IMG/VR virus record: IMGVR_UViG_3300021142_000021
Coordinates: 18,376-82,375 of that record
Reading direction: 5' to 3' (one strand)
DNA length: 64,000 bases
Source of the DNA: a virus
Shown here: piece after piece, positions 1 to 64,000 of the stretch
Numbering within the stretch: the stretch's first letter is position 1
How the letters are laid out: each line of letters begins with the position of its first letter
Notes under the pieces: model-generated
What the model was told of the DNA's origin: nothing
Database searches by the model: none
The model's input: only the letters and a program-made list of their open reading frames with translations
Made by a program: the position numbers and the translations under genes

Positions 1-59
1 GTGGATTAACAGCAACACAGAGAATAGGTCAGCAATTGCCCCAAAAGTCTTCACCATAA
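1..59 (+). CDS. C-terminal end of an upstream virion gene (partial)
   Basis: An open frame runs in from the window edge and stops at TAA 57-59, giving 18 residues that end QQLPQKSSP. It lies 15 bases before the hub gene on the same strand, as expected for the preceding baseplate gene of a T4-type cluster. Only the tail end is visible, so the product cannot be named. A chance open frame of this length is also possible. Confidence 0.4.
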   Translation, partial: GLTATQRIGQQLPQKSSP

Positions 60-74
60 TTTTAACAGGTACAT

Positions 75-2639
75 ATGTCGTATACAGATACACTAACCAG
101 AACAACAAAAACAACGAAATCTGATGCCGGCGAGGCAATGGGTCGGTCATCGCCGCTGACTGGGTTGTTTATAGGATTTATAAAAGAAGCGACAGACGTC
201 CAAAGAAACGGTAGATTACGTGTGTGGATTCCAGAATTTGGCTCTGCACCAGATAACCCCGATGGATGGACGATTTGCAGCTATTGTTCACCGTTTGCTG
301 GTGCGACAAACGTCGATACTATAAGCAAGACAGACACTCATTCATTTGATCAGACGCAGACATCATACGGTATGTGGATGGTGCCGCCTGACATTAATAA
401 TGAAGTATTGGTAATGTTTATTAATGGTGATGCATCTAGAGGGATATGGATTGGATGCCTGTATAATCAGTTTATGAATAATATGATTCCCGGTATGGCT
501 GCAGATGCTAAGAACTGGGAATATCCGGGCAAGGTTATACCTGTTGCCGAATATAATAAATGGGATAACATTGATACTCCTGATCGAGCAATTAAACCGT
601 ATCAGAAGACGAAATTTAAAGGTGTCGGTAATCAGGGACTTATTAACGATAAAGGTCGCGGCACAACAACATCCGGCGCAAGACGCGAAGCGCCAAGTAC
701 TGTATTCGGTATTATTACTCCGGGACCATTAATTGATAGCAATGTGACCTCTGATAAGTTTAGAAGAAAAGGTGGCTCATCCTTTATTATGGATGACGGC
801 GATGGTACAGAGTATGTTCAGCTTGTTACAAAGACAGGTGCCCAGATTAGACTAGATGAAACCAATGGTTTTGTTTACATGATTAATCGAGATGGTACAG
901 CATGGGTTCAGATGGATCAAACTGGAAACATAGATATCTTTAGTGCTGCTACTATCTCCTTACGCGGCCAGAAAGATATCAATATTCGTGCAGACAGAAA
1001 TGTAAATATTGAGGCGGGACAAAACGTCTTTATAAAGGCAGCGAAAGATACAATACAAGAAACTACTGTATTCACATATGATGTAAATAATGTACCGAAA
1101 ACAAAGACTATCCCTGTCTGGAACTATAAAGGCGAGGGACTCGGTGACGGTGGCAATATTGTTATGCAGGCTCTTAATAACTGGCACAGCACTACACAAA
1201 ATAATGCATTCTTAACTGTTGTTAATAATGATATGGACATTGATATCGGTAATGCATTTAGTCTTACAACAATTGCAGCAGGTCAAGATTATAATGCTAA
1301 ATTAGGTATTAAGATGTCTACTCAAGCTTCTATAGATTTAGTGGCAACAAGTAATATCAGAGTAGGAGCAAATGGTAGCGTATCTGTTGTAGGTATGGGC
1401 GATGTCGTATTATGTACTAGTGCTAATATGAGTCTTAATGCATCAGGTAATATTATAGAAACTGCTGCAGGATCATTCTCGTTAGATGCATCATTTGTGG
1501 GAATTGGCACTAGCGTTGGTATTAATGGAAACTTAGATGTCACTGGCAATATAACAGGCGGCACCATAGTAGGAAATTTCCCGGGACTTCGCGGCGGCGA
1601 TGGCGCCACAACTGGCGGCCCTGGTGCAGCACCATCACTAAGTTCACCTATTGCTGCACAACCTGCAATGACATCAGGTGTTGCTAAACAAGCCGAAATA
1701 AAACCACTTGTTGAGAAAATTAATATTCTTGCAACCTGGATTCCTACTGTAACATACCCTAAGTGGAAAAAAGATACGGCATACAATTCTGGCGATCTTA
1801 TTACCAATAATGATATTATATACATATGCAATGCAGGTGGCCAACCACCATCGGCAACATTTCCTGCACAACAATGGACAATACTTATTCCAGAAGATAA
1901 GTTTAAGAGAAAGGCCGAGTCTTTAGAAACAACACTTTCTAGACTTCCTACATATGAACCGTGCCCAGAACATGAAAACTTTGGTTTTGGATCTATTAGC
2001 GGTTATACACCAAAACAGACAGAAGCATCTAAGACATATGAAGGTTCGGGTGGTGCAGGTGGCGGAGCAACATCGTCGCCGGCGACTAACACAACACCGG
2101 GTGCAAATAATAAAGATATTGCACCTGTACCAGCCGAAGATAGTGCAATATCCAAAGACTTTAACATGGCCGCTTATCAATGCGAACTAAAGATAAACGA
2201 AGGTGTAAAATACGTCTCTTATAAGGATACAAAGGGTTTGCCAACAGGCGGCATTGGTCACTTATTGCGTCAAAATGAAATATCACAATATCCTGTACCG
2301 ACTACTATTTCCGAAGCACAAGTCAACACTTGGTTCCAGTCTGATGCGCCAAGTTCAATAGGTGGCGCACAACGATTATTAGGTATGGATTGTTGGAGTG
2401 GTTTATCTGATATTAGAAAACGTGCATGTGCAGACTTATGTTACAATATGGGTGAAGGTGGATTATCCAAATTCAAGAGCTTCTTAGCAGCAATGAAGGC
2501 AGGTAATTTCAATGAAGCTGGAGCACAATTAAAGAGTTCTGCTTGGTTTAACCAGGTAGGACAACGTGGTCCACGAATTATAACAATGATTGTACAAAAC
2601 GTCGACAGCAACGGTTGCGATAAAAAGTGGCCGACATGA
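75..2639 (+). CDS. 5: gp5-like baseplate hub protein with C-terminal T4-type lysozyme
   Basis: An 854-residue protein of the central baseplate hub/spike, expected to pierce the envelope and cut peptidoglycan locally. Residues about 25-150 fit a gp5-type OB-fold. Residues about 270-500 carry short repeating N-x-N-I-x-A-type strands, as in a beta-helix. A Gly/Ser/Ala-rich linker follows. The last ~160 residues match T4 lysozyme (GH24), with Glu in KINEG (~709), Asp in YKDTKG (~718) and Thr in PTGGIGH (~723), the known catalytic triad arrangement. In T4 gp5 the lysozyme lies between the OB-fold and the beta-helix; here it is at the C-terminus, so the domain order is permuted. M15, gp25 and gp6 genes follow. 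The start is ATG 75; its ribosome site is weak. Confidence 0.9.
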   Translation: MSYTDTLTRTTKTTKSDAGEAMGRSSPLTGLFIGFIKEATDVQRNGRLRVWIPEFGSAPDNPDGWTICSYCSPFAGATNVDTISKTDTHSFDQTQTSYGMWMVPPDINNEVLVMFINGDASRGIWIGCLYNQFMNNMIPGMAADAKNWEYPGKVIPVAEYNKWDNIDTPDRAIKPYQKTKFKGVGNQGLINDKGRGTTTSGARREAPSTVFGIITPGPLIDSNVTSDKFRRKGGSSFIMDDGDGTEYVQLVTKTGAQIRLDETNGFVYMINRDGTAWVQMDQTGNIDIFSAATISLRGQKDINIRADRNVNIEAGQNVFIKAAKDTIQETTVFTYDVNNVPKTKTIPVWNYKGEGLGDGGNIVMQALNNWHSTTQNNAFLTVVNNDMDIDIGNAFSLTTIAAGQDYNAKLGIKMSTQASIDLVATSNIRVGANGSVSVVGMGDVVLCTSANMSLNASGNIIETAAGSFSLDASFVGIGTSVGINGNLDVTGNITGGTIVGNFPGLRGGDGATTGGPGAAPSLSSPIAAQPAMTSGVAKQAEIKPLVEKINILATWIPTVTYPKWKKDTAYNSGDLITNNDIIYICNAGGQPPSATFPAQQWTILIPEDKFKRKAESLETTLSRLPTYEPCPEHENFGFGSISGYTPKQTEASKTYEGSGGAGGGATSSPATNTTPGANNKDIAPVPAEDSAISKDFNMAAYQCELKINEGVKYVSYKDTKGLPTGGIGHLLRQNEISQYPVPTTISEAQVNTWFQSDAPSSIGGAQRLLGMDCWSGLSDIRKRACADLCYNMGEGGLSKFKSFLAAMKAGNFNEAGAQLKSSAWFNQVGQRGPRIITMIVQNVDSNGCDKKWPT

Positions 2640-2645
2640 TAAATA
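2638..2645 (+). promoter_or_regulatory. T4-type late promoter motif GATAAATA
   Basis: GATAAATA overlaps the TGA stop of the hub gene and ends four bases before the ATG of the HNH endonuclease gene. It resembles the T4 late -10 element TATAAATA. At this spacing the transcript would start at or next to the ATG, giving an almost leaderless message. Confidence 0.5.
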
Positions 2646-2649
2646 TAGT

Positions 2650-3375
2650 ATGAACTATATACAACATTATAATAATCTAATAGATCGAGCAAAATATAGA
2701 AATCTCGAAATATATAAAGAACAACATCATATATTACCGATATGCATAGGTGGGACGAATCATAAAGATAATCTTGTTTATCTTACACCCGAAGAACATC
2801 TTATTGCACACTTGTTATTGATTAAAATATATAATGATCCTAAGTTAATATATGCGGCTAAGTGGATGACAAATCGTGTAAAAAATAATAAAGAATATGG
2901 GTGGTTAAGAAAAAAACATTCGGAAATAATGTCGAATCGAATTATTTCTAATGAAACAAAACAAAAGATGTCTATAGCTCAGAAGAATAGACCAAAAGAC
3001 GTACAAGACAGAATAACTTATGCCCAACAAAATAGATCTCCCGAAACAAGAAAGAATATGTCAGATGCACATATGGGACATATAGTATCAGATGAGACAA
3101 AAGAAAAAATTAGAAACGCAAATATAGGTAGACGACATACAGAAGAAACCAAACAGAAAATGTCTGCATCCCGATCGGGAGAAAAGAATCATAGTTTTGG
3201 AAAAAGTCCAACCCAAGAGACACGATTGAAAATGAAAGAATCGGCTAAAAATAGGCCACCACAGTCAGCAGAGACAAAAAGAAAGAAATCTGAAAAATTA
3301 AAAGGCAGAATTATGTCTACTGAAACAAAACAGAAGATGCGAGACGCTGCAAATAAACGATATCATAAGGAATAA
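2650..3375 (+). CDS. HNH homing endonuclease with NUMOD3-type repeats
   Basis: About 241 residues. An HNH nuclease motif lies near the N-terminus (EQHHILP, then NLVYL, then EEHLIAH, residues ~24-60). It is followed by several repeats of the ETKxKMSxA type (SNETKQKM, SDETKEKI, TEETKQKM, SAETKRKK), which are NUMOD3 DNA-binding repeats of homing endonucleases. The gene lies between the hub and M15 genes without disturbing either, as free-standing homing endonucleases do in T4-like phages. I chose ATG 2650, which begins MNYIQHYNNLIDRA. An upstream in-frame ATG would overlap the hub gene. Confidence 0.88.
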   Translation: MNYIQHYNNLIDRAKYRNLEIYKEQHHILPICIGGTNHKDNLVYLTPEEHLIAHLLLIKIYNDPKLIYAAKWMTNRVKNNKEYGWLRKKHSEIMSNRIISNETKQKMSIAQKNRPKDVQDRITYAQQNRSPETRKNMSDAHMGHIVSDETKEKIRNANIGRRHTEETKQKMSASRSGEKNHSFGKSPTQETRLKMKESAKNRPPQSAETKRKKSEKLKGRIMSTETKQKMRDAANKRYHKE

Positions 3376-3376
3376 T

Positions 3377-4156
3377 ATGGCCGGATGTAAAGCGCCCACT
3401 GTGATTGTTGGTGGAGTGACAATGTCAACAAGCGATGCCGAAAATGCCCAGGCATTATTAGAAGAACTCGGCGGCGATAACGGCGATCCAACATTCGACG
3501 AATACAATAGTAACATAGCCGGCGGCAATAATGCAAATGGTGCCAATGGTGTCCAGGTAGGTAATCCATCGACACAAACATCGTTGCCCGGGCCAAATAC
3601 AACACCTCCATTTGCTTCCGATGACAAGGTTCCGCCATATATTCCAGGTAAACCAGTACCTCAAGGAGCATGGTCCGGCGATTATGACGAACCATTAAGT
3701 CCTAATTTTAAAGTCAGAGATTTTACTATCAATGCATTCTTCCCTAATCAACTTACTAATTTTACGGATATTACAGATCGATTTAATAATTTAAAGGCCC
3801 TGGCTGTGAATGTAGCAGAACCACTTTTGGCTAAATTTGGTAAGTTTAGAATAAATTCTTCTATAAGAAATCAGGAAACTTGTCCCGGCCCTAATCATAG
3901 TCAACACACGCAAGGTATGGCTATGGATATACAATTTCCGGGATGGAGTCTCGATAAGTATTGGGAAATGGCACCGTGGATAAGGGATAATTTACCGTAT
4001 GATCAAATGATATACGAGTATAGTGATAAGTCAGGATCTGTATGGTATCACCTAAGTTATAATCAGGCCGGTAATCGAAAACCCGGTGATCCGTTGAAAG
4101 TTATGACAATGTGGCATAATAAATATGACCATGGCGGGCTAAAAAGGTACGCATAG
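3377..4156 (+). CDS. M15-family peptidase, probably tail-associated endolysin or spike enzyme
   Basis: 259 residues. The C-terminal ~140 match the zinc D-Ala-D-Ala carboxypeptidase/L-Ala-D-Glu peptidase family M15: HTQGMAMDI (~176-184) supplies the first His and the Asp zinc ligands, and WYHLSY (~224) the second His. The first ~100 residues are rich in Gly, Asn and Pro with no recognised domain and may be a flexible tether. The position between the hub-lysozyme and gp25 genes suggests a virion enzyme that helps the tail through peptidoglycan. A soluble lysis enzyme is an alternative. Confidence 0.8.
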   Translation: MAGCKAPTVIVGGVTMSTSDAENAQALLEELGGDNGDPTFDEYNSNIAGGNNANGANGVQVGNPSTQTSLPGPNTTPPFASDDKVPPYIPGKPVPQGAWSGDYDEPLSPNFKVRDFTINAFFPNQLTNFTDITDRFNNLKALAVNVAEPLLAKFGKFRINSSIRNQETCPGPNHSQHTQGMAMDIQFPGWSLDKYWEMAPWIRDNLPYDQMIYEYSDKSGSVWYHLSYNQAGNRKPGDPLKVMTMWHNKYDHGGLKRYA

Positions 4157-4163
4157 ACACCGA

Positions 4164-4195
4164 AATAAATACCTATATAATTTTCTTGATAAATA
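4164..4195 (+). promoter_or_regulatory. Late promoter region upstream of gp25
   Basis: AATAAATA (4164-4171) and GATAAATA (4188-4195) lie 17-40 bases before the gp25 start. The second is preceded by TATATAATTTTC, and this whole block recurs with one change before the 3376-residue gene (8601-8622). Repetition of an extended motif at two virion transcription units supports a genuine phage late promoter. Confidence 0.7.
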
Positions 4196-4211
4196 ACAGA
4201 AAGAGAATTAT

Positions 4212-4631
4212 ATGGCATCAAATCAGCGTGGGTTAGTTCAGAAAAACATCATAACAAGGAAACCCTACTTTGTTGGATTCAACACGGTAAACCAGCCCTC
4301 ACCTCCGTATTCGATGACTAATATTAATTTAGTCAAGAGAGATATCCTGAATCAATTTGCTACACCACTGGGAACTAGACTAATGTTGCCGGGATTTGGT
4401 ACAAACATTTATAGCTATTTGTTTGATCCGTTTGATGATTATACTAAAAATGCAATTATTGAAGATGCCGTAAGAGTTGTACAAGACGAACCGCGAGTAG
4501 AACTTGTATCTATTGATGTCTTCCAAAGTGACCAAGCATTAACTATTGCTATGGTATTATTATTTGTACCAGAATCTATTACTGATAGTTTATTTGCTAC
4601 ATTCTCGCTAACCGATAAGGAATCGTTCTAA
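4212..4631 (+). CDS. 25: gp25-like baseplate wedge subunit
   Basis: 139 residues, the usual size of T4 gp25 and of its lysozyme-like relatives in contractile injection systems. Visible hallmarks are RDILNQFATPLGTRLMLPGFG (residues ~37-57) and LFDPFD. The protein forms part of the wedge core beside gp6 and gp53. Its stop overlaps the gp6 start by one base (TAATG), which suggests translational coupling. Confidence 0.92.
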   Translation: MASNQRGLVQKNIITRKPYFVGFNTVNQPSPPYSMTNINLVKRDILNQFATPLGTRLMLPGFGTNIYSYLFDPFDDYTKNAIIEDAVRVVQDEPRVELVSIDVFQSDQALTIAMVLLFVPESITDSLFATFSLTDKESF

Positions 4632-7600
4632 TGTCTGAAAGTATTCGCCAGTCAAATCTTTTCGCCTCAGAAGATTATAAGAAAGTCTTTCAGGCATATC
4701 AATTTATTGATTATACAGCCTATGACTTCGACACACTAAAGCAGGCAATGATTAATTATATTCAGATCTATTATCCTGAAGATTTTAACGATTATGTTGA
4801 AAGTTCTGAATTTATTGCAATCATCGAACTTATTGCATACTTCGGAACAAGTTTAGCATTTAGAACTGACTTAAATAGTCGCGAAAACTTTATTGATACA
4901 GCCGAACGTAGAGAAAGTATTATCCGTTTAGCTCAGATGGTTAATTATGTTCCAAGTAGAAATATTGCCGCAGCTGGATTATTTAAGGTTGCGTCTGTGC
5001 AAACAAATCAGCCACTTACTGATGCAAACGGTATTAATATTGGTTCTCGTTCGGTATATTGGAACGATCCCAATAATCCAGATTGGTTTGACCAATTTGT
5101 GCAAATTTGTAATGCTGCATTTAGCTCGCTAAATCCGTTCGGTCGTCCTACAAAAAGCGGAGTAATAGGAAATATTCCAACTGACCTATACCAGTTAAAT
5201 AATGTTACAAGACAAAATGTTACATATCCGGCTATTATTACTATCAATAGTCAGCAGTATCCTATAGATATCTGTAATCCAGATTTTATATCTAATCAAA
5301 CAATCTTTGAGAGGGATCCAGATCCTGATAACGCATTTAATTTCTTATACAGAAATGATAGTCTCGGTGTCGCATCTGCAAATACTGGGTTCTTTCTATA
5401 CTTTAAGCAAGGCAATTTAATAAACACAGATACGAATTTTGATTTCCCTGTGCCAAATAGATTATTCCCGATTGATATTCAGAATATTAATCAAGATGAC
5501 GTGTATGTTCAACAGACGGATCAGACAGGTACGGTTATAAACAAATGGCTTAAGGTGCCTGCACTCGCCGGGGAAAATATTATCTACAATAGTATTCAGT
5601 TTGCACAAAGAAATATTTTTGACGTATTATCTGGTGCTAATGATACTGTCACTATAAGATTTGCTGATGGTAATTTCGGTAATGTACCGACAGGATTATT
5701 TAGATTCTGGACTCGTATTAGTGCAAATCAAGCTCTTGTTATTAGACCAAATGATGCACAAGGTCTTCAGATCAATATTCCTTATATTGGAGTAGATCAG
5801 CAATCATATACATTGCAAGTTATTTTCAATTTAGAACAAACAATTGGTAATGCTGCTCCATCAGAAACTAATGATCAAATTAGATTGCGTGCTCCAGAAG
5901 TATTCTCAACGCAATCTCGTATGGTTAATGGTAGTGACTATAATGTTCTACCACTTATTTACGGTAATCAGATTACAAAGTTACAGGCAATAGCTAGAAC
6001 ATTTAGTGGAGATAGTCGTTATATCGACCTAAATGACCCAACTGGTTTCCATAAGGATTTAATTATATTCGGGCAAGATGGTGCATTATTTAGAGATAAT
6101 CAAAACGTATTAACAGAAGTTATACAAGACTCATCTAACTCGGGAACAATTAATCAGATCCTTGTAAACACAATTCAGTCAATGTTGCAAGATCCTAAAG
6201 TTAATAAGTTCTTCTATGATGAATACGTGCCTCAATTCGAGTCTACGATTAGAGTTAATCCGCCAAACACCGGTAGATCATTACTGGATTTAGTGCCAAC
6301 ATTGGGTGATCCTTCGTCGCCACTATTCTGGCAGACAAGCCCTGCTAAATTTAAAAATACAACAGGGTTCTTTAGTGGAGCAGCGGGTTCTCCTACAGCC
6401 TTACCATTAGTAAATACACTCACACCAGATAATCTTCCAAACAGTGTGTATGAACCGTGGAACCTTATATCTGCAGGGGCAGTATTACAATTTGAATTAC
6501 CAGGAGACTCAACTACACTGAACTCGGCAGGGGTGAATAGTGTTATTCAAAATGGTATTCCACAAATTGTTAATCCATTAAATCCATATGCTAATATCGG
6601 CCCGATAGAATTGGGTGTGAATGAACAAGTGAATTATCGCGCAGCAAAGGTGTATCCTGCTTTTAGAAATGTATTAAATTCTACAGAAATTAACGGTAAT
6701 GGTGGGTCCGAACCTACAGGATTCTATGGAATTAACAACAGAATAAATGATGGACAATCATTCTGGATGTATTATGATTTATTAACAGACGAATGGCATA
6801 CATTTGCGAATCCGGGAGCAGGCGTATCACAACCGTTTGAATATGCACCTGCCGATATTGATATAATAAGCGGGACTCCACAAATCTATTCAACAACTAA
6901 TTGGACAACAACAACACAGGGTGGTCTATTATATATTTCTATTGTTCCTAATCTAGATACAACAGTAACATATGATCTAACGGCTAGAGGCCGAGTTTAC
7001 GTTTTTGAATCATATAGAGATGTTAGATTCTATTGGGAACCAAATAAAGTTATTATCGATAATGCCTCTGGATTAGCATTGCAAGATTCTATTGAATTTA
7101 TGCCCTTCATTAATACAAATGCTTCTATTGATAACAACTTACCGCCAGCGCCACCAATTAATGGTCTAACAGCATTTCTGAATGCTCGGGTTGATTTTAA
7201 TATCTCCGGAGTATATATTCAGGACGATGGATATCTTGATAATGCCAAAGTGCAGATATCACTTGTTGATGTAAATGGTGATGGTATACCCGATGACCCA
7301 GGTGCATTTGACAGAATAGTTTCAACAACAGATAGAGTTGTGTTTGAATATTATACAGATGCTATATCCGGTTATCAAAGTACTCGTCCGTGGATTTCTA
7401 GGTGGAAAACTAATCTAGAAAATATATCTACACCATTATATGTTTATTTCCCTATGTTAACCCCGGGAAGTGATATAACAATTTACAGTTCACCATATAT
7501 AGCAGATCAAATATTAACAGGTACAGATATTCTTAATCCTGGCGGCGTTAGTGGACTTAATTATGTATATATGGATTCTGTAGATTTACTATTCATTAAT

Positions 7601-8596
7601 AATCTAGCACAACTTCATTATACAGATCCAATCGGCCACCCAGCACCATATGTTGTTAGTATTGCTAATCAATTAAGTTTATTTTTCAATAATACTAGCT
7701 CATCAACTGATGCAATTATATCTGCAATTTATCCTTGGTTGGCAGGAACATATACTCTAGTTAATAAATCAAGTACTTTAACAACATACTTCTTAAATAA
7801 GAGTTATCTAATACCTAATACTCCGGGATTTGGCGTATATTATACATTCGGGTTTGTGACTACATCTAATACAGGGTATATCACTGGCAGCGTAATAGAA
7901 GATGCACTAGATACAACTCATTATGATAAAAATGGTAAATCGTTTACTCAAAATACAACGGTACCTACGGCACAACAATTGCCGGTATACTTCAAATGGA
8001 GTCATTATTCCCCGATTGACCAACGAATAGACCCGGCAGCAACAAATATTATTGATATGCTTGTTATTACTAATAGTTTCTATACCGATATGATAAATTG
8101 GAGAAATAGTAATGGAACTGTTCTTACTTTACCTGCATCGCCAACAACAGAAGATCTTAGAATACAATTTCAGAACTTAGATCAATATAAAATGGTTAGC
8201 GATTCAATGATATGGAATTCGGGTGTATTTAGATTATTATTCGGCACACAGGCTGCACCAGAATTACAGGCAACTTTTAAAGTAGTAAAGGCAGCATCAA
8301 CAAACATTAGCGATAATGAAGTTAAGACAATGGTTATAACTGCTATAGATCAATATTTTGATATCAGGAACTGGGATTTTGGTGAAAACTTCTTCTATAC
8401 AGAACTTGCAGCATTCATACATCAGCAACTTTCTACAATTATTAGCACTGTTGTTATTGTGCCTAATAGTGCCAATTCGTTATTTGGTAACTTATTTGAA
8501 ATTATAGCAAAACCTAACGAATTGTTTATGTCAACTGCAACAGTAAATAATGTGCAGATAGTGTCCGGTTTAACAGACCAAAATCTCCGAGTTTAA
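4631..8596 (+). CDS. 6: gp6-like baseplate wedge protein
   Basis: 1321 residues, about twice the T4 gp6 length. The N-terminus is of gp6 type: a YDFDTLKQAMINYIQ helix, then YPEDFNDYVESSEF and LAYRTDLN-like segments (residues ~25-90). This is the region from which gp6 dimers clamp the baseplate inner ring. The long C-terminal part is rich in Asn, Thr and Ile with beta-structure character, as in marine T4-like phages. It directly follows gp25, the conserved T4 order. Confidence 0.9.
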   Translation: MSESIRQSNLFASEDYKKVFQAYQFIDYTAYDFDTLKQAMINYIQIYYPEDFNDYVESSEFIAIIELIAYFGTSLAFRTDLNSRENFIDTAERRESIIRLAQMVNYVPSRNIAAAGLFKVASVQTNQPLTDANGINIGSRSVYWNDPNNPDWFDQFVQICNAAFSSLNPFGRPTKSGVIGNIPTDLYQLNNVTRQNVTYPAIITINSQQYPIDICNPDFISNQTIFERDPDPDNAFNFLYRNDSLGVASANTGFFLYFKQGNLINTDTNFDFPVPNRLFPIDIQNINQDDVYVQQTDQTGTVINKWLKVPALAGENIIYNSIQFAQRNIFDVLSGANDTVTIRFADGNFGNVPTGLFRFWTRISANQALVIRPNDAQGLQINIPYIGVDQQSYTLQVIFNLEQTIGNAAPSETNDQIRLRAPEVFSTQSRMVNGSDYNVLPLIYGNQITKLQAIARTFSGDSRYIDLNDPTGFHKDLIIFGQDGALFRDNQNVLTEVIQDSSNSGTINQILVNTIQSMLQDPKVNKFFYDEYVPQFESTIRVNPPNTGRSLLDLVPTLGDPSSPLFWQTSPAKFKNTTGFFSGAAGSPTALPLVNTLTPDNLPNSVYEPWNLISAGAVLQFELPGDSTTLNSAGVNSVIQNGIPQIVNPLNPYANIGPIELGVNEQVNYRAAKVYPAFRNVLNSTEINGNGGSEPTGFYGINNRINDGQSFWMYYDLLTDEWHTFANPGAGVSQPFEYAPADIDIISGTPQIYSTTNWTTTTQGGLLYISIVPNLDTTVTYDLTARGRVYVFESYRDVRFYWEPNKVIIDNASGLALQDSIEFMPFINTNASIDNNLPPAPPINGLTAFLNARVDFNISGVYIQDDGYLDNAKVQISLVDVNGDGIPDDPGAFDRIVSTTDRVVFEYYTDAISGYQSTRPWISRWKTNLENISTPLYVYFPMLTPGSDITIYSSPYIADQILTGTDILNPGGVSGLNYVYMDSVDLLFINNLAQLHYTDPIGHPAPYVVSIANQLSLFFNNTSSSTDAIISAIYPWLAGTYTLVNKSSTLTTYFLNKSYLIPNTPGFGVYYTFGFVTTSNTGYITGSVIEDALDTTHYDKNGKSFTQNTTVPTAQQLPVYFKWSHYSPIDQRIDPAATNIIDMLVITNSFYTDMINWRNSNGTVLTLPASPTTEDLRIQFQNLDQYKMVSDSMIWNSGVFRLLFGTQAAPELQATFKVVKAASTNISDNEVKTMVITAIDQYFDIRNWDFGENFFYTELAAFIHQQLSTIISTVVIVPNSANSLFGNLFEIIAKPNELFMSTATVNNVQIVSGLTDQNLRV

Positions 8597-8600
8597 ACTG

Positions 8601-8622
8601 TATATAATTTTCGTGATAAATA
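8601..8622 (+). promoter_or_regulatory. Late promoter upstream of the giant structural gene
   Basis: GATAAATA at 8615-8622 is preceded by TATATAATTTTC plus two bases, the same extended block as before gp25. It lies 50 bases before ATG 8673. Confidence 0.7.
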
Positions 8623-8629
8623 CTGAAAA

Positions 8630-8655
8630 GAGATAGTCATGCACATGGCTATCTC
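8630..8655 (+). promoter_or_regulatory. Hairpin in the leader of the giant structural gene
   Basis: GAGATAG (8630-8636) pairs perfectly with CTATCTC (8649-8655) across a 12-base loop containing CATG twice. It would lie in the 5' leader of the late transcript, 17 bases before the ATG. It may stabilise the message or tune translation. The function is inferred only. Confidence 0.4.
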
Positions 8656-8672
8656 GTACAACGGAAATCATA

Positions 8673-11600
8673 ATGACTCAGTATATTAAAAAACTGCCGG
8701 CGGTATTTCAGACAGTAACTGAAACAAAATTCTTTGATGCTACATTTGATCAAATTTTCTCAAAGAGAGATAGTGATTTATTGGCAGGATATTTAGGACG
8801 TAGAGTAGCCGGAAATTATAATCCTGTTACTGATTTTTATCTTCCAGAACCTAATAAGAACAGAACATGGTGGCAACTAGAAGCAACAGCATACGCACAA
8901 GATGCTAGTAGCAATAAAACGAATATTTTCTTTTATGAAGACCTATTAGATAATATCGAATATTACGGTGGTAATATTCTTAATCAAGATAGACTATTTG
9001 AGTCTGAATATTATAGCTTCGGGCCTCCGATCGACTATGATATGTTTATTAACTACCAAAATTATTATTGGGTCGAGCAGGGATTAACTACAATCACTAT
9101 TACTGGTGTAACCGGTGCCGATATTATTGGTAAACCATCATTTAATACAAATGATGTTTCGGGTGCCACACCTGCTAATTTAACTATTACAACTGGCATG
9201 TCCATTTCATTGGCTGATGACCCATTATATTCCGCTTCTCACACAGTTGAGAATATTGGTGGGTGCATAGGTATTCAATTAGTCCCGCAGTTTCCAGATT
9301 ATACTCCGGGAACTATTTTTGAATTCTTACCCTGGGACGGATCTATACTACTATCTACTGGTAGAATTATAGATAATACGAACTGGGATGCATCTACATG
9401 GGATACTCAGACTCAGCCACTTGCAGGTGATTATATAACAATCGAGCGTGGATCTATTGATAGAAATGCGTGGTCTAGAACCAATAAATGGTTTCATATC
9501 GATGCAATCACCGCAACCATTGCTGCCACAACAACATCCTTCCCTGTAAATGCTACACGAGCATTAAGACCTATTATTCAATTTATAGCTGATCTAACTC
9601 TTTTCAAATCAGGTACACAATTCAGAGCCGATATTAATTACGGATTTGCAGATATATCAGCTAATGTACCAATCTTATTGGCCACCTATCAGGGCGTGCA
9701 GGCATCTATAGTTAATGCTGCCCTTGGAACTGATTTTGTAGGCGGGGAATTAGTCTGTTTCTTTAATGATAAAACAACATTTGGTGTATGGGATATATCG
9801 CGCTGGGAAACGCCACCTGGTTCTTGGGATGCCGGTAACGGAGTAATTAATGATTATATCTTTCAGACAAGCATATTACCGGGCGGACAAATTATTTTCT
9901 CGCCTTACACTGCTTGGTCAACACCTATACTCGAAGGCGATATTCTCTTTATTACAGAAGATGGTCCGTATAACTCTGCGTTAAGAGGGAGCACCTGGTA
10001 CTATAGTTTAGGCACATGGCAAGAAGCACATAATGATAAGATATCTGTTAACCAACCACCAGAGTTTCAGTTGTATGATCATAACGGAATAGGCCTCGAT
10101 AATCCAGTAACTTATCCAGCAAGCACATTTAACGGAAGTAAGATATTCTCTTATAAAGTTGATACAACGCCGGGTGTAACAACAGACCCTGTCTTAGGAT
10201 TCGGTATTATCTATACTGCTCTCGGCCAAGCATCCGACATTGTTTTTCAGAATAATCTTATTACTGACAGATATACATATCAAACTGCAGAATTACCTAT
10301 TAATGGATACTACTATTATAAGGCAGTAACTGATCCTGTACTATATAACAATTGGAATTTATATCAGCCGTGCCCGTGTAATATTACTCCGACGCCTCCT
10401 GCAAATTGTTTAGAGACAAGTAAGCAACGAGTTATTGATAAATTTATAATCGGATATGTATCAGAGTTCCAATTTAAATTAAGTGTTACACCGTATGGTT
10501 ACACATTTGGCGCGGGCGATATTCAACCAACAGCCGATCTATCTGTATCTGTAAATGGAAATCAAATTCAGAATAAAATTGGTGGATTTATATTTTCCGA
10601 AATTAACAATAGTGTGTATGTTGATTTAACTGCATATATCACTAATCTATTAACTACAACTCAAACACAAGCACCTGTTGTTGAAGTACAAACATATACT
10701 CAGGGATTATTAGATCCACTTGCACCGGGTTATTTTGCGATACCGCAACAGTTAGAAGCTAACCCAAATCAGTTAGAAATCTCTGAAATTAGTGGAAGTA
10801 ATCTAACTGAACATTTTGCATCTATTATTGCAAATCAGATCGGTGAAATAGGTATTGCTTTTGGTGGCAATAATAATTATAGAGATACTAGAAAAAATAG
10901 ATCTGTTGGCACCTATATATTACAGAATGTCGCACCTGTATTAAAGACGATGCTTGTATCATCGGAAGATGATCTTGATTTTATTGCAGGAGAAAGATTC
11001 AGTCAAGATGAATATACTAAATTTAAGAACAAGTATTTAAAGACTGCTCTACAACTTATTAATCAGGGATTTAACCCAGTTCAATACCATAATAACACTA
11101 TTGTGGTTAGTGCATGGGTTGAAGAAATTCTAAAAGTTGTAAATATCTCAAATGAATTTTCAAACGCATTTGCATATTCTTACATGATTGCAAATGGTAG
11201 TGCATATTTAAATGAAACAAATAATGTTCCAGTGAGTGGGCTACTAACATTAACAAATTATATTGACTTATCTGATGCAAGAAATGCATTATATATCTAT
11301 GATGTAACCGGACAAGAAACTTTACTTGTAATTGGTGAAGATTATGAGATTGTATCAATGAATCCAATTACTGTGCAATTTACTGCAAATGTTCCTGCTG
11401 GTAGTGCAGTAGTGGCCAATCTATATAAAAATCCTTTGCCGGCATATATTCCATCTACACCATCTAAGATCGGTGCATATCCTACATATCTACCTAGAAT
11501 GGAATGGGATACATCTTATATAAATCCGACAAATGTTATCATTGGTCATGATGGCTCTAAGACAATTGCATATGGTGATTATAGAGATCAGCTTTTATTA

Positions 11601-14600
11601 GAACTAGAAAAAAGAATTTATAATCTAATACAATACAAATTTAGACATCAATATTATCTACCACTAAGAGTGGAATCAGTTAAGTCTGGATATTTTAGAC
11701 AAACTCGCTATTCAAGGCAAGAATACCTTGGTGTAACAGAATCATACCTAAATAAGTGGGCATCTAAGAATCGTGCCAATTATCGTGCCAATGATTGGTA
11801 TTCAGCGAGCCTAGATCCCGCAGTAGTACCGAGTTTTGTTCCGGGCTCTGGTAATATTTGGAAACTATATAATTACAGCTACGCAGTAAATGCAACGACA
11901 CAGCCATTAAATCTACCAGGTAATTGGAAAGGTATTTTTCAATATTACTATGATACCATCTATCCAGATACTCGTCCTTGGGAGATGTTAGGATTTAGTG
12001 AACAACCGGTGTGGTGGGTTGATCAATATGGTACAGACTGGTCTTCTATCAATGCATTACTTTGGGCAGACTTAGAACACGGCATTATCCGCCAGGGACC
12101 TTGTGCTATCTATGATCCTGTAACTTTATTACCACAAGAGCAGCCTATGTGGGCAAGACCCGGACTATCAGCAATTATTCCTGTAGATGCTGCCGGAGAG
12201 ATTATCCCCGCAATGACTATATTTGATATTGCTTTCTCTGGTAACTATTATGAGCCATTTGATCACTTTGATGCAGAATGGAAATATGGCGATGGTTCAC
12301 CAGTTGAACAAGCTTGGATGTCAACATCTGCATATGCATTTAGTGTACAAGAATTCTTATTCCTGATGAGACTGGCACCATATGGAGAATTATTGTGGGA
12401 CACAGTTGGCACAGAACTATCTTCTGGTATGATAACAGACCCATTAGTATTTTTTCCGGATCCTGTACCCGAATTACCAGTAATGTCAACTTCTAATTGG
12501 CAATTTGTACAAAATGATACATTTACGAGTGCTGATCCATTCTTTGCATGGATGCGTCCAAAAAATGCAGATCAAATTGTTCACGCCGAAACAGTCAATA
12601 ATGTAGTGCAAATTAGATACGGATATCAACGCTGGATTAGTGATAGAATTCTTTTCTTAGGAAAAGATATTACCACCACATTTGGCCAAAAGGTTAGAAC
12701 ACTTGATGTAAATCTTGCGAATAAACTAGCAGGATTCACCAATAAAGACACAACTAATCTCTATATCGAGTCAGTCAGCCCTAACGCTACTACAACCAGT
12801 TTAATTATACCCTCGACTAATTTTCAGTGTATTCTTCATAAGAGTCCGGTAGTAGACACCTACTCATATAGCGGTGTCATTATTCGCGCACTAGCCGATG
12901 GCACATTTGCTGTCTATGGTTATGATTTATTGAATGCAGAATTTACAGTATTTGATCGTTCAGATGCCACATTGATAGATGTATCAATCGGTGGAACTCC
13001 TGCACCTTTCTTATATTTTACGGCAGGTGCTACATACAATCAGGGAGATATTGTTAGATACAATGGTGTATATTATGTAAGTCTAGTTACTCAGACAGTA
13101 CAGAAATTTATATCAAAAGGTTATCAGAAATTAAAGAGCCTACCCATTATCGGCGGAGTCTCTGCAATCTATAAGCCGGCATCTTTAGCGACTATTACAA
13201 AAATTCCATACGGATCTATCTTAAAGACAGCACAAGAAGTATTTGATTTAATGATCGGTTATCAGGCATACCTAGAATCAAGAGGATGGCAATTTCAAGA
13301 TGTAAACCAAGATACAAACATATTAAGCGATTGGTTATATTGTGCAAAACAATTCCTGTTCTGGATAAACACAAATTGGGCGCCTGATGCATCAATACAA
13401 TTAAGCCCATTAGCAAATAGTGCAACACTTATTGTTTCTCATGGATATCCTAACGATGTAGAATCGTTATCAAATGGTGTATACAGTATACTAGACAAAT
13501 ATGGTGTAGCTATTCCGCCTAATAATACTACAACTAATAGAGATGCTCGACTTATTACTGTTGAACCAACCACACTATCTTCGGGTGGCATATTTTATCT
13601 ACAAGTTAACACATCTGAAACAGAACACATTATCATAATCGATAATACGACAAGTTTCAACGATACTGTTTATTCACCGTTATTGAGCGCAAGACAACAA
13701 CGTCTACGATTCAACGGCTTTAGAAGCAATGGCTGGTACGGTAAAATGGAAGCACCTGGTTATCTTGTTATCAACAGTCAACTTGTTCCTAACTTTGATA
13801 CAATCGTAGATAGTATGAGATATTTCTATGATCCAAATATTGTAATTGATAATCCGAGTCTTGAAGCGTTAGGTCATCATTTAATCGGCTACGAAAGTAA
13901 GAGTTACCTTGATAATCTTCAGGTAGCTAATAATATTCAATATCTATTCTATCAGGGCGCTATTAGACAGAAAGGCACTACCCAGGCTTTCGATAAACTA
14001 TTTAGATCTACCAAAGTTCAGAGCAACGAAATTATTCAGGTGTTTGAAGAATGGGCATTAAAATTGGGAGAGTTCGGTAATACAATCGAACAGGTATCTA
14101 CTGAATTTATTCTACAACCAGAGCAGAATACCGGAGAGGTTGTTGTTGCGCGGTTAAATTATATTCCTTCTACAATCGGGTTTGTAAAACAGATCAGCAT
14201 ATTAAATGCAGTGAATACATATGTAACAGTACCTAAGGTTATAATTAGTGCACCTGACGCAAGTCCTTCGGATCCTAATCTAACAGAAGCATTACGCCAA
14301 GCTAAGGCATATATTGTGCTCAGTGCAACAGGACAAATTTCTCGCGTAGATATTACAGATCCGGGTTATGGATATCTACAGAGCCCTGTAATTAGTATTG
14401 ATTCATCACCAACAATATTCTCTATACCAGACCAACTTTACAGCGTATGGCAAGGCTCAATTATAAGCGACAATGTTTTAGATAACATCATTAATATAGA
14501 TATTGATCAAACAGATGTGTGGACTGTTCGTCCTGCAGATCCGGCATATTCTTTAGAGTTCCCTGTAACACCACAAATTAATTATTCCTTACCTAATGCA

Positions 14601-17600
14601 GGATATGTAAATTTTAATGATATTACGTGGACGTCTTTCGATGTAACTCAAACAGCAGTAAATTGGGGAACTGCCTCCTTGAACCCTGGTGTAAATGACA
14701 CAGTCTGGGTCGCTAAGAATTTCATCGAAGATTGGTCCGTCTATAAAATGGCAGAATTTACTGAAAATTGGATAGTTACCAAAGACAATAATGATGATTT
14801 ATTATTATTAACTGATTACGGCGTAGTATCTACATTATCGGTTCTTGTGGTGCAAGCCGGCCAGGCTACTGCAACTGCAGAGCTTATTGGGACAGCCATA
14901 TTAACAGTTACACCCTCCAACACTGGCGGGTATTATTATACAATACCGTCGGTTAGTATATTCAATACCAACGGGGCTGCACCAACAACATTGGCCGAGG
15001 TAACAGCAATATTATCGGAAGGATCCAAGGGTATTATTACAGGCTATACAGTCAGTGTTTCGGGTGCAGGTTATACAACACCGGAAGTCCTTATAGATGC
15101 GGCACCGCCAGCACTAGGTAGTGGGGCAGTATTAGAGCCAGTAGTCGATCGGTACGGTCGCATCGTCTCTGTTAATATTATCGAAGCAGGTATCGATTAT
15201 ACTGTTGTCAATACCGTTATTGCAGCAAGAGCAATACCTGGCTCACTATCAGATATTGATGCAACATTCTCAATTACAACAAGCGTAGTCGGTGAAATTC
15301 TTACAGTAGAAGTTATGAATAAGCCCGGTAACACTCACGGTTTACCAGTTAATTCCGGCTATGCACCTGTTGCCAATGTAACTATTATTCCAGAGTTATG
15401 GAATTCGGTAGTCGGTGATAGAACCGACTTCGGTAACATGATTGTTCTACAACAGGTCATTGATGGAACACCAGTTGGTTCTAATAATTACACAGTTGGC
15501 ATTCTACCGTATACCACTACAGATTATAACGACCCGGGCACATATACAGACCCTGATACTCTTATAACATATAATGCATATTATCTAACAACATTAGCTG
15601 GTGTGAATATAACTTCTTCTGATATTGGTAACTATGCTGATTTCACAGATATGTTATTATATAAGACTATGCGATTCCCTGTCACGCCAGACTGGGGATA
15701 TCCTCCATCGTATATTCAGTATAATGATAAAATTTGGGTAGATGATGTAGATGGTAAATGGAATGTATTAACTTGGTTATTTGTATATGAATGGGGTATT
15801 TTAACACCATTTAGGCAACAAGAACCCCTAATCAATACTTCGTTATTTGAGAGTGCAAGTATATTTGCGTCAGATACAAGAAATGAATTAATTCAACTAC
15901 CCATCTATGATCCGTTTAAGTCTATACTACCGGGCCCTGCAAAACAGAATATTGCATATATATCTGAGCAAGATCCTGCCAGTTACAATGTCACAGCTGA
16001 CGCAACATTGTTCAGTGAAAACATAACTTTCGCTAATAGACAAGTTGGTCAATTATGGTGGGATCTATCATCCACTAGATATACTTATTATGAACAACCT
16101 CGTTCTTTAAAAATGGAGAACGGGACATTAGTTTATGATGAAACTGCATTAGATAACTTAGTTTATAGAAGAAACAATTGGGGACAACTTTTCCCGGGTA
16201 GTATCATTGCGATTTATGAATGGGTACAGAGTTCTGTACCACCAGCACTCTATACCGGGACAGGAACACCGAGAGATATAACAACATATGTTCAGGTAAC
16301 GACATCAAATAGATTTACTAGTGCCACGGTTACCAATTATTATTTCTGGGTCTTGAACACAACCGATAAACCAAATATCGAAAATAGAACAATGGCAGCG
16401 CAAGACGTTGCTCTTATGTTGCAATCTCCAATGAGTCAAGGTTTTGCATTCTTCTGTCCAATTCAACAAACATCTACAAACAATTCGTATATATTTTATA
16501 ATGTACAAAATATCCTCTCATATCAGGGTGATAATGTACAGATACAATACAGACTTGCAGAGAGAAACGATCAGAAGCATACCCAGTGGGCATTCTTTAG
16601 AGAAGGTGACCCTGCATCTATTATAACAGATCAATTCTGGAACAAGATGGTTGATAGTTTATGCGGATACTCGGCATTATTACCGGCAACGGGTGAATCT
16701 ATAGATGGAATTCCTACATGGACTTCATTACCGTGGGATAGTGCCGGTTGGGATACATCTTTCTGGGATAATGCAGACTATGGTGTAATTTTACCAGTAC
16801 CTGATCCAAAGTTAAGCGAAGGTGAAAAATACGGCATCGATTATAGACCACGTCAGGGAATGTTTGTAAACTTACCTTCAGCAAGACAAATATTCACACA
16901 GGCTGCAAATCAATTACTTGTGTATATACCTATACGTGATAATAATCCGGGATGGGGTGCATCGATACCTACCTGGAACTTAACAACATCTACTGATATT
17001 TACTATGGTATATATTGGACATATACCGACTGGTATGCGGTTGGTTACGAGAATGTAACACCGAATATTGTATTCCAAACTTTACAGAATGCTAAGGATG
17101 CATTGACAGCTGGATTACTTAAAGTAGAAGATATTGTTGAAGTATCTAATGGCACAACTGATGGACGTTGGGCACTATATGCAGTTTCTCAACTTAATCC
17201 CAATATTCCTGTACTTAGCCTAACGCTTGTCGGTATTGAAAGTAGTGCTATTAATTTAATGAATTCAATATATACAACTACCGGTGTATATAGTCTTTCA
17301 ACGGAACTTAGAGCATTATTAAATGCATTCAGATTAGAGGTAATGGTTGACGCATTTATTGTAGATCAGAATGAACTATTCTTCTCTATGATGAATTATG
17401 TAATGAGTGAGCAGAAAAATCCAAACTGGTTATTTAAATCATCTTATATCTATGTTAAGGAAAATAACATACCATTGACACAAACTCAATTATATGTCCC
17501 TGATCAGATTACTAATATCCTGCAATTTATTACTGATTCTAAACCATATCATACTCAGATTAGAGACTACACCAGCACATATCTTACTACTGATATTGCA

Positions 17601-18803
17601 GCTGGTACGGCAATAGATAGTCACAAATGGAATATCCAATTGCAAATTGGCCCAGATTATCCTGGTTTATCTTATGATACACCATCTTATATTTTAGATG
17701 CACAAACATTTATTGACAACATAGATCAATTTGTTTCAAGAGAAGATGTATATACCGTACCATTAACTTTCTACGATTCAAGTAAGGTAGGGTATTCGGC
17801 ATTATTTCCTTATACATTTAACTTCAATGATATAAATTTAAGTAATCCACAAAATATTGTCACACCGTATAATATAGTTGGAATTCAGATAGGTACGACT
17901 GTTCTACTATATGGGCAAGATTATTATGTCGGGGATAACGATAATACAACATTTACTGTTTATTTCTATAATGATCCAGGAACTTCACCTACGCCAGTTG
18001 CACTTGTATGGTTTGATGGTGGTCAACTATTAACAATGAATTCAGGCACTCATAAAGATGAAATTGCAAGAGGTTTCGCGACAGATGATCTAGTTATTAA
18101 TGTTGATACAAGATTACCTGCCGATATATCAACTGGTATACCGACAGCATATGTAGGATGGGGAGATACCTGGGATTCTATCGCAAACCCTATAGCTCAA
18201 GCACTTGTAGATGCTGGCGGATCAGCAAGTATACCGTGGGACCCGGTGTTGGTACTAGAAATATTACCTAATACAATTAGCTCTAAGGAAAATTCAAATG
18301 ATAGAGATGGTGCCAATTTCTATAGAAATGCAGAAATAGACTCAGCAACATTGGTATATGATTTATTGGCACCACAAGAACCTAATGAAAATATAGAAGT
18401 TATTACAGTGCTAGATATTAATCATGTACTACCGGATCCGGGCGCAGATCACGGCACCATATGGATAGGTGGTGAAAGAATTGAATATAGAGTAAAAGAA
18501 TTAGTTGCAACAAATACGTGGGAACTCAAACTGATACAGAGAGGGACAATGGGTACATCAGCAACAGAACATACAGTTTTGATTCCTAGTCTAGCAGATC
18601 CGTTAGTCTTAGTGCCGAATCCAGTATGGGTTGAGAGAAGCAATTACATGCCAACAACCTCTGATGTTGATGTGTGGAATGCATACGACACTACACCAAA
18701 TGGGTCCGATAATATTACATCCGTTCCGATAGGTGGACTATGGTACGCACAGACACCGGAAGCCGTGTTCTTAAAACAAGAACAGGGCGTGAGTATACCT
18801 TAA
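8673..18803 (+). CDS. Giant baseplate/tail structural protein, in the position of T4 gp7
   Basis: 3376 residues in one uninterrupted frame, making it the largest gene in the window. The N-terminus (LPAVFQTVTETKFFDATFDQ, then YEDLLDNIEYYGG and FGPPIDYDMF) is of the type I associate with the large wedge-initiator or structural proteins after gp6 in marine T4-like phages. I see no enzymatic motif. The sequence is rich in Asn, Thr, Tyr and short beta-prone stretches. T4 gp7 has about 1030 residues, so if this is its counterpart it has grown more than threefold, perhaps by absorbing gp8 or fibre-attachment functions. The role as a baseplate component is inferred from gene order. Confidence 0.65.
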   Translation: MTQYIKKLPAVFQTVTETKFFDATFDQIFSKRDSDLLAGYLGRRVAGNYNPVTDFYLPEPNKNRTWWQLEATAYAQDASSNKTNIFFYEDLLDNIEYYGGNILNQDRLFESEYYSFGPPIDYDMFINYQNYYWVEQGLTTITITGVTGADIIGKPSFNTNDVSGATPANLTITTGMSISLADDPLYSASHTVENIGGCIGIQLVPQFPDYTPGTIFEFLPWDGSILLSTGRIIDNTNWDASTWDTQTQPLAGDYITIERGSIDRNAWSRTNKWFHIDAITATIAATTTSFPVNATRALRPIIQFIADLTLFKSGTQFRADINYGFADISANVPILLATYQGVQASIVNAALGTDFVGGELVCFFNDKTTFGVWDISRWETPPGSWDAGNGVINDYIFQTSILPGGQIIFSPYTAWSTPILEGDILFITEDGPYNSALRGSTWYYSLGTWQEAHNDKISVNQPPEFQLYDHNGIGLDNPVTYPASTFNGSKIFSYKVDTTPGVTTDPVLGFGIIYTALGQASDIVFQNNLITDRYTYQTAELPINGYYYYKAVTDPVLYNNWNLYQPCPCNITPTPPANCLETSKQRVIDKFIIGYVSEFQFKLSVTPYGYTFGAGDIQPTADLSVSVNGNQIQNKIGGFIFSEINNSVYVDLTAYITNLLTTTQTQAPVVEVQTYTQGLLDPLAPGYFAIPQQLEANPNQLEISEISGSNLTEHFASIIANQIGEIGIAFGGNNNYRDTRKNRSVGTYILQNVAPVLKTMLVSSEDDLDFIAGERFSQDEYTKFKNKYLKTALQLINQGFNPVQYHNNTIVVSAWVEEILKVVNISNEFSNAFAYSYMIANGSAYLNETNNVPVSGLLTLTNYIDLSDARNALYIYDVTGQETLLVIGEDYEIVSMNPITVQFTANVPAGSAVVANLYKNPLPAYIPSTPSKIGAYPTYLPRMEWDTSYINPTNVIIGHDGSKTIAYGDYRDQLLLELEKRIYNLIQYKFRHQYYLPLRVESVKSGYFRQTRYSRQEYLGVTESYLNKWASKNRANYRANDWYSASLDPAVVPSFVPGSGNIWKLYNYSYAVNATTQPLNLPGNWKGIFQYYYDTIYPDTRPWEMLGFSEQPVWWVDQYGTDWSSINALLWADLEHGIIRQGPCAIYDPVTLLPQEQPMWARPGLSAIIPVDAAGEIIPAMTIFDIAFSGNYYEPFDHFDAEWKYGDGSPVEQAWMSTSAYAFSVQEFLFLMRLAPYGELLWDTVGTELSSGMITDPLVFFPDPVPELPVMSTSNWQFVQNDTFTSADPFFAWMRPKNADQIVHAETVNNVVQIRYGYQRWISDRILFLGKDITTTFGQKVRTLDVNLANKLAGFTNKDTTNLYIESVSPNATTTSLIIPSTNFQCILHKSPVVDTYSYSGVIIRALADGTFAVYGYDLLNAEFTVFDRSDATLIDVSIGGTPAPFLYFTAGATYNQGDIVRYNGVYYVSLVTQTVQKFISKGYQKLKSLPIIGGVSAIYKPASLATITKIPYGSILKTAQEVFDLMIGYQAYLESRGWQFQDVNQDTNILSDWLYCAKQFLFWINTNWAPDASIQLSPLANSATLIVSHGYPNDVESLSNGVYSILDKYGVAIPPNNTTTNRDARLITVEPTTLSSGGIFYLQVNTSETEHIIIIDNTTSFNDTVYSPLLSARQQRLRFNGFRSNGWYGKMEAPGYLVINSQLVPNFDTIVDSMRYFYDPNIVIDNPSLEALGHHLIGYESKSYLDNLQVANNIQYLFYQGAIRQKGTTQAFDKLFRSTKVQSNEIIQVFEEWALKLGEFGNTIEQVSTEFILQPEQNTGEVVVARLNYIPSTIGFVKQISILNAVNTYVTVPKVIISAPDASPSDPNLTEALRQAKAYIVLSATGQISRVDITDPGYGYLQSPVISIDSSPTIFSIPDQLYSVWQGSIISDNVLDNIINIDIDQTDVWTVRPADPAYSLEFPVTPQINYSLPNAGYVNFNDITWTSFDVTQTAVNWGTASLNPGVNDTVWVAKNFIEDWSVYKMAEFTENWIVTKDNNDDLLLLTDYGVVSTLSVLVVQAGQATATAELIGTAILTVTPSNTGGYYYTIPSVSIFNTNGAAPTTLAEVTAILSEGSKGIITGYTVSVSGAGYTTPEVLIDAAPPALGSGAVLEPVVDRYGRIVSVNIIEAGIDYTVVNTVIAARAIPGSLSDIDATFSITTSVVGEILTVEVMNKPGNTHGLPVNSGYAPVANVTIIPELWNSVVGDRTDFGNMIVLQQVIDGTPVGSNNYTVGILPYTTTDYNDPGTYTDPDTLITYNAYYLTTLAGVNITSSDIGNYADFTDMLLYKTMRFPVTPDWGYPPSYIQYNDKIWVDDVDGKWNVLTWLFVYEWGILTPFRQQEPLINTSLFESASIFASDTRNELIQLPIYDPFKSILPGPAKQNIAYISEQDPASYNVTADATLFSENITFANRQVGQLWWDLSSTRYTYYEQPRSLKMENGTLVYDETALDNLVYRRNNWGQLFPGSIIAIYEWVQSSVPPALYTGTGTPRDITTYVQVTTSNRFTSATVTNYYFWVLNTTDKPNIENRTMAAQDVALMLQSPMSQGFAFFCPIQQTSTNNSYIFYNVQNILSYQGDNVQIQYRLAERNDQKHTQWAFFREGDPASIITDQFWNKMVDSLCGYSALLPATGESIDGIPTWTSLPWDSAGWDTSFWDNADYGVILPVPDPKLSEGEKYGIDYRPRQGMFVNLPSARQIFTQAANQLLVYIPIRDNNPGWGASIPTWNLTTSTDIYYGIYWTYTDWYAVGYENVTPNIVFQTLQNAKDALTAGLLKVEDIVEVSNGTTDGRWALYAVSQLNPNIPVLSLTLVGIESSAINLMNSIYTTTGVYSLSTELRALLNAFRLEVMVDAFIVDQNELFFSMMNYVMSEQKNPNWLFKSSYIYVKENNIPLTQTQLYVPDQITNILQFITDSKPYHTQIRDYTSTYLTTDIAAGTAIDSHKWNIQLQIGPDYPGLSYDTPSYILDAQTFIDNIDQFVSREDVYTVPLTFYDSSKVGYSALFPYTFNFNDINLSNPQNIVTPYNIVGIQIGTTVLLYGQDYYVGDNDNTTFTVYFYNDPGTSPTPVALVWFDGGQLLTMNSGTHKDEIARGFATDDLVINVDTRLPADISTGIPTAYVGWGDTWDSIANPIAQALVDAGGSASIPWDPVLVLEILPNTISSKENSNDRDGANFYRNAEIDSATLVYDLLAPQEPNENIEVITVLDINHVLPDPGADHGTIWIGGERIEYRVKELVATNTWELKLIQRGTMGTSATEHTVLIPSLADPLVLVPNPVWVERSNYMPTTSDVDVWNAYDTTPNGSDNITSVPIGGLWYAQTPEAVFLKQEQGVSIP

Positions 18804-18821
18804 TAAACTAAGTAGATAATA

Positions 18822-18974
18822 ATGATGATAAATAATGAAAGTAATGATAGAGAGCAGGCACCTGAACCTAAAAAAGATAGCGGTATCGTTGATACAGCGC
18901 ACATGGACGTTCAATGTCATTTGATAATAAAAGATAAAGATACTGGTGAAGTGCTAGTAAATAAAAGGGGTTAA
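18822..18974 (+). CDS. Small protein resembling the start of the next structural protein
   Basis: An ORF of 50 residues ending in IIKDKDTGEVLVNKRG. The last ~16 residues match the N-terminal KIIDKDTKEVLVDTHND segment of the following gene, which starts one base after this stop. GATAAATA (18827-18834) overlaps the first codons, so a transcript from that motif would make only the shorter version from the internal ATG (MDVQCH...). I do not know its role; a small virion or assembly peptide is possible. Confidence 0.55.
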   Translation: MMINNESNDREQAPEPKKDSGIVDTAHMDVQCHLIIKDKDTGEVLVNKRG

Positions 18975-18975
18975 G

Positions 18976-19746
18976 ATGCAAGATATTTTTCGTGCTTCCA
19001 TCCAGGGTTTCGTTAAGATTATAGACAAAGATACTAAAGAAGTACTAGTAGATACACATAACGACGTCCTTTATGGAAATATGTCGGCTGCGCTGGCACA
19101 CGCATTAATTGGTAATTCTGATAGTTTCTTGTACTATATGGGGTTTGGTAATGGTGGTGCATACATTGGGACGACCGGAACTATATCATATAAACCATCT
19201 TTAGGTGGTACAGGGAGTCTAATTAAGAATCCTACGGCTAATTTATATAATACAATCTATGTAAAAAAACTATCAAACGATTCAACAGACACACCGAGTT
19301 ATGATCAACTATCAAGAGCATATATTTCAGCTGAAAATTATGCAACAAATTACGAAGATATTATCGTGGATGTTACAATCGGTTATAGTGAACCACCGGT
19401 AGGAATTACTGCTTCTACTATTATTCAGCAGACTGCTTTAGATAATTCTACATTTGTAGGAAATAGTTCTATAGTTAACAGTGGTGCCGCAACAGACTTC
19501 ACAGCAAACCAACTTGTATTTAATGAGATTGGATTATTTGCAGGTTCTAATAACTTATTTGTTGGCGGGTTTACCCAAAATATATCTGATGTTGATAATT
19601 TTATTACACAGACTCCTAATTTTTCAACTACGCCCGGTGCGAAGTCTAAATTAATGCTTACTCACGTTATCTTTCACCCAATACAGAAATCTGCTAATAG
19701 ATCACTTGAAATCGTATATACCCTTAGAATACAAATGGGTGCATAA
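18976..19746 (+). CDS. Virion structural protein, probably baseplate or tail fibre
   Basis: 256 residues. The N-terminus DKDTKEVLVDTHNDVLYGNMSAALAHAL and the YYMGFGNGG motif are typical of conserved structural proteins found after the large baseplate genes of marine T4-like phages. There is no signal peptide, membrane helix or catalytic motif. A late promoter motif lies just after it, so it may be co-transcribed with the giant gene upstream. Confidence 0.6.
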   Translation: MQDIFRASIQGFVKIIDKDTKEVLVDTHNDVLYGNMSAALAHALIGNSDSFLYYMGFGNGGAYIGTTGTISYKPSLGGTGSLIKNPTANLYNTIYVKKLSNDSTDTPSYDQLSRAYISAENYATNYEDIIVDVTIGYSEPPVGITASTIIQQTALDNSTFVGNSSIVNSGAATDFTANQLVFNEIGLFAGSNNLFVGGFTQNISDVDNFITQTPNFSTTPGAKSKLMLTHVIFHPIQKSANRSLEIVYTLRIQMGA

Positions 19747-19748
19747 GT

Positions 19749-19756
19749 GATAAATA
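19749..19756 (+). promoter_or_regulatory. Late promoter motif GATAAATA
   Basis: The motif lies immediately after the TAA of the structural gene and 25 bases before the next ATG. AAGGAA lies between them as a plausible ribosome site. It would start a transcript for the two fibre-type genes. Confidence 0.65.
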
Positions 19757-19780
19757 ACAAAACAAAGGAATTTTAAGTAT

Positions 19781-20359
19781 ATGGCATATACAATTCATAA
19801 ATCAGATGGTACCGCAGTAACGGTCCCCGATAATGCAATCGATCTTGCATATTACAATCAATCCGGTGGAACTACAGGGTTAGGTCAAGGTACACAATTA
19901 GTTGGTAGAAATACAATTGACTACGGTGCACCTATTGCACAAAATTTCTTGCAAATGGTAGAAAATTTCGCAAGTTCTACAGGATTCTTTCCTAGTGATG
20001 CAACAGCATTACAAGGTCAGCTATGGTTTAATAAAACTCTTGGTGCTTTATATGTGAGAACAACTGGTGCCACATCAGGTGGAATAGCAAACTGGCAACA
20101 AATTGTTACATTAGACGCTACAGGTAATTCTACAATTAATGGAAATTTACAAGTTAACGGAACTGAAAATATTACTAGTGACCTAACGGTAGATGGATCA
20201 ATCACAGCAGAAGGTGGATTACACGTGCCTGTGATATTTACTGCCTTACCTGTCTTACCACAAGTGGCACTAAATGGTGATATGATGGTTGTCGGTTCGG
20301 TTATATCGATTTATGCCGGTGGTGCATGGAATCAGATCTTCCCAGCAATCTATTCTTAA
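19781..20359 (+). CDS. Tail fibre or virion structural protein
   Basis: 192 residues. The pattern NTIDYGAPIAQNFLQMVENFA, then GQLWFNKT, then a run of short repeats (STINGNLQVNG, NITSDLTVDGSITAEG) is that of phage fibre proteins, in which the repeats build a trimeric beta-helical shaft. The short C-terminus ends in GGAWNQIFPAIYS. It sits between two other putative fibre or structural genes. The receptor is unknown. Confidence 0.65.
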   Translation: MAYTIHKSDGTAVTVPDNAIDLAYYNQSGGTTGLGQGTQLVGRNTIDYGAPIAQNFLQMVENFASSTGFFPSDATALQGQLWFNKTLGALYVRTTGATSGGIANWQQIVTLDATGNSTINGNLQVNGTENITSDLTVDGSITAEGGLHVPVIFTALPVLPQVALNGDMMVVGSVISIYAGGAWNQIFPAIYS

Positions 20360-20372
20360 GGTGGAAAGATAA

Positions 20373-21347
20373 ATGACCTACCAACAATACGGCACAATAC
20401 AGGCTTCAACATATAATGCATTTTCAGCTATCGCGAATAGCATTTATGCAGATACAAATGCGGGCACAACTTCATATACAAGCGCATCTTATGGGTATGG
20501 TCAAACTGCCTTATCCACCTCCATAGCAAGCGGCGCAAAAGTACAAGCGGCTGAATGGGCGGCATTATTTTCTGATATATCGAAATGTGGAAATCACCAA
20601 GGCACTACTGTTGTACCGCCATTACCTGGAGTCGGACCAGGATGGCCTGCGCCAGTGACTGGATCTACTACTCTACCTGTTGCCGGTAGTGCTATTACAG
20701 CATATAATAGTCCAGCTGGCGCACTTACGACATTACTTAATACTCTTATCACAAATAGATTTAATTTGTATGCAGGTCAGACTTCTGTCGTAAATATGCC
20801 ATCAACACCTTTTGCAGCACCTTCTTGGACACATACGTTAACATATACATTCACAGCAACTTTTAGTGACTGGGATCATGCTAGATATTTCTTCAATGCC
20901 GGCGGCGCAATTTATATCTCTGGTGCTCACCCAGGTGTATCTGGTGATGATGCCGAATGGAACGGAATGTTAACCAGTATGAGTCCTTTAGTGTTTAATT
21001 ATGGTGCCACAACACCAAATACCGGGACTCCTGGATCTATCGGAGGATTCTGGAACACAGGAACTACAAATCCGTTAACATCAGCATATCAAACAATATA
21101 TACGCAAACATATGCTCTTTCACCATATTCTGGAAGTTATATCCAAGTAAATGCTAAATTAGGTGCTGCCGCCGGATCAGCAGGTACTACGGTAATTACA
21201 TTCCAGGTAGTCTTCTTCCAGGCAGATTCGGGAACACTTTTTGCTGCAAAGACAGGAACTACAATGACACCAGCATACAGAAATTCTGCAGGTGCGGTTC
21301 CTACAACTGCACCTGTACTTGCAAGTCTAGGATTTGTTGCTACCTAA
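20373..21347 (+). CDS. Putative tail fibre/structural protein
   Basis: 324 residues rich in Thr, Ser, Gly and Ala, without charged clusters or catalytic motifs. The N-terminal part is tail-fibre-like (ASTYNAFSAIANSIYADTNAG). FSDWDHARYFFNAGGAIYISG (~170-190) is a motif I recall from phage structural proteins of this size. GATAAATG overlaps its start codon, a degenerate late motif. It is the last virion gene before the glycan block. Confidence 0.55.
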   Translation: MTYQQYGTIQASTYNAFSAIANSIYADTNAGTTSYTSASYGYGQTALSTSIASGAKVQAAEWAALFSDISKCGNHQGTTVVPPLPGVGPGWPAPVTGSTTLPVAGSAITAYNSPAGALTTLLNTLITNRFNLYAGQTSVVNMPSTPFAAPSWTHTLTYTFTATFSDWDHARYFFNAGGAIYISGAHPGVSGDDAEWNGMLTSMSPLVFNYGATTPNTGTPGSIGGFWNTGTTNPLTSAYQTIYTQTYALSPYSGSYIQVNAKLGAAAGSAGTTVITFQVVFFQADSGTLFAAKTGTTMTPAYRNSAGAVPTTAPVLASLGFVAT

Positions 21348-21366
21348 ATAATAGATCACATCCTAC

Positions 21367-21410
21367 AAGCCTCCGTTAACACTATAGATAAATAGAGCAA
21401 ACGGAGGTTT
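21367..21410 (+). promoter_or_regulatory. Hairpin hiding a ribosome site, with a late promoter in its loop
   Basis: CCTCCGTT (21370-21377) pairs perfectly with AACGGAGG (21400-21407). The stem extends to about 11 pairs through AAG/TTT with one G-U pair. The right arm contains the GGAGG ribosome site of the gene starting at 21414. The 22-base loop holds GATAAATA (21387-21394). A transcript from upstream would fold and hide the site. A transcript started in the loop would lack the left arm and be translatable. T4 uses this design for genes such as e, soc and 49. The stem followed by TTTT could also weakly terminate. Confidence 0.7.
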
Positions 21411-21413
21411 TCC

Positions 21414-21773
21414 ATGGAAGAAAGATTACAACAAGCACTAGAGTTTGCTAACTATAGACAAACTCTCAACAACCAACTCCACAAAGTAAAAGTTAAAGCC
21501 GAGGGGCTTCTAATGTTTGCTAAGAACGGAGGCAATTTTACTGTTAATCAAGAACTAATTTGTTTCTTAGATTATCTAGTACGCACTGGAGTAACTGAAG
21601 CAAATATATTAGACATTGATAATACTCCTGTTAAAATTGAAGATATTGCTAGTTTTTCTAAAGATATAACACGAAGATATTTTGAAGTAACAGATGATTA
21701 CCTAAGAGAGTATCAGTCCATTAGAAAATTAAGAAATGTTAAATCTATTATCGGTGTAAAGGTTGAAGAATGA
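21414..21773 (+). CDS. Conserved hypothetical phage protein
   Basis: 119 residues, starting MEERLQQALEFANYRQTL. The predicted character is helical N-terminal and C-terminal parts around a central beta segment (NGGNFTVNQELICFLDYLV). Similar short proteins occur in marine T4-like phages without a known function. It has a strong ribosome site that can be sequestered in the preceding hairpin, so its expression is probably restricted to late times. The stop overlaps the next start by four bases. Confidence 0.75.
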   Translation: MEERLQQALEFANYRQTLNNQLHKVKVKAEGLLMFAKNGGNFTVNQELICFLDYLVRTGVTEANILDIDNTPVKIEDIASFSKDITRRYFEVTDDYLREYQSIRKLRNVKSIIGVKVEE

Positions 21774-22672
21774 GCCGCGGAGTATTAATGTTCGCACACA
21801 ACAATACTGAAATTGATTATTTCAAAATTGCTTGTGCTAATGCGTTAATGGTTAAGAAAAATCTTAATGTACCTGTTACGCTGATAACTGATTCAGGCAC
21901 TGCAGATTGGGGTAAGTCAGCTTTAGGTAAAGATTTTGTAGATAGTTGTTTCGATAACATCATTGAAGTAAATAGAGACTGGATGTTTAAAAATACACGA
22001 AATTTTTCTGATACGTCATATTCTACAAAATCTCTACAGTTTTATAATTGCGGTCACGGTGCAGCCTATGAGTTATCACCGTATGATGAGACTCTACTTA
22101 TTGATAGTGATTATCTAATTATGAGTTCAGCTCTAAGTAAATGTTGGGACAGTAAATACGATGTAATGATTAATCATAAAATATTTTCACCTCTTGATGC
22201 GAAACCATATACACAAAATGTAGATGAACTAAGTATTACTCTTTATTGGGCAACTGTGATTTATTTTAGAAGATCCGATCTTGCCAGACATCTGTTTTCT
22301 CTGGTAGAAGATATTCAACTAAATTACGGATATTATAGAGATCTATACTGTTTTTCGAGCAGCATGTTTAGAAATGATACAGCATTTAGTATAGCAATAC
22401 ATATGCTAAACGGATTCAACAGCGAAGAACCTATCATAAGTGAATTACCTATTGTAGGATTGTTAATGTCCTGGGATAGAGATGATATTTATTGTATTAA
22501 TGATATAAATGATATTACTCTCTATACTGAAAAAGTTAAACAATCAGGAACATATATTTTAACAAGATTAAAAGATACAGATGTCCATATTATGAATAAA
22601 TGGGCAATAAGTCGCCACATAGATCGTATAATCGAATTATATAAGGAAATCACATGTCAAGAGGCTACTTAA
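21770..22672 (+). CDS. GT8-like glycosyltransferase-type protein (copy 1)
   Basis: 300 residues. The fold cues are those of GT-A transferases: an N-terminal beta strand GVLMFAHNN, VPVTLITDSG, and ETLLIDSDYLIM (~103-114), where DSD sits in the place of the metal-binding DxD. It would transfer a sugar from a nucleotide donor to a glycan. It resembles the next gene in layout (SPYDETLLIDSDYL versus SPFDETIILDADML), so the two look like a diverged tandem pair. Donor and acceptor are unknown. Confidence 0.6.
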   Translation: MSRGVLMFAHNNTEIDYFKIACANALMVKKNLNVPVTLITDSGTADWGKSALGKDFVDSCFDNIIEVNRDWMFKNTRNFSDTSYSTKSLQFYNCGHGAAYELSPYDETLLIDSDYLIMSSALSKCWDSKYDVMINHKIFSPLDAKPYTQNVDELSITLYWATVIYFRRSDLARHLFSLVEDIQLNYGYYRDLYCFSSSMFRNDTAFSIAIHMLNGFNSEEPIISELPIVGLLMSWDRDDIYCINDINDITLYTEKVKQSGTYILTRLKDTDVHIMNKWAISRHIDRIIELYKEITCQEAT

Positions 22673-23505
22673 TTCTCTCTCAAAGTACAAAGAAGGATAA
22701 TTATACTAGATTAGCATATGCACTAGCATTAAGTATTAGAAATTCTCAAAGTACCGAAAGTAATGTGGCATTAGCCACTACTGACGTCAATCTTCCAGAT
22801 AAGTATCTCGAAGTTTTTGATCACGTAATAGATATACCGTGGACAGATCAGGCTGAGTATTCTAAGTGGAAAATTGAGAATAAATGGAAATATTATTACA
22901 TGTCTCCTTTTGATGAAACAATTATTTTGGATGCTGATATGTTATTTCCGACTGATATCAGCCATTGGTGGGATACTCTATCTAAGAAAGACATATGGAT
23001 TACAGATAAACCTAGAACATTTCGCGGCGAAGTAATCACATCAAATAGATATAGACAGTCATTTGTTTCAAATGAATTACCGAATGTACATACAGCATTT
23101 ATGTATTTTAAGAAATCAGAAATTGCGGCGGAATTATTTAAAATGGTAGAATTAATTTTTGAAAATTGGGAAAGATTCTTCTATAATTATATGGACGAAA
23201 CTCGTCCAAAATATCTATCAGGTGATGTTGCTTACGCATTAGCAATTAAAATATTAGGAATAGAAAAGGAATGTTTCGGTAATTCAGATCTTGTGCCGTC
23301 ATTTGTACACATGAAATCATTTTTACAGAATGTTGATGAAAAATTCTTAACAGACGATTGGACACAACATTTTCCTACGTATTTTGCCGAAGACGGGACA
23401 TTTAAGGTAGGCAATTATCAGCAGACATTACCGTTTCATTATCAAACTAAATCATGGTTAACAGATGAAATGATTGATATCTTAGAAAAGAGGCTCGACA
23501 TATGA
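22654..23505 (+). CDS. GT8-like glycosyltransferase-type protein (copy 2)
   Basis: 283 residues overlapping the previous gene by 19 bases. YMSPFDETIILDADMLFP (~85-102) carries a DAD triad typical of GT-A/GT8 metal sites. NVHTAFMYFKKSE and GDVAYALAIK follow, as in GT8-like proteins with a late Asp in the acceptor or donor region. It is related to the preceding gene and is probably the second transferase of a pair. Confidence 0.65.
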   Translation: MSRGYLILSQSTKKDNYTRLAYALALSIRNSQSTESNVALATTDVNLPDKYLEVFDHVIDIPWTDQAEYSKWKIENKWKYYYMSPFDETIILDADMLFPTDISHWWDTLSKKDIWITDKPRTFRGEVITSNRYRQSFVSNELPNVHTAFMYFKKSEIAAELFKMVELIFENWERFFYNYMDETRPKYLSGDVAYALAIKILGIEKECFGNSDLVPSFVHMKSFLQNVDEKFLTDDWTQHFPTYFAEDGTFKVGNYQQTLPFHYQTKSWLTDEMIDILEKRLDI

Positions 23506-24170
23506 ATACCTTAGTTTTAATGTATGTCTTCTATGATAAGAATGGAGATATCAAGGCAATCACACCGATATTGGATGAAAACTTTTCTATTAACTTTTCA
23601 TCAGCGACTTTTCCATTGGCCGAAGTAGAAATGTTTTTAACAGCACAGAGTAGTACATTTGATTATCAAGTAAAACAAATTGACAAAGTTTCTGGCACAA
23701 CCTATAAGATTGTTAAGAAACAAACTAATGTAACCTATACAAGAACATTAGATTCATATTTAACTAAAGTAGATGATGTTAAACGTCATGAAACTATTCT
23801 TACCATAACAAATATCACAGACGATAGTGTTATATCAGTGGAAATTAATAAAGATTTTAAGGAATTATATATCAAAAACGAATGTTCCGAAGAACAACAA
23901 GAAAGTATTGCTACTTTTTTTACTAGCGGGCCGTCAGTGGTATATCTAACAAAGAAGAATAATCCATATCATTTATTATTCTCTTTTACCTTCACGCCAA
24001 TAGATCTTATTAGAGTGGATAAGTTGTATTTCAACTATACAGGGGATTATACTGATACAAGTACAAGTGTTTATACGAAGAAACTCATAATCGGCTATGG
24101 ATACAAAGAGACTAATAAGAAACAGTTACGTATACAAAAAAGAGGTATAAAATGGCTTTCAGATCGTTAA
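23502..24170 (+). CDS. Hypothetical protein
   Basis: 222 residues with no recognised motif. The first ~190 residues are beta-strand-prone; the C-terminus is basic (KKQLRIQKRGIKWLSDR). It overlaps both neighbours (4 bases upstream, 19 downstream), so it is translated within the glycan operon. It could be a structural or accessory protein. I cannot assign a function. Confidence 0.6.
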   Translation: MNTLVLMYVFYDKNGDIKAITPILDENFSINFSSATFPLAEVEMFLTAQSSTFDYQVKQIDKVSGTTYKIVKKQTNVTYTRTLDSYLTKVDDVKRHETILTITNITDDSVISVEINKDFKELYIKNECSEEQQESIATFFTSGPSVVYLTKKNNPYHLLFSFTFTPIDLIRVDKLYFNYTGDYTDTSTSVYTKKLIIGYGYKETNKKQLRIQKRGIKWLSDR

Positions 24171-25156
24171 ATGAATTAGATGTTATTTTTATCAGTTATG
24201 ATGAAGATAATTGTGAAGAAAATTGGGCAGACCTAGAAAGTAAGGTTCCCTGGGCCAAACGAGTACATGGTGTAAAAGGGTCAGACGCTGCACATAAAGC
24301 TGCCGCCAACTTATCAGAGACAGATAGATTTATTTCTGTTGATGCTGATAACATTGTAGATCCGAATTTCTTCGATATGGAATTAGATTTTGATCACCCG
24401 AAGTTATCCGGAAAAGCAGTTAGTTGGGCAGCAGTCAACTTCGTAAATGGATTAGAGTATGGTAATGGTGGGTTGAAATGTTGGCCGAAACAGTACGTAT
24501 TAGATATGCGTACTCATGAGAATGCTGTGAGTGAAGATGAAAGAAATCAAGTAGATTTTTGTTGGGAGGGTAGCTATGTGCAGATGGCAAATCAGTACAG
24601 CACTACCTATCCCAATGGTAGTCCACGGCAAGCATTTCGTGCAGGATTTAGAGAAGGCGTTAAGATGAGCTTGGATCAGGGTGGCAAAGTACACCCTGAT
24701 GATTTTAAGAAAAAGATCTGGTGGGGTAATTATAAACGTCTTATCACATGGTGTAGCGTCGGCGCTGATGTAGAAAATGGATTATGGTCTATGTATGGTA
24801 CGCGACTTGGTTGCCAAATGACTAATCTAACTGAATGGAATTACGTAAACGTAAGAGATTTTGACTATCTTAATAATCTTTTCACAGATGAAGTTATGCC
24901 AAAGTTTGCTACAAGATCCGGCCCACACTATGCAGAGAAATGCTATAAGACAGGCTATGTATGGGATAACCAGAAGTTATGGACCGCTATAACTGACTTA
25001 GGAACAGAACTAAGAAAAGGGCTCGGTATGGAACTTGCAGAACTAGACGAATCCCAGAGCAGGTTCTATAAGGCAGCACAATATAATGTTCCACGCATGA
25101 ATAAGATGTTTACTGAAGAGGAACTGTATGAACTTAGAAGGATTAACAATAAATGA
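24152..25156 (+). CDS. Glycosyltransferase-like protein of marine phages
   Basis: 334 residues. DVIFISYDEDNCEENWADL at the N-terminus and DRFISVDADNIVDPNFF (~60-76) fit a GT2-like GT-A fold, with DADN as the metal-binding motif. WAAVNFVNGLEYGNGGLKCWPK follows as a conserved block. Proteins of this type occur in large marine T4-like phages next to radical SAM and methyltransferase genes, as here. Probably a sugar transferase, but the substrate is unknown. Confidence 0.65.
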   Translation: MAFRSLNELDVIFISYDEDNCEENWADLESKVPWAKRVHGVKGSDAAHKAAANLSETDRFISVDADNIVDPNFFDMELDFDHPKLSGKAVSWAAVNFVNGLEYGNGGLKCWPKQYVLDMRTHENAVSEDERNQVDFCWEGSYVQMANQYSTTYPNGSPRQAFRAGFREGVKMSLDQGGKVHPDDFKKKIWWGNYKRLITWCSVGADVENGLWSMYGTRLGCQMTNLTEWNYVNVRDFDYLNNLFTDEVMPKFATRSGPHYAEKCYKTGYVWDNQKLWTAITDLGTELRKGLGMELAELDESQSRFYKAAQYNVPRMNKMFTEEELYELRRINNK

Positions 25157-25743
25157 TTGACTCCCAATTCTTAATACGCTATACTAATGGCTTATATACA
25201 ACGGAATCCAAAGATGCCCCTACATATGAAGAATTTAGAGATATGTTTAGTTCGGGGCAGATCCTAAGTAAGGAATGGCTCATTGATAAACTCAAACAAC
25301 TAAACATTATCTCTGATGAATCTGTTGTTATTGTCGGGGCTTGGTATGGGACACTTGGATTAATGTTAAAGAAACAATTTCCATACATTGCTCTAACAAT
25401 GTTAGATATAGATCCCAGATGTGAAACATATCTAACTAATATTACATATGATCTAGATGTACTATCTATAACCAAGGATATGTATAATTATAAGTACAGG
25501 GAACAGGTCGTAATAAATACTGCCTGTGAACATATACCAAATGTTAGATGGTGGTTAGATAAGTTACCAAAAGGCACTATTGTGATCTTACAATCGAATA
25601 ATTTTACCGAAGGTGAAGATCACATAAATTGTGTACGAAGAATTGAAGAGTTTGAGGCACAAACAGCACTGGCAGAAGTTTTGTTCTCCGGTGAACTAGA
25701 GACACCGATGTATTTTAGGTACATGATTATAGGAAAGACTTAA
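25153..25743 (+). CDS. Class I SAM-dependent methyltransferase-like (copy 1)
   Basis: 196 residues. VVIVGAWYGTLGLML (~59-73) is the glycine-rich SAM-binding loop and LTMLDIDP (~78-85) places the acidic ribose-binding residue. The N-terminal block FLIRYTNGLYTTESKDAPTYEEF is repeated in the next gene, so the two are tandem duplicates. The central INTACEHIPN sits where an active-site motif is expected. Probably methylates a sugar or small acceptor in the glycan pathway. Confidence 0.7.
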   Translation: MIDSQFLIRYTNGLYTTESKDAPTYEEFRDMFSSGQILSKEWLIDKLKQLNIISDESVVIVGAWYGTLGLMLKKQFPYIALTMLDIDPRCETYLTNITYDLDVLSITKDMYNYKYREQVVINTACEHIPNVRWWLDKLPKGTIVILQSNNFTEGEDHINCVRRIEEFEAQTALAEVLFSGELETPMYFRYMIIGKT

Positions 25744-25753
25744 AGGTTAGAAA

Positions 25754-26320
25754 ATGATAGATTCCTGGTTTATTATAAATTATACAAATGCATTGTGGTC
25801 ACTACCCCCGGAAAATTCTCCTACATACGAAGAATTTCAACAGATGTTCAGATCACATGAAATTTATAGATATGAATGGGCATTAAATCAGCTAGGTCAG
25901 TTAAGGATTGTTTCGGATGAAACAACTGTACTAGTGGGTGCTGGGTATGGTGTCTCGAGCTTAATGCTACAACGATTCTACAAATATATACCTATAACTT
26001 TACTAGAAACGAATTCCAAGTATGAAGTATTCTTAAATCATCTCATTAAAGTTATACCGCTTTTGAAGACAGAGATAAATGACATTTATACTCGCACTTA
26101 TACGGAACAGATTGTTATAAGTCTATCTTGCGAAAACATAGATGTAAAGAAATGGATAAAAAAATTACCAAAACATACAATTGTGGTCCTACAGACACTA
26201 AATGATTTTGATGAATTTAAAGAACAAACACAGTTATCTGAGACCTTATTCTCGGATACTCTAAAGATAGAAACATCCGTAGGTACAATCACACGCAATA
26301 TGTTAATAGGACGCACATGA
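25754..26320 (+). CDS. Class I SAM-dependent methyltransferase-like (copy 2)
   Basis: 188 residues. It shares the layout of the preceding gene: FIINYTNALWSLPPENSPTYEEF, then VLVGAGYGVSSLML as the SAM loop and LLETNSKYEVF in place of LDIDP. ISLSCENID replaces NTACEHI, so the presumed active-site region has diverged and substrate specificity may differ. An AAAGGTTAG ribosome site precedes ATG 25754. Confidence 0.65.
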   Translation: MIDSWFIINYTNALWSLPPENSPTYEEFQQMFRSHEIYRYEWALNQLGQLRIVSDETTVLVGAGYGVSSLMLQRFYKYIPITLLETNSKYEVFLNHLIKVIPLLKTEINDIYTRTYTEQIVISLSCENIDVKKWIKKLPKHTIVVLQTLNDFDEFKEQTQLSETLFSDTLKIETSVGTITRNMLIGRT

Positions 26321-27714
26321 AAACACTAACTATCCCAATTCACGCTTTTAGAGATCAACTAAATGCAATAAGCCCGTCCTTTTGCGCTGCAAAGTGGCAG
26401 CAGGTTACTTTGCATCTCCAGACAGGACATACGCATAGTTGTCACCACCCGCGTACACATAAGATTCCATTAGATGAATTATTAGCAAATCCGTCAGCAT
26501 TACATAACACAAACTTTAAGAAGTTGCAAAGAAAGAAGATGCTCGAGGGTGTTCGTCCTAACGAATGCGATTATTGCTGGAGAATAGAAGACGGTCCCGG
26601 TGATGGCCTCAGCGACAGAATTTATAAATCGTCCGATGACTGGGCGATTCCACACATCGACGCAATTAAAGAGATGCCATGGGATAATGATGTTGTCCCT
26701 TCTTACTTAGAGGTATCTTTTAGTAGTGTGTGTAACTTTAAATGCAGTTATTGCACCCCACAGGTTAGTAGTAAATGGATGGAAGAAATTGAGAAATTTG
26801 GACCATATCCTACATCTACGAAGTTTGGCGATATTGAATGGCTAAGACAGAGTGATGCTATGCCTATTCCTCATAAAGATGAAAATCCTTATGTCGACGC
26901 ATTCTGGAAATGGTGGCCAGATATCTATACTAAGTTAGAGCATTTCCGTATCACCGGTGGTGAACCGTTGCTCACAAAGGATACATTTAAGGTATTAGAT
27001 TATGTCATTGATAATCCTAATCCTAATTTACGTCTCTCTATAAACACTAATATGTGTCCACCAGACGGATTATTAGATAAATTTATTGAGAAAATTAAGA
27101 TTATTTGTGGAGAGAAGAAGGTAAAACAACTCAATATTTTTACCAGCGCAGAAGCACATGGTAAGCAGGCAGAGTATATTCGACATGGGTTAGATTACAA
27201 TAAATGGTTATCGAATATTAGAAAAGTATTAAGTGAAGTACCTAACTGTACATTCACGATTATGAGTACCTATAATCTGCTCAGTGTTACCACATACAAA
27301 GAATTTATGAAGGATATTCTGCAAATCAAATTAGATTTTAGCAGATTCGATAGGCCAGATTCACCGATTATTCTTGATGTCCCATATCTACGATATCCAA
27401 CTCATCAGGCAATTTTTGTTATGCCTGAGAAATTCTTACCAATTGTATATGATCAGGTAACCTTTATTCATCAACATATTGAGAATTCATTATGGTTTGG
27501 TACTGCAAGTAAAGGCTTCTATCAATGGGAGGCAGACAAGTTTAAGAGAATTTACGAATTGGTCTGTAAGGTAAAAGACGTAGAAGCAGTTAATCAAAAT
27601 CAGAAAGACTTTATTAAATTTGTTGATGAGCACGATCGTCGACGAGGCACAAATTTCTTAGAAACATTCCCTGAGATGGAAGAAGAATATCGTAAATGGT
27701 CTAAGGCTCTATGA
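26317..27714 (+). CDS. Radical SAM protein with twitch-type C-terminus
   Basis: 465 residues. C-x3-C-x2-C (CNFKCSYC, ~138-145) binds the [4Fe-4S] cluster used to cleave S-adenosylmethionine. FRITGGEPLL (~209-218) is the GGE motif. Upstream CHHPRTHKIPLDELL and NECDYCWRIED are the N-terminal cysteine/histidine blocks typical of the phage 'twitch domain' radical SAM group. The substrate is unknown; the operon context argues for a sugar or peptide modification. It overlaps both neighbours by four bases. Confidence 0.85.
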   Translation: MKTLTIPIHAFRDQLNAISPSFCAAKWQQVTLHLQTGHTHSCHHPRTHKIPLDELLANPSALHNTNFKKLQRKKMLEGVRPNECDYCWRIEDGPGDGLSDRIYKSSDDWAIPHIDAIKEMPWDNDVVPSYLEVSFSSVCNFKCSYCTPQVSSKWMEEIEKFGPYPTSTKFGDIEWLRQSDAMPIPHKDENPYVDAFWKWWPDIYTKLEHFRITGGEPLLTKDTFKVLDYVIDNPNPNLRLSINTNMCPPDGLLDKFIEKIKIICGEKKVKQLNIFTSAEAHGKQAEYIRHGLDYNKWLSNIRKVLSEVPNCTFTIMSTYNLLSVTTYKEFMKDILQIKLDFSRFDRPDSPIILDVPYLRYPTHQAIFVMPEKFLPIVYDQVTFIHQHIENSLWFGTASKGFYQWEADKFKRIYELVCKVKDVEAVNQNQKDFIKFVDEHDRRRGTNFLETFPEMEEEYRKWSKAL

Positions 27715-28487
27715 ATTTAGAAGAGAGAATCGCAGTCTGTTTCAGCGGACAATTAAGAACGGGACTAGAAACTGCCCCGTTCTTAAAGAGATTCTTCGGT
27801 GACCTATTACCTAAAATGGACTTCTTTATACATACATGGGATACAGATACCAGCCTAGTTTGGGATCCGAAAACAGGTATGTTTCCCGAACCAGACCTTG
27901 TTGAACATCTGCCCATTGAGGCAGATAAGTTTATTAAGATAAAGGAAATATATAATCCTATCAAAATGGTAGTGGATAATATAAATGCGTATGAGATATC
28001 CTATCATCAAAGAGTAATTAACCGATCTGGATTACCACCCGTATTGCACACAGGGATGTTTCAGAGTCTATATGAGTCAAATTCATACAAGACAGAATAT
28101 GAAATAGAAAATAGTTCCGAATATGGGCTTGTCATACGTATACGATTTGATATATTCTTTGATCCGGGTCACACATTACAAGAAGAACTTGAGTATCTCA
28201 ATGTCGAGCCAAATAGGTTATATGTTTCTGACTTCATGGCGAAATTGCCGAGAAGTGTAGAGGATATCTGCTGGATAGCAAAATCATCTACAATAAATAC
28301 TGTATGTGATTTTAGTCTAGAAAGAGAAACACGAAGCGACATGACTGTCATTGATTGGCAAGATCATCTTAGATACTATCTTTACAAACATGATATATTT
28401 CCTGTAAAATGGAAGAATAACAACCTGTATATCTATAGAACAGCTAATGGCGCATTTAGTCCATTTGATACAAAGGATTTAAAGTGA
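27711..28487 (+). CDS. FIHTWD-family putative glycosyltransferase, copy 1
   Basis: 258 residues, first of an expanded family in this window. The shared landmarks are a first strand IAVCFSGQLRTG (7-18), DFFIHTWDT (~38-46), a Y-x-x-E-Y/EIE-type helix with LVIRIRFDIFF (~136-146), and DICWIAKSST (~183). The R-x-D motif and the TW motif recall WavE-type LPS-synthesis proteins (PF07507). Glycosyl transfer to an envelope glycan is therefore the best guess, not shown. Confidence 0.65.
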   Translation: MNLEERIAVCFSGQLRTGLETAPFLKRFFGDLLPKMDFFIHTWDTDTSLVWDPKTGMFPEPDLVEHLPIEADKFIKIKEIYNPIKMVVDNINAYEISYHQRVINRSGLPPVLHTGMFQSLYESNSYKTEYEIENSSEYGLVIRIRFDIFFDPGHTLQEELEYLNVEPNRLYVSDFMAKLPRSVEDICWIAKSSTINTVCDFSLERETRSDMTVIDWQDHLRYYLYKHDIFPVKWKNNNLYIYRTANGAFSPFDTKDLK

Positions 28488-29260
28488 GTAATAGAATAGC
28501 GATATGTTTTAGCGGACAAATTCGAACAGGTGTAATAGCTTCACAGAGTATCTTGCGGTATGTAGGAGATCTATTGTCTGATGTTGATTTCTTTATACAT
28601 ACATGGGATACAGAAACTATCTCTAAGTGGGGTCTGCAAGGACGAGATAAAAACTTGGCTGATAAGCCATTTCCTGTAAATCCTGAAAAATTTATAAAAA
28701 TGGAAGAAATATATCATCCAATAAAAATGCAGATAGATAGTTTCGGAGAATACACGCAGAAAAAACATGATTTACTGAGTTATGCTGGATATAGTGAACA
28801 CCCATTATTTCATAGTGCATACGAATCAAATATGCTCAAGAAGCAATACGAAGATGCAAACAATTTCAAATATAAATTAGTAATAAAAATGAGACCCGAT
28901 ATGGTAATGAATTCTCGTCTAAGACTAGAAGATGAAGTTCACTATGTATGCGATCACCGTAAAACAGATGTATTCTATGTTAATGATCAATGGAATAAGT
29001 GTCCCGAGTCTATAGAAGATATATGTTGGATGTCATCTTCAGATACTATGGATATAGCATGTGATTATATACGCGAAAGAGAAATTAATAATTCATATAG
29101 AGATATTGATTGGCAAACACACCATAGTATATATCTTAAAGAACACAACATACTCTCTAGACCGTTTAAATATAACGAACTATATATCTATAGAGATTAT
29201 CACGTCGAAGCTGGAATTAGTCCATTAGATACAATTTCAATTAAATCATTTACAAATTAA
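28484..29260 (+). CDS. FIHTWD-family putative glycosyltransferase, copy 2
   Basis: 258 residues, starting at GTG 28484, which overlaps the previous TGA (GTGA). Landmarks: IAICFSGQIRTG, DFFIHTWDTE, VIKMRPDMVM and DICWMSSSDTMD. It has the same length as copy 1 and is probably a direct duplicate of it. GT activity is inferred from the family only. Confidence 0.65.
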   Translation: MSNRIAICFSGQIRTGVIASQSILRYVGDLLSDVDFFIHTWDTETISKWGLQGRDKNLADKPFPVNPEKFIKMEEIYHPIKMQIDSFGEYTQKKHDLLSYAGYSEHPLFHSAYESNMLKKQYEDANNFKYKLVIKMRPDMVMNSRLRLEDEVHYVCDHRKTDVFYVNDQWNKCPESIEDICWMSSSDTMDIACDYIREREINNSYRDIDWQTHHSIYLKEHNILSRPFKYNELYIYRDYHVEAGISPLDTISIKSFTN

Positions 29261-29268
29261 TAAATATT

Positions 29269-30114
29269 ATGAAAAGAATAGCAATATGTTTTAGTGGGCA
29301 ACCACGTACCTGGGAGAAGTGTAGTGATACATGGGATTTACTCTTCCATAAAATAGAAGAGAAATTTAATGCAGAAGTAGATATCTTTTGTCAAGCATGG
29401 GACTTTAATACATCATCACACGTAGTTGTGATCAACAAACCTGTAAATTTTCTACATTATACAGGTGTTGCTATATCTGAAGAAGAGAAGAAGAGACTAG
29501 TGAATGTAATGCAACCGAAAGATTTTATATTTGAAAATGAAACTGCTAGTTTATCATCTGTTTATCAGACACTAAACAGAAATAGAAATCAAATCATGCA
29601 GCACGGTGCAAGTGTAATTCCGTGGGCATCTAGTCAATTCTATGCTATAATGCGTAGTGCCCACCTTAAGAAAAAATATGAATTTGAACACGGATTTAAG
29701 TATGATATGTGTTTACGTATGAGATATGATCTTTTCTTCGATGAAGGTCAATTAGGATGTCTTCTAGGACACGATCTTGAGATGCCAGAATATAATACTC
29801 TTTATTCGTGTCATACTTCTCATGATGAACACACATTTCCTTATGTAAGATTGGGAGATGTTTTTTGGTATTCCGACAGCGTAACATTTGATAGAATATG
29901 TGATTTCTATAGATGGTATCCTGTTATTGGAAAGAAGAGTTTCCCTCATTCATCTGTCGGTACCGAACATACTCTTTATTTCTATGCAAAAATGTTGAAT
30001 ATGACTATAAGTCCTATATTAGTAGATCCGAAAATATTTAGAGAAGCGAGTTATCTAGATAAAAAAATTGAAGCTGGACTCACAGGAGGATTAGGTAATC
30101 ATGAACTCATCTAA
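29269..30114 (+). CDS. FIHTWD-family putative glycosyltransferase, copy 3 (variant)
   Basis: 281 residues. IAICFSGQPRTW opens the protein and LRMRYDLFFDEG is retained, but the HTWD motif is changed to FCQAWDF. This copy may therefore have a different donor or be catalytically altered. AATAAATA sits two bases before the ATG and is too close to be a useful late promoter. VFWYSDSVTFD stands in place of ICWIASS. Confidence 0.6.
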   Translation: MKRIAICFSGQPRTWEKCSDTWDLLFHKIEEKFNAEVDIFCQAWDFNTSSHVVVINKPVNFLHYTGVAISEEEKKRLVNVMQPKDFIFENETASLSSVYQTLNRNRNQIMQHGASVIPWASSQFYAIMRSAHLKKKYEFEHGFKYDMCLRMRYDLFFDEGQLGCLLGHDLEMPEYNTLYSCHTSHDEHTFPYVRLGDVFWYSDSVTFDRICDFYRWYPVIGKKSFPHSSVGTEHTLYFYAKMLNMTISPILVDPKIFREASYLDKKIEAGLTGGLGNHELI

Positions 30115-30961
30115 CTTAGAAGATCTCTTCCCGAGATCAAACACGTTTCGGATTGCTGTGTGTCTTAGTGGAGAACTTAGACACTGGAGAACAGCGGTGG
30201 CGAATATAAAGCAATTTTTCGAGTTTCCAGAATCTCAAAGATATATAAATGGAAATCAAAATCTGCCTATTACGACAGATTACTTTATACATACGTGGGA
30301 TACTAATACATGGCGATATTATAAGATGGAACATGTACATTTTAAGATTGAACCACATAGTGATAAGAGTGATGTATATGCGGCATATAATCCTAAGGGA
30401 ATGATTCAAGAACCGTGGGAGCAGCCTAGGTTTAAAAGAGCATGGGATTCTATGTTCTATAGTCATGCAAGAAGCGTAATGCTAAAAAGAGAGTACGAAT
30501 TAGAAAATAATTTTCAATATGATATGGTTGTTAAAAGCAGGTTCGATACTGTTTATAATCCGAGACATAAAATTCCATTAGATCTAATGACTACCAAAAT
30601 GTGTTATTCTCCACATGTTAGTTTAATGCCATTAGAATTTAATTATAACAACTTCGATGATGTCGTGTTTTATGGTGATAGTCCTACTATGGATTTAGTG
30701 GCTGATTTATATCATACGTATAAAATACTGCATTCACCAGAGAAATTACAAAAGGGATTAGAAACCAATGATGTAGATCCTTCAATGTACTACGGACCCG
30801 GATGTTTATTATATAATCATATGATAAGGTTAGGAATACATCCAGAACGACATCATACCTTTGACTACGCAATAGTTAGGTCGACTGCCGCTGAATTAAA
30901 CTTAGATGGAATTAAAGATTATGACGAAATTAGAAAAAAATGGTTTGATTGGTACATCTAG
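30101..30961 (+). CDS. FIHTWD-family putative glycosyltransferase, copy 4
   Basis: 286 residues with a slightly longer N-terminus. Landmarks: IAVCLSGELRHW (~18-29), DYFIHTWDTNTW, MVVKSRFDTVYNP and DVVFYGDSPTMD. It overlaps the previous gene by 14 bases. It is followed by two SGNH-like genes, the first point where the two expanded families interleave. Confidence 0.62.
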   Translation: MNSSNLEDLFPRSNTFRIAVCLSGELRHWRTAVANIKQFFEFPESQRYINGNQNLPITTDYFIHTWDTNTWRYYKMEHVHFKIEPHSDKSDVYAAYNPKGMIQEPWEQPRFKRAWDSMFYSHARSVMLKREYELENNFQYDMVVKSRFDTVYNPRHKIPLDLMTTKMCYSPHVSLMPLEFNYNNFDDVVFYGDSPTMDLVADLYHTYKILHSPEKLQKGLETNDVDPSMYYGPGCLLYNHMIRLGIHPERHHTFDYAIVRSTAAELNLDGIKDYDEIRKKWFDWYI

Positions 30962-31844
30962 GTTGCAGATCATCTGCGATGGAGATAGTTGGGTATTCGG
31001 TTGTGAGATTGCAGACCCGGAATTAGCTAAGAAATATTCAGCTGATACACACCCGGGTGCCTATGATTTTCTACCAGAGAATGATTGGTATCGCATACCA
31101 AAAATATTTCCTACGCATCTATCTAATCTATTAGATGCAGAAGTAATTAATCTATCCTGGCCAGCAGATGATAATGCAACCATTTTAAATCGGACAGTTG
31201 ATTTTATAACTAATACTTATATAGCAAGAGGTATATCCACTGATAATCTATTAGTAGTTATAGGATGGAGTAGTCCAGAGCGAAATTCATTCTGGTATAA
31301 AGACGATAATCTATCTCGACCGTTTAGACTATGGCCACAGGTTCCTAATTTTGATGTTCCTGCACAAGAAGAAATTTGGAAAACATATGTAACCTATCTC
31401 TGGAATGCTGAAGAGTATATACCGAGATATGTGCGTAATGTTATATATCTTCAGAATTTTTGTAAGGCACATAACATAAAATGGATGTGTTTCAACAGTT
31501 TTTATCAAACACCAAAGAAAACAATATCCGATTGGAAAGATTTAGATATCGCTGCAGAACTTGATTCTATAAAAGAAACAATGAAGCACCCGTATCATTT
31601 CAACTCTACAAGAGACGGTTTGACAAAATATAATGCCGTACTAGATTATAAGGCATTGTGGGATACAGTGGATCCTATTAGATTTTATAAGAAAGATATA
31701 CCTAATAACACATTCAAGTCATTTATAGAAAATCCTGATAGAAATATAAATCCTGTATTTACAGGATGGCATCCTAGTCCGGAAGCACACAAGGCATGGG
31801 CACAGGAATTAGCAACTTATATAAGAGACAATAATATAATATGA
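30906..31844 (+). CDS. SGNH/GDSL-like hydrolase or acyltransferase, copy 1
   Basis: Up to 312 residues. IICDGDSWVFG holds the nucleophile Ser block. NLSWPADDNATILNR supplies a Gly/Asn-like second block, VVIGWSSPERNSFW a third, and GWHPSPEAHKAWAQELA the C-terminal catalytic-type His. Such proteins remove or add acetyl or other acyl groups on glycans. The start is uncertain: ATG 30906, ATG 30921 or TTG 30963, the last falling just after the upstream stop and giving a protein that begins at the first core strand. Confidence 0.65.
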   Translation: MELKIMTKLEKNGLIGTSRLQIICDGDSWVFGCEIADPELAKKYSADTHPGAYDFLPENDWYRIPKIFPTHLSNLLDAEVINLSWPADDNATILNRTVDFITNTYIARGISTDNLLVVIGWSSPERNSFWYKDDNLSRPFRLWPQVPNFDVPAQEEIWKTYVTYLWNAEEYIPRYVRNVIYLQNFCKAHNIKWMCFNSFYQTPKKTISDWKDLDIAAELDSIKETMKHPYHFNSTRDGLTKYNAVLDYKALWDTVDPIRFYKKDIPNNTFKSFIENPDRNINPVFTGWHPSPEAHKAWAQELATYIRDNNII

Positions 31845-32698
31845 TCGATACCTTGTATACAAACGGGTGCAGCTGGACATCAGGTAATGAATTAGAGTGC
31901 GACATGGCATATCAGGATTACTTAATAGAACATGAACTAAGACATAGTCCAGTGGATAAGTGGGTTCTAATAGATAAAAATAATAAACCTGCAGGTCATG
32001 TCAATGATTACTGGTGTAAATTTAATTGGCCAGGAAAATTATCAGAGAAACTTGCTATACCTACCTTAATAGATCAATCAGTTGGTGGCGGCAGTAATTC
32101 TAGAATATTAAGACAGACATGTGAATTTATTAAAAACTATCCTATTCCTGCTAGAGAAAATCTTCTTCTTGTTATCGGTTGGACAATATCTGATAGGCAG
32201 GAATTATATTTAGATAATGGACAAGGATATGCAGACTGGGTCCAGTTTAATTCTAGCACTCAGTTTAGCAAATCAATACACAGAGAATTTTCGAAAGATA
32301 AAGACTTTGCAAATAGTATAGATCAGTTTCAGAAAAATTACATAACAAGTATTGATACTGAATACGCACAATTATACCAATATTTTCAACAAATATATCT
32401 GCTATCGAGTCTGCTATCGAGTCTTAATATAAAGTACCTGTTCTTCAATGCATTAACTGCCTGGTGGGAAGCAGGTAGCGGAAAGTACATATTAAATGTA
32501 GACGAAGTTTTCAAGAAGGAATTAGCATGGCAAAATAGTCATCCTAATATGATGCATCATAATAGAGGTTCGATGCACTCATTTGTTCACCGGAACGCCT
32601 TTCCACGCGGCCCGGATAAACATCCACTAGCATTAGCACATGATTTATGGGCAGAATATATTCTAACTCAATTAAAACAAAGAGGTATAGTTCAGTGA
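31841..32698 (+). CDS. SGNH-like protein, copy 2
   Basis: 285 residues. YTNGCSWTSGNE (~6-17) is the Ser block, QSVGGGSNSRIL (~81) the Gly/Asn block, LLLVIGWTISDRQE a conserved strand, and RGPDKHPLALAHDLWAEYI near the end carries the Asp/His pair. Paralogous to the preceding gene. ATGA overlap upstream, and GTGA overlap with the next gene. Probable role: O-acyl modification or removal on the phage-directed glycan. Confidence 0.65.
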   Translation: MIDTLYTNGCSWTSGNELECDMAYQDYLIEHELRHSPVDKWVLIDKNNKPAGHVNDYWCKFNWPGKLSEKLAIPTLIDQSVGGGSNSRILRQTCEFIKNYPIPARENLLLVIGWTISDRQELYLDNGQGYADWVQFNSSTQFSKSIHREFSKDKDFANSIDQFQKNYITSIDTEYAQLYQYFQQIYLLSSLLSSLNIKYLFFNALTAWWEAGSGKYILNVDEVFKKELAWQNSHPNMMHHNRGSMHSFVHRNAFPRGPDKHPLALAHDLWAEYILTQLKQRGIVQ

Positions 32699-33438
32699 AA
32701 ATAGCTATATGCTTCAACGGCCATCTTAGGACAGCTCTTGCGGCAGCACCTAATTTAATAAGATACTTCGGTGAACTATCACCTTGTATAGATGTGTTTA
32801 TACATACATGGGATCTAAGTGTGGATGCGGTGTACGAAACCAACCTAGACATAGAGGATCACAATCGGCCACCTATAGAAGTAACCAGCCGAGAATTACA
32901 GGAACTCTCTAAGGTGTATAATGTCAAGGGATTTGAAATAGATAATAATGAGTTAATTATAGAGAGATTTAACTCACCAGCAACGCCCCGGTTCTATTCA
33001 TTTTATAACAGTGTAAGATTAATGACAGACTATGAAATAGCAACTGGAACAAAGTACGATGTATGTATTAAACTTAGACCCGATATTATTTTTCCTAAGA
33101 AGAGACATTTAGCAGAAGAAGTCATCCGTTTTGTACTGGATAAAAAGTCTTTCTACTCTGATAATTGTACTTTGAAGTATTGTAAACCTATTATGATAGA
33201 TGATATATTCTGGCTATCATCTCCTGATATAATGAGAAGACTAAGTCTATATTTTTTCGATAATATGTTGTTGAATATGCATTTTTTCGATTATATAAAA
33301 CTATCTAATATACAGGTTAAAGACATGGTAGGAGGGCCTTATACCATCTATAGAACAGAAGCACTAATGTTGGATCCCTTAACTGAGTTTGACGCATGTC
33401 ACGAAATTGATCGAAAACTTTTTAGGATACTACACTGA
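32695..33438 (+). CDS. FIHTWD-family putative glycosyltransferase, copy 5
   Basis: 247 residues. I start it at GTG 32695, overlapping the upstream TGA, because all relatives begin within a few residues of the KIAxCF strand. A longer in-frame start lies inside the previous gene. Landmarks: IAICFNGHLRTA, DVFIHTWDLS, YDVCIKLRPDIIFP and DIFWLSSPDIM. It is closest to copy 7 (both have RLMTDYEIATG). Confidence 0.65.
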   Translation: MKIAICFNGHLRTALAAAPNLIRYFGELSPCIDVFIHTWDLSVDAVYETNLDIEDHNRPPIEVTSRELQELSKVYNVKGFEIDNNELIIERFNSPATPRFYSFYNSVRLMTDYEIATGTKYDVCIKLRPDIIFPKKRHLAEEVIRFVLDKKSFYSDNCTLKYCKPIMIDDIFWLSSPDIMRRLSLYFFDNMLLNMHFFDYIKLSNIQVKDMVGGPYTIYRTEALMLDPLTEFDACHEIDRKLFRILH

Positions 33439-34244
33439 TGAAGATTGCTGTATGCCTTAGTGCCCAGATAAGAACCGGTATCGACGCTGCACCTAATATA
33501 TTAAATTACTTAGGTGATTTATTACCTGATATAGATTTCTTTATACATACATGGGATAAAGAAACTATTTCTTACTGTGAATTAAATGAAAATCTGATGT
33601 TACCTAATATCTTTGATGTTACCGAACCATCTGTAGGAAATATGATATCGGCTCATCTTACGATGCCTGTAGGTAAAATAGATAAATTTCTAGACATATA
33701 TAAACCTAAAAAGTTTAAAATAGATAATCAAGAAACATATATTCAATCTCTGACAAGGCCTGGACCACCCGCCTTGTATTACAGTATGCATGAAGTAAAT
33801 GCGTTAAAACAAGAATACGAACGAGAGAATAATTTTACCTATGATGTTGTAATCGCTACGCGGCCAGATTTAATCTTCAGTTCAGATAAACACCTCGGTG
33901 ATGATCTAAAATCTATGGATTTAAACTCTAATCATATATACGGATTACGATGGGATAAAACACCAATTAATCTATTTGAGAATATATGTTTCACAGGTAG
34001 ATCAGATATTATAGATATTTCTACTAATTTTATTAATTGGGACCCTTCTTTTTTCGATACCACAGATACTCAAGAATTACATTATCGATATCTAATAGAG
34101 AATAATATTCTTCCATGCGACATAGCTTCTAAAGAGTTTATCGTGTACAGGTATTATCAGAAGTATTTGCATAGTCAGGGTAAGTCATATGATTCGATAA
34201 TTAAAGAATGGGTAGGTCCCTGTGGTAAAGGACTATATCAATGA
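33438..34244 (+). CDS. FIHTWD-family putative glycosyltransferase, copy 6
   Basis: 268 residues. Start and upstream stop share a base (TGATG). Landmarks: IAVCLSAQIRTG (Gly replaced by Ala in the usual CFSGQ), DFFIHTWDKE, YDVVIATRPDLIF and ENICFTGRSDII. Confidence 0.65.
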   Translation: MKIAVCLSAQIRTGIDAAPNILNYLGDLLPDIDFFIHTWDKETISYCELNENLMLPNIFDVTEPSVGNMISAHLTMPVGKIDKFLDIYKPKKFKIDNQETYIQSLTRPGPPALYYSMHEVNALKQEYERENNFTYDVVIATRPDLIFSSDKHLGDDLKSMDLNSNHIYGLRWDKTPINLFENICFTGRSDIIDISTNFINWDPSFFDTTDTQELHYRYLIENNILPCDIASKEFIVYRYYQKYLHSQGKSYDSIIKEWVGPCGKGLYQ

Positions 34245-34975
34245 AGATTGCTGTATGCTTTAGCGGACACTTTAGGGCGCCTTATGCTTCGTCTGTGAAC
34301 CTAAAAAGATACTTCGGTGAATTATTACCTGATATAGATGTCTTTGTTCATACATGGGATACAGACGGATATCGACCTTGGCTAGATGAAAAACAACATC
34401 TAGGACAGAATATCGTTATTCAAGAAACAATAACTGATAAACATCTAGAATATCTTTCTAAGATATACAATATAAAATCTTACGAGATCGAAAAAGAACT
34501 TGCTGGCGGTCTTAAGCACGGAATATCACCACTGTATTATTCATTCTATAAAAGTATAAGATTAATGACAGACTACGAAATAGCTACAGGCATTGACTAC
34601 GATGTGTGTATTAGACTTAGATTAGATACTATTTTTCCGCCAGCCCGGAGACTAAATACAGAGATCGTTAACTTTATAGAAGATAAGAACTCTTTCTATT
34701 CCGATAATTGCGAAGTTGTCGACAACGAAGTAATTAGGATAGATGAATTATATTGGATAGCATCTCCTAAAATAATGAGTCGTGCATCTTTATTTTTCTA
34801 TGATAATACATTATTAGATATGAGATTTTTTGAATACCTAAAGCATTCTAGGGTTAATATAAAAAATATGAAAGCGAGGGGATATACTATTTACAGACCA
34901 GAAACATATGGTTATCACCCAGTAGAAGAGTATGATACATGTTTCGACATAGATGCATTATATTATAAACCATGA
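34241..34975 (+). CDS. FIHTWD-family putative glycosyltransferase, copy 7
   Basis: 244 residues, ATGA overlaps at both ends. Landmarks: IAVCFSGHFRAP, DVFVHTWDTD, RLMTDYEIATGIDYDVCIRL, then RLDTIFPP and DELYWIASPKIM. The central part closely matches copy 5, so the two derive from a fairly recent duplication spanning or skipping copy 6. Confidence 0.65.
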   Translation: MKIAVCFSGHFRAPYASSVNLKRYFGELLPDIDVFVHTWDTDGYRPWLDEKQHLGQNIVIQETITDKHLEYLSKIYNIKSYEIEKELAGGLKHGISPLYYSFYKSIRLMTDYEIATGIDYDVCIRLRLDTIFPPARRLNTEIVNFIEDKNSFYSDNCEVVDNEVIRIDELYWIASPKIMSRASLFFYDNTLLDMRFFEYLKHSRVNIKNMKARGYTIYRPETYGYHPVEEYDTCFDIDALYYKP

Positions 34976-35607
34976 ACAATTTATACGTATACGGATGTAG
35001 TTTCAGTGAACCTTTTGGATTAGTGCCAGACGGAATCGCAACCATCAATGAAGATCTTACTCGAGATTTCCATGGAGTAGATTTCTGGGGGACACATTTA
35101 GCAGAGAGATTAGGGATAAATTGTATCTCTAAGAGCTGCGCTGGCCGAGGGTGGAATTACATAAATGATCGAATAGATGAAGATATAATAAGTTGGTCAA
35201 AGGATGATATTATTATTATTTCTCCTAGCTATTTTAGTAGATCAACCATTGAAGAATTTATCGATCCCGCATGTCAACACAATCTTGTAGATAGATTTAA
35301 ATCATGGGATGAAATAACCTTATATAATGAATCTAGATGGTGTCATAAAATTAAAACCTTACAATATCTAGGATATAAGGTATATACATGGGCAGTAGAA
35401 CCCACAAGATATGTCGGTGAAGTTAAAAACTTAATACCGGCAGACGGATTTTATAACTGGAAAGACTGGATGGATCAACATATGGAATATTGGCAAGATC
35501 CTACAAGAAATAAGTATCCGGGCGGAGATTGGCATTTTAATCCAATCTGCCATGTAGCTGTAGCTAACATAATGTACGAATTTATAACAAGATGTCAACC
35601 GCTATAA
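34972..35607 (+). CDS. SGNH-like protein, copy 3
   Basis: 211 residues. YVYGCSFSEPFG (~4-15) is the Ser block, SCAGRGWNYINDRI (~58) the Gly/Asn block, and DWHFNPICHVAVANIM (~185) the terminal His region. Shorter than copies 1 and 2. The tail overlaps the next gene by 16 bases. Confidence 0.6.
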   Translation: MNNLYVYGCSFSEPFGLVPDGIATINEDLTRDFHGVDFWGTHLAERLGINCISKSCAGRGWNYINDRIDEDIISWSKDDIIIISPSYFSRSTIEEFIDPACQHNLVDRFKSWDEITLYNESRWCHKIKTLQYLGYKVYTWAVEPTRYVGEVKNLIPADGFYNWKDWMDQHMEYWQDPTRNKYPGGDWHFNPICHVAVANIMYEFITRCQPL

Positions 35608-36344
35608 TAGTATCGGGTGTGATGCGTAATATGATTAATGCATCTAGTAGCTGGAGAAGTCTCCCGGGTGATTTCCATTTGGTAATAGATAGAGGTATCT
35701 ATAAGTCGCAAGGCAGAGAATTAGTAGGATATGCCGTAGATTCTTTAGCATATAACCTTAATAATTCTTCTGTCGAATTTAAATCTATTAATATATGTAC
35801 GGCAGATGAAATAAAAGAGTCTCATCCTAAATTATATCTTCATCCTACCATAGAGATGATATGGAAGTGGAGATACGCATATCATCTAATTCAATCTTAT
35901 CAATTAGAGAATTACGATAAGATATTACTTATACGGCCCGATCTATATACACAATTTGTTCAGCCCGTATCCAAATTAGATGATATAATACTAGAAGATA
36001 ATTATATATCTTCTACATCATTTATATACACAAAGAATGGTAGTCCGCACGCTAGTGATCTATTCCTGTATTGCAACATGCAAACATTTGGTGTCTTAAG
36101 TACATTGTACGAATATGCGGTGGAACATAGTTATACAGAAATACATAGTCTATTCGGTCAATTCCTGATAGATAAGAAAATAAAATTAGATAATAAACTC
36201 ATTGATGTAATACAGAACATAGTATTAAGAGACGATACGACTGATCATATGTTTGAAAATGGTCAATTAAGACACGGGTATAGCATTAATGATTTAGCAG
36301 AAGAAAAAAATAAATGGGATAACAAAATATGGAAAAAGCAATAG
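35592..36344 (+). CDS. Divergent FIHTWD-family protein, copy 8
   Basis: 250 residues. The opening strand TAIIVSGVMRNM and YDKILLIRPDLYTQF fit the family, but the HTWD motif is missing, with FHLVIDRGIYK in its place. The R-P-D motif is kept. It may use a different donor or act as a non-catalytic partner. The weakest member of the family. Confidence 0.5.
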   Translation: MSTAIIVSGVMRNMINASSSWRSLPGDFHLVIDRGIYKSQGRELVGYAVDSLAYNLNNSSVEFKSINICTADEIKESHPKLYLHPTIEMIWKWRYAYHLIQSYQLENYDKILLIRPDLYTQFVQPVSKLDDIILEDNYISSTSFIYTKNGSPHASDLFLYCNMQTFGVLSTLYEYAVEHSYTEIHSLFGQFLIDKKIKLDNKLIDVIQNIVLRDDTTDHMFENGQLRHGYSINDLAEEKNKWDNKIWKKQ

Positions 36345-37126
36345 TAGTTTGTGGTGATAGTTTTAATGTCGGAATAGGGTGTCGCGATTTAAAGAACGAA
36401 CCGTATGGTGCATTATTAGGTAAAGAACTAAATAAACCCGTAATTAATTTGGCAAAAGGTTCTAGTACCAATTTTAGTATATATCTGCAGGCAAAATATG
36501 CTGTAGATAAATTAAAAAATAAAACAGATTTAGTCCTAGTATCAAATACAAGCTATGATAGAGTAAATTGGTTTCCAGTCGACTTTGAACATAAGAATGC
36601 AGAAATAACAAATACTGTCGTAAATTATCATCAGTATCCTCCGTATGGCCCGGCCAGTTATATCACCCTACTAGACAATCCGATGAAGGATGATCCAGAA
36701 TATACAGGTGAAATGTTTACTGAAAATTATATGGGTGTAATCGATTATTGGGAGAATTTTGCGTCTAAGAATAGAGAATCAGGGTATTACAGAAGATTCA
36801 AAGATGAACCTAAAGAAAGAACAAAGATATTATACGATTTTGCTGCAAGCATACATGATCCAAGAATAGATCGTATACAATGTATAGGTGTTCTAACAAT
36901 GGCACATCAGTTACTGAAAAGGGCTGGGATAAGACACCTAATGCTAATAGATGATGTTAAAGAATATAGCAAATTTATGGATCCAACTAATCTAGTATAT
37001 GTCTCGTGGGGAGAATTAAGTAATAATTATCCGGACGATCTACCAAGTCTGCATACTTCTGCTGTCGGGCAACGTGTTGTATTTGATTCTGTTTTAACTA
37101 AACTAAAGGAAAATTCGTGGATATAA
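36329..37126 (+). CDS. SGNH-like protein, copy 4
   Basis: 265 residues. VVCGDSFNVGIG (~6-17) is a clear GDS(F)-type nucleophile block. NLAKGSSTNFSIYLQ follows, and SLHTSAVGQRVVFDSVL near the end is where the catalytic His is expected. It ends ten bases inside the next gene. Confidence 0.62.
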   Translation: MEKAIVVCGDSFNVGIGCRDLKNEPYGALLGKELNKPVINLAKGSSTNFSIYLQAKYAVDKLKNKTDLVLVSNTSYDRVNWFPVDFEHKNAEITNTVVNYHQYPPYGPASYITLLDNPMKDDPEYTGEMFTENYMGVIDYWENFASKNRESGYYRRFKDEPKERTKILYDFAASIHDPRIDRIQCIGVLTMAHQLLKRAGIRHLMLIDDVKEYSKFMDPTNLVYVSWGELSNNYPDDLPSLHTSAVGQRVVFDSVLTKLKENSWI

Positions 37127-38256
37127 AAAAAATTCCTAGAATAATTAATATAGATTCTAACCAGCAACCTGAAATTGAACATCTATATACCTTTAAAGAT
37201 TTTCCGGTTTTTATGGGAACTACTGAAAAGAGCATCGACGACGATTTAAGAGCAGATATGAATATCTATATCAATAAGATTGATGGTATGCTACAGGTTA
37301 ATCCGGTACTACCATTAGATATTGTTTACCAGCATGAACATAACTCTGGTACCACAGGAAAGGTATGGAAAGATCATCATTCAGAGTTAGCATTATTCCT
37401 GAGTAAACAAAAGCCACAGGCTATATTTGAAATAGGAGGTGCCCACGGTATTCTATCAAAAGAATATACATATGATAAGATTCCCTGGACAATCTTAGAA
37501 CCTAATCCTTCGCCAACTGAAAATTGCACGGCTACGTTTATCAAAGGATATTTTGACAGGGACTTTAAGTTTAATAAGTATTTCGATACTGTTGTTCATT
37601 CTCATGTATTTGAGCATATGTATAATCCCGATGAATTTATATCCTTGCTATCAACACTGATAGATGATGGTAAGAAGTTAGTATTCTCTATCCCAAACAT
37701 GAAAGGAATGTTAGAAAGAAAGTATCTAAACTTCATGAACTTTGAACATACATTCTATCTCGGTGATGAACATGCAGAATTCTTATTAGCGAAATATAAA
37801 TTTAGAATAGTAGATAAAACCTACTACACAGAAGATCATAGCATATTCTATTCTGTAATTAAAGATACAACAGTTACACCTATACAGATGCCCGTCGGCA
37901 TCTATGAAACGAATAAAATATTATTTTCAGAATATATAGATCATTATACAGCTCTTGTTGATAAACTTAATCAGCAAATTTCTATATCAAATAGTCCTGT
38001 CTACCAATTTGGCGCTCATGTATTTTCCCAATATTTAATAAATTTTGGATTAGATATTACGAAGATAGTATCCTTGTTAGATAACGATGTATCAAAACAA
38101 GGTAAAAGACTATACGGAACTACACTCTATGCAGAATCTCCTAAGGTGCTTAGGGGTATAAAGAATCCTATTGTATTACTTCAAGCTGGACCATTCTCAA
38201 ATGAGATTAAGAAAGATATCTTAGAAAATATCAATTCAACAACCATATTTCTGTAA
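37117..38256 (+). CDS. C-methyltransferase-type SAM enzyme
   Basis: 379 residues from GTG 37117 with AAAGGA upstream. FEIGGAHGILSKEY (~106-119) is the SAM loop and TILEPNPSP the acidic ribose-binding strand. HSHVFEHMYNPDEF matches the 'H-x-x-E-H' segment of sugar C-methyltransferases. VYQFGAHVFSQYLINFG and SLLDNDVSKQGKRLYG form the C-terminal Methyltransf_14-like domain. The N-terminus PVFMG resembles the Methyltransf_13 domain but lacks its zinc-binding cysteine set. Likely C-methylates a nucleotide-bound keto-sugar. Confidence 0.75.
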   Translation: MDIKKIPRIINIDSNQQPEIEHLYTFKDFPVFMGTTEKSIDDDLRADMNIYINKIDGMLQVNPVLPLDIVYQHEHNSGTTGKVWKDHHSELALFLSKQKPQAIFEIGGAHGILSKEYTYDKIPWTILEPNPSPTENCTATFIKGYFDRDFKFNKYFDTVVHSHVFEHMYNPDEFISLLSTLIDDGKKLVFSIPNMKGMLERKYLNFMNFEHTFYLGDEHAEFLLAKYKFRIVDKTYYTEDHSIFYSVIKDTTVTPIQMPVGIYETNKILFSEYIDHYTALVDKLNQQISISNSPVYQFGAHVFSQYLINFGLDITKIVSLLDNDVSKQGKRLYGTTLYAESPKVLRGIKNPIVLLQAGPFSNEIKKDILENINSTTIFL

Positions 38257-38286
38257 CACATTTACGAAATACAGATTAAATATACA

Positions 38287-38294
38287 TATAAATA
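38287..38294 (+). promoter_or_regulatory. Canonical T4-type late promoter TATAAATA
   Basis: TATAAATA lies in a 53-base gap that breaks the overlapping gene chain. TACGGAG follows as a ribosome site for ATG 38310. It probably starts a second late transcript within the glycan block. Confidence 0.65.
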
Positions 38295-38309
38295 GTACGG
38301 AGATACATC

Positions 38310-38768
38310 ATGACAATTATACAACTCATTCAACCGAAATTCGTAAAAAAACCGTGGGGTCACGAATTATGGATTGCAGATGGTGTAAGAACACCATACG
38401 CAAATAAAAAGATATTATTCAATGCAGGTAACCAAACAAGCCTTCAAGTTCATAAGCACAAATATGAAACAAGCTATGTTATAAGCGGTACAGGCATACT
38501 TCTTCTATCAGATAAGTTCTTTAATGTAGATTTATATGTTAATGGAAATATGTCAGCAGAAGAAATAAAAGATCACATTGATAGTTTGAGATCGGTACCT
38601 TTATCCCCAGATGTAATTTTCGATATATCGCCTGGCCACTTACATAGAGTGGTAGCAACCACAGATCTAACCTTCATGGAAACAAGTACAGCAGAATTAG
38701 ATGATGTCATGCGACTATTAGATGATACAAATAGGCAGAATGGTAGAATCGATGCAGAACACAAATAA
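38310..38768 (+). CDS. Cupin sugar-phosphate isomerase-like protein
   Basis: 152 residues. VKKPWGHELWIAD (~11-23) is the signature start of mannose-6-phosphate-isomerase-type cupins. LQVHKHKYETSYVISG (~45-60) carries the two metal-binding His residues and the Glu of cupin motif 1. SPGHLHRVVA (~110-119) is motif 2. Probably isomerises a sugar or sugar phosphate that feeds the neighbouring nucleotidyltransferase. Confidence 0.72.
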   Translation: MTIIQLIQPKFVKKPWGHELWIADGVRTPYANKKILFNAGNQTSLQVHKHKYETSYVISGTGILLLSDKFFNVDLYVNGNMSAEEIKDHIDSLRSVPLSPDVIFDISPGHLHRVVATTDLTFMETSTAELDDVMRLLDDTNRQNGRIDAEHK

Positions 38769-39378
38769 TTCTACCATCTTCAATAGATTAGTAGTATTCG
38801 GGTGTAGTCATACTGTTGGCCAATTTCTTCCTGGATGGGAACCCGAACCCGGTGAGCAAGGTATACTTAGTAATCTTGCCTGGTCAAATCATCTTGCAGA
38901 ATATCTAAATATTCCTGAAATAATTAATAAGGCATCCGGTGGTAACTCCAATCATGAGATCTTATTAAATATAATGAATTTTAAATTCTTACCAGGTGAC
39001 CTATGTGTAATATGCTGGTCATATGCTAACAGAGAAATTCTATTCGACTATCATGAAGCCACCGGGTGTATAAGAACATCGGTTCTATTACATATCGATA
39101 AAGATGATACTTTTTTTAAAGTGCATTCTATGCACGATCTAGAATTTAGAAGTAGAGAATATATCAATCATGCCACTCTATTATTAAAGAGTGTTGGAAT
39201 AGAATATCGAATGGGGAAGATAGAAAACTGGGTGTCTAATAAAAATATAAACTGGTCAGACTATTCATATGACGATTTTCTATCTTTCGTAGTATCGGAT
39301 TTCGGATCAGACGGATATCACCCCGGCGTGATATCTCATAAAGAATTTGCAAAGAAAATATATGAATCATTTAAATAA
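38752..39378 (+). CDS. SGNH-like protein, copy 5
   Basis: About 208 residues from ATG 38752, overlapping the cupin by 17 bases. An earlier in-frame ATG would overlap it further. VVFGCSHTVGQF is the Ser block, NKASGGNSNHEI the Gly/Asn block, DLCVICWSYANRE a conserved strand and SDGYHPGVISHKEFA the Asp/His end. All expected blocks are present. Confidence 0.65.
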   Translation: MQNTNNSTIFNRLVVFGCSHTVGQFLPGWEPEPGEQGILSNLAWSNHLAEYLNIPEIINKASGGNSNHEILLNIMNFKFLPGDLCVICWSYANREILFDYHEATGCIRTSVLLHIDKDDTFFKVHSMHDLEFRSREYINHATLLLKSVGIEYRMGKIENWVSNKNINWSDYSYDDFLSFVVSDFGSDGYHPGVISHKEFAKKIYESFK

Positions 39379-40894
39379 TCTAACAGTCCTTATACTTGCA
39401 GCTGGTTACGGCCGACGTATGGGACCGTTCTCGCGCATGGTAAACAAGAGTCTTATACCGTACGATAACAAGCCACTAATTAGTCACATTATGGGCAAAT
39501 TTAGCTCTAATACAAGATTTGTTATTGCGTGTGGCAACATGGGGCAACAGGTTAAAGATTACGTCTCAAATGTGCATTCTGAGAAAAATATCGTTTACGT
39601 GGATATTCCAGAATTCGACGAAGGTAATACAGGTCCTGCCACCACAATTAGGTACTGTTCAGATCATCTACCAGGTAGTTTTTTATGGATTACATGCGAC
39701 ACATTATTTGAATTTAATTTCGAAGATAAGCTAGATCATAATTGGATTGCTGTGCATCCTGTTGATAGTAGTGTATCACAGGATTATTGTTGGGCTCAAA
39801 GAAACGGAAACGATATAGTTGATATCAAGAACAAAGTAAAATCGGCTAGTGCGGTTGATGCATTCATTGGTCTCATGTATGTCAAGGATAAGGAATATAT
39901 TCAGTACCTGATTGATGCTAATGCAAAAGAAACGTATGAAGGATTCAAACCTGCGCTTAATTTAAAAGCATATACAGTTGAAGAATGGCAAGATTTCGGT
40001 ACATATGAAAAATGGCAAACGTTGAGTGAAGGTCTGCCCGAGATAAGTTTTCCGAAGCCCGATGAATTATTTTATTGTGATAATGGTAAGATTATTAAGT
40101 ATACAACAAATGAAAAATTATCAACTCTTAGATATAATCGTGCCTTATTAAATCCTGGTTGTATGCCCACCAATGTTGAGAAACATAATAACTTCCTTAT
40201 CTATGACTATACAGAAGGCAAAACAATGTACACCTGTTTGACGCCTGAAATATTTTCTAAATTCATGGGATGGGCTGAAGAGAATCTCTGGATTCATGCA
40301 GAGACATTTGGAGATACTGTTGCTTATGCTGATGATTTTTATCGTAAGAAAACACTCGATCGTTTAGGAAAATTTAGAATAAAGTATAGCACATGGGTAG
40401 AATTTCCGGTAGTTAATGGTCGTGACGTAAAATCAATAGATGAGTATCTTGCCGACATTGACTTTGCTTGGCTTGCATCAGAGACAAACTGGTGCTTTAC
40501 ACACGGTGATATGCAGTTTGATAACATCATATACAATGACGGAAAATTTACAGCAATAGATTGGAGAACAGATTTCGCAGGAGATCAGTACGGTGATATG
40601 TATTATGATCTATCTAAGATGCTCGGCGGATTGTATTTGAGCTATAAAGCAGTAAAAGAGGATAAGTTTACATACAGAGAACTCAGTGATCAAGTTATCA
40701 TCGATTACCCCATGGTAGACAATATAAACTTGTATGTTACTCAGCTTCACGAGTGGGTATTGGCAAGAGGACATGACTGGGACAAAGTAAAAACACTTGT
40801 GCCTATTATATATCTTAATATGTCTCCTTTACATGAAGCGCCATTTGATAAATTTTTAATCGCATTGGCACAACTCTTCTTTTCACAACTATAA
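39362..40894 (+). CDS. Nucleotidyltransferase fused to an aminoglycoside/choline-kinase-like domain
   Basis: About 510 residues from ATG 39362. The N-terminal ~225 form a sugar/choline-phosphate nucleotidyltransferase: LILAAGYGRRMGPFS (9-23) binds the NTP, NKSLIPYDNKPLI follows, and WITCDTLFEF supplies the catalytic Asp. The C-terminal ~280 are an APH/ChoK-type kinase with HGDMQFDNII (~381) as the catalytic loop and AIDWRTDFAGDQYGDMYYD as the metal-binding stretch. The order resembles a LicC-LicA fusion: one protein could phosphorylate an alcohol and then activate it as an NDP or CDP derivative. The substrate is not shown. Confidence 0.8.
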   Translation: MNHLNNLTVLILAAGYGRRMGPFSRMVNKSLIPYDNKPLISHIMGKFSSNTRFVIACGNMGQQVKDYVSNVHSEKNIVYVDIPEFDEGNTGPATTIRYCSDHLPGSFLWITCDTLFEFNFEDKLDHNWIAVHPVDSSVSQDYCWAQRNGNDIVDIKNKVKSASAVDAFIGLMYVKDKEYIQYLIDANAKETYEGFKPALNLKAYTVEEWQDFGTYEKWQTLSEGLPEISFPKPDELFYCDNGKIIKYTTNEKLSTLRYNRALLNPGCMPTNVEKHNNFLIYDYTEGKTMYTCLTPEIFSKFMGWAEENLWIHAETFGDTVAYADDFYRKKTLDRLGKFRIKYSTWVEFPVVNGRDVKSIDEYLADIDFAWLASETNWCFTHGDMQFDNIIYNDGKFTAIDWRTDFAGDQYGDMYYDLSKMLGGLYLSYKAVKEDKFTYRELSDQVIIDYPMVDNINLYVTQLHEWVLARGHDWDKVKTLVPIIYLNMSPLHEAPFDKFLIALAQLFFSQL

Positions 40895-41718
40895 TGTTTT
40901 CAGATATAGACAATTATTACTCTCATCTCATTACGCTCAGATCAATGCATAATGTTGAATGGGCAGACTACGATGTTATAGAGAACTATAAAGAATCAAC
41001 TCTAGCAGGCCCCAATCCCTACGGGTTACATGATATTAGTTACAAATATAATATAGACGGATTTCGATGTGATGACTTCAACCTATCATCTGAATTACCT
41101 ATTTTATTTATGGGCTGTAGTTTCACAGAAGGTACGGGATTACCTATAAATCATATTTGGGCTAATTTATTATTAGAAAGAATTAAAGTACATACAGGTA
41201 AGAATATACCGTATTGGAATACTGCATTATCGGGCGCATCTATAGATGCAATGGCCAATGGCCTATATTGGTTTGATAGAAAATTTGCTGTCGACTTAAA
41301 ATATATAGTAATGCTATGCCCTCCCTTTCAAAGGAGAGAATATCTATACGGTGATGGCAAGATTAAAACATGGTATAATCCGATAGGAATTGCCACCGAT
41401 AATGATGCAGTTAACAGTTTATTCATGGATAGAAATTTCTCATACTATAGAACAGGTGTTGATTTAATGCTGATAGATTCTATAAGAAGAAGAACGAATG
41501 CCTCAGTAATATATTCGTCCTGGAAGATGCCGGGTACCGAAACCGAAAACGAAACTGCATTTATAAAAAGAAATTGCCCCGATTTTAATTATGTAAACTT
41601 TCCTGCTATAGAAAAGTTTAATACAACTACAGCAAGAGATGGTGAGCATTTCGGCGTGGATATGCATAACAAGATATGTGATTATTATTGGGACGAATAT
41701 TTCGTAAAGAATCTATGA
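40894..41718 (+). CDS. SGNH-like protein, copy 6
   Basis: 274 residues, start overlapping the upstream stop (TAATG). PILFMGCSFTEGTGLP (~68-83) is the Ser block, LSGASIDAMANGL the Gly/Asn-type block, and ARDGEHFGVDMHNKICDYYW near the end carries the Asp-x-x-His arrangement. The longer N-terminal part (NPYGLHDISYKYNIDGFRCD) is absent from the other copies and may be acceptor-specific. Confidence 0.65.
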   Translation: MFSDIDNYYSHLITLRSMHNVEWADYDVIENYKESTLAGPNPYGLHDISYKYNIDGFRCDDFNLSSELPILFMGCSFTEGTGLPINHIWANLLLERIKVHTGKNIPYWNTALSGASIDAMANGLYWFDRKFAVDLKYIVMLCPPFQRREYLYGDGKIKTWYNPIGIATDNDAVNSLFMDRNFSYYRTGVDLMLIDSIRRRTNASVIYSSWKMPGTETENETAFIKRNCPDFNYVNFPAIEKFNTTTARDGEHFGVDMHNKICDYYWDEYFVKNL

Positions 41719-42410
41719 AAGAGTTTTATAGTCTAAGTAGATATCCGGGTAAGACAGGAGAACATTTCTTTAACTCTATGTTTAAGAAATTTGATATGCC
41801 ATATACCTATACTGCTTTAGCCTGTGATAATATTGCAGATGGAGTTAAACAAATGAAAGAATGTGATGCTGCAGGTTTCAGTATTAGCATGCCATTCAAG
41901 ACAGATGTTATAAAACAAATAGACTTTGTAGAAAATACAGTTTCTCGATTTGATAGCTGCAATACAGTATATAAAGAACGCGATGGTCTACACGGATACA
42001 ATACAGATTACTTTGGTGCATATCATGTACTTCAACAGCTACCGGAAAACTCTAAAGTAAGTATTCTAGGCGATGGCGCAATGGGATCTATGTTTAAGAA
42101 AATACTAGATGATAGAGCACTTGTATATTCAAGAAGATTAGGAAACTGGGAATATAGATATAGGGCAGATGATGTTGTCATCAACTGTACCTCATATGGT
42201 ACAGCGGCACAAGATTCCCCTTTTAATATATTACCGCCAGTGAAATTAATAATCGATCTTGCAATTAAGCCAAACCAGTTAGAACAACAGGCCGCGGCGG
42301 CAAATGTTAAATACGTAGGCGGTATGGAGTTCTACAAGCGTCAGTTTATCAGACAATTCGGAATCTATACAAAAAAATTAATTACAATAGAAGATGTGAA
42401 TAGTATATGA
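41715..42410 (+). CDS. Shikimate-dehydrogenase-like (AroE fold) protein
   Basis: About 231 residues from ATG 41715 (ATGA overlap). AGFSISMPFKTDV (~50-62) matches the AroE substrate loop 'G.NVT.P.K', including the catalytic-type Lys. GYNTDYFGA (~94-102) is the 'NTD' motif, and VSILGDGAMGSMF (~115-127) is the dinucleotide-binding loop. Real AroE reduces 3-dehydroshikimate with NADPH. No other shikimate genes are here, and the neighbour is a KdsC-like phosphatase, so a different keto-acid or sugar substrate is plausible. Confidence 0.72.
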   Translation: MKEFYSLSRYPGKTGEHFFNSMFKKFDMPYTYTALACDNIADGVKQMKECDAAGFSISMPFKTDVIKQIDFVENTVSRFDSCNTVYKERDGLHGYNTDYFGAYHVLQQLPENSKVSILGDGAMGSMFKKILDDRALVYSRRLGNWEYRYRADDVVINCTSYGTAAQDSPFNILPPVKLIIDLAIKPNQLEQQAAAANVKYVGGMEFYKRQFIRQFGIYTKKLITIEDVNSI

Positions 42411-42877
42411 TTAAACACTTGGTAATGGATGTTGATGGTGTCCTTAATACAGGGCACTTTTTCTATAGTGCAGAAGGAAAGATATTTAAAGCATTTGGAC
42501 CGCACGATAAAGACGGTATAAAGATTGCTCAGAAATTAGGACTGACTATTGATTTCATTACAGCCGATGCTAATGGATGGGAAATAACCTGTGCTAGATT
42601 AATTAAGGATTGGGGATTCACAAATTCAAATGTTCACCTTGTTACCGAAGGTGATAGATTAGGATGGATTGAAAAACAATATAATCTAGAAGAAGTTGCA
42701 TATATCGGTGACGGGATTCATGATGCACCTATATTGGCTAGAGTAGCTGTAGGTATAGCACCAAAGAGTGCAAGAAGAGAAGCGATTGCTTCAGCCGATT
42801 ATGTGACAGAAAGTGATGCAGGATCTGGTGCAGTATTAGATGCTGTGCTTATATTACAATCTATTATTAACAGATGA
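42407..42877 (+). CDS. KdsC-like HAD phosphatase
   Basis: 156 residues, the size of KDO-8-phosphate phosphatase. LVMDVDGVLNTG (~5-16) holds the two catalytic Asp residues. FGPHDKDGIKIAQKLGL (~31-47) is the KdsC-type segment. FITADANGWEI replaces the usual 'ITGR' motif 2 with TAD. YIGDGIHDAPILARV (~105-119) is motif 4. It would dephosphorylate a 2-keto-3-deoxy or related sugar acid. It overlaps neighbours by four bases at both ends. Confidence 0.8.
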   Translation: MIKHLVMDVDGVLNTGHFFYSAEGKIFKAFGPHDKDGIKIAQKLGLTIDFITADANGWEITCARLIKDWGFTNSNVHLVTEGDRLGWIEKQYNLEEVAYIGDGIHDAPILARVAVGIAPKSARREAIASADYVTESDAGSGAVLDAVLILQSIINR

Positions 42878-44307
42878 AGAAAGTTGCTGTAGTAATTTGT
42901 GGTCAGTATCGAGAATTCGATATCGCATTTAGGTCATGGAAGTTTCTAAATCTTCCATTAGACGTTGATATCTATTTGTCGACATGGGATACGTCATACG
43001 AGGAGTTGTATGATACGTTTAATACACCAGCGGGTCCTATTGAGACAATTACTATCGATCGCATATTAAAGACAGTACCTAACATCAAAGATTATAAACT
43101 TAGCACAGAACCAGTCCCACGGATCAATACCATACATAAATTTGAATACCATATAAAAACTGGTTTACAGTTAATGATAGATTCTAATATAGAATATGAC
43201 TATGTTATGATAATTCGTACTGATATGTGGTTAACAAATGGAATAAGATTTGATCAAATCTTATTGGCTGATTTTTTACCAGATGATGTTGTATATGGGC
43301 CAAGCGAGTTAAATTTCAACGAACCATTTTACGGACCTTGGGTAATAGATTGTTTTTTAATAGGCAATTATAAGACGATGAAAAAGTTTACAAAATTATC
43401 ATTAAGGCCGGATGATGATTTTGGTTCAGAGCGTATGTTCGGAGACTTTTATGTGGCTGAAAATCTCCGAGCTGTACCTATACCGGGTATGTATGAATTG
43501 TTGGGTGTAAGATCTAATAGTAGAGATTTACCGAGATTCACAGAGGCCGCTATTAGAAAGAAAACAAAGGAATGGTGGAACTTAAAACATCCAGAAAATG
43601 CAGTAGAACTTAATTCAGTAAAGAAAGTTGCCGTACTAATATGTGGGCAATATAGAGAATTCGAAACTGCTGTCAAGTCGTGGAAATTTATGCCACCCGG
43701 TATGGAATACGACATGTATATGTCCACATGGAATACAACGTATGAAGAATTATACGACGGAGAATGGACACCTGCAACTGATATAGAAGAAGTAACTACA
43801 GAAAGAATAAGAAAAATAATCGGGTTAAAAGATTGCAAAACCTTCACAGAAATAAGCGGACCAACATTAAATAGGTTTGTATTTCTTATAAAGGCAGGAA
43901 TCAATATGATGATTGATTCTGGTATAGATTACGAATATGTTATAATAATTAGACCAGATTTATGGGTAGTTGATTCAATGATAAGTGGTATAACAGAAAT
44001 ATTTAAAGAGCCTATTCCAAATAATGTTTCTTATGGGACAGGATTATTAATGAATGATGTTAATAATCTTCCCTGGGCTATGGATTGTATATGGATAGCC
44101 AATCAGCTAACCATAGAGAAATTCTTAGAATTTCCAGACAATAATCCAAATTATGGTATGGAATCGTTACTAGGTTCTTTCTATACCACTAATAAAATTG
44201 AAGTAAGATTAATACCCAATGAGTGGGAAATGGCTATAGTAAGATCGAATTGCAAAGATCTACCAGAATTTACAGAAGAAGCTATTAGAAAAAAATCTAT
44301 AGAATAG
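42874..44307 (+). CDS. Two-domain FIHTWD/WavE-like protein (copies 9 and 10 fused)
   Basis: 477 residues made of two similar halves. VAVVICGQYREFDIAFRSWK (4-23) and VAVLICGQYREFETAVKSWK (~253-272) open each half. Each continues with (Y)xSTWxTxYEELYD, then a Y-x-Y/V-M/I-I-I-R-x-D-x-W strand, and an 'xxRSNxxDLPxFTExAIRKK' tail. STW with R-x-D is the form closest to WavE-type LPS proteins. The gene is an in-frame fusion of a tandem duplication. The two sites could add two residues in turn. Confidence 0.65.
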   Translation: MKKVAVVICGQYREFDIAFRSWKFLNLPLDVDIYLSTWDTSYEELYDTFNTPAGPIETITIDRILKTVPNIKDYKLSTEPVPRINTIHKFEYHIKTGLQLMIDSNIEYDYVMIIRTDMWLTNGIRFDQILLADFLPDDVVYGPSELNFNEPFYGPWVIDCFLIGNYKTMKKFTKLSLRPDDDFGSERMFGDFYVAENLRAVPIPGMYELLGVRSNSRDLPRFTEAAIRKKTKEWWNLKHPENAVELNSVKKVAVLICGQYREFETAVKSWKFMPPGMEYDMYMSTWNTTYEELYDGEWTPATDIEEVTTERIRKIIGLKDCKTFTEISGPTLNRFVFLIKAGINMMIDSGIDYEYVIIIRPDLWVVDSMISGITEIFKEPIPNNVSYGTGLLMNDVNNLPWAMDCIWIANQLTIEKFLEFPDNNPNYGMESLLGSFYTTNKIEVRLIPNEWEMAIVRSNCKDLPEFTEEAIRKKSIE

Positions 44308-44339
44308 TATCATCTAAAACATCCGGAAAGTATAATATT

Positions 44340-45305
44340 ATGAAAAATTATAAATTAGGCGTCGGACCCATGAGTCACGAAATCATTGAGTCTATTAATG
44401 AATACGGAGAGACTAATAAATTAATGGTAGTGGCATCACGCAATCAAGTTGACTATAATCATGGTTATGTATGTACCTCTAAAGAATTAACTAACCTAAT
44501 TCTTAATCCTGGTATTCTTATTTGTCGAGATCATTGCGGACCTTATTTTAGCGACTCTGATAAAGGCCTGTCATTGGCCGCAGCTATGGATGAATGTAAA
44601 AAGACTATAACAGAAGATATTGAGGCAGGATTTGACCTCATACATATCGACGTATCAAAGATAGCCGACAATCAATTTGTATACGCTAAGGAACTAATCG
44701 AGTTTACATTAGATCTTAGTCCAAATATTATGATGGAGTTCGGCAGCGAAAATAATACAGGTAAAAACTTAGATAATAGCTTATCTCATATTAGTGAACA
44801 ATTAGATTTCATTACACAATATGCAGGTAATATTGTATTCTTTGTCACACAGACGGGAAGCTTTACACAACATAAGCAGATGGGATCATTTGATGTTAAT
44901 TTCAATACGCCAATAGCACAACGGATTCACGAAGCAGGGTTCCTATTCAAAGAACATAATGCAGACTATCTTACAAAAGAAGAAGTTAAATTGCGAAGTG
45001 CAGGAGTCGATGCACTGAATATTGCACCGCAATTAGGAACAGTTCAAACAAGAATTTTACAGGATCTATCTAAGAATAGTGTAGAGTGGATTGATTTTGC
45101 AAACGCTGTTTATAAATCAAATCTCTGGGCCAGATGGATGCCGGCAGATCTACATGATAATAATATGGCTGTTATTGTAGCCGGACATTACATGTTTCAT
45201 ACACCCGAATATAAGAAATTAATTAAATCTATTGATTCGGAGTTATTCAACTCACAACTTAAGAAAGAGATGTTTGACATCTTCGATACATATACAAAGG
45301 ACTAA
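44340..45305 (+). CDS. GatZ/KbaZ-like aldolase family protein
   Basis: 321 residues. The start GVGPMSHEIIES, then LMVVASRNQVDYNHGYVCTS and ILICRDHCGPYF (~59-70), and AGFDLIHIDVSK (~98-109) follow the order of the class II tagatose-bisphosphate-aldolase GatZ/KbaZ family (ATSNQV, GGDHLGP, IHLDAS in the family). The RDH and IHID residues would line the TIM-barrel metal site. No GatY-like partner is visible, so this may act alone on a sugar needed for the glycan. Confidence 0.68.
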   Translation: MKNYKLGVGPMSHEIIESINEYGETNKLMVVASRNQVDYNHGYVCTSKELTNLILNPGILICRDHCGPYFSDSDKGLSLAAAMDECKKTITEDIEAGFDLIHIDVSKIADNQFVYAKELIEFTLDLSPNIMMEFGSENNTGKNLDNSLSHISEQLDFITQYAGNIVFFVTQTGSFTQHKQMGSFDVNFNTPIAQRIHEAGFLFKEHNADYLTKEEVKLRSAGVDALNIAPQLGTVQTRILQDLSKNSVEWIDFANAVYKSNLWARWMPADLHDNNMAVIVAGHYMFHTPEYKKLIKSIDSELFNSQLKKEMFDIFDTYTKD

Positions 45306-45306
45306 T

Positions 45307-45435
45307 ATGAACTGGATTAAAAAATGGATAAGCGATAACTGGTTAACAAGATTACTTGCGAAACGTCGCACCGAAAAAAGATATAAGAAGAAGTTAGCAG
45401 AAATTAAAAAACGAGATCCGTTTATTTACAAATGA
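45307..45435 (+). CDS. Small basic protein
   Basis: 42 residues from ATG 45307, directly after the aldolase stop: MNWIKKWISDNW, then a very basic helix RRTEKRYKKKLAEIKKRD and the end PFIYK. The C-terminus recalls short proteins seen beside carbamoyltransferases in marine phages and bacteria. It overlaps the next start by four bases. An amphipathic, membrane-associated adaptor is possible. The function is unknown. Confidence 0.7.
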   Translation: MNWIKKWISDNWLTRLLAKRRTEKRYKKKLAEIKKRDPFIYK

Positions 45436-46904
45436 ATATAATTTGGGGAATCTGTGCTCTCAACCATGATGCATCTATTACGGTGATGTCTGGTAATGAA
45501 ATCCTATTTGCAGGGCACTCTGAAAGGTATTCGAGAGTTAAGAATGATCCATATTTAGATAAGGGTCTAATCGAGGCTGCTGCAAAATTCGGAACACCAT
45601 CTGAGTTTATTTGGTTTGAAAGACCTTATGTAAAGAAGACGCGACAAGCATATGCGAAACAATGGAATGAAGTTAAGTCTATATCTCCTGCTGCATACTT
45701 GAAATCAGTCGGGTTAGGTAATGTACCTATTACATATAAATCTCACCACGAGTCTCATGCCGCCGCTGGCTACTTTACTTCGCCATTCGATGACGCTGCG
45801 GTTATAGTCGTAGATGCTATCGGTGAGTGGGATACTATTTCTATTTGGCATGCTAAAGGAAACGAAATGAGGAAAGTAAACTCATCTCGTTATCCTAGCT
45901 CTTTAGGATTAATGTATTCTGCTGTTACTGACCGTATCGGGCTAAAGGCAAACGAAGAAGAGTATATTCTTATGGGTATGGCCGCATACGGACAACCAAT
46001 CTACTATGATGATCTAAAGAAAGACTTTATGAAGGACTGCCGGGCCCCTGATTTTGTATTAAAAGAGAATCTACATCGAGGCATGCGTTGGTGGCACCCA
46101 GAAATTCAATCTGAACAAGATTATATGAATCTTGCAGCAAGCATTCAGAAGATTACTGAAGAATTCATGTGTGATATTACACGCTGGGCCAGTGAAAATA
46201 TTCCATCTAAGAATTTAGTATTAATGGGCGGCTGTGCGTTGAATTGTGTTGCTAATGAAAAGATTGCAAGACAAAATCTATTTGATGATATTTGGATTAT
46301 GCCTAATCCGGGTGATGCAGGAAGTTCACTGGGTGCAATTCTTGCACATACCAAACAAAAAGCAATATGGGCAGGTCCATTCTTAGGTACTAAGATTAAG
46401 AGATTGTTTGATGTAAAGGCTACAGTCGATGCTCTTGTAAAGGGTAATATTATCGGTATGGCAACAGGGAGAGCAGAATATGGGCCACGAGCATTAGGTA
46501 ATCGCTCACTCCTTGCAGATCCGCGTGGCGATAGTATTAAGGACAAGGTAAATGATATTAAGAAGCGGCAACGCTTCCGGCCATTTGCGCCTATGGTGTT
46601 AGAGCATGTAGCACATGAATATTTTGATATGCCTGTGAAAACATCTCCCTACATGCAATATACGGCCAGGTGTTTACGACCCGATTTGTATCCTGCAATC
46701 TGCCACGTAGATGGAACCTCAAGAGTGCAGACACTGAATATAGATCAAAACAGAACGATGTATCTTGTACTCGAAGAGTTCTATAGAAGAACAGGATGCC
46801 CTATCCTATTAAACACAAGTCTTAATATCAAAGGCGAACCGCTTGTTGATACATGGGCTGATGCTATAAAATTTCAAAATAAATATAAGGTGCAAATGTT
46901 CTAA
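45432..46904 (+). CDS. NodU/CmcH-type O-carbamoyltransferase
   Basis: 490 residues. ALNHDASITVM (~8-18) is the N-terminal HDAS motif. HHESHAAAGYFTSPFDDAAV (~99-118) and DAIGEWDTISIW form the Kae1/YrdC-like nucleotide and metal region. GRAEYGPRALGNRSLLADPR (~348-367) and FRPFAPMV are the hallmark C-terminal block. It makes carbamoyladenylate from carbamoyl phosphate and ATP and passes the carbamoyl group to a hydroxyl, here presumably on a sugar. About 100 residues shorter than many NodU proteins, but all core motifs are present. Confidence 0.88.
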   Translation: MNIIWGICALNHDASITVMSGNEILFAGHSERYSRVKNDPYLDKGLIEAAAKFGTPSEFIWFERPYVKKTRQAYAKQWNEVKSISPAAYLKSVGLGNVPITYKSHHESHAAAGYFTSPFDDAAVIVVDAIGEWDTISIWHAKGNEMRKVNSSRYPSSLGLMYSAVTDRIGLKANEEEYILMGMAAYGQPIYYDDLKKDFMKDCRAPDFVLKENLHRGMRWWHPEIQSEQDYMNLAASIQKITEEFMCDITRWASENIPSKNLVLMGGCALNCVANEKIARQNLFDDIWIMPNPGDAGSSLGAILAHTKQKAIWAGPFLGTKIKRLFDVKATVDALVKGNIIGMATGRAEYGPRALGNRSLLADPRGDSIKDKVNDIKKRQRFRPFAPMVLEHVAHEYFDMPVKTSPYMQYTARCLRPDLYPAICHVDGTSRVQTLNIDQNRTMYLVLEEFYRRTGCPILLNTSLNIKGEPLVDTWADAIKFQNKYKVQMF

Positions 46905-47611
46905 TGAAGATTATTATTCCGATGGCAGGTCTTGGTAGTAGATTTACTGAACAAGGATATACTGATCCTAAACCTTTTATCAACGTAAATGGTAAACCTA
47001 TGATTCGACGTGTAGTTGAGTCACTTAATCTTCCGCAACACGAATATATCTTTATATGTAAGAAAGAGCATATGGGTGCCTACAACATGAAGGGTATCTT
47101 CCCGGATTTAAAATTTGATATTGTAGAACTCCCATATACCCTGAAGGGCGCCGCCCTTAGTGTATACCTGGCTGAAAGGATCATTAAGCACGACGAAGAT
47201 GTATTAATTGTTAACAGTGATCAACTATTCACATATAATAGTGATAGCGTAGAATCTGCTAGAGAATCCGGAGTAGATGGCGCAATTTGGTGTTTCTACG
47301 GCACAGGACCTAAGTGGTCATATGCTAGATTAGATACAGAAGGATATGTTGTTGAAGTTGCAGAGAAGAAACAGATAAGTCAGTTTGCAACCGGCGGTAT
47401 GTATTATTGGAAGAGCTTTCATAACTTTATGAAATGCGTAGATAGAATGATTATCAATGAAGACACAACAAATGGCGAATATTATGTTGCACCAGTTTAC
47501 AATCACATGTCTCCCGGCCATAAAGTTACAATTAAATTATTAGGTGATATCGACCAACTAGGTACGCCAGAGGAATTGAGAGCGTATGAAGATAAAATAC
47601 GCATACATTGA
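46904..47611 (+). CDS. Sugar nucleotidyltransferase (NTP_transferase)
   Basis: 235 residues. IIPMAGLGSRFTEQGYTDPK (3-22) is the nucleotide-binding G-x-G-x-R-F signature, with PKPFINVNGKPMI giving the second Lys. LIVNSDQLFTYN (~100) supplies the metal-binding Asp. TTNGEYYVAPVYNHM matches sugar-phosphate pyrophosphorylases. It activates a sugar phosphate as an NDP-sugar. Start overlaps the carbamoyltransferase stop (TAATG). Confidence 0.82.
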   Translation: MKIIIPMAGLGSRFTEQGYTDPKPFINVNGKPMIRRVVESLNLPQHEYIFICKKEHMGAYNMKGIFPDLKFDIVELPYTLKGAALSVYLAERIIKHDEDVLIVNSDQLFTYNSDSVESARESGVDGAIWCFYGTGPKWSYARLDTEGYVVEVAEKKQISQFATGGMYYWKSFHNFMKCVDRMIINEDTTNGEYYVAPVYNHMSPGHKVTIKLLGDIDQLGTPEELRAYEDKIRIH

Positions 47612-48476
47612 GACTACCAACTATTGTAACCTACGATGCGTAACGTGCAATAGACAAGACGTCATCGGTCCGCTCAAACACATGAGCGTAGACAATTTTA
47701 GCCAATTAATGGTGAAATTAGAGGACCAACCTATACAAGAGGCAAAGCTGATGGGGATGGGCGAACCGTTCTTACATCCACAGTTTTCTGCTATAACACG
47801 CAAATTCAAAAATATATTCCCCAATGCCAAACTTATAAGTGCTACTAATGCACAATATCTGCTAACACAGAATATGGTAGACTCTATGAAGTATATCGAC
47901 ATGCTCTATATAAGTATCGACGGGGCACACGAAAATTATGAACGTATGCGTACTCCAGCCAAGTGGGATAGACTAATTAAATTTTTAGAAGACCTACAAC
48001 ATGTAAATAGATATAACTGCGAAGTAGTAGTTAATTATACTATATCACCCGGTATCGTATATGACATACCTATTATTGAAGAACTTGCACAAGAATACAA
48101 TTTAGGTGAATTGAGACTTAATCTTGTTCAGAACTGGAACGAAGATGAAGGCACCACAACAGGTTATACTGAAGCTGAGTTAAATTTCCTAGACAAATAT
48201 AAAGGCAGGATTAAAGGTAAGGCTCCATGGACTTGGAGCGATTGTATGTGGATTAAGGAAGGATTCTATTCCACAGTCGAAGGTAATGTAAAGGTATGTT
48301 GCATGAATACCGCTGCCAAATCTTTAGGAAATATATTTGAAAGTAGTTTAGATGAGATATTCAAGAGTAGGGAATTCAAAGCAATCAGGTGGGGATGCAA
48401 AACAGATGAACCAACCGATCATTGTCTAACATGTTCCTATAAAGAGTTATCTTCACTATTAAAAAGGTATATATGA
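47586..48476 (+). CDS. Radical SAM protein with SPASM-like C-terminus
   Basis: 296 residues. CNLRCVTC (14-21) is the C-x3-C-x2-C cluster site, and LMGMGEPFLHP (~55-65) the G-E motif. At the C-terminus several cysteines (DCMW, VCC, GC, HCLTC) form a SPASM-like auxiliary cluster region. It overlaps the nucleotidyltransferase by 26 bases. Next to an aminotransferase, it may carry out a radical step on a sugar or amino intermediate such as dehydrogenation or epimerisation. Confidence 0.8.
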   Translation: MKIKYAYIETTNYCNLRCVTCNRQDVIGPLKHMSVDNFSQLMVKLEDQPIQEAKLMGMGEPFLHPQFSAITRKFKNIFPNAKLISATNAQYLLTQNMVDSMKYIDMLYISIDGAHENYERMRTPAKWDRLIKFLEDLQHVNRYNCEVVVNYTISPGIVYDIPIIEELAQEYNLGELRLNLVQNWNEDEGTTTGYTEAELNFLDKYKGRIKGKAPWTWSDCMWIKEGFYSTVEGNVKVCCMNTAAKSLGNIFESSLDEIFKSREFKAIRWGCKTDEPTDHCLTCSYKELSSLLKRYI

Positions 48477-49477
48477 AACAATGGTTAAGTAATATAAAAC
48501 GAGTGGATGTATTGCCCCGCCCCGGAGGTACTGATCTAAGATATTCCGAATGGACACAATCGTTGCCGCCTAAGCTATTCAAGAAGTTTGTTAAAACTCT
48601 TACATGGGAAGACTTTGCATTATATCCCGACACCAATCTACTTAAAACTAAACTAGCAGAACATCATGATATATATCTATCTAATATCTATTTAGGGCCG
48701 GGTAGTGCTGAGTGCATAAGCAATGTGTTTGAATGCTTCTCCGAACATCAGGTAATTACAACAACTATGCCTTGTTTCCCAATGTACGATGTATATACAG
48801 CACAGAATAATTTAACTCTAAATAAAGTATACCCTACACAAGATCTCGGATATGATGTGAGTGAGTTTATTTATGGAAACCTAATAGTAATTTCTAGGCC
48901 ATCTAACCCAACAGGTTATTTCTTTACAAGGGAGGATATAATTAAGATGTTGAGGCACGATTCTGGTAGATGGGTTCTTGTTGACGAAGCATACATAGAT
49001 TATGTTGAGAATAAAGATAGTATTACAGATCTTATAAATCGATACGATAATCTAATTATATCTCGTAGTTTCTCAAAGGTATTCGGTGCCGCCGGTTGCA
49101 GAGTAGGATATCTTATCTCTCACTCACGGAACATCGATCTAATTTCTAAACTTAGACCTATGTATGAGGTTACTGGACCTTCGCAACGCTATGCAATGTT
49201 TCTACTCGATAACCAGACCGAGATAGAAAAGTATTGTAAGAAAACAATACAAGAAAGAAAAAAGCTCTGCAAACTATTTGAGTCTGCAAAGCTCGATGTT
49301 ATCTCATCTCAGGGTAATTGGATTCACGTGCAACAAACTGATGAGTTAGTTGCTGCATTAGATAAAAATAATATTCACGTAAAGAAGAATACTACATTAC
49401 CTTACAGAGACGGGTTATGGTTGAGAATTACTGTCGGTCCCGGCTTGCTTAGCCTTTTCAAAGAAATCATCCATTAA
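48473..49477 (+). CDS. HisC/CobD-like PLP aminotransferase
   Basis: 334 residues, fold type I. GPGSAECISNVFECF (~76-90), NPTGYFFTREDI (~142-153) and VDEAYIDYVE (~168-177) are the conserved PLP-binding blocks. SRSFSKVFGAAGCRVGYLI (~198-216) holds the Schiff-base Lys. The family includes histidinol-phosphate aminotransferase and threonine-phosphate decarboxylase. Either reaction could yield an amino-group decoration for the glycan. The last ~63 bases overlap the convergent HAD gene. Confidence 0.82.
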   Translation: MKQWLSNIKRVDVLPRPGGTDLRYSEWTQSLPPKLFKKFVKTLTWEDFALYPDTNLLKTKLAEHHDIYLSNIYLGPGSAECISNVFECFSEHQVITTTMPCFPMYDVYTAQNNLTLNKVYPTQDLGYDVSEFIYGNLIVISRPSNPTGYFFTREDIIKMLRHDSGRWVLVDEAYIDYVENKDSITDLINRYDNLIISRSFSKVFGAAGCRVGYLISHSRNIDLISKLRPMYEVTGPSQRYAMFLLDNQTEIEKYCKKTIQERKKLCKLFESAKLDVISSQGNWIHVQQTDELVAALDKNNIHVKKNTTLPYRDGLWLRITVGPGLLSLFKEIIH

Positions 49478-49771
49478 CATATTGTGATTGTCGATATAAA
49501 TATCAGCATTAGGTTTTCCAAAGTATATTCTATCAAAATGTAATCCCCAACTATTTAATTGCTTAGTTGTCATTTCTCTGTACTTCTTATCAGCCGCAAT
49601 AGGATCATCATTACACGATTTCATACCTCTACTTGTATAGATAATAATTTCGTGCCCTTGTTCAAACAGACTGTTTAGATAGGAAATTCTATCATTGTAC
49701 GGATTACGTAGATTAACATCGGGATTAAATTCGTCGCATAACACTCCGTCTATATCTATAACTATTCTCAT
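49415..49771 (-). CDS. HAD-family phosphatase, capsule-type
   Basis: 118 residues. MRIVIDIDGVLCDE (1-14) has the DxD nucleophile and proton donor. EIIIYTSRGMKS (~42-53) is motif 2. FDRIYFGKPNADIYIDN (~79-95) gives the motif 3 Lys and the late Asp. This small form is common beside polysaccharide genes. It is convergent with the aminotransferase gene and overlaps its 3' end. It shares one base with the upstream GDPD start/stop. Confidence 0.72.
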   Translation of the reverse strand: MRIVIDIDGVLCDEFNPDVNLRNPYNDRISYLNSLFEQGHEIIIYTSRGMKSCNDDPIAADKKYREMTTKQLNSWGLHFDRIYFGKPNADIYIDNHNMLMDDFFEKAKQAGTDSNSQP

Positions 49772-50220
49772 TAAGCACCTTTAAAAATTGAAAAGTTGTC
49801 ACAGCATATACCTAACGGGTTTAGTGAACCTGCCTGAATTTCTTTAATAATTCTACTATCATTGGGCATAACCATTATACCATCGTGTGTTCGAATACCG
49901 GTATTAGCCCATTTAATCCCTTTCGATGTGAATACATAATCATCCTTATCGTGCCAGAATACATGTACTTTCGGGTTATTGTAAAGACTTACATATCCTT
50001 GTAAATCTTTAGCATGAGTCCATATTTGCGGACGCTCTAAGAAGGATAATTCAATTTCTTCTCTCGGAACATCATGACCTAAATACCATTTATGATTGAT
50101 AAGCCACACATCAATCTCTACGTCATACCCTGCAGCAATTGCCTCTTCTATATATGCAGTTGTGTTTTCCTTTAACTCATTACGACCTTTATAATTACCA
50201 CGGTGTGCTATCCTAATCAT
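49771..50220 (-). CDS. Short glycerophosphodiester phosphodiesterase-like protein
   Basis: 149 residues, about 60% of a usual GDPD. RIAHRGNYKG (3-12), ENTTAYIEEAIAAGYDVEID (18-37) and WYLGHD (~46-51) are the catalytic His, Glu/Asp and His blocks of the GDPD TIM barrel. The barrel must be truncated or completed by a partner. It may cleave glycerophosphodiesters or glycan phosphodiester links. Confidence 0.75.
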   Translation of the reverse strand: MIRIAHRGNYKGRNELKENTTAYIEEAIAAGYDVEIDVWLINHKWYLGHDVPREEIELSFLERPQIWTHAKDLQGYVSLYNNPKVHVFWHDKDDYVFTSKGIKWANTGIRTHDGIMVMPNDSRIIKEIQAGSLNPLGICCDNFSIFKGA

Positions 50221-50446
50221 CTTTAGTTACCTCACCCATCTTGCGTCCAGCCCATTGATAAATTTCAGCAAGTAGTTCACTTGCCTGTAATGCCATAGCT
50301 GAATGTTCTTCATCCAATCCTGGATGATCTCCTAACGCTACCTCAATATGATTACACAGAATATGTGTTCTATCCATAACTTCGAAGTATAGAAACTTAT
50401 CAGGCACAACCGTATTATCGAAATCTTCACTGCGTAGTAAATCCAT
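50213..50446 (-). CDS. Conserved small phage protein
   Basis: 77 residues, acidic and helical (YFEVMDRTHILCNHIEVALGD, then EEHSAMALQASELLAEIYQW). I recall similar short proteins in T4-like marine phages with no assigned role. It overlaps the GDPD start by eight bases. Confidence 0.7.
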   Translation of the reverse strand: MDLLRSEDFDNTVVPDKFLYFEVMDRTHILCNHIEVALGDHPGLDEEHSAMALQASELLAEIYQWAGRKMGEVTKDD

Positions 50447-50447
50447 T

Positions 50448-50936
50448 TTATCTCCTCATCCTTGCTATTTCGGTTGCTTCTTCACTACTGAATACTGGTT
50501 GCAGGCAGCTCTTATGTAAAACTGCTATACCTAAGATATTCGTCCCTGTATACGTTGGCGACGGTTTAGACGAACAGGGTCCTGTGACCCAGACATCCAA
50601 CGAGGGAATATCATTGTCCACTTCCCTTGTAGACGTCGGGCCGCTGAAGCAATCATTGCCCACGGTCTTGACACGTTTGCCATTAGTAATCTTTTCGGGA
50701 GGGGTCTTCGAAAACGTTGAGTGAATTGGCGTTTGCCTCTTCTCTTTTTTGCTGTGCCCATACACGAACTCCATATACTGTTCAAATGTTTCTTTAGGAA
50801 GATGCATATCTTTTAGACGTTGATTTCTATCACGCCAGCCCCGTTCAAACTCTTCCTGCTTTGATTTTGTAATCTTTTCGACGCGCTTCTTATAGGAAGT
50901 TGTTGTAAGTGCTGGCCCGCACAGATGCATACTCAT
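50448..50936 (-). CDS. Conserved phage protein of the MHLCGPALTTT type
   Basis: 162 residues. The N-terminal MHLCGPALTTT followed by a Lys-rich helix, and a C-terminal block with DVWVTGPCSSKPSPTYTG and GIAVLHKSCLQPVF ending in EEATEIARMRR, are features shared by many marine myo- and podoviruses. The function is unknown. ATGA overlap with the gene upstream. Confidence 0.82.
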   Translation of the reverse strand: MSMHLCGPALTTTSYKKRVEKITKSKQEEFERGWRDRNQRLKDMHLPKETFEQYMEFVYGHSKKEKRQTPIHSTFSKTPPEKITNGKRVKTVGNDCFSGPTSTREVDNDIPSLDVWVTGPCSSKPSPTYTGTNILGIAVLHKSCLQPVFSSEEATEIARMRR

Positions 50937-51151
50937 AATCTAAATTGTTTTAGTATTTTGTTTGCTGCACTTATATCAGCCACATCATCATTGAGCAAGG
51001 CAGACTTCATTGCTAATTCTGCACTATATAGAGTCATTATTTCGCTTGCATAATCAATATCATCACTACTCATTTTATTATACCAATCTTTTAAAGTAGC
51101 CTTGTTAATGCTTAGAAGGAAGTCTAGATTACTTCTATCGTAATCATTCAT
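50933..51151 (-). CDS. Hypothetical small helical protein
   Basis: About 72 residues from ATG 51151: MNDYDRSNLDFLLSINKATLKDW, then a helical C-terminus. The frame is open further upstream to 51247. I chose the inner start because GGGAG lies five bases before it and the start falls at the end of the upstream gene, whereas the longer form would overlap that gene by about 100 bases. The function is unknown. Confidence 0.6.
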   Translation of the reverse strand: MNDYDRSNLDFLLSINKATLKDWYNKMSSDDIDYASEIMTLYSAELAMKSALLNDDVADISAANKILKQFRL

Positions 51152-51371
51152 CATCTCTCCCAACGCACCTGACTGCTGCTGCTGCACCATAACATCCAGA
51201 CCCTGCATCACCATCTGAATAGGATCGTGCGTGAAGTTCAGCAGCATTGGCGCACTCTTCTATTAATAGTTTAGCGAACATTTCTATGCTGGCATCGTCT
51301 GCTTCGGAATTACCCGAACTAAATCTAGATATAGTTGCTTGTCTTGCAAGCTCTTTAATTCTTCTGTTCAT
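51144..51371 (-). CDS. Small phage protein, paralogue of the upstream gene
   Basis: 75 residues beginning MNRRIKELARQATISR and containing FAKLLIEECANAAELHA. The upstream gene begins MNERIKELAKQAVVVK and has FAELIVKACAAFIDSHE. The two are tandem copies of a short helical family common in T4-like phages. ATGA overlap between them. Confidence 0.72.
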   Translation of the reverse strand: MNRRIKELARQATISRFSSGNSEADDASIEMFAKLLIEECANAAELHARSYSDGDAGSGCYGAAAAVRCVGRDDE

Positions 51372-51616
51372 TCTTTTATTCCGAAATGCTTTAACACATC
51401 TTTCCCGTACACCATTTCGTAAGGCTCGCCGTATTTGTCAAGCTGTTCATGCGAATCAATAAATGCCGCACATGCCTTGACAATCAACTCGGCGAATTTT
51501 TCCTTGCTAAATTCAAGACTTTCATATGCCCGGGGAGGTAGTCCACCATTGACATGCTGCTTTCTCATTTTTACAACCACTGCCTGTTTGGCAAGTTCTT
51601 TAATTCGTTCATTCAT
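51368..51616 (-). CDS. Small phage protein MNERIKELAKQA family
   Basis: 82 residues. The N-terminal MNERIKELAKQA, the FAELIV helix and the C-terminal YGKDVLKHFGIKE are the features of a widespread marine phage family of unknown role. Upstream member of the tandem pair, lying two bases after the exonuclease gene. Confidence 0.75.
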   Translation of the reverse strand: MNERIKELAKQAVVVKMRKQHVNGGLPPRAYESLEFSKEKFAELIVKACAAFIDSHEQLDKYGEPYEMVYGKDVLKHFGIKE

Positions 51617-51617
51617 A

Positions 51618-52130
51618 TTATTTCTTCTTTATCATATCGAACATTTTGAGTAAGGCTTCTGCATTACCTTTAGCATCATCAACTGGATGATGGGTATGTT
51701 TTGTTTCACGTAGGTGCTTGAAGGTTGACATAGTATCTCCTGCTATTCCCTTATAGAAGGATCCGATATTAGCAGATGACCACCCAAACGGGTTGCGTCC
51801 GAGTTGTTGCCAAAAGTAATAATTTAGGAAGGCTGCATCGTAGCCATTATTGTCCGACCACAGGATAGGTCGTCCACTTACGTTCTTGTTTAGCCATATC
51901 TCGAAGTTTTGCATAGCATCTCGTGGATCAGGAAACTTTAATGTCTCTGGACGAGAGAATCCGCTAATAGCAAGTGCTTCGGGAATATAAATCTCTGAAA
52001 TTGGTTTTAGTTGTGCGTAGAATGTACGCTGTAATCCTGCTTCAACAATAACTGCTCCAAAGCAAATCATTGAATGCATTCCAGGACAAGGTCCATCGCT
52101 CTCGACATCTACTGATACATTTCGACTCAT
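51618..52130 (-). CDS. DEDDh-type 3'-5' exonuclease
   Basis: 170 residues. VSVDVESDGP (~5-14) is motif I with Asp and Glu, WSDNNGYDAAFL (~91-102) motif II, and HHPVDDAKGNAE (~146-157) motif III with the catalytic His and Asp. The short length and the SDGPCPG loop match the single-domain phage and bacterial exonucleases of the RNase T/DnaQ group. It could act on RNA or DNA ends. Its own promoter lies directly upstream. Confidence 0.82.
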   Translation of the reverse strand: MSRNVSVDVESDGPCPGMHSMICFGAVIVEAGLQRTFYAQLKPISEIYIPEALAISGFSRPETLKFPDPRDAMQNFEIWLNKNVSGRPILWSDNNGYDAAFLNYYFWQQLGRNPFGWSSANIGSFYKGIAGDTMSTFKHLRETKHTHHPVDDAKGNAEALLKMFDMIKKK

Positions 52131-52152
52131 AAAATACTTTCTATAAAAGTAC

Positions 52153-52181
52153 AGTATACACTCTCTTAAGAGTCAAGTCAA
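52153..52181 (-). promoter_or_regulatory. Sigma70-type promoter with a palindrome in the spacer
   Basis: Reading on the minus strand, TTGACT (52181-52176), a 17-base spacer and TATACT (52158-52153). The spacer includes the perfect palindrome CTCTTAAGAG (52163-52172), a possible operator. It drives the exonuclease gene and what follows. Confidence 0.7.
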
Positions 52182-52187
52182 CTAGAC

Positions 52188-52526
52188 TTACCCTGTGAAA
52201 AACGTAACCTCTGCGCTATCGTAATCTTTGTTTACAGCAGTCATTACTTCCACTCTTTGATAACCGTCTTTGTCATCTCTTTTACGTAGACCTATGCCCA
52301 TCTTTTTTGATTTAGACCATATGTAGAACTTTGTATTTGAATCTAATGGTGCAAACTTGTTTCTAAAATCTGGAATCTTTTTAATAACTTCTCTTACCTG
52401 AGCTCGAGGAATGTTACGTGCTTCTTCCTGATCTGGCAGATGTTCGTTAATTAGTATACAGATATCTTTTATATTTAATACTGCAATTACACCCTCTTCC
52501 AGTATTTCAAATTCAAATAATTTCAC
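52188..52526 (-). CDS. Hypothetical protein
   Basis: 112 residues, mixed alpha/beta, with a central helix-rich part (EEARNIPRAQVREVIKKI) and a basic loop (KSKKMGIGLRKRDDKDGYQ). No motif that I recognise. ATGA overlap with the gene upstream. Confidence 0.65.
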   Translation of the reverse strand: MKLFEFEILEEGVIAVLNIKDICILINEHLPDQEEARNIPRAQVREVIKKIPDFRNKFAPLDSNTKFYIWSKSKKMGIGLRKRDDKDGYQRVEVMTAVNKDYDSAEVTFFTG

Positions 52527-52885
52527 GGAGTAACTGTTCCGTTAACGGTATTCACAATTGGGATATTTGGGAGAATAAGATATTGCAAATCAATCTGACT
52601 ACGTGGAAACGGCATAAGGATAACATCACGTATAGTCGATGCGGCACCATATCGGACTGTGAAACTTGCTAGTCCTAGATTGGTTTCCTTATCGAACATT
52701 GTATAGATTAGATTAGCTAGACCATTGTTTATAGTTTGAAAGTAGTAGACGTTAGGACCACCATAATCACCGTAAGGAATCACCGAATTTGTGTTAATCG
52801 CGTTCACTACCATCTGCACATTAGCATCTAGTGCTATCGTGTTCTGATTGGTGGAGATTAATAGATTTTGATATGGATATTGCAT
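52523..52885 (-). CDS. Hypothetical protein, structural-like
   Basis: 120 residues, rich in Asn, Tyr and Ile, and beta-prone (YQNLLISTNQNTIAL, DVILMPFPRSQIDLQYLIL). Such composition suits a virion or accessory structural protein, but there is no specific motif. GATAAATA (52897-52890) ends four bases before its ATG. Confidence 0.55.
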   Translation of the reverse strand: MQYPYQNLLISTNQNTIALDANVQMVVNAINTNSVIPYGDYGGPNVYYFQTINNGLANLIYTMFDKETNLGLASFTVRYGAASTIRDVILMPFPRSQIDLQYLILPNIPIVNTVNGTVTP

Positions 52886-52888
52886 CTG

Positions 52889-53161
52889 CTATTTATCGAC
52901 TCTCTTCGGGTCAAGGAGGTGCCGCCTGATCTCACCTAATGAATTGCCAATGCCTGCTCCCATATTACCAATGAGTAATACTATAGGAATACATATTAAG
53001 AAAACAAGTGGCCCGGGAAAAGCGAGCATTAAGAAACAAAGAATAATACCGATTACGTTGATAATTCTACCAGCTGTTACCGCAGCACTTTCATATTTAA
53101 GAACATCTTCTATCGGCAATGCCTTTAATTTTTCTAGCAGATTCTTTTTCTGTTCACTCAT
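52889..53161 (-). CDS. Membrane protein
   Basis: 90 residues. Two hydrophobic segments follow each other (IINVIGIILCFLMLAF and LVFLICIPIVLLIGNMG, ~33-68), forming a hairpin. The N-terminal helix (KKNLLEKLKALPIEDVL) and the C-terminal tail (LLDPKRVDK) are charged and presumably cytoplasmic. The neighbouring gene looks like a superinfection-immunity gene, so an envelope role early in infection is possible. Confidence 0.65.
   Translation of the reverse strand: MSEQKKNLLEKLKALPIEDVLKYESAAVTAGRIINVIGIILCFLMLAFPGPLVFLICIPIVLLIGNMGAGIGNSLGEIRRHLLDPKRVDK
52890..52897 (-). promoter_or_regulatory. GATAAATA motif next to a start codon
   Basis: On the minus strand GATAAATA is followed by GCAG and the ATG at 52885. 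It resembles a T4 late -10 element, but the +1 would fall at the start codon. The same spacing occurs at three homing endonuclease genes. Confidence 0.45.
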
Positions 53162-53364
53162 GTATCTAACCCTTTATATGTATCGATGTCAGTGGTTAGG
53201 AAAGTCCACGCCAATAAAGGCAACCAAAATAGTATAGACCAACCTAAAAGCAAATTAATCCAGAAGCAAATAGTCGTGTGCCTAATATGTCTTACTCGTG
53301 CAACCAACGTAGGGATAAACATAAATATTATTAGGAAGATAAGCACAAAAAGTTCAGTTATCAT
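53158..53364 (-). CDS. Superinfection-immunity-like membrane protein
   Basis: 68 residues. Two membrane helices are separated by a basic loop. FMFIPTLVARVRHIRHTTIC followed by INLLLGWSILFWLPLLAW (~15-58) matches the Imm_superinfect pattern (P-x-x-x-A-x-x-R-x-H ... LN-x-x-x-GW-x-x-x-x-W). T4 Imm blocks DNA entry of later phages at the inner membrane. The assignment is by motif only. Confidence 0.68.
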   Translation of the reverse strand: MITELFVLIFLIIFMFIPTLVARVRHIRHTTICFWINLLLGWSILFWLPLLAWTFLTTDIDTYKGLDT

Positions 53365-53593
53365 TTTTATCCTCTATATAGTTTTCTGGCTCGTCTAGGA
53401 ATTTATCCAATGAATCATTATAATGTAAATCAAAAAGATTGTCGATGTATTCAGAGAAGAATAGTAAACCTAGAGCTAATAAGGCAAGTGGTAATGTTAA
53501 TATAAATCCAAATGTGGCAGCGGTGTCCCGCCATATTAAGAACCTCATAGACAACTCACCAGGACAGGTTATACATTTCCGAAAACTAATCAT
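53354..53593 (-). CDS. Single-pass membrane protein
   Basis: 79 residues. Hydrophobic helix FGFILTLPLALLALGLLFF (~29-47), then an acidic tail (DKFLDEPENYIEDKNDN). An inner ATG (53548, GGTGAG upstream) would give a 64-residue form starting MRFLIWRD. The late promoter TATAAATA lies just upstream. Confidence 0.6.
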   Translation of the reverse strand: MISFRKCITCPGELSMRFLIWRDTAATFGFILTLPLALLALGLLFFSEYIDNLFDLHYNDSLDKFLDEPENYIEDKNDN

Positions 53594-53618
53594 TTGGTGT
53601 TCTCTCTATTAAGTTTAC

Positions 53619-53626
53619 TATTTATA
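53619..53626 (-). promoter_or_regulatory. T4-type late promoter TATAAATA
   Basis: A perfect TATAAATA on the minus strand, 25 bases before ATG 53593, followed by AGAGAG as a ribosome site. It would drive the membrane-protein genes 53593 to 52889. Confidence 0.68.
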
Positions 53627-53628
53627 CC

Positions 53629-53976
53629 CTATAGACATATTCCAATACAGTTCTTATTGCATACATGATTTAGAGAACAGACTGTTACCTCTGTCCCGGA
53701 ATCATTCATAATCTTATCAATAACCCTTTGTTGTGTTTCTGAAAGATTACCAAACTCGTTGAATAGGTCTTCTATTTCGACAACATGATATCCCGTAAGA
53801 AGATGTTTGTCTTCTTTCTCGGAATCGTGTTTAACTCGATCTGTATACCGTACATGAGCTCTGGCTCTGGCGCCATCTTCTATTGTTTTCATAGCACGTT
53901 TCTCACCTTCTTTGTATGCCCACCATATCATTACTAATATGGCAAGAATAGCCAATATTATAAAAAGAAAAGTCAT
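53629..53976 (-). CDS. Membrane-anchored hypothetical protein
   Basis: About 115 residues from ATG 53976, chosen because GGAGG lies seven bases before it; the frame is open to 54009. One N-terminal membrane helix (MTFLFIILAILAILVMIWWAY), a basic stretch (RARAHVRYTDRVK), a helical middle and a Cys-rich end (VCSLNHVCNKNCIGICL) with four to five cysteines that might bind a metal. Possibly a signal-anchor protein. The function is unknown. Confidence 0.65.
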   Translation of the reverse strand: MTFLFIILAILAILVMIWWAYKEGEKRAMKTIEDGARARAHVRYTDRVKHDSEKEDKHLLTGYHVVEIEDLFNEFGNLSETQQRVIDKIMNDSGTEVTVCSLNHVCNKNCIGICL

Positions 53977-54018
53977 GTTATCCTCCGTTGTGAACGTTAT
54001 ATTATACACTGAACTGAT

Positions 54019-54243
54019 TTATAAACCGAATTTAAGTTTGAATGCTTTTGTATCTTCTTCGTGGCGAAATATAATTCCACCTGCGATATCAACTCCATAT
54101 GCACATATGGTATAGGTGTGATCAAACTGCCAGTTACCATCTGCTACATTATCGTGGCACCAGTCTTCAACAGTTCGGAAAAGCATATAGGATTCAACAA
54201 CGTCAATATTACCAATTACATTTTGTAACCTTATATTTGCCAT
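54019..54243 (-). CDS. Array member 16 (FKLKFGL-tail small protein)
   Basis: 74 residues, the most downstream member of the tandem array. It ends EDTKAFKLKFGL and has the family helix VEDWCHDNVADGNWQF with a following beta strand. AGAGGATTT is its ribosome site, and a GATAAATA motif stands upstream (54274-54267), so it may be expressed separately. The function is unknown. Confidence 0.72.
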   Translation of the reverse strand: MANIRLQNVIGNIDVVESYMLFRTVEDWCHDNVADGNWQFDHTYTICAYGVDIAGGIIFRHEEDTKAFKLKFGL

Positions 54244-54266
54244 TAAATCCTCTAGCTAATTGGCAG

Positions 54267-54274
54267 TATTTATC
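54267..54274 (-). promoter_or_regulatory. Late promoter motif GATAAATA inside the array
   Basis: Minus-strand GATAAATA in the 33-base gap between array members 15 and 16, 24 bases before the ATG at 54243. It is one of the few real gaps in the array. Confidence 0.6.
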
Positions 54275-54276
54275 TT

Positions 54277-54474
54277 CTATAAACCAAATTTAAGTCTAAA
54301 AGCTAACGCATCTTCTCTAGTTTCAAATCGTATTGTACCGGGATGGTGTGTACCAAATCCGTAGAGTTGCCAGTTAGATCTGCCAATAGTTCCATTTAGC
54401 CATCGTCGATATTCATTATTATGATCAAAGAATTTCCCATCGAAATTAAATTCTATAAAGTATTCTTCATCCAT
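54277..54474 (-). CDS. Array member 15
   Basis: 65 residues. YRRWLNGTIGRSNWQLYGFG gives the W-helix and aromatic strand, and the tail is REDALAFRLKFGL. The N-terminus MDEEYFIEFNF is more acidic than that of other members. It overlaps member 14 by eight bases. Confidence 0.72.
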   Translation of the reverse strand: MDEEYFIEFNFDGKFFDHNNEYRRWLNGTIGRSNWQLYGFGTHHPGTIRFETREDALAFRLKFGL

Positions 54475-54751
54475 TGAATTTTAACTTTATTATTAGCCAG
54501 AGTTCTTCATGTACATCGAACATATTAGTCACATAAAATTCTCTATCTATTTTTCCTAACTTATGTATATACCATTGCCTCTGATCTTGTGTCTGCAACC
54601 ACTCTGTTACATCTCTAGATACCAATATAGTATACCACATTACACCATCTACTTCAGCCTGAGCTTCTATTCTGTGGAAAGCATTAACGGACCCGTCGGT
54701 ACTAGCCCATGTCACTTCTATACCTTGTTCCTTAAACTTCACACCATCCAT
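54467..54751 (-). CDS. Array member 14 (degenerate tail)
   Basis: 94 residues from ATG 54751, which overlaps the upstream stop (TAATG); the frame itself is open to 54832. VTEWLQTQDQRQWYIHKLG is the W-helix. The tail HEELWLIIKLKFNG is a changed version of the family ending. Longer than most members because of an N-terminal beta extension. Confidence 0.65.
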   Translation of the reverse strand: MDGVKFKEQGIEVTWASTDGSVNAFHRIEAQAEVDGVMWYTILVSRDVTEWLQTQDQRQWYIHKLGKIDREFYVTNMFDVHEELWLIIKLKFNG

Positions 54752-54957
54752 TACATCCACCTTAATTTGAATATTACAGCATCTTCCTGTTCCAGGAATA
54801 CACCTGCTAAATGACCATTCACATGACCCCATTCGGGCTCTGTATTTTCTTTTAACCAGTCAATCATGCCATCGGGTGCCTTAAATTCACCATACTTACC
54901 ATGCGGAGGAAAAGCAACGTATATAACACCCTCTCCATATTCTCTAACTGACATCAT
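54751..54957 (-). CDS. Array member 13
   Basis: 68 residues. MIDWLKENTEPEWGHVNGHL is a typical helix-plus-W block, then EQEDAVIFKLRWM. This FKLRW ending is the form I recall from small proteins of other marine T4-like phages. Confidence 0.7.
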   Translation of the reverse strand: MMSVREYGEGVIYVAFPPHGKYGEFKAPDGMIDWLKENTEPEWGHVNGHLAGVFLEQEDAVIFKLRWM

Positions 54958-55229
54958 GGTAATGGTTTAGCCTGTAGTTTAATCCACATAAATTCTTCCA
55001 TGTCGCATTCGCCGAATGTCTCTTTTAAATCTTCCATTCGATTTTTATAATATCTAACTTCGTTATCTTCCTCACGCCATACTCTTTCCGCGAGTGTCAA
55101 TGCCGTGCTATTATATAGTAATCTCGTCTCGAAATGTTCGTTAGAGATGCTATGAACATCGCGCTGCACCCAATACCTGCCTCGTACACCATACCAAGAA
55201 CCATCTGCCTCGTAATAAAGATTTACCAT
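54954..55229 (-). CDS. Array member 12 (divergent)
   Basis: 91 residues. It keeps the position and ATGA coupling, but the tail is MEEFMWIKLQAKPLP and the middle is rich in Arg and Glu. N-terminal YYEADGSWYGVRGRYWVQRD is aromatic. Possibly a diverged or decaying member, or an unrelated gene inserted in the array. Confidence 0.6.
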   Translation of the reverse strand: MVNLYYEADGSWYGVRGRYWVQRDVHSISNEHFETRLLYNSTALTLAERVWREEDNEVRYYKNRMEDLKETFGECDMEEFMWIKLQAKPLP

Positions 55230-55230
55230 A

Positions 55231-55446
55231 TTATCTAAACATCAATTTAAAAACTAAAACATCTGCTTCATCTGCAAAGATTAGAAACTCAGTGTTTCCT
55301 ACTCTATCTACTGTTCTTGTTGCTCTAAAGTCTTCTGATAACCATAACCAAATAGAAGTAACAAAAAACCCATCTCTATTCTGAATATCGTTACCGTAGT
55401 AATAAGCTACCATATTCTTCCAGTAGGGATATGCGTATAGTTTCAT
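55231..55446 (-). CDS. Array member 11
   Basis: 71 residues. MKLYAYPYWKNMVAYYYG, SIWLWLSEDFRATRTVD and the tail EADVLVFKLMFR. Tyr-rich N-terminus. Separated by only one base from the next gene downstream. Confidence 0.68.
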   Translation of the reverse strand: MKLYAYPYWKNMVAYYYGNDIQNRDGFFVTSIWLWLSEDFRATRTVDRVGNTEFLIFADEADVLVFKLMFR

Positions 55447-55631
55447 AGTCCGCTCATTAATTTAAACGCTACTGCATCCATCTCGTCTTCGAATTGTATA
55501 GAAATTATACGACCCAGGTAACCGTGCTTACGTGGCTCACGCACTACAACACCTCCGTGAGTCTTAGCCCATACAAGTAAAGGATACCTAGGCTTGACTA
55601 CTTTAAAATAATTGTATTCTATGCTTATCAT
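55443..55631 (-). CDS. Array member 10
   Basis: 62 residues. The start MISIEYNYFKVVKP has a central LLVWAKTHGGVVVREPRKHG instead of the acidic helix, and it ends EDEMDAVAFKLMSGL. ATGA overlaps at both ends. Confidence 0.68.
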   Translation of the reverse strand: MISIEYNYFKVVKPRYPLLVWAKTHGGVVVREPRKHGYLGRIISIQFEDEMDAVAFKLMSGL

Positions 55632-55858
55632 AATCCATACTTCAATCTAAATGCTGTAGCATCCTCACGCCTGACAAATGTTACAGCAAATACAGCCTTA
55701 CCATAGTTATATTTCTTCATTCTAAATGCAGGGTTACCGCGCTTAGTTTTTGGTAATGCTGCCAACCAATGTGATTGTTCTATCAATACCTGCACATCAA
55801 GGTTGGCCACAGAGTCCATTATGTCGTTACCTTTTTTAAAGATGTAAATTGTTTTCAT
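55628..55858 (-). CDS. Array member 9
   Basis: 76 residues. VQVLIEQSHWLAALPKTKRG replaces the usual acidic W-helix with a neutral-basic one. The tail is RREDATAFRLKYGL. An internal ATG (MDSVANLD) could give a shorter form. Confidence 0.68.
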   Translation of the reverse strand: MKTIYIFKKGNDIMDSVANLDVQVLIEQSHWLAALPKTKRGNPAFRMKKYNYGKAVFAVTFVRREDATAFRLKYGL

Positions 55859-56067
55859 AAACCAAACTTTAATTTAAATACCAACAGGTCTTCTTCACTA
55901 TCTAATAATACCATGTGATAATAGGTCTTACCGTCTAGATAAGTTTTACCACCATTATAATCCCAGACTGCATTATCACACATATGTATCCATTCGTTAA
56001 TCACAGAATACTCTTTAATAGCCCATGGTCGATAAAGTCGTACGTGTATGCCTTCTTCTACTATCAT
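55855..56067 (-). CDS. Array member 8
   Basis: 70 residues. VINEWIHMCDNAVWDYNGGK is the W-helix and aromatic strand, and the tail SEEDLLVFKLKFGL is nearly the consensus. ATGA overlap at each end. Confidence 0.72.
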   Translation of the reverse strand: MIVEEGIHVRLYRPWAIKEYSVINEWIHMCDNAVWDYNGGKTYLDGKTYYHMVLLDSEEDLLVFKLKFGL

Positions 56068-56243
56068 AATCCAAACTTTAGTTTAAAAGCAATTGCGTCA
56101 TCTTCTCTTACAAAATACAGAGTTTGATCACCATGTAATTCGAATGTTACTTTATTCGGGGACTGTTTTATTAAGTCATCTAACCAATCGCATATTATAG
56201 AGTCAGGTATCTTATCATCCATTGGCCAATATACTTTTATCAT
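56064..56243 (-). CDS. Array member 7
   Basis: 59 residues (MIKVYWPMDDKIPDS at the start), ending REDDAIAFKLKFGL, an almost exact consensus. IICDWLDDLIKQSPN is the W-helix. Start and stop both lie in ATGA overlaps with the neighbours. Confidence 0.72.
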   Translation of the reverse strand: MIKVYWPMDDKIPDSIICDWLDDLIKQSPNKVTFELHGDQTLYFVREDDAIAFKLKFGL

Positions 56244-56413
56244 AATCCAAACTTTATCTTAAATGCAAGTGCATCTTCCTCGTAGAAGAACTCAATACTT
56301 TCTAGCATATTACTCCACCGCCAAACATTATTCTCAGTACCTAGTACTTCTTCCATCCACGCAATCATAGGAATAAAATCCATAAAGTTAACATTGCGTA
56401 TGTCTACAATCAT
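56240..56413 (-). CDS. Array member 6
   Basis: 57 residues (MIVDIRNVNFMDFI at the start), with IAWMEEVLGTENNVWRWSN and the tail YEEDALAFKIKFGL. The shortest member and thus a good guide to the minimal domain: strand, W-helix, strand, acidic turn, tail helix. Confidence 0.72.
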   Translation of the reverse strand: MIVDIRNVNFMDFIPMIAWMEEVLGTENNVWRWSNMLESIEFFYEEDALAFKIKFGL

Positions 56414-56619
56414 ATTCCAAACTTTAATCTAAGTATTACAGCTTGTTCAGAATCTATGGTTACTCCACATAGATATCCCGGCCTGGATTTAGAAACACCC
56501 CAGCTAGAATAATTTTGATTTTGTTCTTCTATATTTTCATGTATCCAGTCTTCTAACTCTTTATTCTTAAGACGTTGATCATTGTATCGCTCCATACCAG
56601 CAAAACTAATATAACTCAT
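56410..56619 (-). CDS. Array member 5
   Basis: 69 residues. MSYISFAGMERYNDQ, then LEDWIHENIEEQNQNYSSWG, and the tail DSEQAVILRLKFGI. The N-terminal strand and W-helix resemble member 2 (MTYINFRG, NWVVENIEEPDWDF), so the two are close relatives. Confidence 0.72.
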   Translation of the reverse strand: MSYISFAGMERYNDQRLKNKELEDWIHENIEEQNQNYSSWGVSKSRPGYLCGVTIDSEQAVILRLKFGI

Positions 56620-56792
56620 ATTCCTAGTTTTAACCTCATAATAATTGCATCCTCATCTGACATATCTATTCTATCAATAACAAAATCATCCTCACACATT
56701 GTATATGTGTATTGAATCTTATCATCGGCCAGCCATTGTAAAATTGTATTATACATAGGTAGTGGCAAACGTTTCATCTCAATGTACACCAT
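56616..56792 (-). CDS. Array member 4
   Basis: 58 residues (MVYIEMKRLPLPMYNT at the start), with ILQWLADDKIQYTYTM and the tail SDEDAIIMRLKLGI. It overlaps the end of member 3 by 14 bases. Confidence 0.7.
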   Translation of the reverse strand: MVYIEMKRLPLPMYNTILQWLADDKIQYTYTMCEDDFVIDRIDMSDEDAIIMRLKLGI

Positions 56793-56982
56793 CATACGCC
56801 CAATATTTAAGTTTAAAGGCTAATGCATCCTCCGAATTACCAAACGTAATAGTATCAGTAGCACTGCTCCAATGATAATCCTTTATATTGTTATCATCTA
56901 GCCAACCCTTCATTTCCTTATAGTATGCTATGTCCTGCCGTTGCTTAATATAAAAGCTATGTAAAGGATATATCATAATCAT
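56779..56982 (-). CDS. Array member 3
   Basis: 67 residues. MKGWLDDNNIKDYHWSSATD is the W-helix block. The family tail NSEDALAFKLKYWA runs on for a few residues (YDGVH) into the next gene, the only member with such an extension. Confidence 0.72.
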   Translation of the reverse strand: MIMIYPLHSFYIKQRQDIAYYKEMKGWLDDNNIKDYHWSSATDTITFGNSEDALAFKLKYWAYDGVH

Positions 56983-57176
56983 AATGCAAACTTTAATTTG
57001 ATTATGGTAGCATCTTCGTCGTTTAGTATAAGTCCAAGAAACATTCCATTTCTAAAATCCCAATCAGGTTCTTCTATATTTTCTACTACCCAATTATAGA
57101 CGTGTGACGGAATACCACCTATCCAGACTCCTGGTGCATTTAATTTTGGCAACCCTCTGAAGTTAATATATGTCAT
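56979..57176 (-). CDS. Array member 2
   Basis: 65 residues. MTYINFRGLPKLNAP, VYNWVVENIEEPDWDFRNG and tail NDEDATIIKLKFAL. Close to member 5. ATGA overlaps at both ends. Confidence 0.72.
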   Translation of the reverse strand: MTYINFRGLPKLNAPGVWIGGIPSHVYNWVVENIEEPDWDFRNGMFLGLILNDEDATIIKLKFAL

Positions 57177-57469
57177 ACAATAAAACTTAGTTTAAACATT
57201 AATGCAACTTGAGCTTCCTTAAAATAGATACCCTGTGCGTAACGATCCCCTGTACGGTATTCCCATGTTTCCCCTCGTGAACCTAAGTGCTCCTCTAACC
57301 AAATCATATAGCTATTCATAAGTCTAACCTTAACACCATAAGAGCGTGGATCATTATCTAAATCATGAAGATCAACATATGTCCAATTTGAAAAGTTTAC
57401 ATAACGTTTAGGAACACCCTTATGGTCTAGAGATTCGGAAATGTGATTGTCAATGGGAATCATAGACAT
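57173..57469 (-). CDS. Array member 1 (promoter-proximal)
   Basis: About 98 residues from ATG 57469, or 96 from ATG 57463; the frame is open further upstream. RYVNFSNW, YMIWLEEHLGSRGETWEYRT and KEAQVALMFKLSFIV fit the family with a longer N-terminus. The promoter TATACT box ends one base before ATG 57469, and +1 should fall near ATG 57463, so the message may be leaderless. Confidence 0.65.
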   Translation of the reverse strand: MSMIPIDNHISESLDHKGVPKRYVNFSNWTYVDLHDLDNDPRSYGVKVRLMNSYMIWLEEHLGSRGETWEYRTGDRYAQGIYFKEAQVALMFKLSFIV

Positions 57470-57498
57470 AGTATAACAATGATTAAGTTGGATGTCAA
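57470..57498 (-). promoter_or_regulatory. Strong sigma70-type promoter of the small-gene array
   Basis: On the minus strand TTGACA (57498-57493), a 17-base spacer and TATACT (57475-57470), 11 of 12 consensus bases at optimal spacing. It stands at the head of 16 coupled genes and is the only strong one seen there, so a single host-type early transcript probably covers the array. Confidence 0.82.
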
Positions 57499-57577
57499 GT
57501 GGGGAGGGTGGTTTGTATCTGGCGTCGTAGACGCGCCGTAAGCGCAATTTTTCTAGACTAGTTATCTACCGCTATAA

Positions 57578-57652
57578 CTATTTTACTTCAGCGTGTATTA
57601 CATTCCACCCAGGATTGCGTCTAAGCTCTAGGAGTAATTCTTGAAGTTGCAT
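57578..57652 (-). CDS. Possible 24-residue peptide
   Basis: A short frame, MQLQELLLELRRNPGW followed by eight residues, helical. GATAAATA on the minus strand (57667-57660) ends seven bases before the ATG, and AGGA is close to the start. It could be a small late peptide or chance. Confidence 0.3.
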   Translation of the reverse strand: MQLQELLLELRRNPGWNVIHAEVK

Positions 57653-57754
57653 AATCCTATATTTATCTTGAGGGAGGTCCTATAGGATTACAGTAGAAAA
57701 TTTGTGTAAAAATTTTTGGAGGGTAAGGATATTGTGACCGACCAAAGTTTTTCC

Positions 57755-57803
57755 GGGACCTATAGAGATAGAACGATTAGAAAGGAGGGACCTATAGAGA
57801 TAG
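57755..57803 (+). repeat. Two direct copies of GGGACCTATAGAGATAG
   Basis: The 17-base unit occurs at 57755-57771 and 57787-57803, a spacing of 32 bases (about three helical turns). A related CCTATAGGATTA lies near 57677. CTATAG with purines recalls phage RNA polymerase start sites, but no such polymerase is visible. Could be a protein-binding pair. Confidence 0.6.
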
Positions 57804-57850
57804 GCGAAAAAACATAGGGCACGCTTGCCCGCGCCTCTCTATCTTTACCT

Positions 57851-57888
57851 TTTTGTAAAATTACACGACTGACTGGGATTTTACAAAA
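57851..57888. repeat. 11-bp perfect inverted repeat
   Basis: TTTTGTAAAAT (57851-57861) and ATTTTACAAAA (57878-57888) with a 16-base loop. It adjoins the tandem repeats that follow. AT-rich, possibly an unwinding or binding element. Confidence 0.65.
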
Positions 57889-57917
57889 CTTTACATAACT
57901 TTACATAACTTTACATT
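57888..57917 (+). repeat. Three tandem 10-bp iteron-like repeats
   Basis: ACTTTACATA, ACTTTACATA and ACTTTACATT follow without gaps, one per helical turn. The inverted repeat before them also contains TTTTACA. Iterons beside AT-rich DNA and hairpins are found at replication origins, so an origin or a regulator-binding site is plausible. Confidence 0.65.
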
Positions 57918-58005
57918 ACTGTGTCTCGCTTGCCACTGCACGCAACTAAATGTAAGTGCGAGGCAACGTGCTGCACGTTAGCACACGCTAACATACAGTC
58001 TCGCT

Positions 58006-58047
58006 GCTACTATGCACGCTACATGCATAGTAGCACGGGGGTGCTAC
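58006..58047. repeat. Two competing strong hairpins
   Basis: GCTACTATGCA (58006-58016) pairs with TGCATAGTAGC (58024-58034) over 11 bp. GTAGCAC (58030-58036) pairs with GTGCTAC (58041-58047) over 7 bp around GGGG. They share bases 58030-58034, so only one can form at a time, as in an attenuator. They lie just past the 3' end of the minus-strand gene at 58091, so they may also act in termination. Confidence 0.6.
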
Positions 58048-58090
58048 ATGTAACACATGTAACATAGCTTGCGCTATGCTACGTTATGTG

Positions 58091-58429
58091 TTAAGCAAAC
58101 AAGCGCAATACAATTGCGTTTTGCGTTTGCACAACACTAGCGTTATATTGCTTTGCAAGTAGCATTAAGTTGCTACATACTTGCGCGTTGTTAACTTTAA
58201 TGCTAACAAACTTAGCACGTAAGTTTGTGTACACGCGCTGCTTAAAGTACGTTGCTTGCACAGCACGCGCTAATGCTGCTACTGTAGCGTGCTGTGCTGC
58301 TGTGTACAGCGCAGCGTTTGCAGCGTTTTGTGCGCGTACTTGCAACAGCGTAATAAACGCGCTGTGCTTTACGTTTGTGTTAGCTTGTGTTTTAACAAGC
58401 TGCTGCTGTGCTTTTGTAAGTTTACGCAT
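58091..58429 (-). CDS. Glu/Asp/Gly/Pro/Trp-free basic protein in the GA/GG-depleted region
   Basis: 112 residues from ATG 58429: MRKLTKAQQQLVKTQ and onward, rich in Ala, Gln, Asn, Val and Lys/Arg. It has no acidic residue and no Gly, Pro or Trp. The DNA lacks GA, GG, TC and CC entirely over the whole gene. I chose ATG 58429 because its leader matches that of the other gene of this region (TATAAT, CACTG, CAATAATG, GTGCAGCA, AGTAAAG, CAATTATGC in order). Strongly basic and helical, so nucleic-acid binding is a guess. TGA cannot occur here, which lengthens chance frames, so coding is likely but unproven. Confidence 0.55.
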   Translation of the reverse strand: MRKLTKAQQQLVKTQANTNVKHSAFITLLQVRAQNAANAALYTAAQHATVAALARAVQATYFKQRVYTNLRAKFVSIKVNNAQVCSNLMLLAKQYNASVVQTQNAIVLRLFA

Positions 58430-58846
58430 AATTGCTTTACTTTGTTTGTGCTGCACATTATTGTACAGTGCTTGTATTATAACGCTTTTTTGTGCTGCTG
58501 TGTGCTACTTTACAAACTGTTACACTTTAGCATTTCATGCTGCATTGCTCAAGTTGCACAGCGAGGGGTTAATGTTTTATGCGCTGCACACTGCCTCGCA
58601 ATTATTTTAAGCTTGCTGAAAATTTTTAACGAGAGCTGTGCTATAATATGTTTAACGCGCAATGTATAACTGTAACTATACTTTTTGGGCCTCGCTTAGC
58701 AAATAGCAATAATGCAGCATGAACTTGTTAGATGTAACAGTTTGTAAGTTGCAAAAATACAACACACAAAACATAAAAAGTGCGCTATAATAATAACACT
58801 GCACAGCAATAATGCTAAGTGCAGCAACTTAGTAAAGTAAACAATT
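58430..58846. other. Divergent promoter region between the two unusual genes
   Basis: It holds a minus-strand TATAAT (58481-58476) for the gene at 58429, and plus-strand TATAAT boxes at 58642-58647 and 58786-58791, the latter 55 bases before ATG 58847. The -35 boxes are weak. The dinucleotides GA, GG, TC and CC are concentrated in blocks such as GCGAGGGG (58561), CCTCGC, CGAGAG and GGGCCTCGC; outside them they are almost absent. TGCTGCATTGCTCAAGT (58538-58554) recurs at 59514. Confidence 0.6.
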
Positions 58847-59440
58847 ATGCTTACATTAGCTTACGCGCAAGCTGCAATTGCAGCGCACAAAAACAACAAA
58901 GTAAATGCTACGCGCATTAGTGCTTTGTTGCAACAATACAACAACACAGCTACAATCGCAAACGTAACGCAAGTTACGCAAGTGCAATGCAGCGCGGCAA
59001 ACAAAAATGTTGTTATACAAAAAGTAACACGCGCAAGTGTGTTGCTGTTTGCTAACGCATTAAATTATGTTGCTTGCGTACAACGCAGCGCAGCTAAAAT
59101 TGCAGACAACGACGCTGCTGCAATCGCGCAATTTACAGCAAGCGCAGCAAGCTTTACGCACGATGCTAACTGCTACAGCATTGTTACAAACAACAATAGC
59201 GCACAGCAATATTTGTATTTGCACTACAACAACGCGCAAAGTGTGTATGTTTTAAACAACACAATTATTAGTGCTGCAACTGCTGCAAGCTTTTGCAGTG
59301 CAAGCGTAGCAAAAGCAATGTTGCAAACAAGCAACACTACGCACAATGTTAGCAATAACGTAACGCATAGCATTTGTGTACGCACTGTAAAGTTGCAAAA
59401 CATTGTGCGTTTAGCTGCGCTAAAGCAAGTGTTGCAGTAA
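58847..59440 (+). CDS. 197-residue protein lacking Glu, Gly, Pro and Trp
   Basis: MLTLAYAQAAIAAHKNNK and onward, very rich in Ala, Asn, Thr, Val and Gln. It has three Asp, and no Glu, Gly, Pro or Trp. The DNA has only about six of the dinucleotides GA, GG, TC and CC in 594 bases. No Shine-Dalgarno sequence is possible without GG or GA; the leader AGTAAAG plus CAATTATGC is shared with the divergent gene. A Rho-independent terminator follows 30 bases after the stop, which supports real expression. Mostly helical. The function is unknown. Confidence 0.62.
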   Translation: MLTLAYAQAAIAAHKNNKVNATRISALLQQYNNTATIANVTQVTQVQCSAANKNVVIQKVTRASVLLFANALNYVACVQRSAAKIADNDAAAIAQFTASAASFTHDANCYSIVTNNNSAQQYLYLHYNNAQSVYVLNNTIISAATAASFCSASVAKAMLQTSNTTHNVSNNVTHSICVRTVKLQNIVRLAALKQVLQ

Positions 59441-59469
59441 AACAACAAGTAGCGCAAGCTACTTAACGC

Positions 59470-59497
59470 AAAGCGCACTATTTTAGTGCGCTTTTTT
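59470..59497 (+). terminator. Rho-independent terminator
   Basis: AAAGCGCACTA (59470-59480) pairs perfectly with TAGTGCGCTTT (59484-59494) over 11 bp, followed by more T. It lies 30 bases after the stop of the plus-strand gene. Confidence 0.85.
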
Positions 59498-59513
59498 ATG
59501 CGCGTTATAATCG

Positions 59514-59530
59514 TGCTGCATTGCTCAAGT
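59514..59530 (+). repeat. Second copy of TGCTGCATTGCTCAAGT
   Basis: An exact 17-base match to 58538-58554. Both copies are followed within a few bases by TGCA and then CGAGGGG, so the shared unit is longer with mismatches. The copies flank the plus-strand gene. Confidence 0.65.
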
Positions 59531-59561
59531 CCTGCAACGAGGGGAAGTGCTGCTGTGTCGT

Positions 59562-59718
59562 GCTACTGTTTTTAAAGACGTACATGCGTGCAAAGCGAGG
59601 GCAACACATTGTTACATCTTGCTTTTAGGCTAAGCTTAGTCTACATCCTTTAAGCAAGATGTAACACACACGCGCATCTCGCTATTGTTTTTAAAGACGT
59701 ACATGCGTGCAAAGCGAG
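59562..59718 (+). repeat. 38-bp direct repeats flanking a 14-bp-stem cruciform
   Basis: Positions 59562-59599 and 59681-59718 are identical but for one base (GCTAC or GCTAT at the start, GTGCAAAGCGAG at the end). Between them GTTACATCTTGCTT (59611-59624) pairs perfectly with AAGCAAGATGTAAC (59652-59665), and the loop holds the palindrome CTAAGCTTAG. No gene is visible from 59441 to 60060. The stretch could encode a structured RNA or be a replication or partition site. Confidence 0.7.
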
Positions 59719-59856
59719 AGGGGCACAATATTGCTAACCTATCTACCATTTTGCTGTGTCCGTGCTGCAGGTTTTTTAGGTATTAAAAACCTAATACGAG
59801 AGGGTGCTTTGACATTTATAAGCAACTGTAGTAAACAGCGTTTAAAAGCAATACTG

Positions 59857-59943
59857 CTACTCTGCTATTAACTTTTGTTTTAGTGCTGCTGTAGCGCGTT
59901 TTAAGCTGCTTGCTGCACGTTGTAAACTAGCTGTGTAAAGCAA
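59857..59943 (-). CDS. Possible 28-residue peptide
   Basis: TTG-started minus-strand frame ending in SSLKRATAALKQKLIAE. The DNA is again almost free of GA, GG, TC and CC, and the composition is like that of the protein at 58429. It may be a remnant of a third gene of this type. Weak evidence. Confidence 0.2.
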   Translation of the reverse strand: MLYTASLQRAASSLKRATAALKQKLIAE

Positions 59944-59962
59944 GCACGCAACACAAAGGTGT

Positions 59963-60006
59963 GTCTCGCACTAGGTTTTTAAGGATAAAAAATCCTGCAG
60001 CGAGAC
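59963..60006. repeat. Two-tier hairpin with GTCTCGC/GCGAGAC base
   Basis: GTCTCGC (59963-59969) pairs with GCGAGAC (60000-60006), enclosing an inner stem AGGTTTTT/AAAAATCCT with one bulge. The CTCGC...GCGAG base pair set recurs around other hairpins in 57.9-60.0 kb. Confidence 0.55.
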
Positions 60007-60016
60007 TATGCGGCCA

Positions 60017-60041
60017 CAATAAAAGGGACCTAAGTCCCTTT
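60017..60041 (-). terminator. Rho-independent terminator of the minus-strand small-gene unit
   Basis: On the minus strand AAAGGGAC, loop TTAG, GTCCCTTT, then TTATTG. The 8-bp stem (60041-60034 with 60029-60022) with a T-rich end lies just after the stop of the gene at 60061. Confidence 0.78.
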
Positions 60042-60060
60042 GTGTGTCGCCCAGTAAGGG

Positions 60061-60309
60061 CTAGTCGTTTATAATCAGCGCCGTGCAGTAAGCGAGCGCA
60101 CTGTTTAAGCTGACACTGTTCATTGTGGGCTTGTAACGCCAGCCCATTGTGTCCTCACCGCTTGCGTCTTTGTCAGCGCCTGTAAACATAAACGCATAGC
60201 CGTCTATGCTGATGTATTGCCCCGGGGAGCCAATCTGCAGGTCGCTTGCCTCTGCGACGTAGGTTTTGCTGATGGGATTGTAATCAAACTGTTCTGATTT
60301 GAAGTTCAT
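60061..60309 (-). CDS. Hypothetical small early protein
   Basis: 82 residues from ATG 60309, preceded by AAGGAGCAGCAG; the frame is open to 60345. Soluble, with QYISIDGYAFMFTGADKDASGED in the middle. No motif recognised. Its ribosome site overlaps the stop of the gene upstream (CTCTAAGGAG), so translation is coupled. Confidence 0.7.
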   Translation of the reverse strand: MNFKSEQFDYNPISKTYVAEASDLQIGSPGQYISIDGYAFMFTGADKDASGEDTMGWRYKPTMNSVSLNSALAYCTALIIND

Positions 60310-60319
60310 CTGCTGCTCC

Positions 60320-60421
60320 TTAGAGGAATGTGTAAAGGATGACAATCGCCATTACAACCAATACAATAAGCACAGGTTGTAAGTCCCTTACACCTATTAG
60401 GTCTTGTAGAAAGCGTTTCAT
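60320..60421 (-). CDS. 33-residue single-span membrane peptide
   Basis: MKRFLQDLIGVRDLQP then a helix VLIVLVVMAIVILYTFL up to the stop. AAGGAGCAGC stands directly before ATG 60421, and a perfect sigma70 promoter lies 25 bases further. Such tiny phage membrane peptides often regulate host envelope proteins or lysis. The function is unknown. Confidence 0.7.
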   Translation of the reverse strand: MKRFLQDLIGVRDLQPVLIVLVVMAIVILYTFL

Positions 60422-60445
60422 GCTGCTCCTTGTTGCGATGTATGT

Positions 60446-60474
60446 ATTATAGCGCAGTAGGAGCAGGTTGTCAA
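60446..60474 (-). promoter_or_regulatory. Perfect sigma70 promoter
   Basis: Minus strand TTGACA (60474-60469), 17 bases, TATAAT (60451-60446): 12 of 12 consensus bases. The leader ACATCGCAACAAGGAG is shared with the promoter at 61245. It drives the membrane peptide and the gene at 60309. Confidence 0.9.
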
Positions 60475-60767
60475 TCCTCTTCTACGACTTTTTTCGCCTT
60501 AGGTGGCAGGGGTGTAAGTGCCTCGCCAAATAGCTTCTGGAGTTTGCGTTGGATTGCGAGAGCGGTGACATCACGCACCTCAGCGGCATCAAACTTAACC
60601 TTCAGACGAGCAACTGACTCATCAAGGTATCGCCTCGACACATCGCTCAAGGTCGTCTGATAGGCGCACGAGGTTTGCACCAGCGATGTGTCATAGCCTG
60701 CCAGGAGGATGTAGCCACGGTCCTTGTCGGCGGGCATAACGCGGATGAAGAGGGTTTGTATTTTCAT
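60471..60767 (-). CDS. Hypothetical early protein
   Basis: 98 residues, mixed, with a helical C-terminal half (SVARLKVKFDAAEVRDVTAL) and a Lys/Pro-rich end (LPPKAKKVVEED). More GC-rich than genes before 57 kb. The start overlaps the previous stop (ATGA). The end overlaps the -35 box of the next promoter. Confidence 0.7.
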   Translation of the reverse strand: MKIQTLFIRVMPADKDRGYILLAGYDTSLVQTSCAYQTTLSDVSRRYLDESVARLKVKFDAAEVRDVTALAIQRKLQKLFGEALTPLPPKAKKVVEED

Positions 60768-60916
60768 TTGAAGCTGCTTTCAATCTTTTTGCAGAGTGCG
60801 TCATACTGTTCTTTAGTCAAAGGCGTGAACCGTTGACTCTCACTTCTGTGAACATGCTCTGCATAGCCCGTTGTGCGCTCCCAGTATTTGTCGTGTTGTT
60901 CGGGTGTGAAGTCCAT
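60764..60916 (-). CDS. Hypothetical 50-residue early protein
   Basis: MDFTPEQHDKYWERTTGYAE then HVHRSESQRFTPLTKEQYDA and a Lys-rich end. CAACAAGGAGCACAG lies before ATG 60916. It resembles short phage proteins built on a F-T-x-E-Q-x-D repeat: TPEQHDKYWE and TKEQYDALCK are two similar helices. Function unknown. Confidence 0.7.
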   Translation of the reverse strand: MDFTPEQHDKYWERTTGYAEHVHRSESQRFTPLTKEQYDALCKKIESSFK

Positions 60917-60939
60917 CTGTGCTCCTTGTTGCTTACGCT

Positions 60940-60967
60940 ATTATAGCACAGAAAACAGTGCTGTCAA
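60940..60967 (-). promoter_or_regulatory. Consensus sigma70 promoter
   Basis: Minus strand TTGACA (60967-60962), 16 bases, TATAAT (60945-60940). The leader shares GCAACAAGGAG with the neighbouring promoters. It overlaps the 3' region of the gene upstream by almost nothing, so each unit has its own promoter. Confidence 0.85.
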
Positions 60968-60979
60968 GCACTGCCACAC

Positions 60980-61216
60980 TTAATAAACTTCGAGCTCGTG
61001 TATGCAATAACGTGCGCCGAGCTGTCGTAGCGCAGCTCTGCAGGGTTCAGGCGAGACACTCCAGAACGTGTAGTCGATCTCTTGCTTAAGATCGGCTGTA
61101 ATCTCGCATTCGTACAGTTCATAGATGTCATTGTTGCTGAGGTTGATGCACGCTTCTGCGAACTGTTGCATACTGTGAATGCGCTTTGCAAGTGCTTTGA
61201 GTTGCTTACGTGACAT
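60980..61216 (-). CDS. Hypothetical early protein
   Basis: 78 residues from ATG 61216: MSRKQLKALAKRIHSMQQFA, then an acidic middle (NDIYELYECEITADLKQEID) and ALRQLGARYCIHELEVY. The start is set by AAGGAG nine bases upstream and by the promoter leader; the frame is open further. The basic N-terminus and acidic middle are typical of small host-interaction proteins, but no function can be given. Confidence 0.7.
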   Translation of the reverse strand: MSRKQLKALAKRIHSMQQFAEACINLSNNDIYELYECEITADLKQEIDYTFWSVSPEPCRAALRQLGARYCIHELEVY

Positions 61217-61244
61217 ATTGTGTACTCCTTGTTGCGATGTGTTT

Positions 61245-61273
61245 ATTATAGCGCAAAGGAACTGTGCTGTCAA
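61245..61273 (-). promoter_or_regulatory. Perfect sigma70 promoter
   Basis: Minus strand TTGACA (61273-61268), 17 bases, TATAAT (61250-61245). The leader CACATCGCAACAAGGAG is nearly identical to that of the promoter at 60446. It overlaps the end of the GIY-YIG gene. Confidence 0.9.
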
Positions 61274-61905
61274 CAACTATTTTTCGCCTCGGTACCGATG
61301 CACGCAACTACTTTTGTCTGCAGAGACTTGCGTTTATTGCGTTCACGCTGTTGTGCATTTCTACGTAATCTTATTTCATCGGGTGTTAAATTTAACTTAT
61401 TATGTGGTACTCTGCCCATCTTAGCGCGGGATTCTGCTGTATGTTTTTTACCGAACATATGATTATTCGAGCCCTGTAGTGCTACACTAATTTTAGCATT
61501 ACGCGCTGGATTAGTCCATACTTCTTGCATTGATGCTGTATAACGTTCCATAGTCTCGGGTTTAGCATAGGCAGAACGATTGCTTATGCTCGAGGCTTGT
61601 TTTGCGGCATCTGTGTGTATGTAGCCACTGCTTCCATCTCCTCCATCGGATTTGTTACGAAGTATGCCAGTCCCATTGTCCTTTCTTCCATACCAGCGTA
61701 TAATACGACGCTCAATAGCGAACGCACCTAACTCAGTAAGGTTAGCCTCAAGAATTACTATGAGAGCTCTATTAGTTGGAGGCGAGACTATGTGTTGTTT
61801 GCTCTTAGAGCGTTTTCCCTTACCTTTGCCTATATAGTAAGGTGTCCCATCCTCGCGTAAGTAAGCGTAGACATAGAACGCAAGGGACGAGACTATTTTA
61901 TACAT
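61270..61905 (-). CDS. GIY-YIG homing endonuclease, copy 1
   Basis: 211 residues. [19 protein letters not shown] (~10-28) is the YVY/YIG core. Then [19 protein letters not shown] (~58-76) supplies the catalytic-type Arg and Glu, and [17 protein letters not shown] is conserved. NUMOD-like HTAESRAKM and the basic C-terminus bind DNA. It is clearly paralogous to the gene at 62637 in the opposite orientation. The ATG at 61905 has GATAAATA four bases upstream and no good ribosome site. Confidence 0.85.
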
Positions 61906-61909
61906 ACGC

Positions 61910-61917
61910 TATTTATC
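61910..61917 (-). promoter_or_regulatory. GATAAATA motif next to the endonuclease start
   Basis: Minus strand GATAAATA, then GCGT and ATG 61905. Same spacing as at the HNH gene (2638) and at 52890. Confidence 0.5.
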
Positions 61918-61990
61918 GATTGTAAGCAGATGTAACAGTTAAAATAATGCTTGCTCGAAGTTGTTTTCTGCCATATAATAAGCACATGGA

Positions 61991-62077
61991 AACAAATAAA
62001 GCAAACAAAAAGCAAGCGCAAGCAAGCATGTTTGTTACAATTTATTTGTTGACATTGGAGCACAATGGTGCTACAAT
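61991..62077 (+). promoter_or_regulatory. Sigma70 promoter with a flanking inverted repeat
   Basis: TTGACA (62049-62054), 17 bases, TACAAT (62072-62077): 11 of 12 consensus bases. AACAAATAAA (61991-62000) and TTTATTTGTT (62041-62050) form a perfect 10-bp inverted repeat whose right arm overlaps the -35 box, a plausible operator. Another -10-like TATAAT lies at 61974-61979. The remaining gap 61906-62141 holds this control region and a small hairpin, GTGC/GCAC, before the ribosome site. Confidence 0.75.
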
Positions 62078-62141
62078 ACATATATGCGCTAAACGGTGCA
62101 TATTGTTTAACTAACGTGCTAAGGCACAAAGGAGAGCTATC

Positions 62142-62621
62142 ATCGATAAAGGAATCAGACCGGCCGCGAACGCCAAGTTTTTGGAGTTGCTCCCCACCCG
62201 CGCTGAAATTGGCAACACCGGCTTCCGCAAGAACGTTATGTTTTACGTGATGGAGGAATTCGGCATCACGCTTGCAAGTGCTGCAACGCACTACAATCAC
62301 GCTTTCCAAGCTGTTAAGCTTGCAACTCCCGAGCTGGTGGAAGGGCTGGGGCGTGCAGACGACAAGAAGGGCGGACGCAAGCCCAAAGCTGTTGTTGTTG
62401 CAGAAGCTGTTGCTGTGCTGCTTGGCACGCCGGAAGCTGTTGCAACACCCGCAGTTGGCGGCGAAGTCAGCAATGCAGGCGAAACTGCTCCAGAGCAGAC
62501 GGTGTTTACAGTGAAGAAGAAGTCCGACGACACGGTGATCGGGACGTTCAGCTTCGAAGATGCAAAGGCGTTGGTGGCAAAGGCTGCTGCTGCTAAGAAG
62601 GCTGCACTTTATTACGTTTGA
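62142..62621 (+). CDS. HTH-like protein with probable ATC start codon
   Basis: 159 residues if translation begins at ATC 62142, seven bases after AAAGGAG. The next usable codon is TTG 62181, with no ribosome site. No ATG, GTG or TTG lies between the in-frame TAA at 62112 and that TTG. NTGFRKNVMFYVMEEFGITL and then ASAATHYNHAFQAVK look like a helix-turn-helix (residues ~27-60). GGRKPKA is a basic hinge, then an Ala/Val-rich linker and a C-terminal FTVKKKSDDTVIGTFSFEDA segment follow. Probably an early DNA-binding regulator. ATC starts are rare and IF3-sensitive. Confidence 0.65.
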   Translation: MDKGIRPAANAKFLELLPTRAEIGNTGFRKNVMFYVMEEFGITLASAATHYNHAFQAVKLATPELVEGLGRADDKKGGRKPKAVVVAEAVAVLLGTPEAVATPAVGGEVSNAGETAPEQTVFTVKKKSDDTVIGTFSFEDAKALVAKAAAAKKAALYYV

Positions 62622-62623
62622 TT

Positions 62624-62631
62624 GATAAATA
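62624..62631 (+). promoter_or_regulatory. GATAAATA motif before GIY-YIG copy 2
   Basis: GATAAATA, then AGAGC and ATG 62637. It lies just after the stop of the HTH-like gene and is the third endonuclease gene with this arrangement. Confidence 0.5.
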
Positions 62632-62636
62632 AGAGC

Positions 62637-63299
62637 ATGAGCTCTTATTACGTTTACGCTTACCTTAGGACAGGAAACCTAACACCTTATTACATAGGTA
62701 AAGGTAAGCGCGAACGTGCCTTCATAAAACACGGTAGAATTACCGTACCAAAAGATAAATCTCGTATCGTGTTCTTAGAATGTAACCTATCAGAGATAGG
62801 TGCATTCGCTATAGAACGACGTATGATTAAATGGTATGGTAGAAAAGATAATGGAACAGGTATTCTTAGGAACATAACCGATGGTGGAGACGGGTGTTCG
62901 GGTCGTATCTATAGACACACAGCAGAAACTAAAGCTAAGATTAGTGCTGCTCAGGTAGGAATGCTGCGCGGACCTCATACAGAAGAGACAAAGTCAAAAC
63001 TCAAGGCAGCGAGGGCACTTAGACCTCCCGCCTCGGATGAGACTCGCAGGCGTATGAGTGAATCTCTCCGAGGAGAAAAGAATCCCAACTTTGGAAAAAC
63101 TGCTACAGCTGAACAGCTAGAAGCTGCCAGTGCATTACGTCGTAATATACCTAGATCGCCTACTGCCTGTGCTAAACATAGCGCCACAATAAAAGGCATA
63201 CCAAAACCTAAACTCACTTGCCCTCACTGCGGGCTCACTGGCGGCACCCCGCAAATGAAGAGATATCATTTTGATAACTGCAAACAAAAACCTATGTAG
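62637..63299 (+). CDS. GIY-YIG homing endonuclease, copy 2
   Basis: 220 residues. [20 protein letters not shown] (~4-23) is the catalytic start. [19 protein letters not shown] (~52-70) and [13 protein letters not shown] match copy 1 closely. NUMOD3 repeats follow ([38 protein letters not shown]), and a C-terminal C-x2-C ... H-x4-C set ([14 protein letters not shown]) suggests a zinc finger. The base composition is AT-rich like the left half, unlike the HTH-like gene next to it, which fits mobility. Confidence 0.88.
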
Positions 63300-63368
63300 G
63301 AATGATACTCCGATCGGCGGTTATATCTATATACATCTGTTATGTCGATCCTGTGTAGCGGTCTGTCT

Positions 63369-63391
63369 TGACTACGTTGTTAATGTAGTCA
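63369..63391. repeat. 7-bp inverted repeat after GIY-YIG copy 2
   Basis: TGACTAC (63369-63375) and GTAGTCA (63385-63391) around a 9-base loop. There is no T run, so it is a weak terminator at best. Confidence 0.4.
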
Positions 63392-63436
63392 CACGCAGGA
63401 AGCACATACGCATTACTTACACATTTGTTAGTCTAA

Positions 63437-63459
63437 GATTAGCCTTTTTCTGGCTAATC
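63437..63459. terminator. 8-bp hairpin between convergent genes
   Basis: GATTAGCC (63437-63444), loop of seven, GGCTAATC (63452-63459), perfect. It sits directly after the stop of the minus-strand gene at 63461 and faces the end of the plus-strand endonuclease. Probably a two-way transcription barrier, though without a good T tract. Confidence 0.5.
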
Positions 63460-63460
63460 C

Positions 63461-63634
63461 CTAGTCACCAAACGCATATACAAGCATAGGTTCGTCCTCT
63501 AAGCACTCAACGCGCACAATATCTGTATCGCGGAGCATCTCTTCTTGAAGATCACACGCTTCCATCTCATTGCATTGCTCAGCACACAGCACAGCACCCT
63601 TTGCACTGTAGCCAATGATAGTTACTGTTGTCAT
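63461..63634 (-). CDS. Hypothetical 57-residue early protein
   Basis: MTTVTIIGYSAKGAVLCAEQ then an acidic helix (CNEMEACDLQEEMLRDTD) and the end EPMLVYAFGD. CTGGAG lies before ATG 63634. Small, acidic, with four Cys. Function unknown. It follows the next gene in one minus-strand unit. Confidence 0.65.
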   Translation of the reverse strand: MTTVTIIGYSAKGAVLCAEQCNEMEACDLQEEMLRDTDIVRVECLEDEPMLVYAFGD

Positions 63635-63648
63635 ACGATACTCCAGTG

Positions 63649-63795
63649 TTAAAAGGGGATAATCTGCGTCTTAGCACGCAGGCCATGTTGCATCTGATAC
63701 AAGCGGCATTCCTGTAGTGTGCCTATCATGTAAGCTGAACCAACTACTACACTACCGAACTTACCTTCATCGGATACAACCATGTACTTGCCCAT
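63649..63795 (-). CDS. Hypothetical 48-residue early protein
   Basis: MGKYMVVSDEGKFGSVVVGS then AYMIGTLQECRLYQMQHGLR and AKTQIIPF. ACACAGGAGTAACGT precedes ATG 63795, a good ribosome site. First gene behind the promoter at 63829. No motif recognised. Confidence 0.65.
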   Translation of the reverse strand: MGKYMVVSDEGKFGSVVVGSAYMIGTLQECRLYQMQHGLRAKTQIIPF

Positions 63796-63828
63796 ACGTT
63801 ACTCCTGTGTGTAGTGTGCTATGTATGT

Positions 63829-63857
63829 ATTATACTGTCTGCAGGAGCAAAGGTCTA
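63829..63857 (-). promoter_or_regulatory. Sigma70-type promoter
   Basis: Minus strand TAGACC (63857-63852), 17 bases, TATAAT (63834-63829). The -10 is perfect and is followed by ACATACATA as at 60446; the -35 matches four of six bases. It drives the two small genes downstream. Confidence 0.65.
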
Positions 63858-64000
63858 TGCCTGTTTAGGCCTCTAGGCGGGAAAGTTGTGCCAGAACCTG
63901 TCGCTAGATCCCAGTTTTAGTTTCCAATTCTGGTTTGGACTTTTGATCTGGAAACCTAGGATCAGATTGACAGTTCATGCACTCACAGTCATAGCGAGTC
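63858..64000. other. Window end without a recognisable gene
   Basis: I see no supported frame in this stretch. GGTTT and AAACC near 63934-63955 can pair across a loop, and ATTGACAG (63967) could be a -35 box for a gene beyond the edge. No tRNA fold could be drawn. Confidence 0.4.

Follow-up and report, generated by a model that had tools for sequence, protein, structure and literature searches.

Background

The question raised by this locus is why a phage should write two genes, together with their promoters and 3' ends, almost without the dinucleotides GA, GG, TC and CC. The locus lies in a stretch of 64,000 bases (hereafter the window), which comprises bases 18,376-82,375 of an 82,375-bp IMG/VR virus contig (G000). 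A first-pass annotation of this DNA had drawn attention to positions 58,041-59,511 and had offered two explanations, the mutational footprint of a cytosine deaminase or strong selection against a short motif. In this study, we report the extent and anatomy of the depletion, its occurrence in related phages, and an evaluation of its possible causes. The banned steps are restated throughout as G before a purine (GR) and C after a pyrimidine (YC).

Results and discussion

Extent of the dinucleotide depletion

Recounting against base composition upheld the three tracts previously described as free of all four dinucleotides, with 0 steps observed against about 103 expected at 58,041-58,535, 0 against 39 at 58,733-58,956, and 0 against 69 at 59,163-59,511. 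Over the whole 1,471 bases (58,041-59,511) the total is 23, where about 22 had been counted before, and the expectation is 300, lower than the roughly 360 given earlier. At a background of 0.19 per step, the chance of the 495-base clean run is about 1e-45. Positions 1-58,040 of the window contain 10,952 such steps, close to the 10,575 expected, so the depletion is local; elsewhere on the contig, outside 57.8-64 kb, the longest clean runs are of 40 bases or fewer. The onset is at about 57.88 kb, and the depletion tapers toward 60.0 kb, from where observed/expected ratios of about 0.65-0.9 continue as far as the contig end. Within the clean zone the ban is purely dinucleotide, extra constraint on 3- or 4-mers not being prominent. 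The dinucleotide CA is enriched, and GC is 2.9 times enriched, the latter being an expected by-product of the ban.

Anatomy of the two units

The clean DNA consists of two divergent small-gene transcription units, P121 on the minus strand and P197 on the plus strand, each starting roughly 50 bp before a TATAAT box and running beyond the end of its gene. The features are as follows (counts are forbidden steps, observed/expected).

57,878-58,041, no strand: left border, partly depleted and hairpin-like, with breaks of the rule at TCTCGC/GCGAG motifs; matched for the most part by G001 at about 90.44-90.52 kb
58,042-58,534, minus: GR/YC-free unit 1 (promoter, leader, P121 gene and 3' end), 0/102
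58,091-58,429, minus: P121 coding sequence, 112 aa from ATG (listed open reading frame 121 aa from GTG), no D, E, G, P or W
58,476-58,481, minus: TATAAT box of unit 1, read from the sequence
58,535-58,732, no strand: gap between the divergent units, retaining GAGGGG, CCTC, GGGCCTC and similar, 17/38.7
58,733-58,846, plus: promoter and leader of unit 2, 0/17
58,786-58,791, plus: TATAAT box of unit 2, its flanks conserved in G001 and G018
58,847-59,440, plus: P197 coding sequence, 197 aa with no E, G, P or W, 3 D and a net charge of about +10; homologues in six other contigs
59,470-59,497, plus: intrinsic terminator AAAGCGCACTATTTTAGTGCGCTTTTTT, without any of the four dinucleotides; fold of 59,455-59,505 -18.0 kcal/mol
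59,512-60,048, no strand: right border, partly depleted, with TCTCGC...GCGAGA repeats; observed/expected about 0.47 in 59,501-60,000

The two promoters are related to each other, each with its TATAAT box upstream of its gene, and both start codons lie within CAATTATGC. The P197 gene has 6 forbidden steps where 125 are expected, and its 3' end with the terminator has none (14 expected). With counts near zero in the units, against 17/39 in the gap and 32/57 downstream, the ban spans promoter to terminator and spares the spacer; the residual violations are concentrated in the gap and outside the units. The spacers are therefore not clean throughout, a point missed by the earlier statement that the rule holds in genes of both orientations and in spacers. 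The gap is flanked by arms (58,486-58,546 and 58,711-58,771) that form a 72% inverted repeat.

Several other features of the neighbourhood were recorded. Pairs of TCTCGC and GCGAGA, about 30-40 bases apart, are repeated around the clean units (57,924-60,005), and the stretch 57,957-58,040 is largely common to G001 near 90.44-90.52 kb. On the minus strand, 54,019-57,176 holds a tandem array of about a dozen small open reading frames (57-91 aa) with a C-terminal (E/D)DA-x-x-FKLKFGL motif, and small open reading frames related to this cluster adjoin the clean zone in contigs G010 and G018 as well. Two related homing-endonuclease-like genes (PHROG 314/15526) lie near the zone, at 61,270-61,905 (minus) and 62,622-63,299 (plus). 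Further away (21,770-49,477), genes resembling, by eye, glycosyltransferases, radical SAM enzymes, a carbamoyltransferase, a nucleotidyltransferase and an aminotransferase are found downstream of the tail genes.

The encoded proteins

The price of the ban is that the unit proteins have lost almost every Asp, Glu, Gly, Pro and Trp. Among the P197-family homologues the third codon position is the most variable, which indicates proteins under purifying selection. Family searches placed neither P197 nor P121 in a PHROG at E<=0.001, and no member of the P197 family was found in bacterial genomes. The predicted fold of P197 (pLDDT 73.6, pTM 0.72) had no PDB match at E<=0.001 and matched three uncharacterised phage proteins (E 1e-5 to 2e-4). 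A DNA search of phages returned no match.

Relatives and phage placement

The contig belongs to a freshwater jumbo phage that is a relative of Pseudomonas phage PA5oct. The best matches of its SbcC-like protein are 11 PA5oct-like records at 54% identity, and this core-gene homology places it among the PA5oct-like jumbo phages (Arenbergviridae), formal rank being left aside. The wider environmental jumbo-phage group comprises 55 loci.

Homologues of P197 were found in six other contigs from several metagenomes. Gene calls in the relatives are mechanical picks of open reading frames, and promoters that are homologous do not count as independent. The rule is kept strictly in G004 (46-47% identity; clean runs of 703 and 471 bases) and G010 (a 346-base clean run), and partially in G018, where the gene has 18 forbidden steps against 138 expected; in G005, G019 and G020 the homologues lie in ordinary DNA and contain Glu, Asp, Gly and Pro. 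Normal homologues without directional substitutions had been named as a finding that would refute the observation. Such homologues exist in three contigs, but with the rule kept by others the trait is real and specific to certain lineages. G018 and G001 show intermediate states of avoidance, and no clean tract longer than 53 bases was found in G005-G007 (363-385 kb).

The same alternation of units and gaps recurs in G004, with 0/126, 0/69, 0/8 and 1/15 forbidden steps in the units against 14/30 and 26/43 in the gaps. In three of its units the clean tracts start directly after a common upstream block, GTGAACTTAAAGTG; this conserved block, about 50 bp before the TATAAT box, marks their start. 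A search of viral contigs with the promoter block added L199 and L201 only, both chance matches without tracts. Among the other contigs a homologue of P121 was found in G004 alone (45% identity), where it is also GR/YC-free and on the same strand as the P197 homologue. A third gene, common to G004 and G018 (65% identity), is clean over its promoter and about the first 30 codons and less so over the remainder. Weaker avoidance of GR and YC, again two-sided, was seen in early-like genes close by in G001, G004 and G018, and across the whole genome in PA5oct, G003, G008 and G004.

Two side observations concern these contigs. A pilus-secretin-like (PilQ-like) gene of host type, recognised by eye, lies at a contig end (G004:120,890-122,893) and may reflect a chimera or a captured gene. 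The early-like regions G005:248-264 kb and G001:92-108 kb have a third-position G+C of about 0.5-0.55, against genome averages of 0.2-0.3, and this rise matches the compositional shift at the right end of the window.

Mutation, selection or artefact

We conclude that the exclusion is very probably due to selection and not to mutation. The deaminase explanation would have C turned to T at YC on both strands; DddA-like and APOBEC-like enzymes do prefer YC, and the clean state would match saturation. However, where ordinary homologues have Glu (n=59), the strict genes have Ala (18), Gln (12) or Val (9) and in no case Lys, and none of 24 Pro residues is replaced by Leu. When G005 was compared with G004 and the window, the 5' base being kept, YC had become YT in about 30% of cases, against an undirected expectation of about one third. 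Nor is there an excess of T at four-fold sites between pyrimidines (6%), and the clean zone has a G+C of 41%, where C-to-T conversion predicts a far lower value. The excess of C-to-T at YC and of G-to-A at GR, for which an alignment of homologues had been proposed as the check, was thus not seen, and a deaminase footprint is very improbable. Codon choice, once the banned options are removed, broadly resembles that of the normal early region of G005. The substitutions and the DNA-level avoidance support the other explanation of the first-pass annotation, selection against a short motif. Misassembly or a contaminating replicon, which had also been raised, is scarcely credible: the clean zone does lie near a contig end in the window contig, G004 and G010, but in G018 it is internal, amid the same small-paralogue cluster and a homologue of the window gene at 60,061-60,345, and the homologues come from several metagenomes. 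The same genes recur there with the same neighbours, and this conserved synteny refutes an assembly artefact.

Level of action

As had been proposed, the rule acts on DNA and not on protein, given that third codon positions, promoters, leaders and the terminator obey it and the proteins yield. At synonymous choices in the strict genes, NYC is used in 0-9% of cases against 55-80% for NRC, and NNG in 0-2% before a purine against 57-70% before a pyrimidine. The avoidance is strand-symmetric and on double-stranded DNA. From a cause acting purely on RNA one would expect avoidance on one side only, stopping short of the upstream promoter DNA. An RNA-only cause was therefore rejected, as the promoter DNA is likewise clean and GR has gone from the sense strand as well. 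A general promoter rule finds no support either, as TATAAT sites elsewhere in these genomes show no depletion.

The Rho-based variant of an RNA-level cause would have YC-free transcripts escape termination. Its attraction is that YC in RNA is exactly the contact proposed for the Rho primary site (PMC9160355), and some neighbouring genes keep sense GR and are nearly without sense YC. An anti-Rho pattern would avoid sense YC and spare GR; the strict genes instead avoid sense GR equally at synonymous sites, although it should be neutral or useful against Rho, and the upstream promoter DNA is clean as well, which leaves this explanation quite unlikely. Evasion of a DNA attack, in which first-injected protective genes avoid a YC/GR-type CRISPR PAM or the sites of a nuclease of short specificity, agrees with avoidance that is local, strand-symmetric and at the DNA level. 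A precedent is phage T5, whose first-transferred DNA is without EcoRI sites. Avoidance of restriction sites does occur in phages (PMC8594841). The gap at 58,535-58,732 nevertheless keeps 17 sites, although a cut there would be equally harmful, and the genes have given up Glu, Gly and Pro; we regard such evasion as unlikely. Since cutting at a PAM or nuclease site leaves the retained sites of the gap unexplained, the pattern agrees better with something that matters only where RNA polymerase sits and moves.

A mark in GR/YC context as the candidate agent

The reading that we prefer, with a rough probability of 0.4, is that early units are kept free of sites for a GR/YC mark, or for a factor that reads GR/YC, either of which would impair host RNA polymerase. 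The units are probably immediate-early and read by the host enzyme from incoming DNA, the early label being drawn from the kind of promoter, the high third-position G+C and the setting among small genes. The agent may be a base mark in GR/YC context or an equivalent sequence-reading factor. If a mark, it could be the phage's own hypermodification (a modified G such as 7-deazaguanine) or be imposed by the host; it would hinder promoter recognition and early elongation, so that the genes needed first would be written mark-free while the rest of the genome could wait. A bolder proposal, in which first-expressed genes use a restricted code without GR/YC-mark sites, an unmodified host RNA polymerase reads an otherwise marked genome, and the mark is new or newly placed, is doubtful at present.

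Deazaguanine as the agent deserves clearly less credence than the preferred reading as a whole. The DpdA of phage CAjan modifies GA and GGC (cited in PMC8306585). A block of sigma factors by 7-deazaguanine has been proposed (PMC6884629), and PA5oct is listed in a review as having a deazaguanine system (PMC7824862). PA5oct carries FolE and two PTPS genes, but these adjoin thymidylate synthase and may serve folate instead. PTPS also occurs in G005-G007, though those genomes have no tract, and the window contig, itself partial, has no FolE/QueD-type gene. Searches with PF01702, NF041059 and CAjan DpdA found no transglycosylase DpdA in PA5oct or in the contigs, of which the strict ones are partial and may carry such genes elsewhere, and QueC (PF06508) gave a single marginal partial match, in G005. 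In the 50 kb of CAjan that were scanned the longest run is 48, so no unit there is free of GR/YC. Taken together, the failure to find DpdA, the folate-like context of FolE/PTPS, CAjan without a tract, and a mark and timing that are predicted lead us to put the full model at the value given above. A further point against a mark is that near-consensus TTGACA promoters with GA in them serve neighbouring genes of the window.

Two such TTGACA/TATAAT promoters were located on the minus strand at 60,446-60,474 and 60,940-60,967 (spacers of 17 and 16 bases), and their genes break the rule. Adenine marking of the Mom type, whose target context includes CA, was considered as the sole cause and rejected, CA being enriched and not avoided.

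Whatever its nature, the agent suggested by the ban reads DNA at the two-base level and acts very strongly on early transcription of the phage. Should the agent be a mark, the locus would be relevant to the question of how an unmodified host polymerase first reads a phage genome that is heavily modified.

Comparison with known systems

Restriction-site avoidance in phages (PMC8594841) is alike in that selection strips a short DNA motif read by an agent. Known sites are typically of 4-6 bp, are avoided genome-wide and leave proteins unreshaped, whereas here the banned units are dinucleotides, the avoidance is near absolute and unit-confined, and GCGC and AAGCTT persist in the zone. Hypermutation by APOBEC or DddA, and RIP in fungi, share a context-dependent loss of C on both strands, but the C-to-T direction is absent here and RIP targets CA, which is enriched. 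With 7-deazaguanine marking by CAjan DpdA there is an overlap between its GA and GG(C) context (PMC8306585) and the banned set, and a sigma-factor block has been proposed (PMC6884629); unlike the present case, CAjan lacks a GR/YC-free unit, and here DpdA was not found and GGT and GGG are banned too.

The first-pass annotation knew of no described phage region of this type, and as far as our literature search reached this holds. To our knowledge, no other genome region has a dinucleotide ban that is near absolute, strand-symmetric and confined to transcription units, and that strips several amino acids from conserved proteins.

The closest comparison is with PA5oct itself (Arenbergviridae, Wroclawvirus), in which no homologue of P197 was found. 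Its SbcC is 54% identical and it carries several GR/YC-free tracts, the longest of 217, 149, 143 and 141 bases (expected numbers 3e-12 to 1.5e-6), which differ from the present units in being shorter and mostly intergenic or parts of genes. The 217-bp tract contains a tandem TTGCAA-N17-TATAAT promoter before a tRNA cluster, and is kept in five other isolates with one substitution that makes a GA near the 3' edge. Shorter tracts of this kind are present in culturable phages, namely PA5oct, Paride, MIJ3 and Callisto, which makes their cause directly testable.
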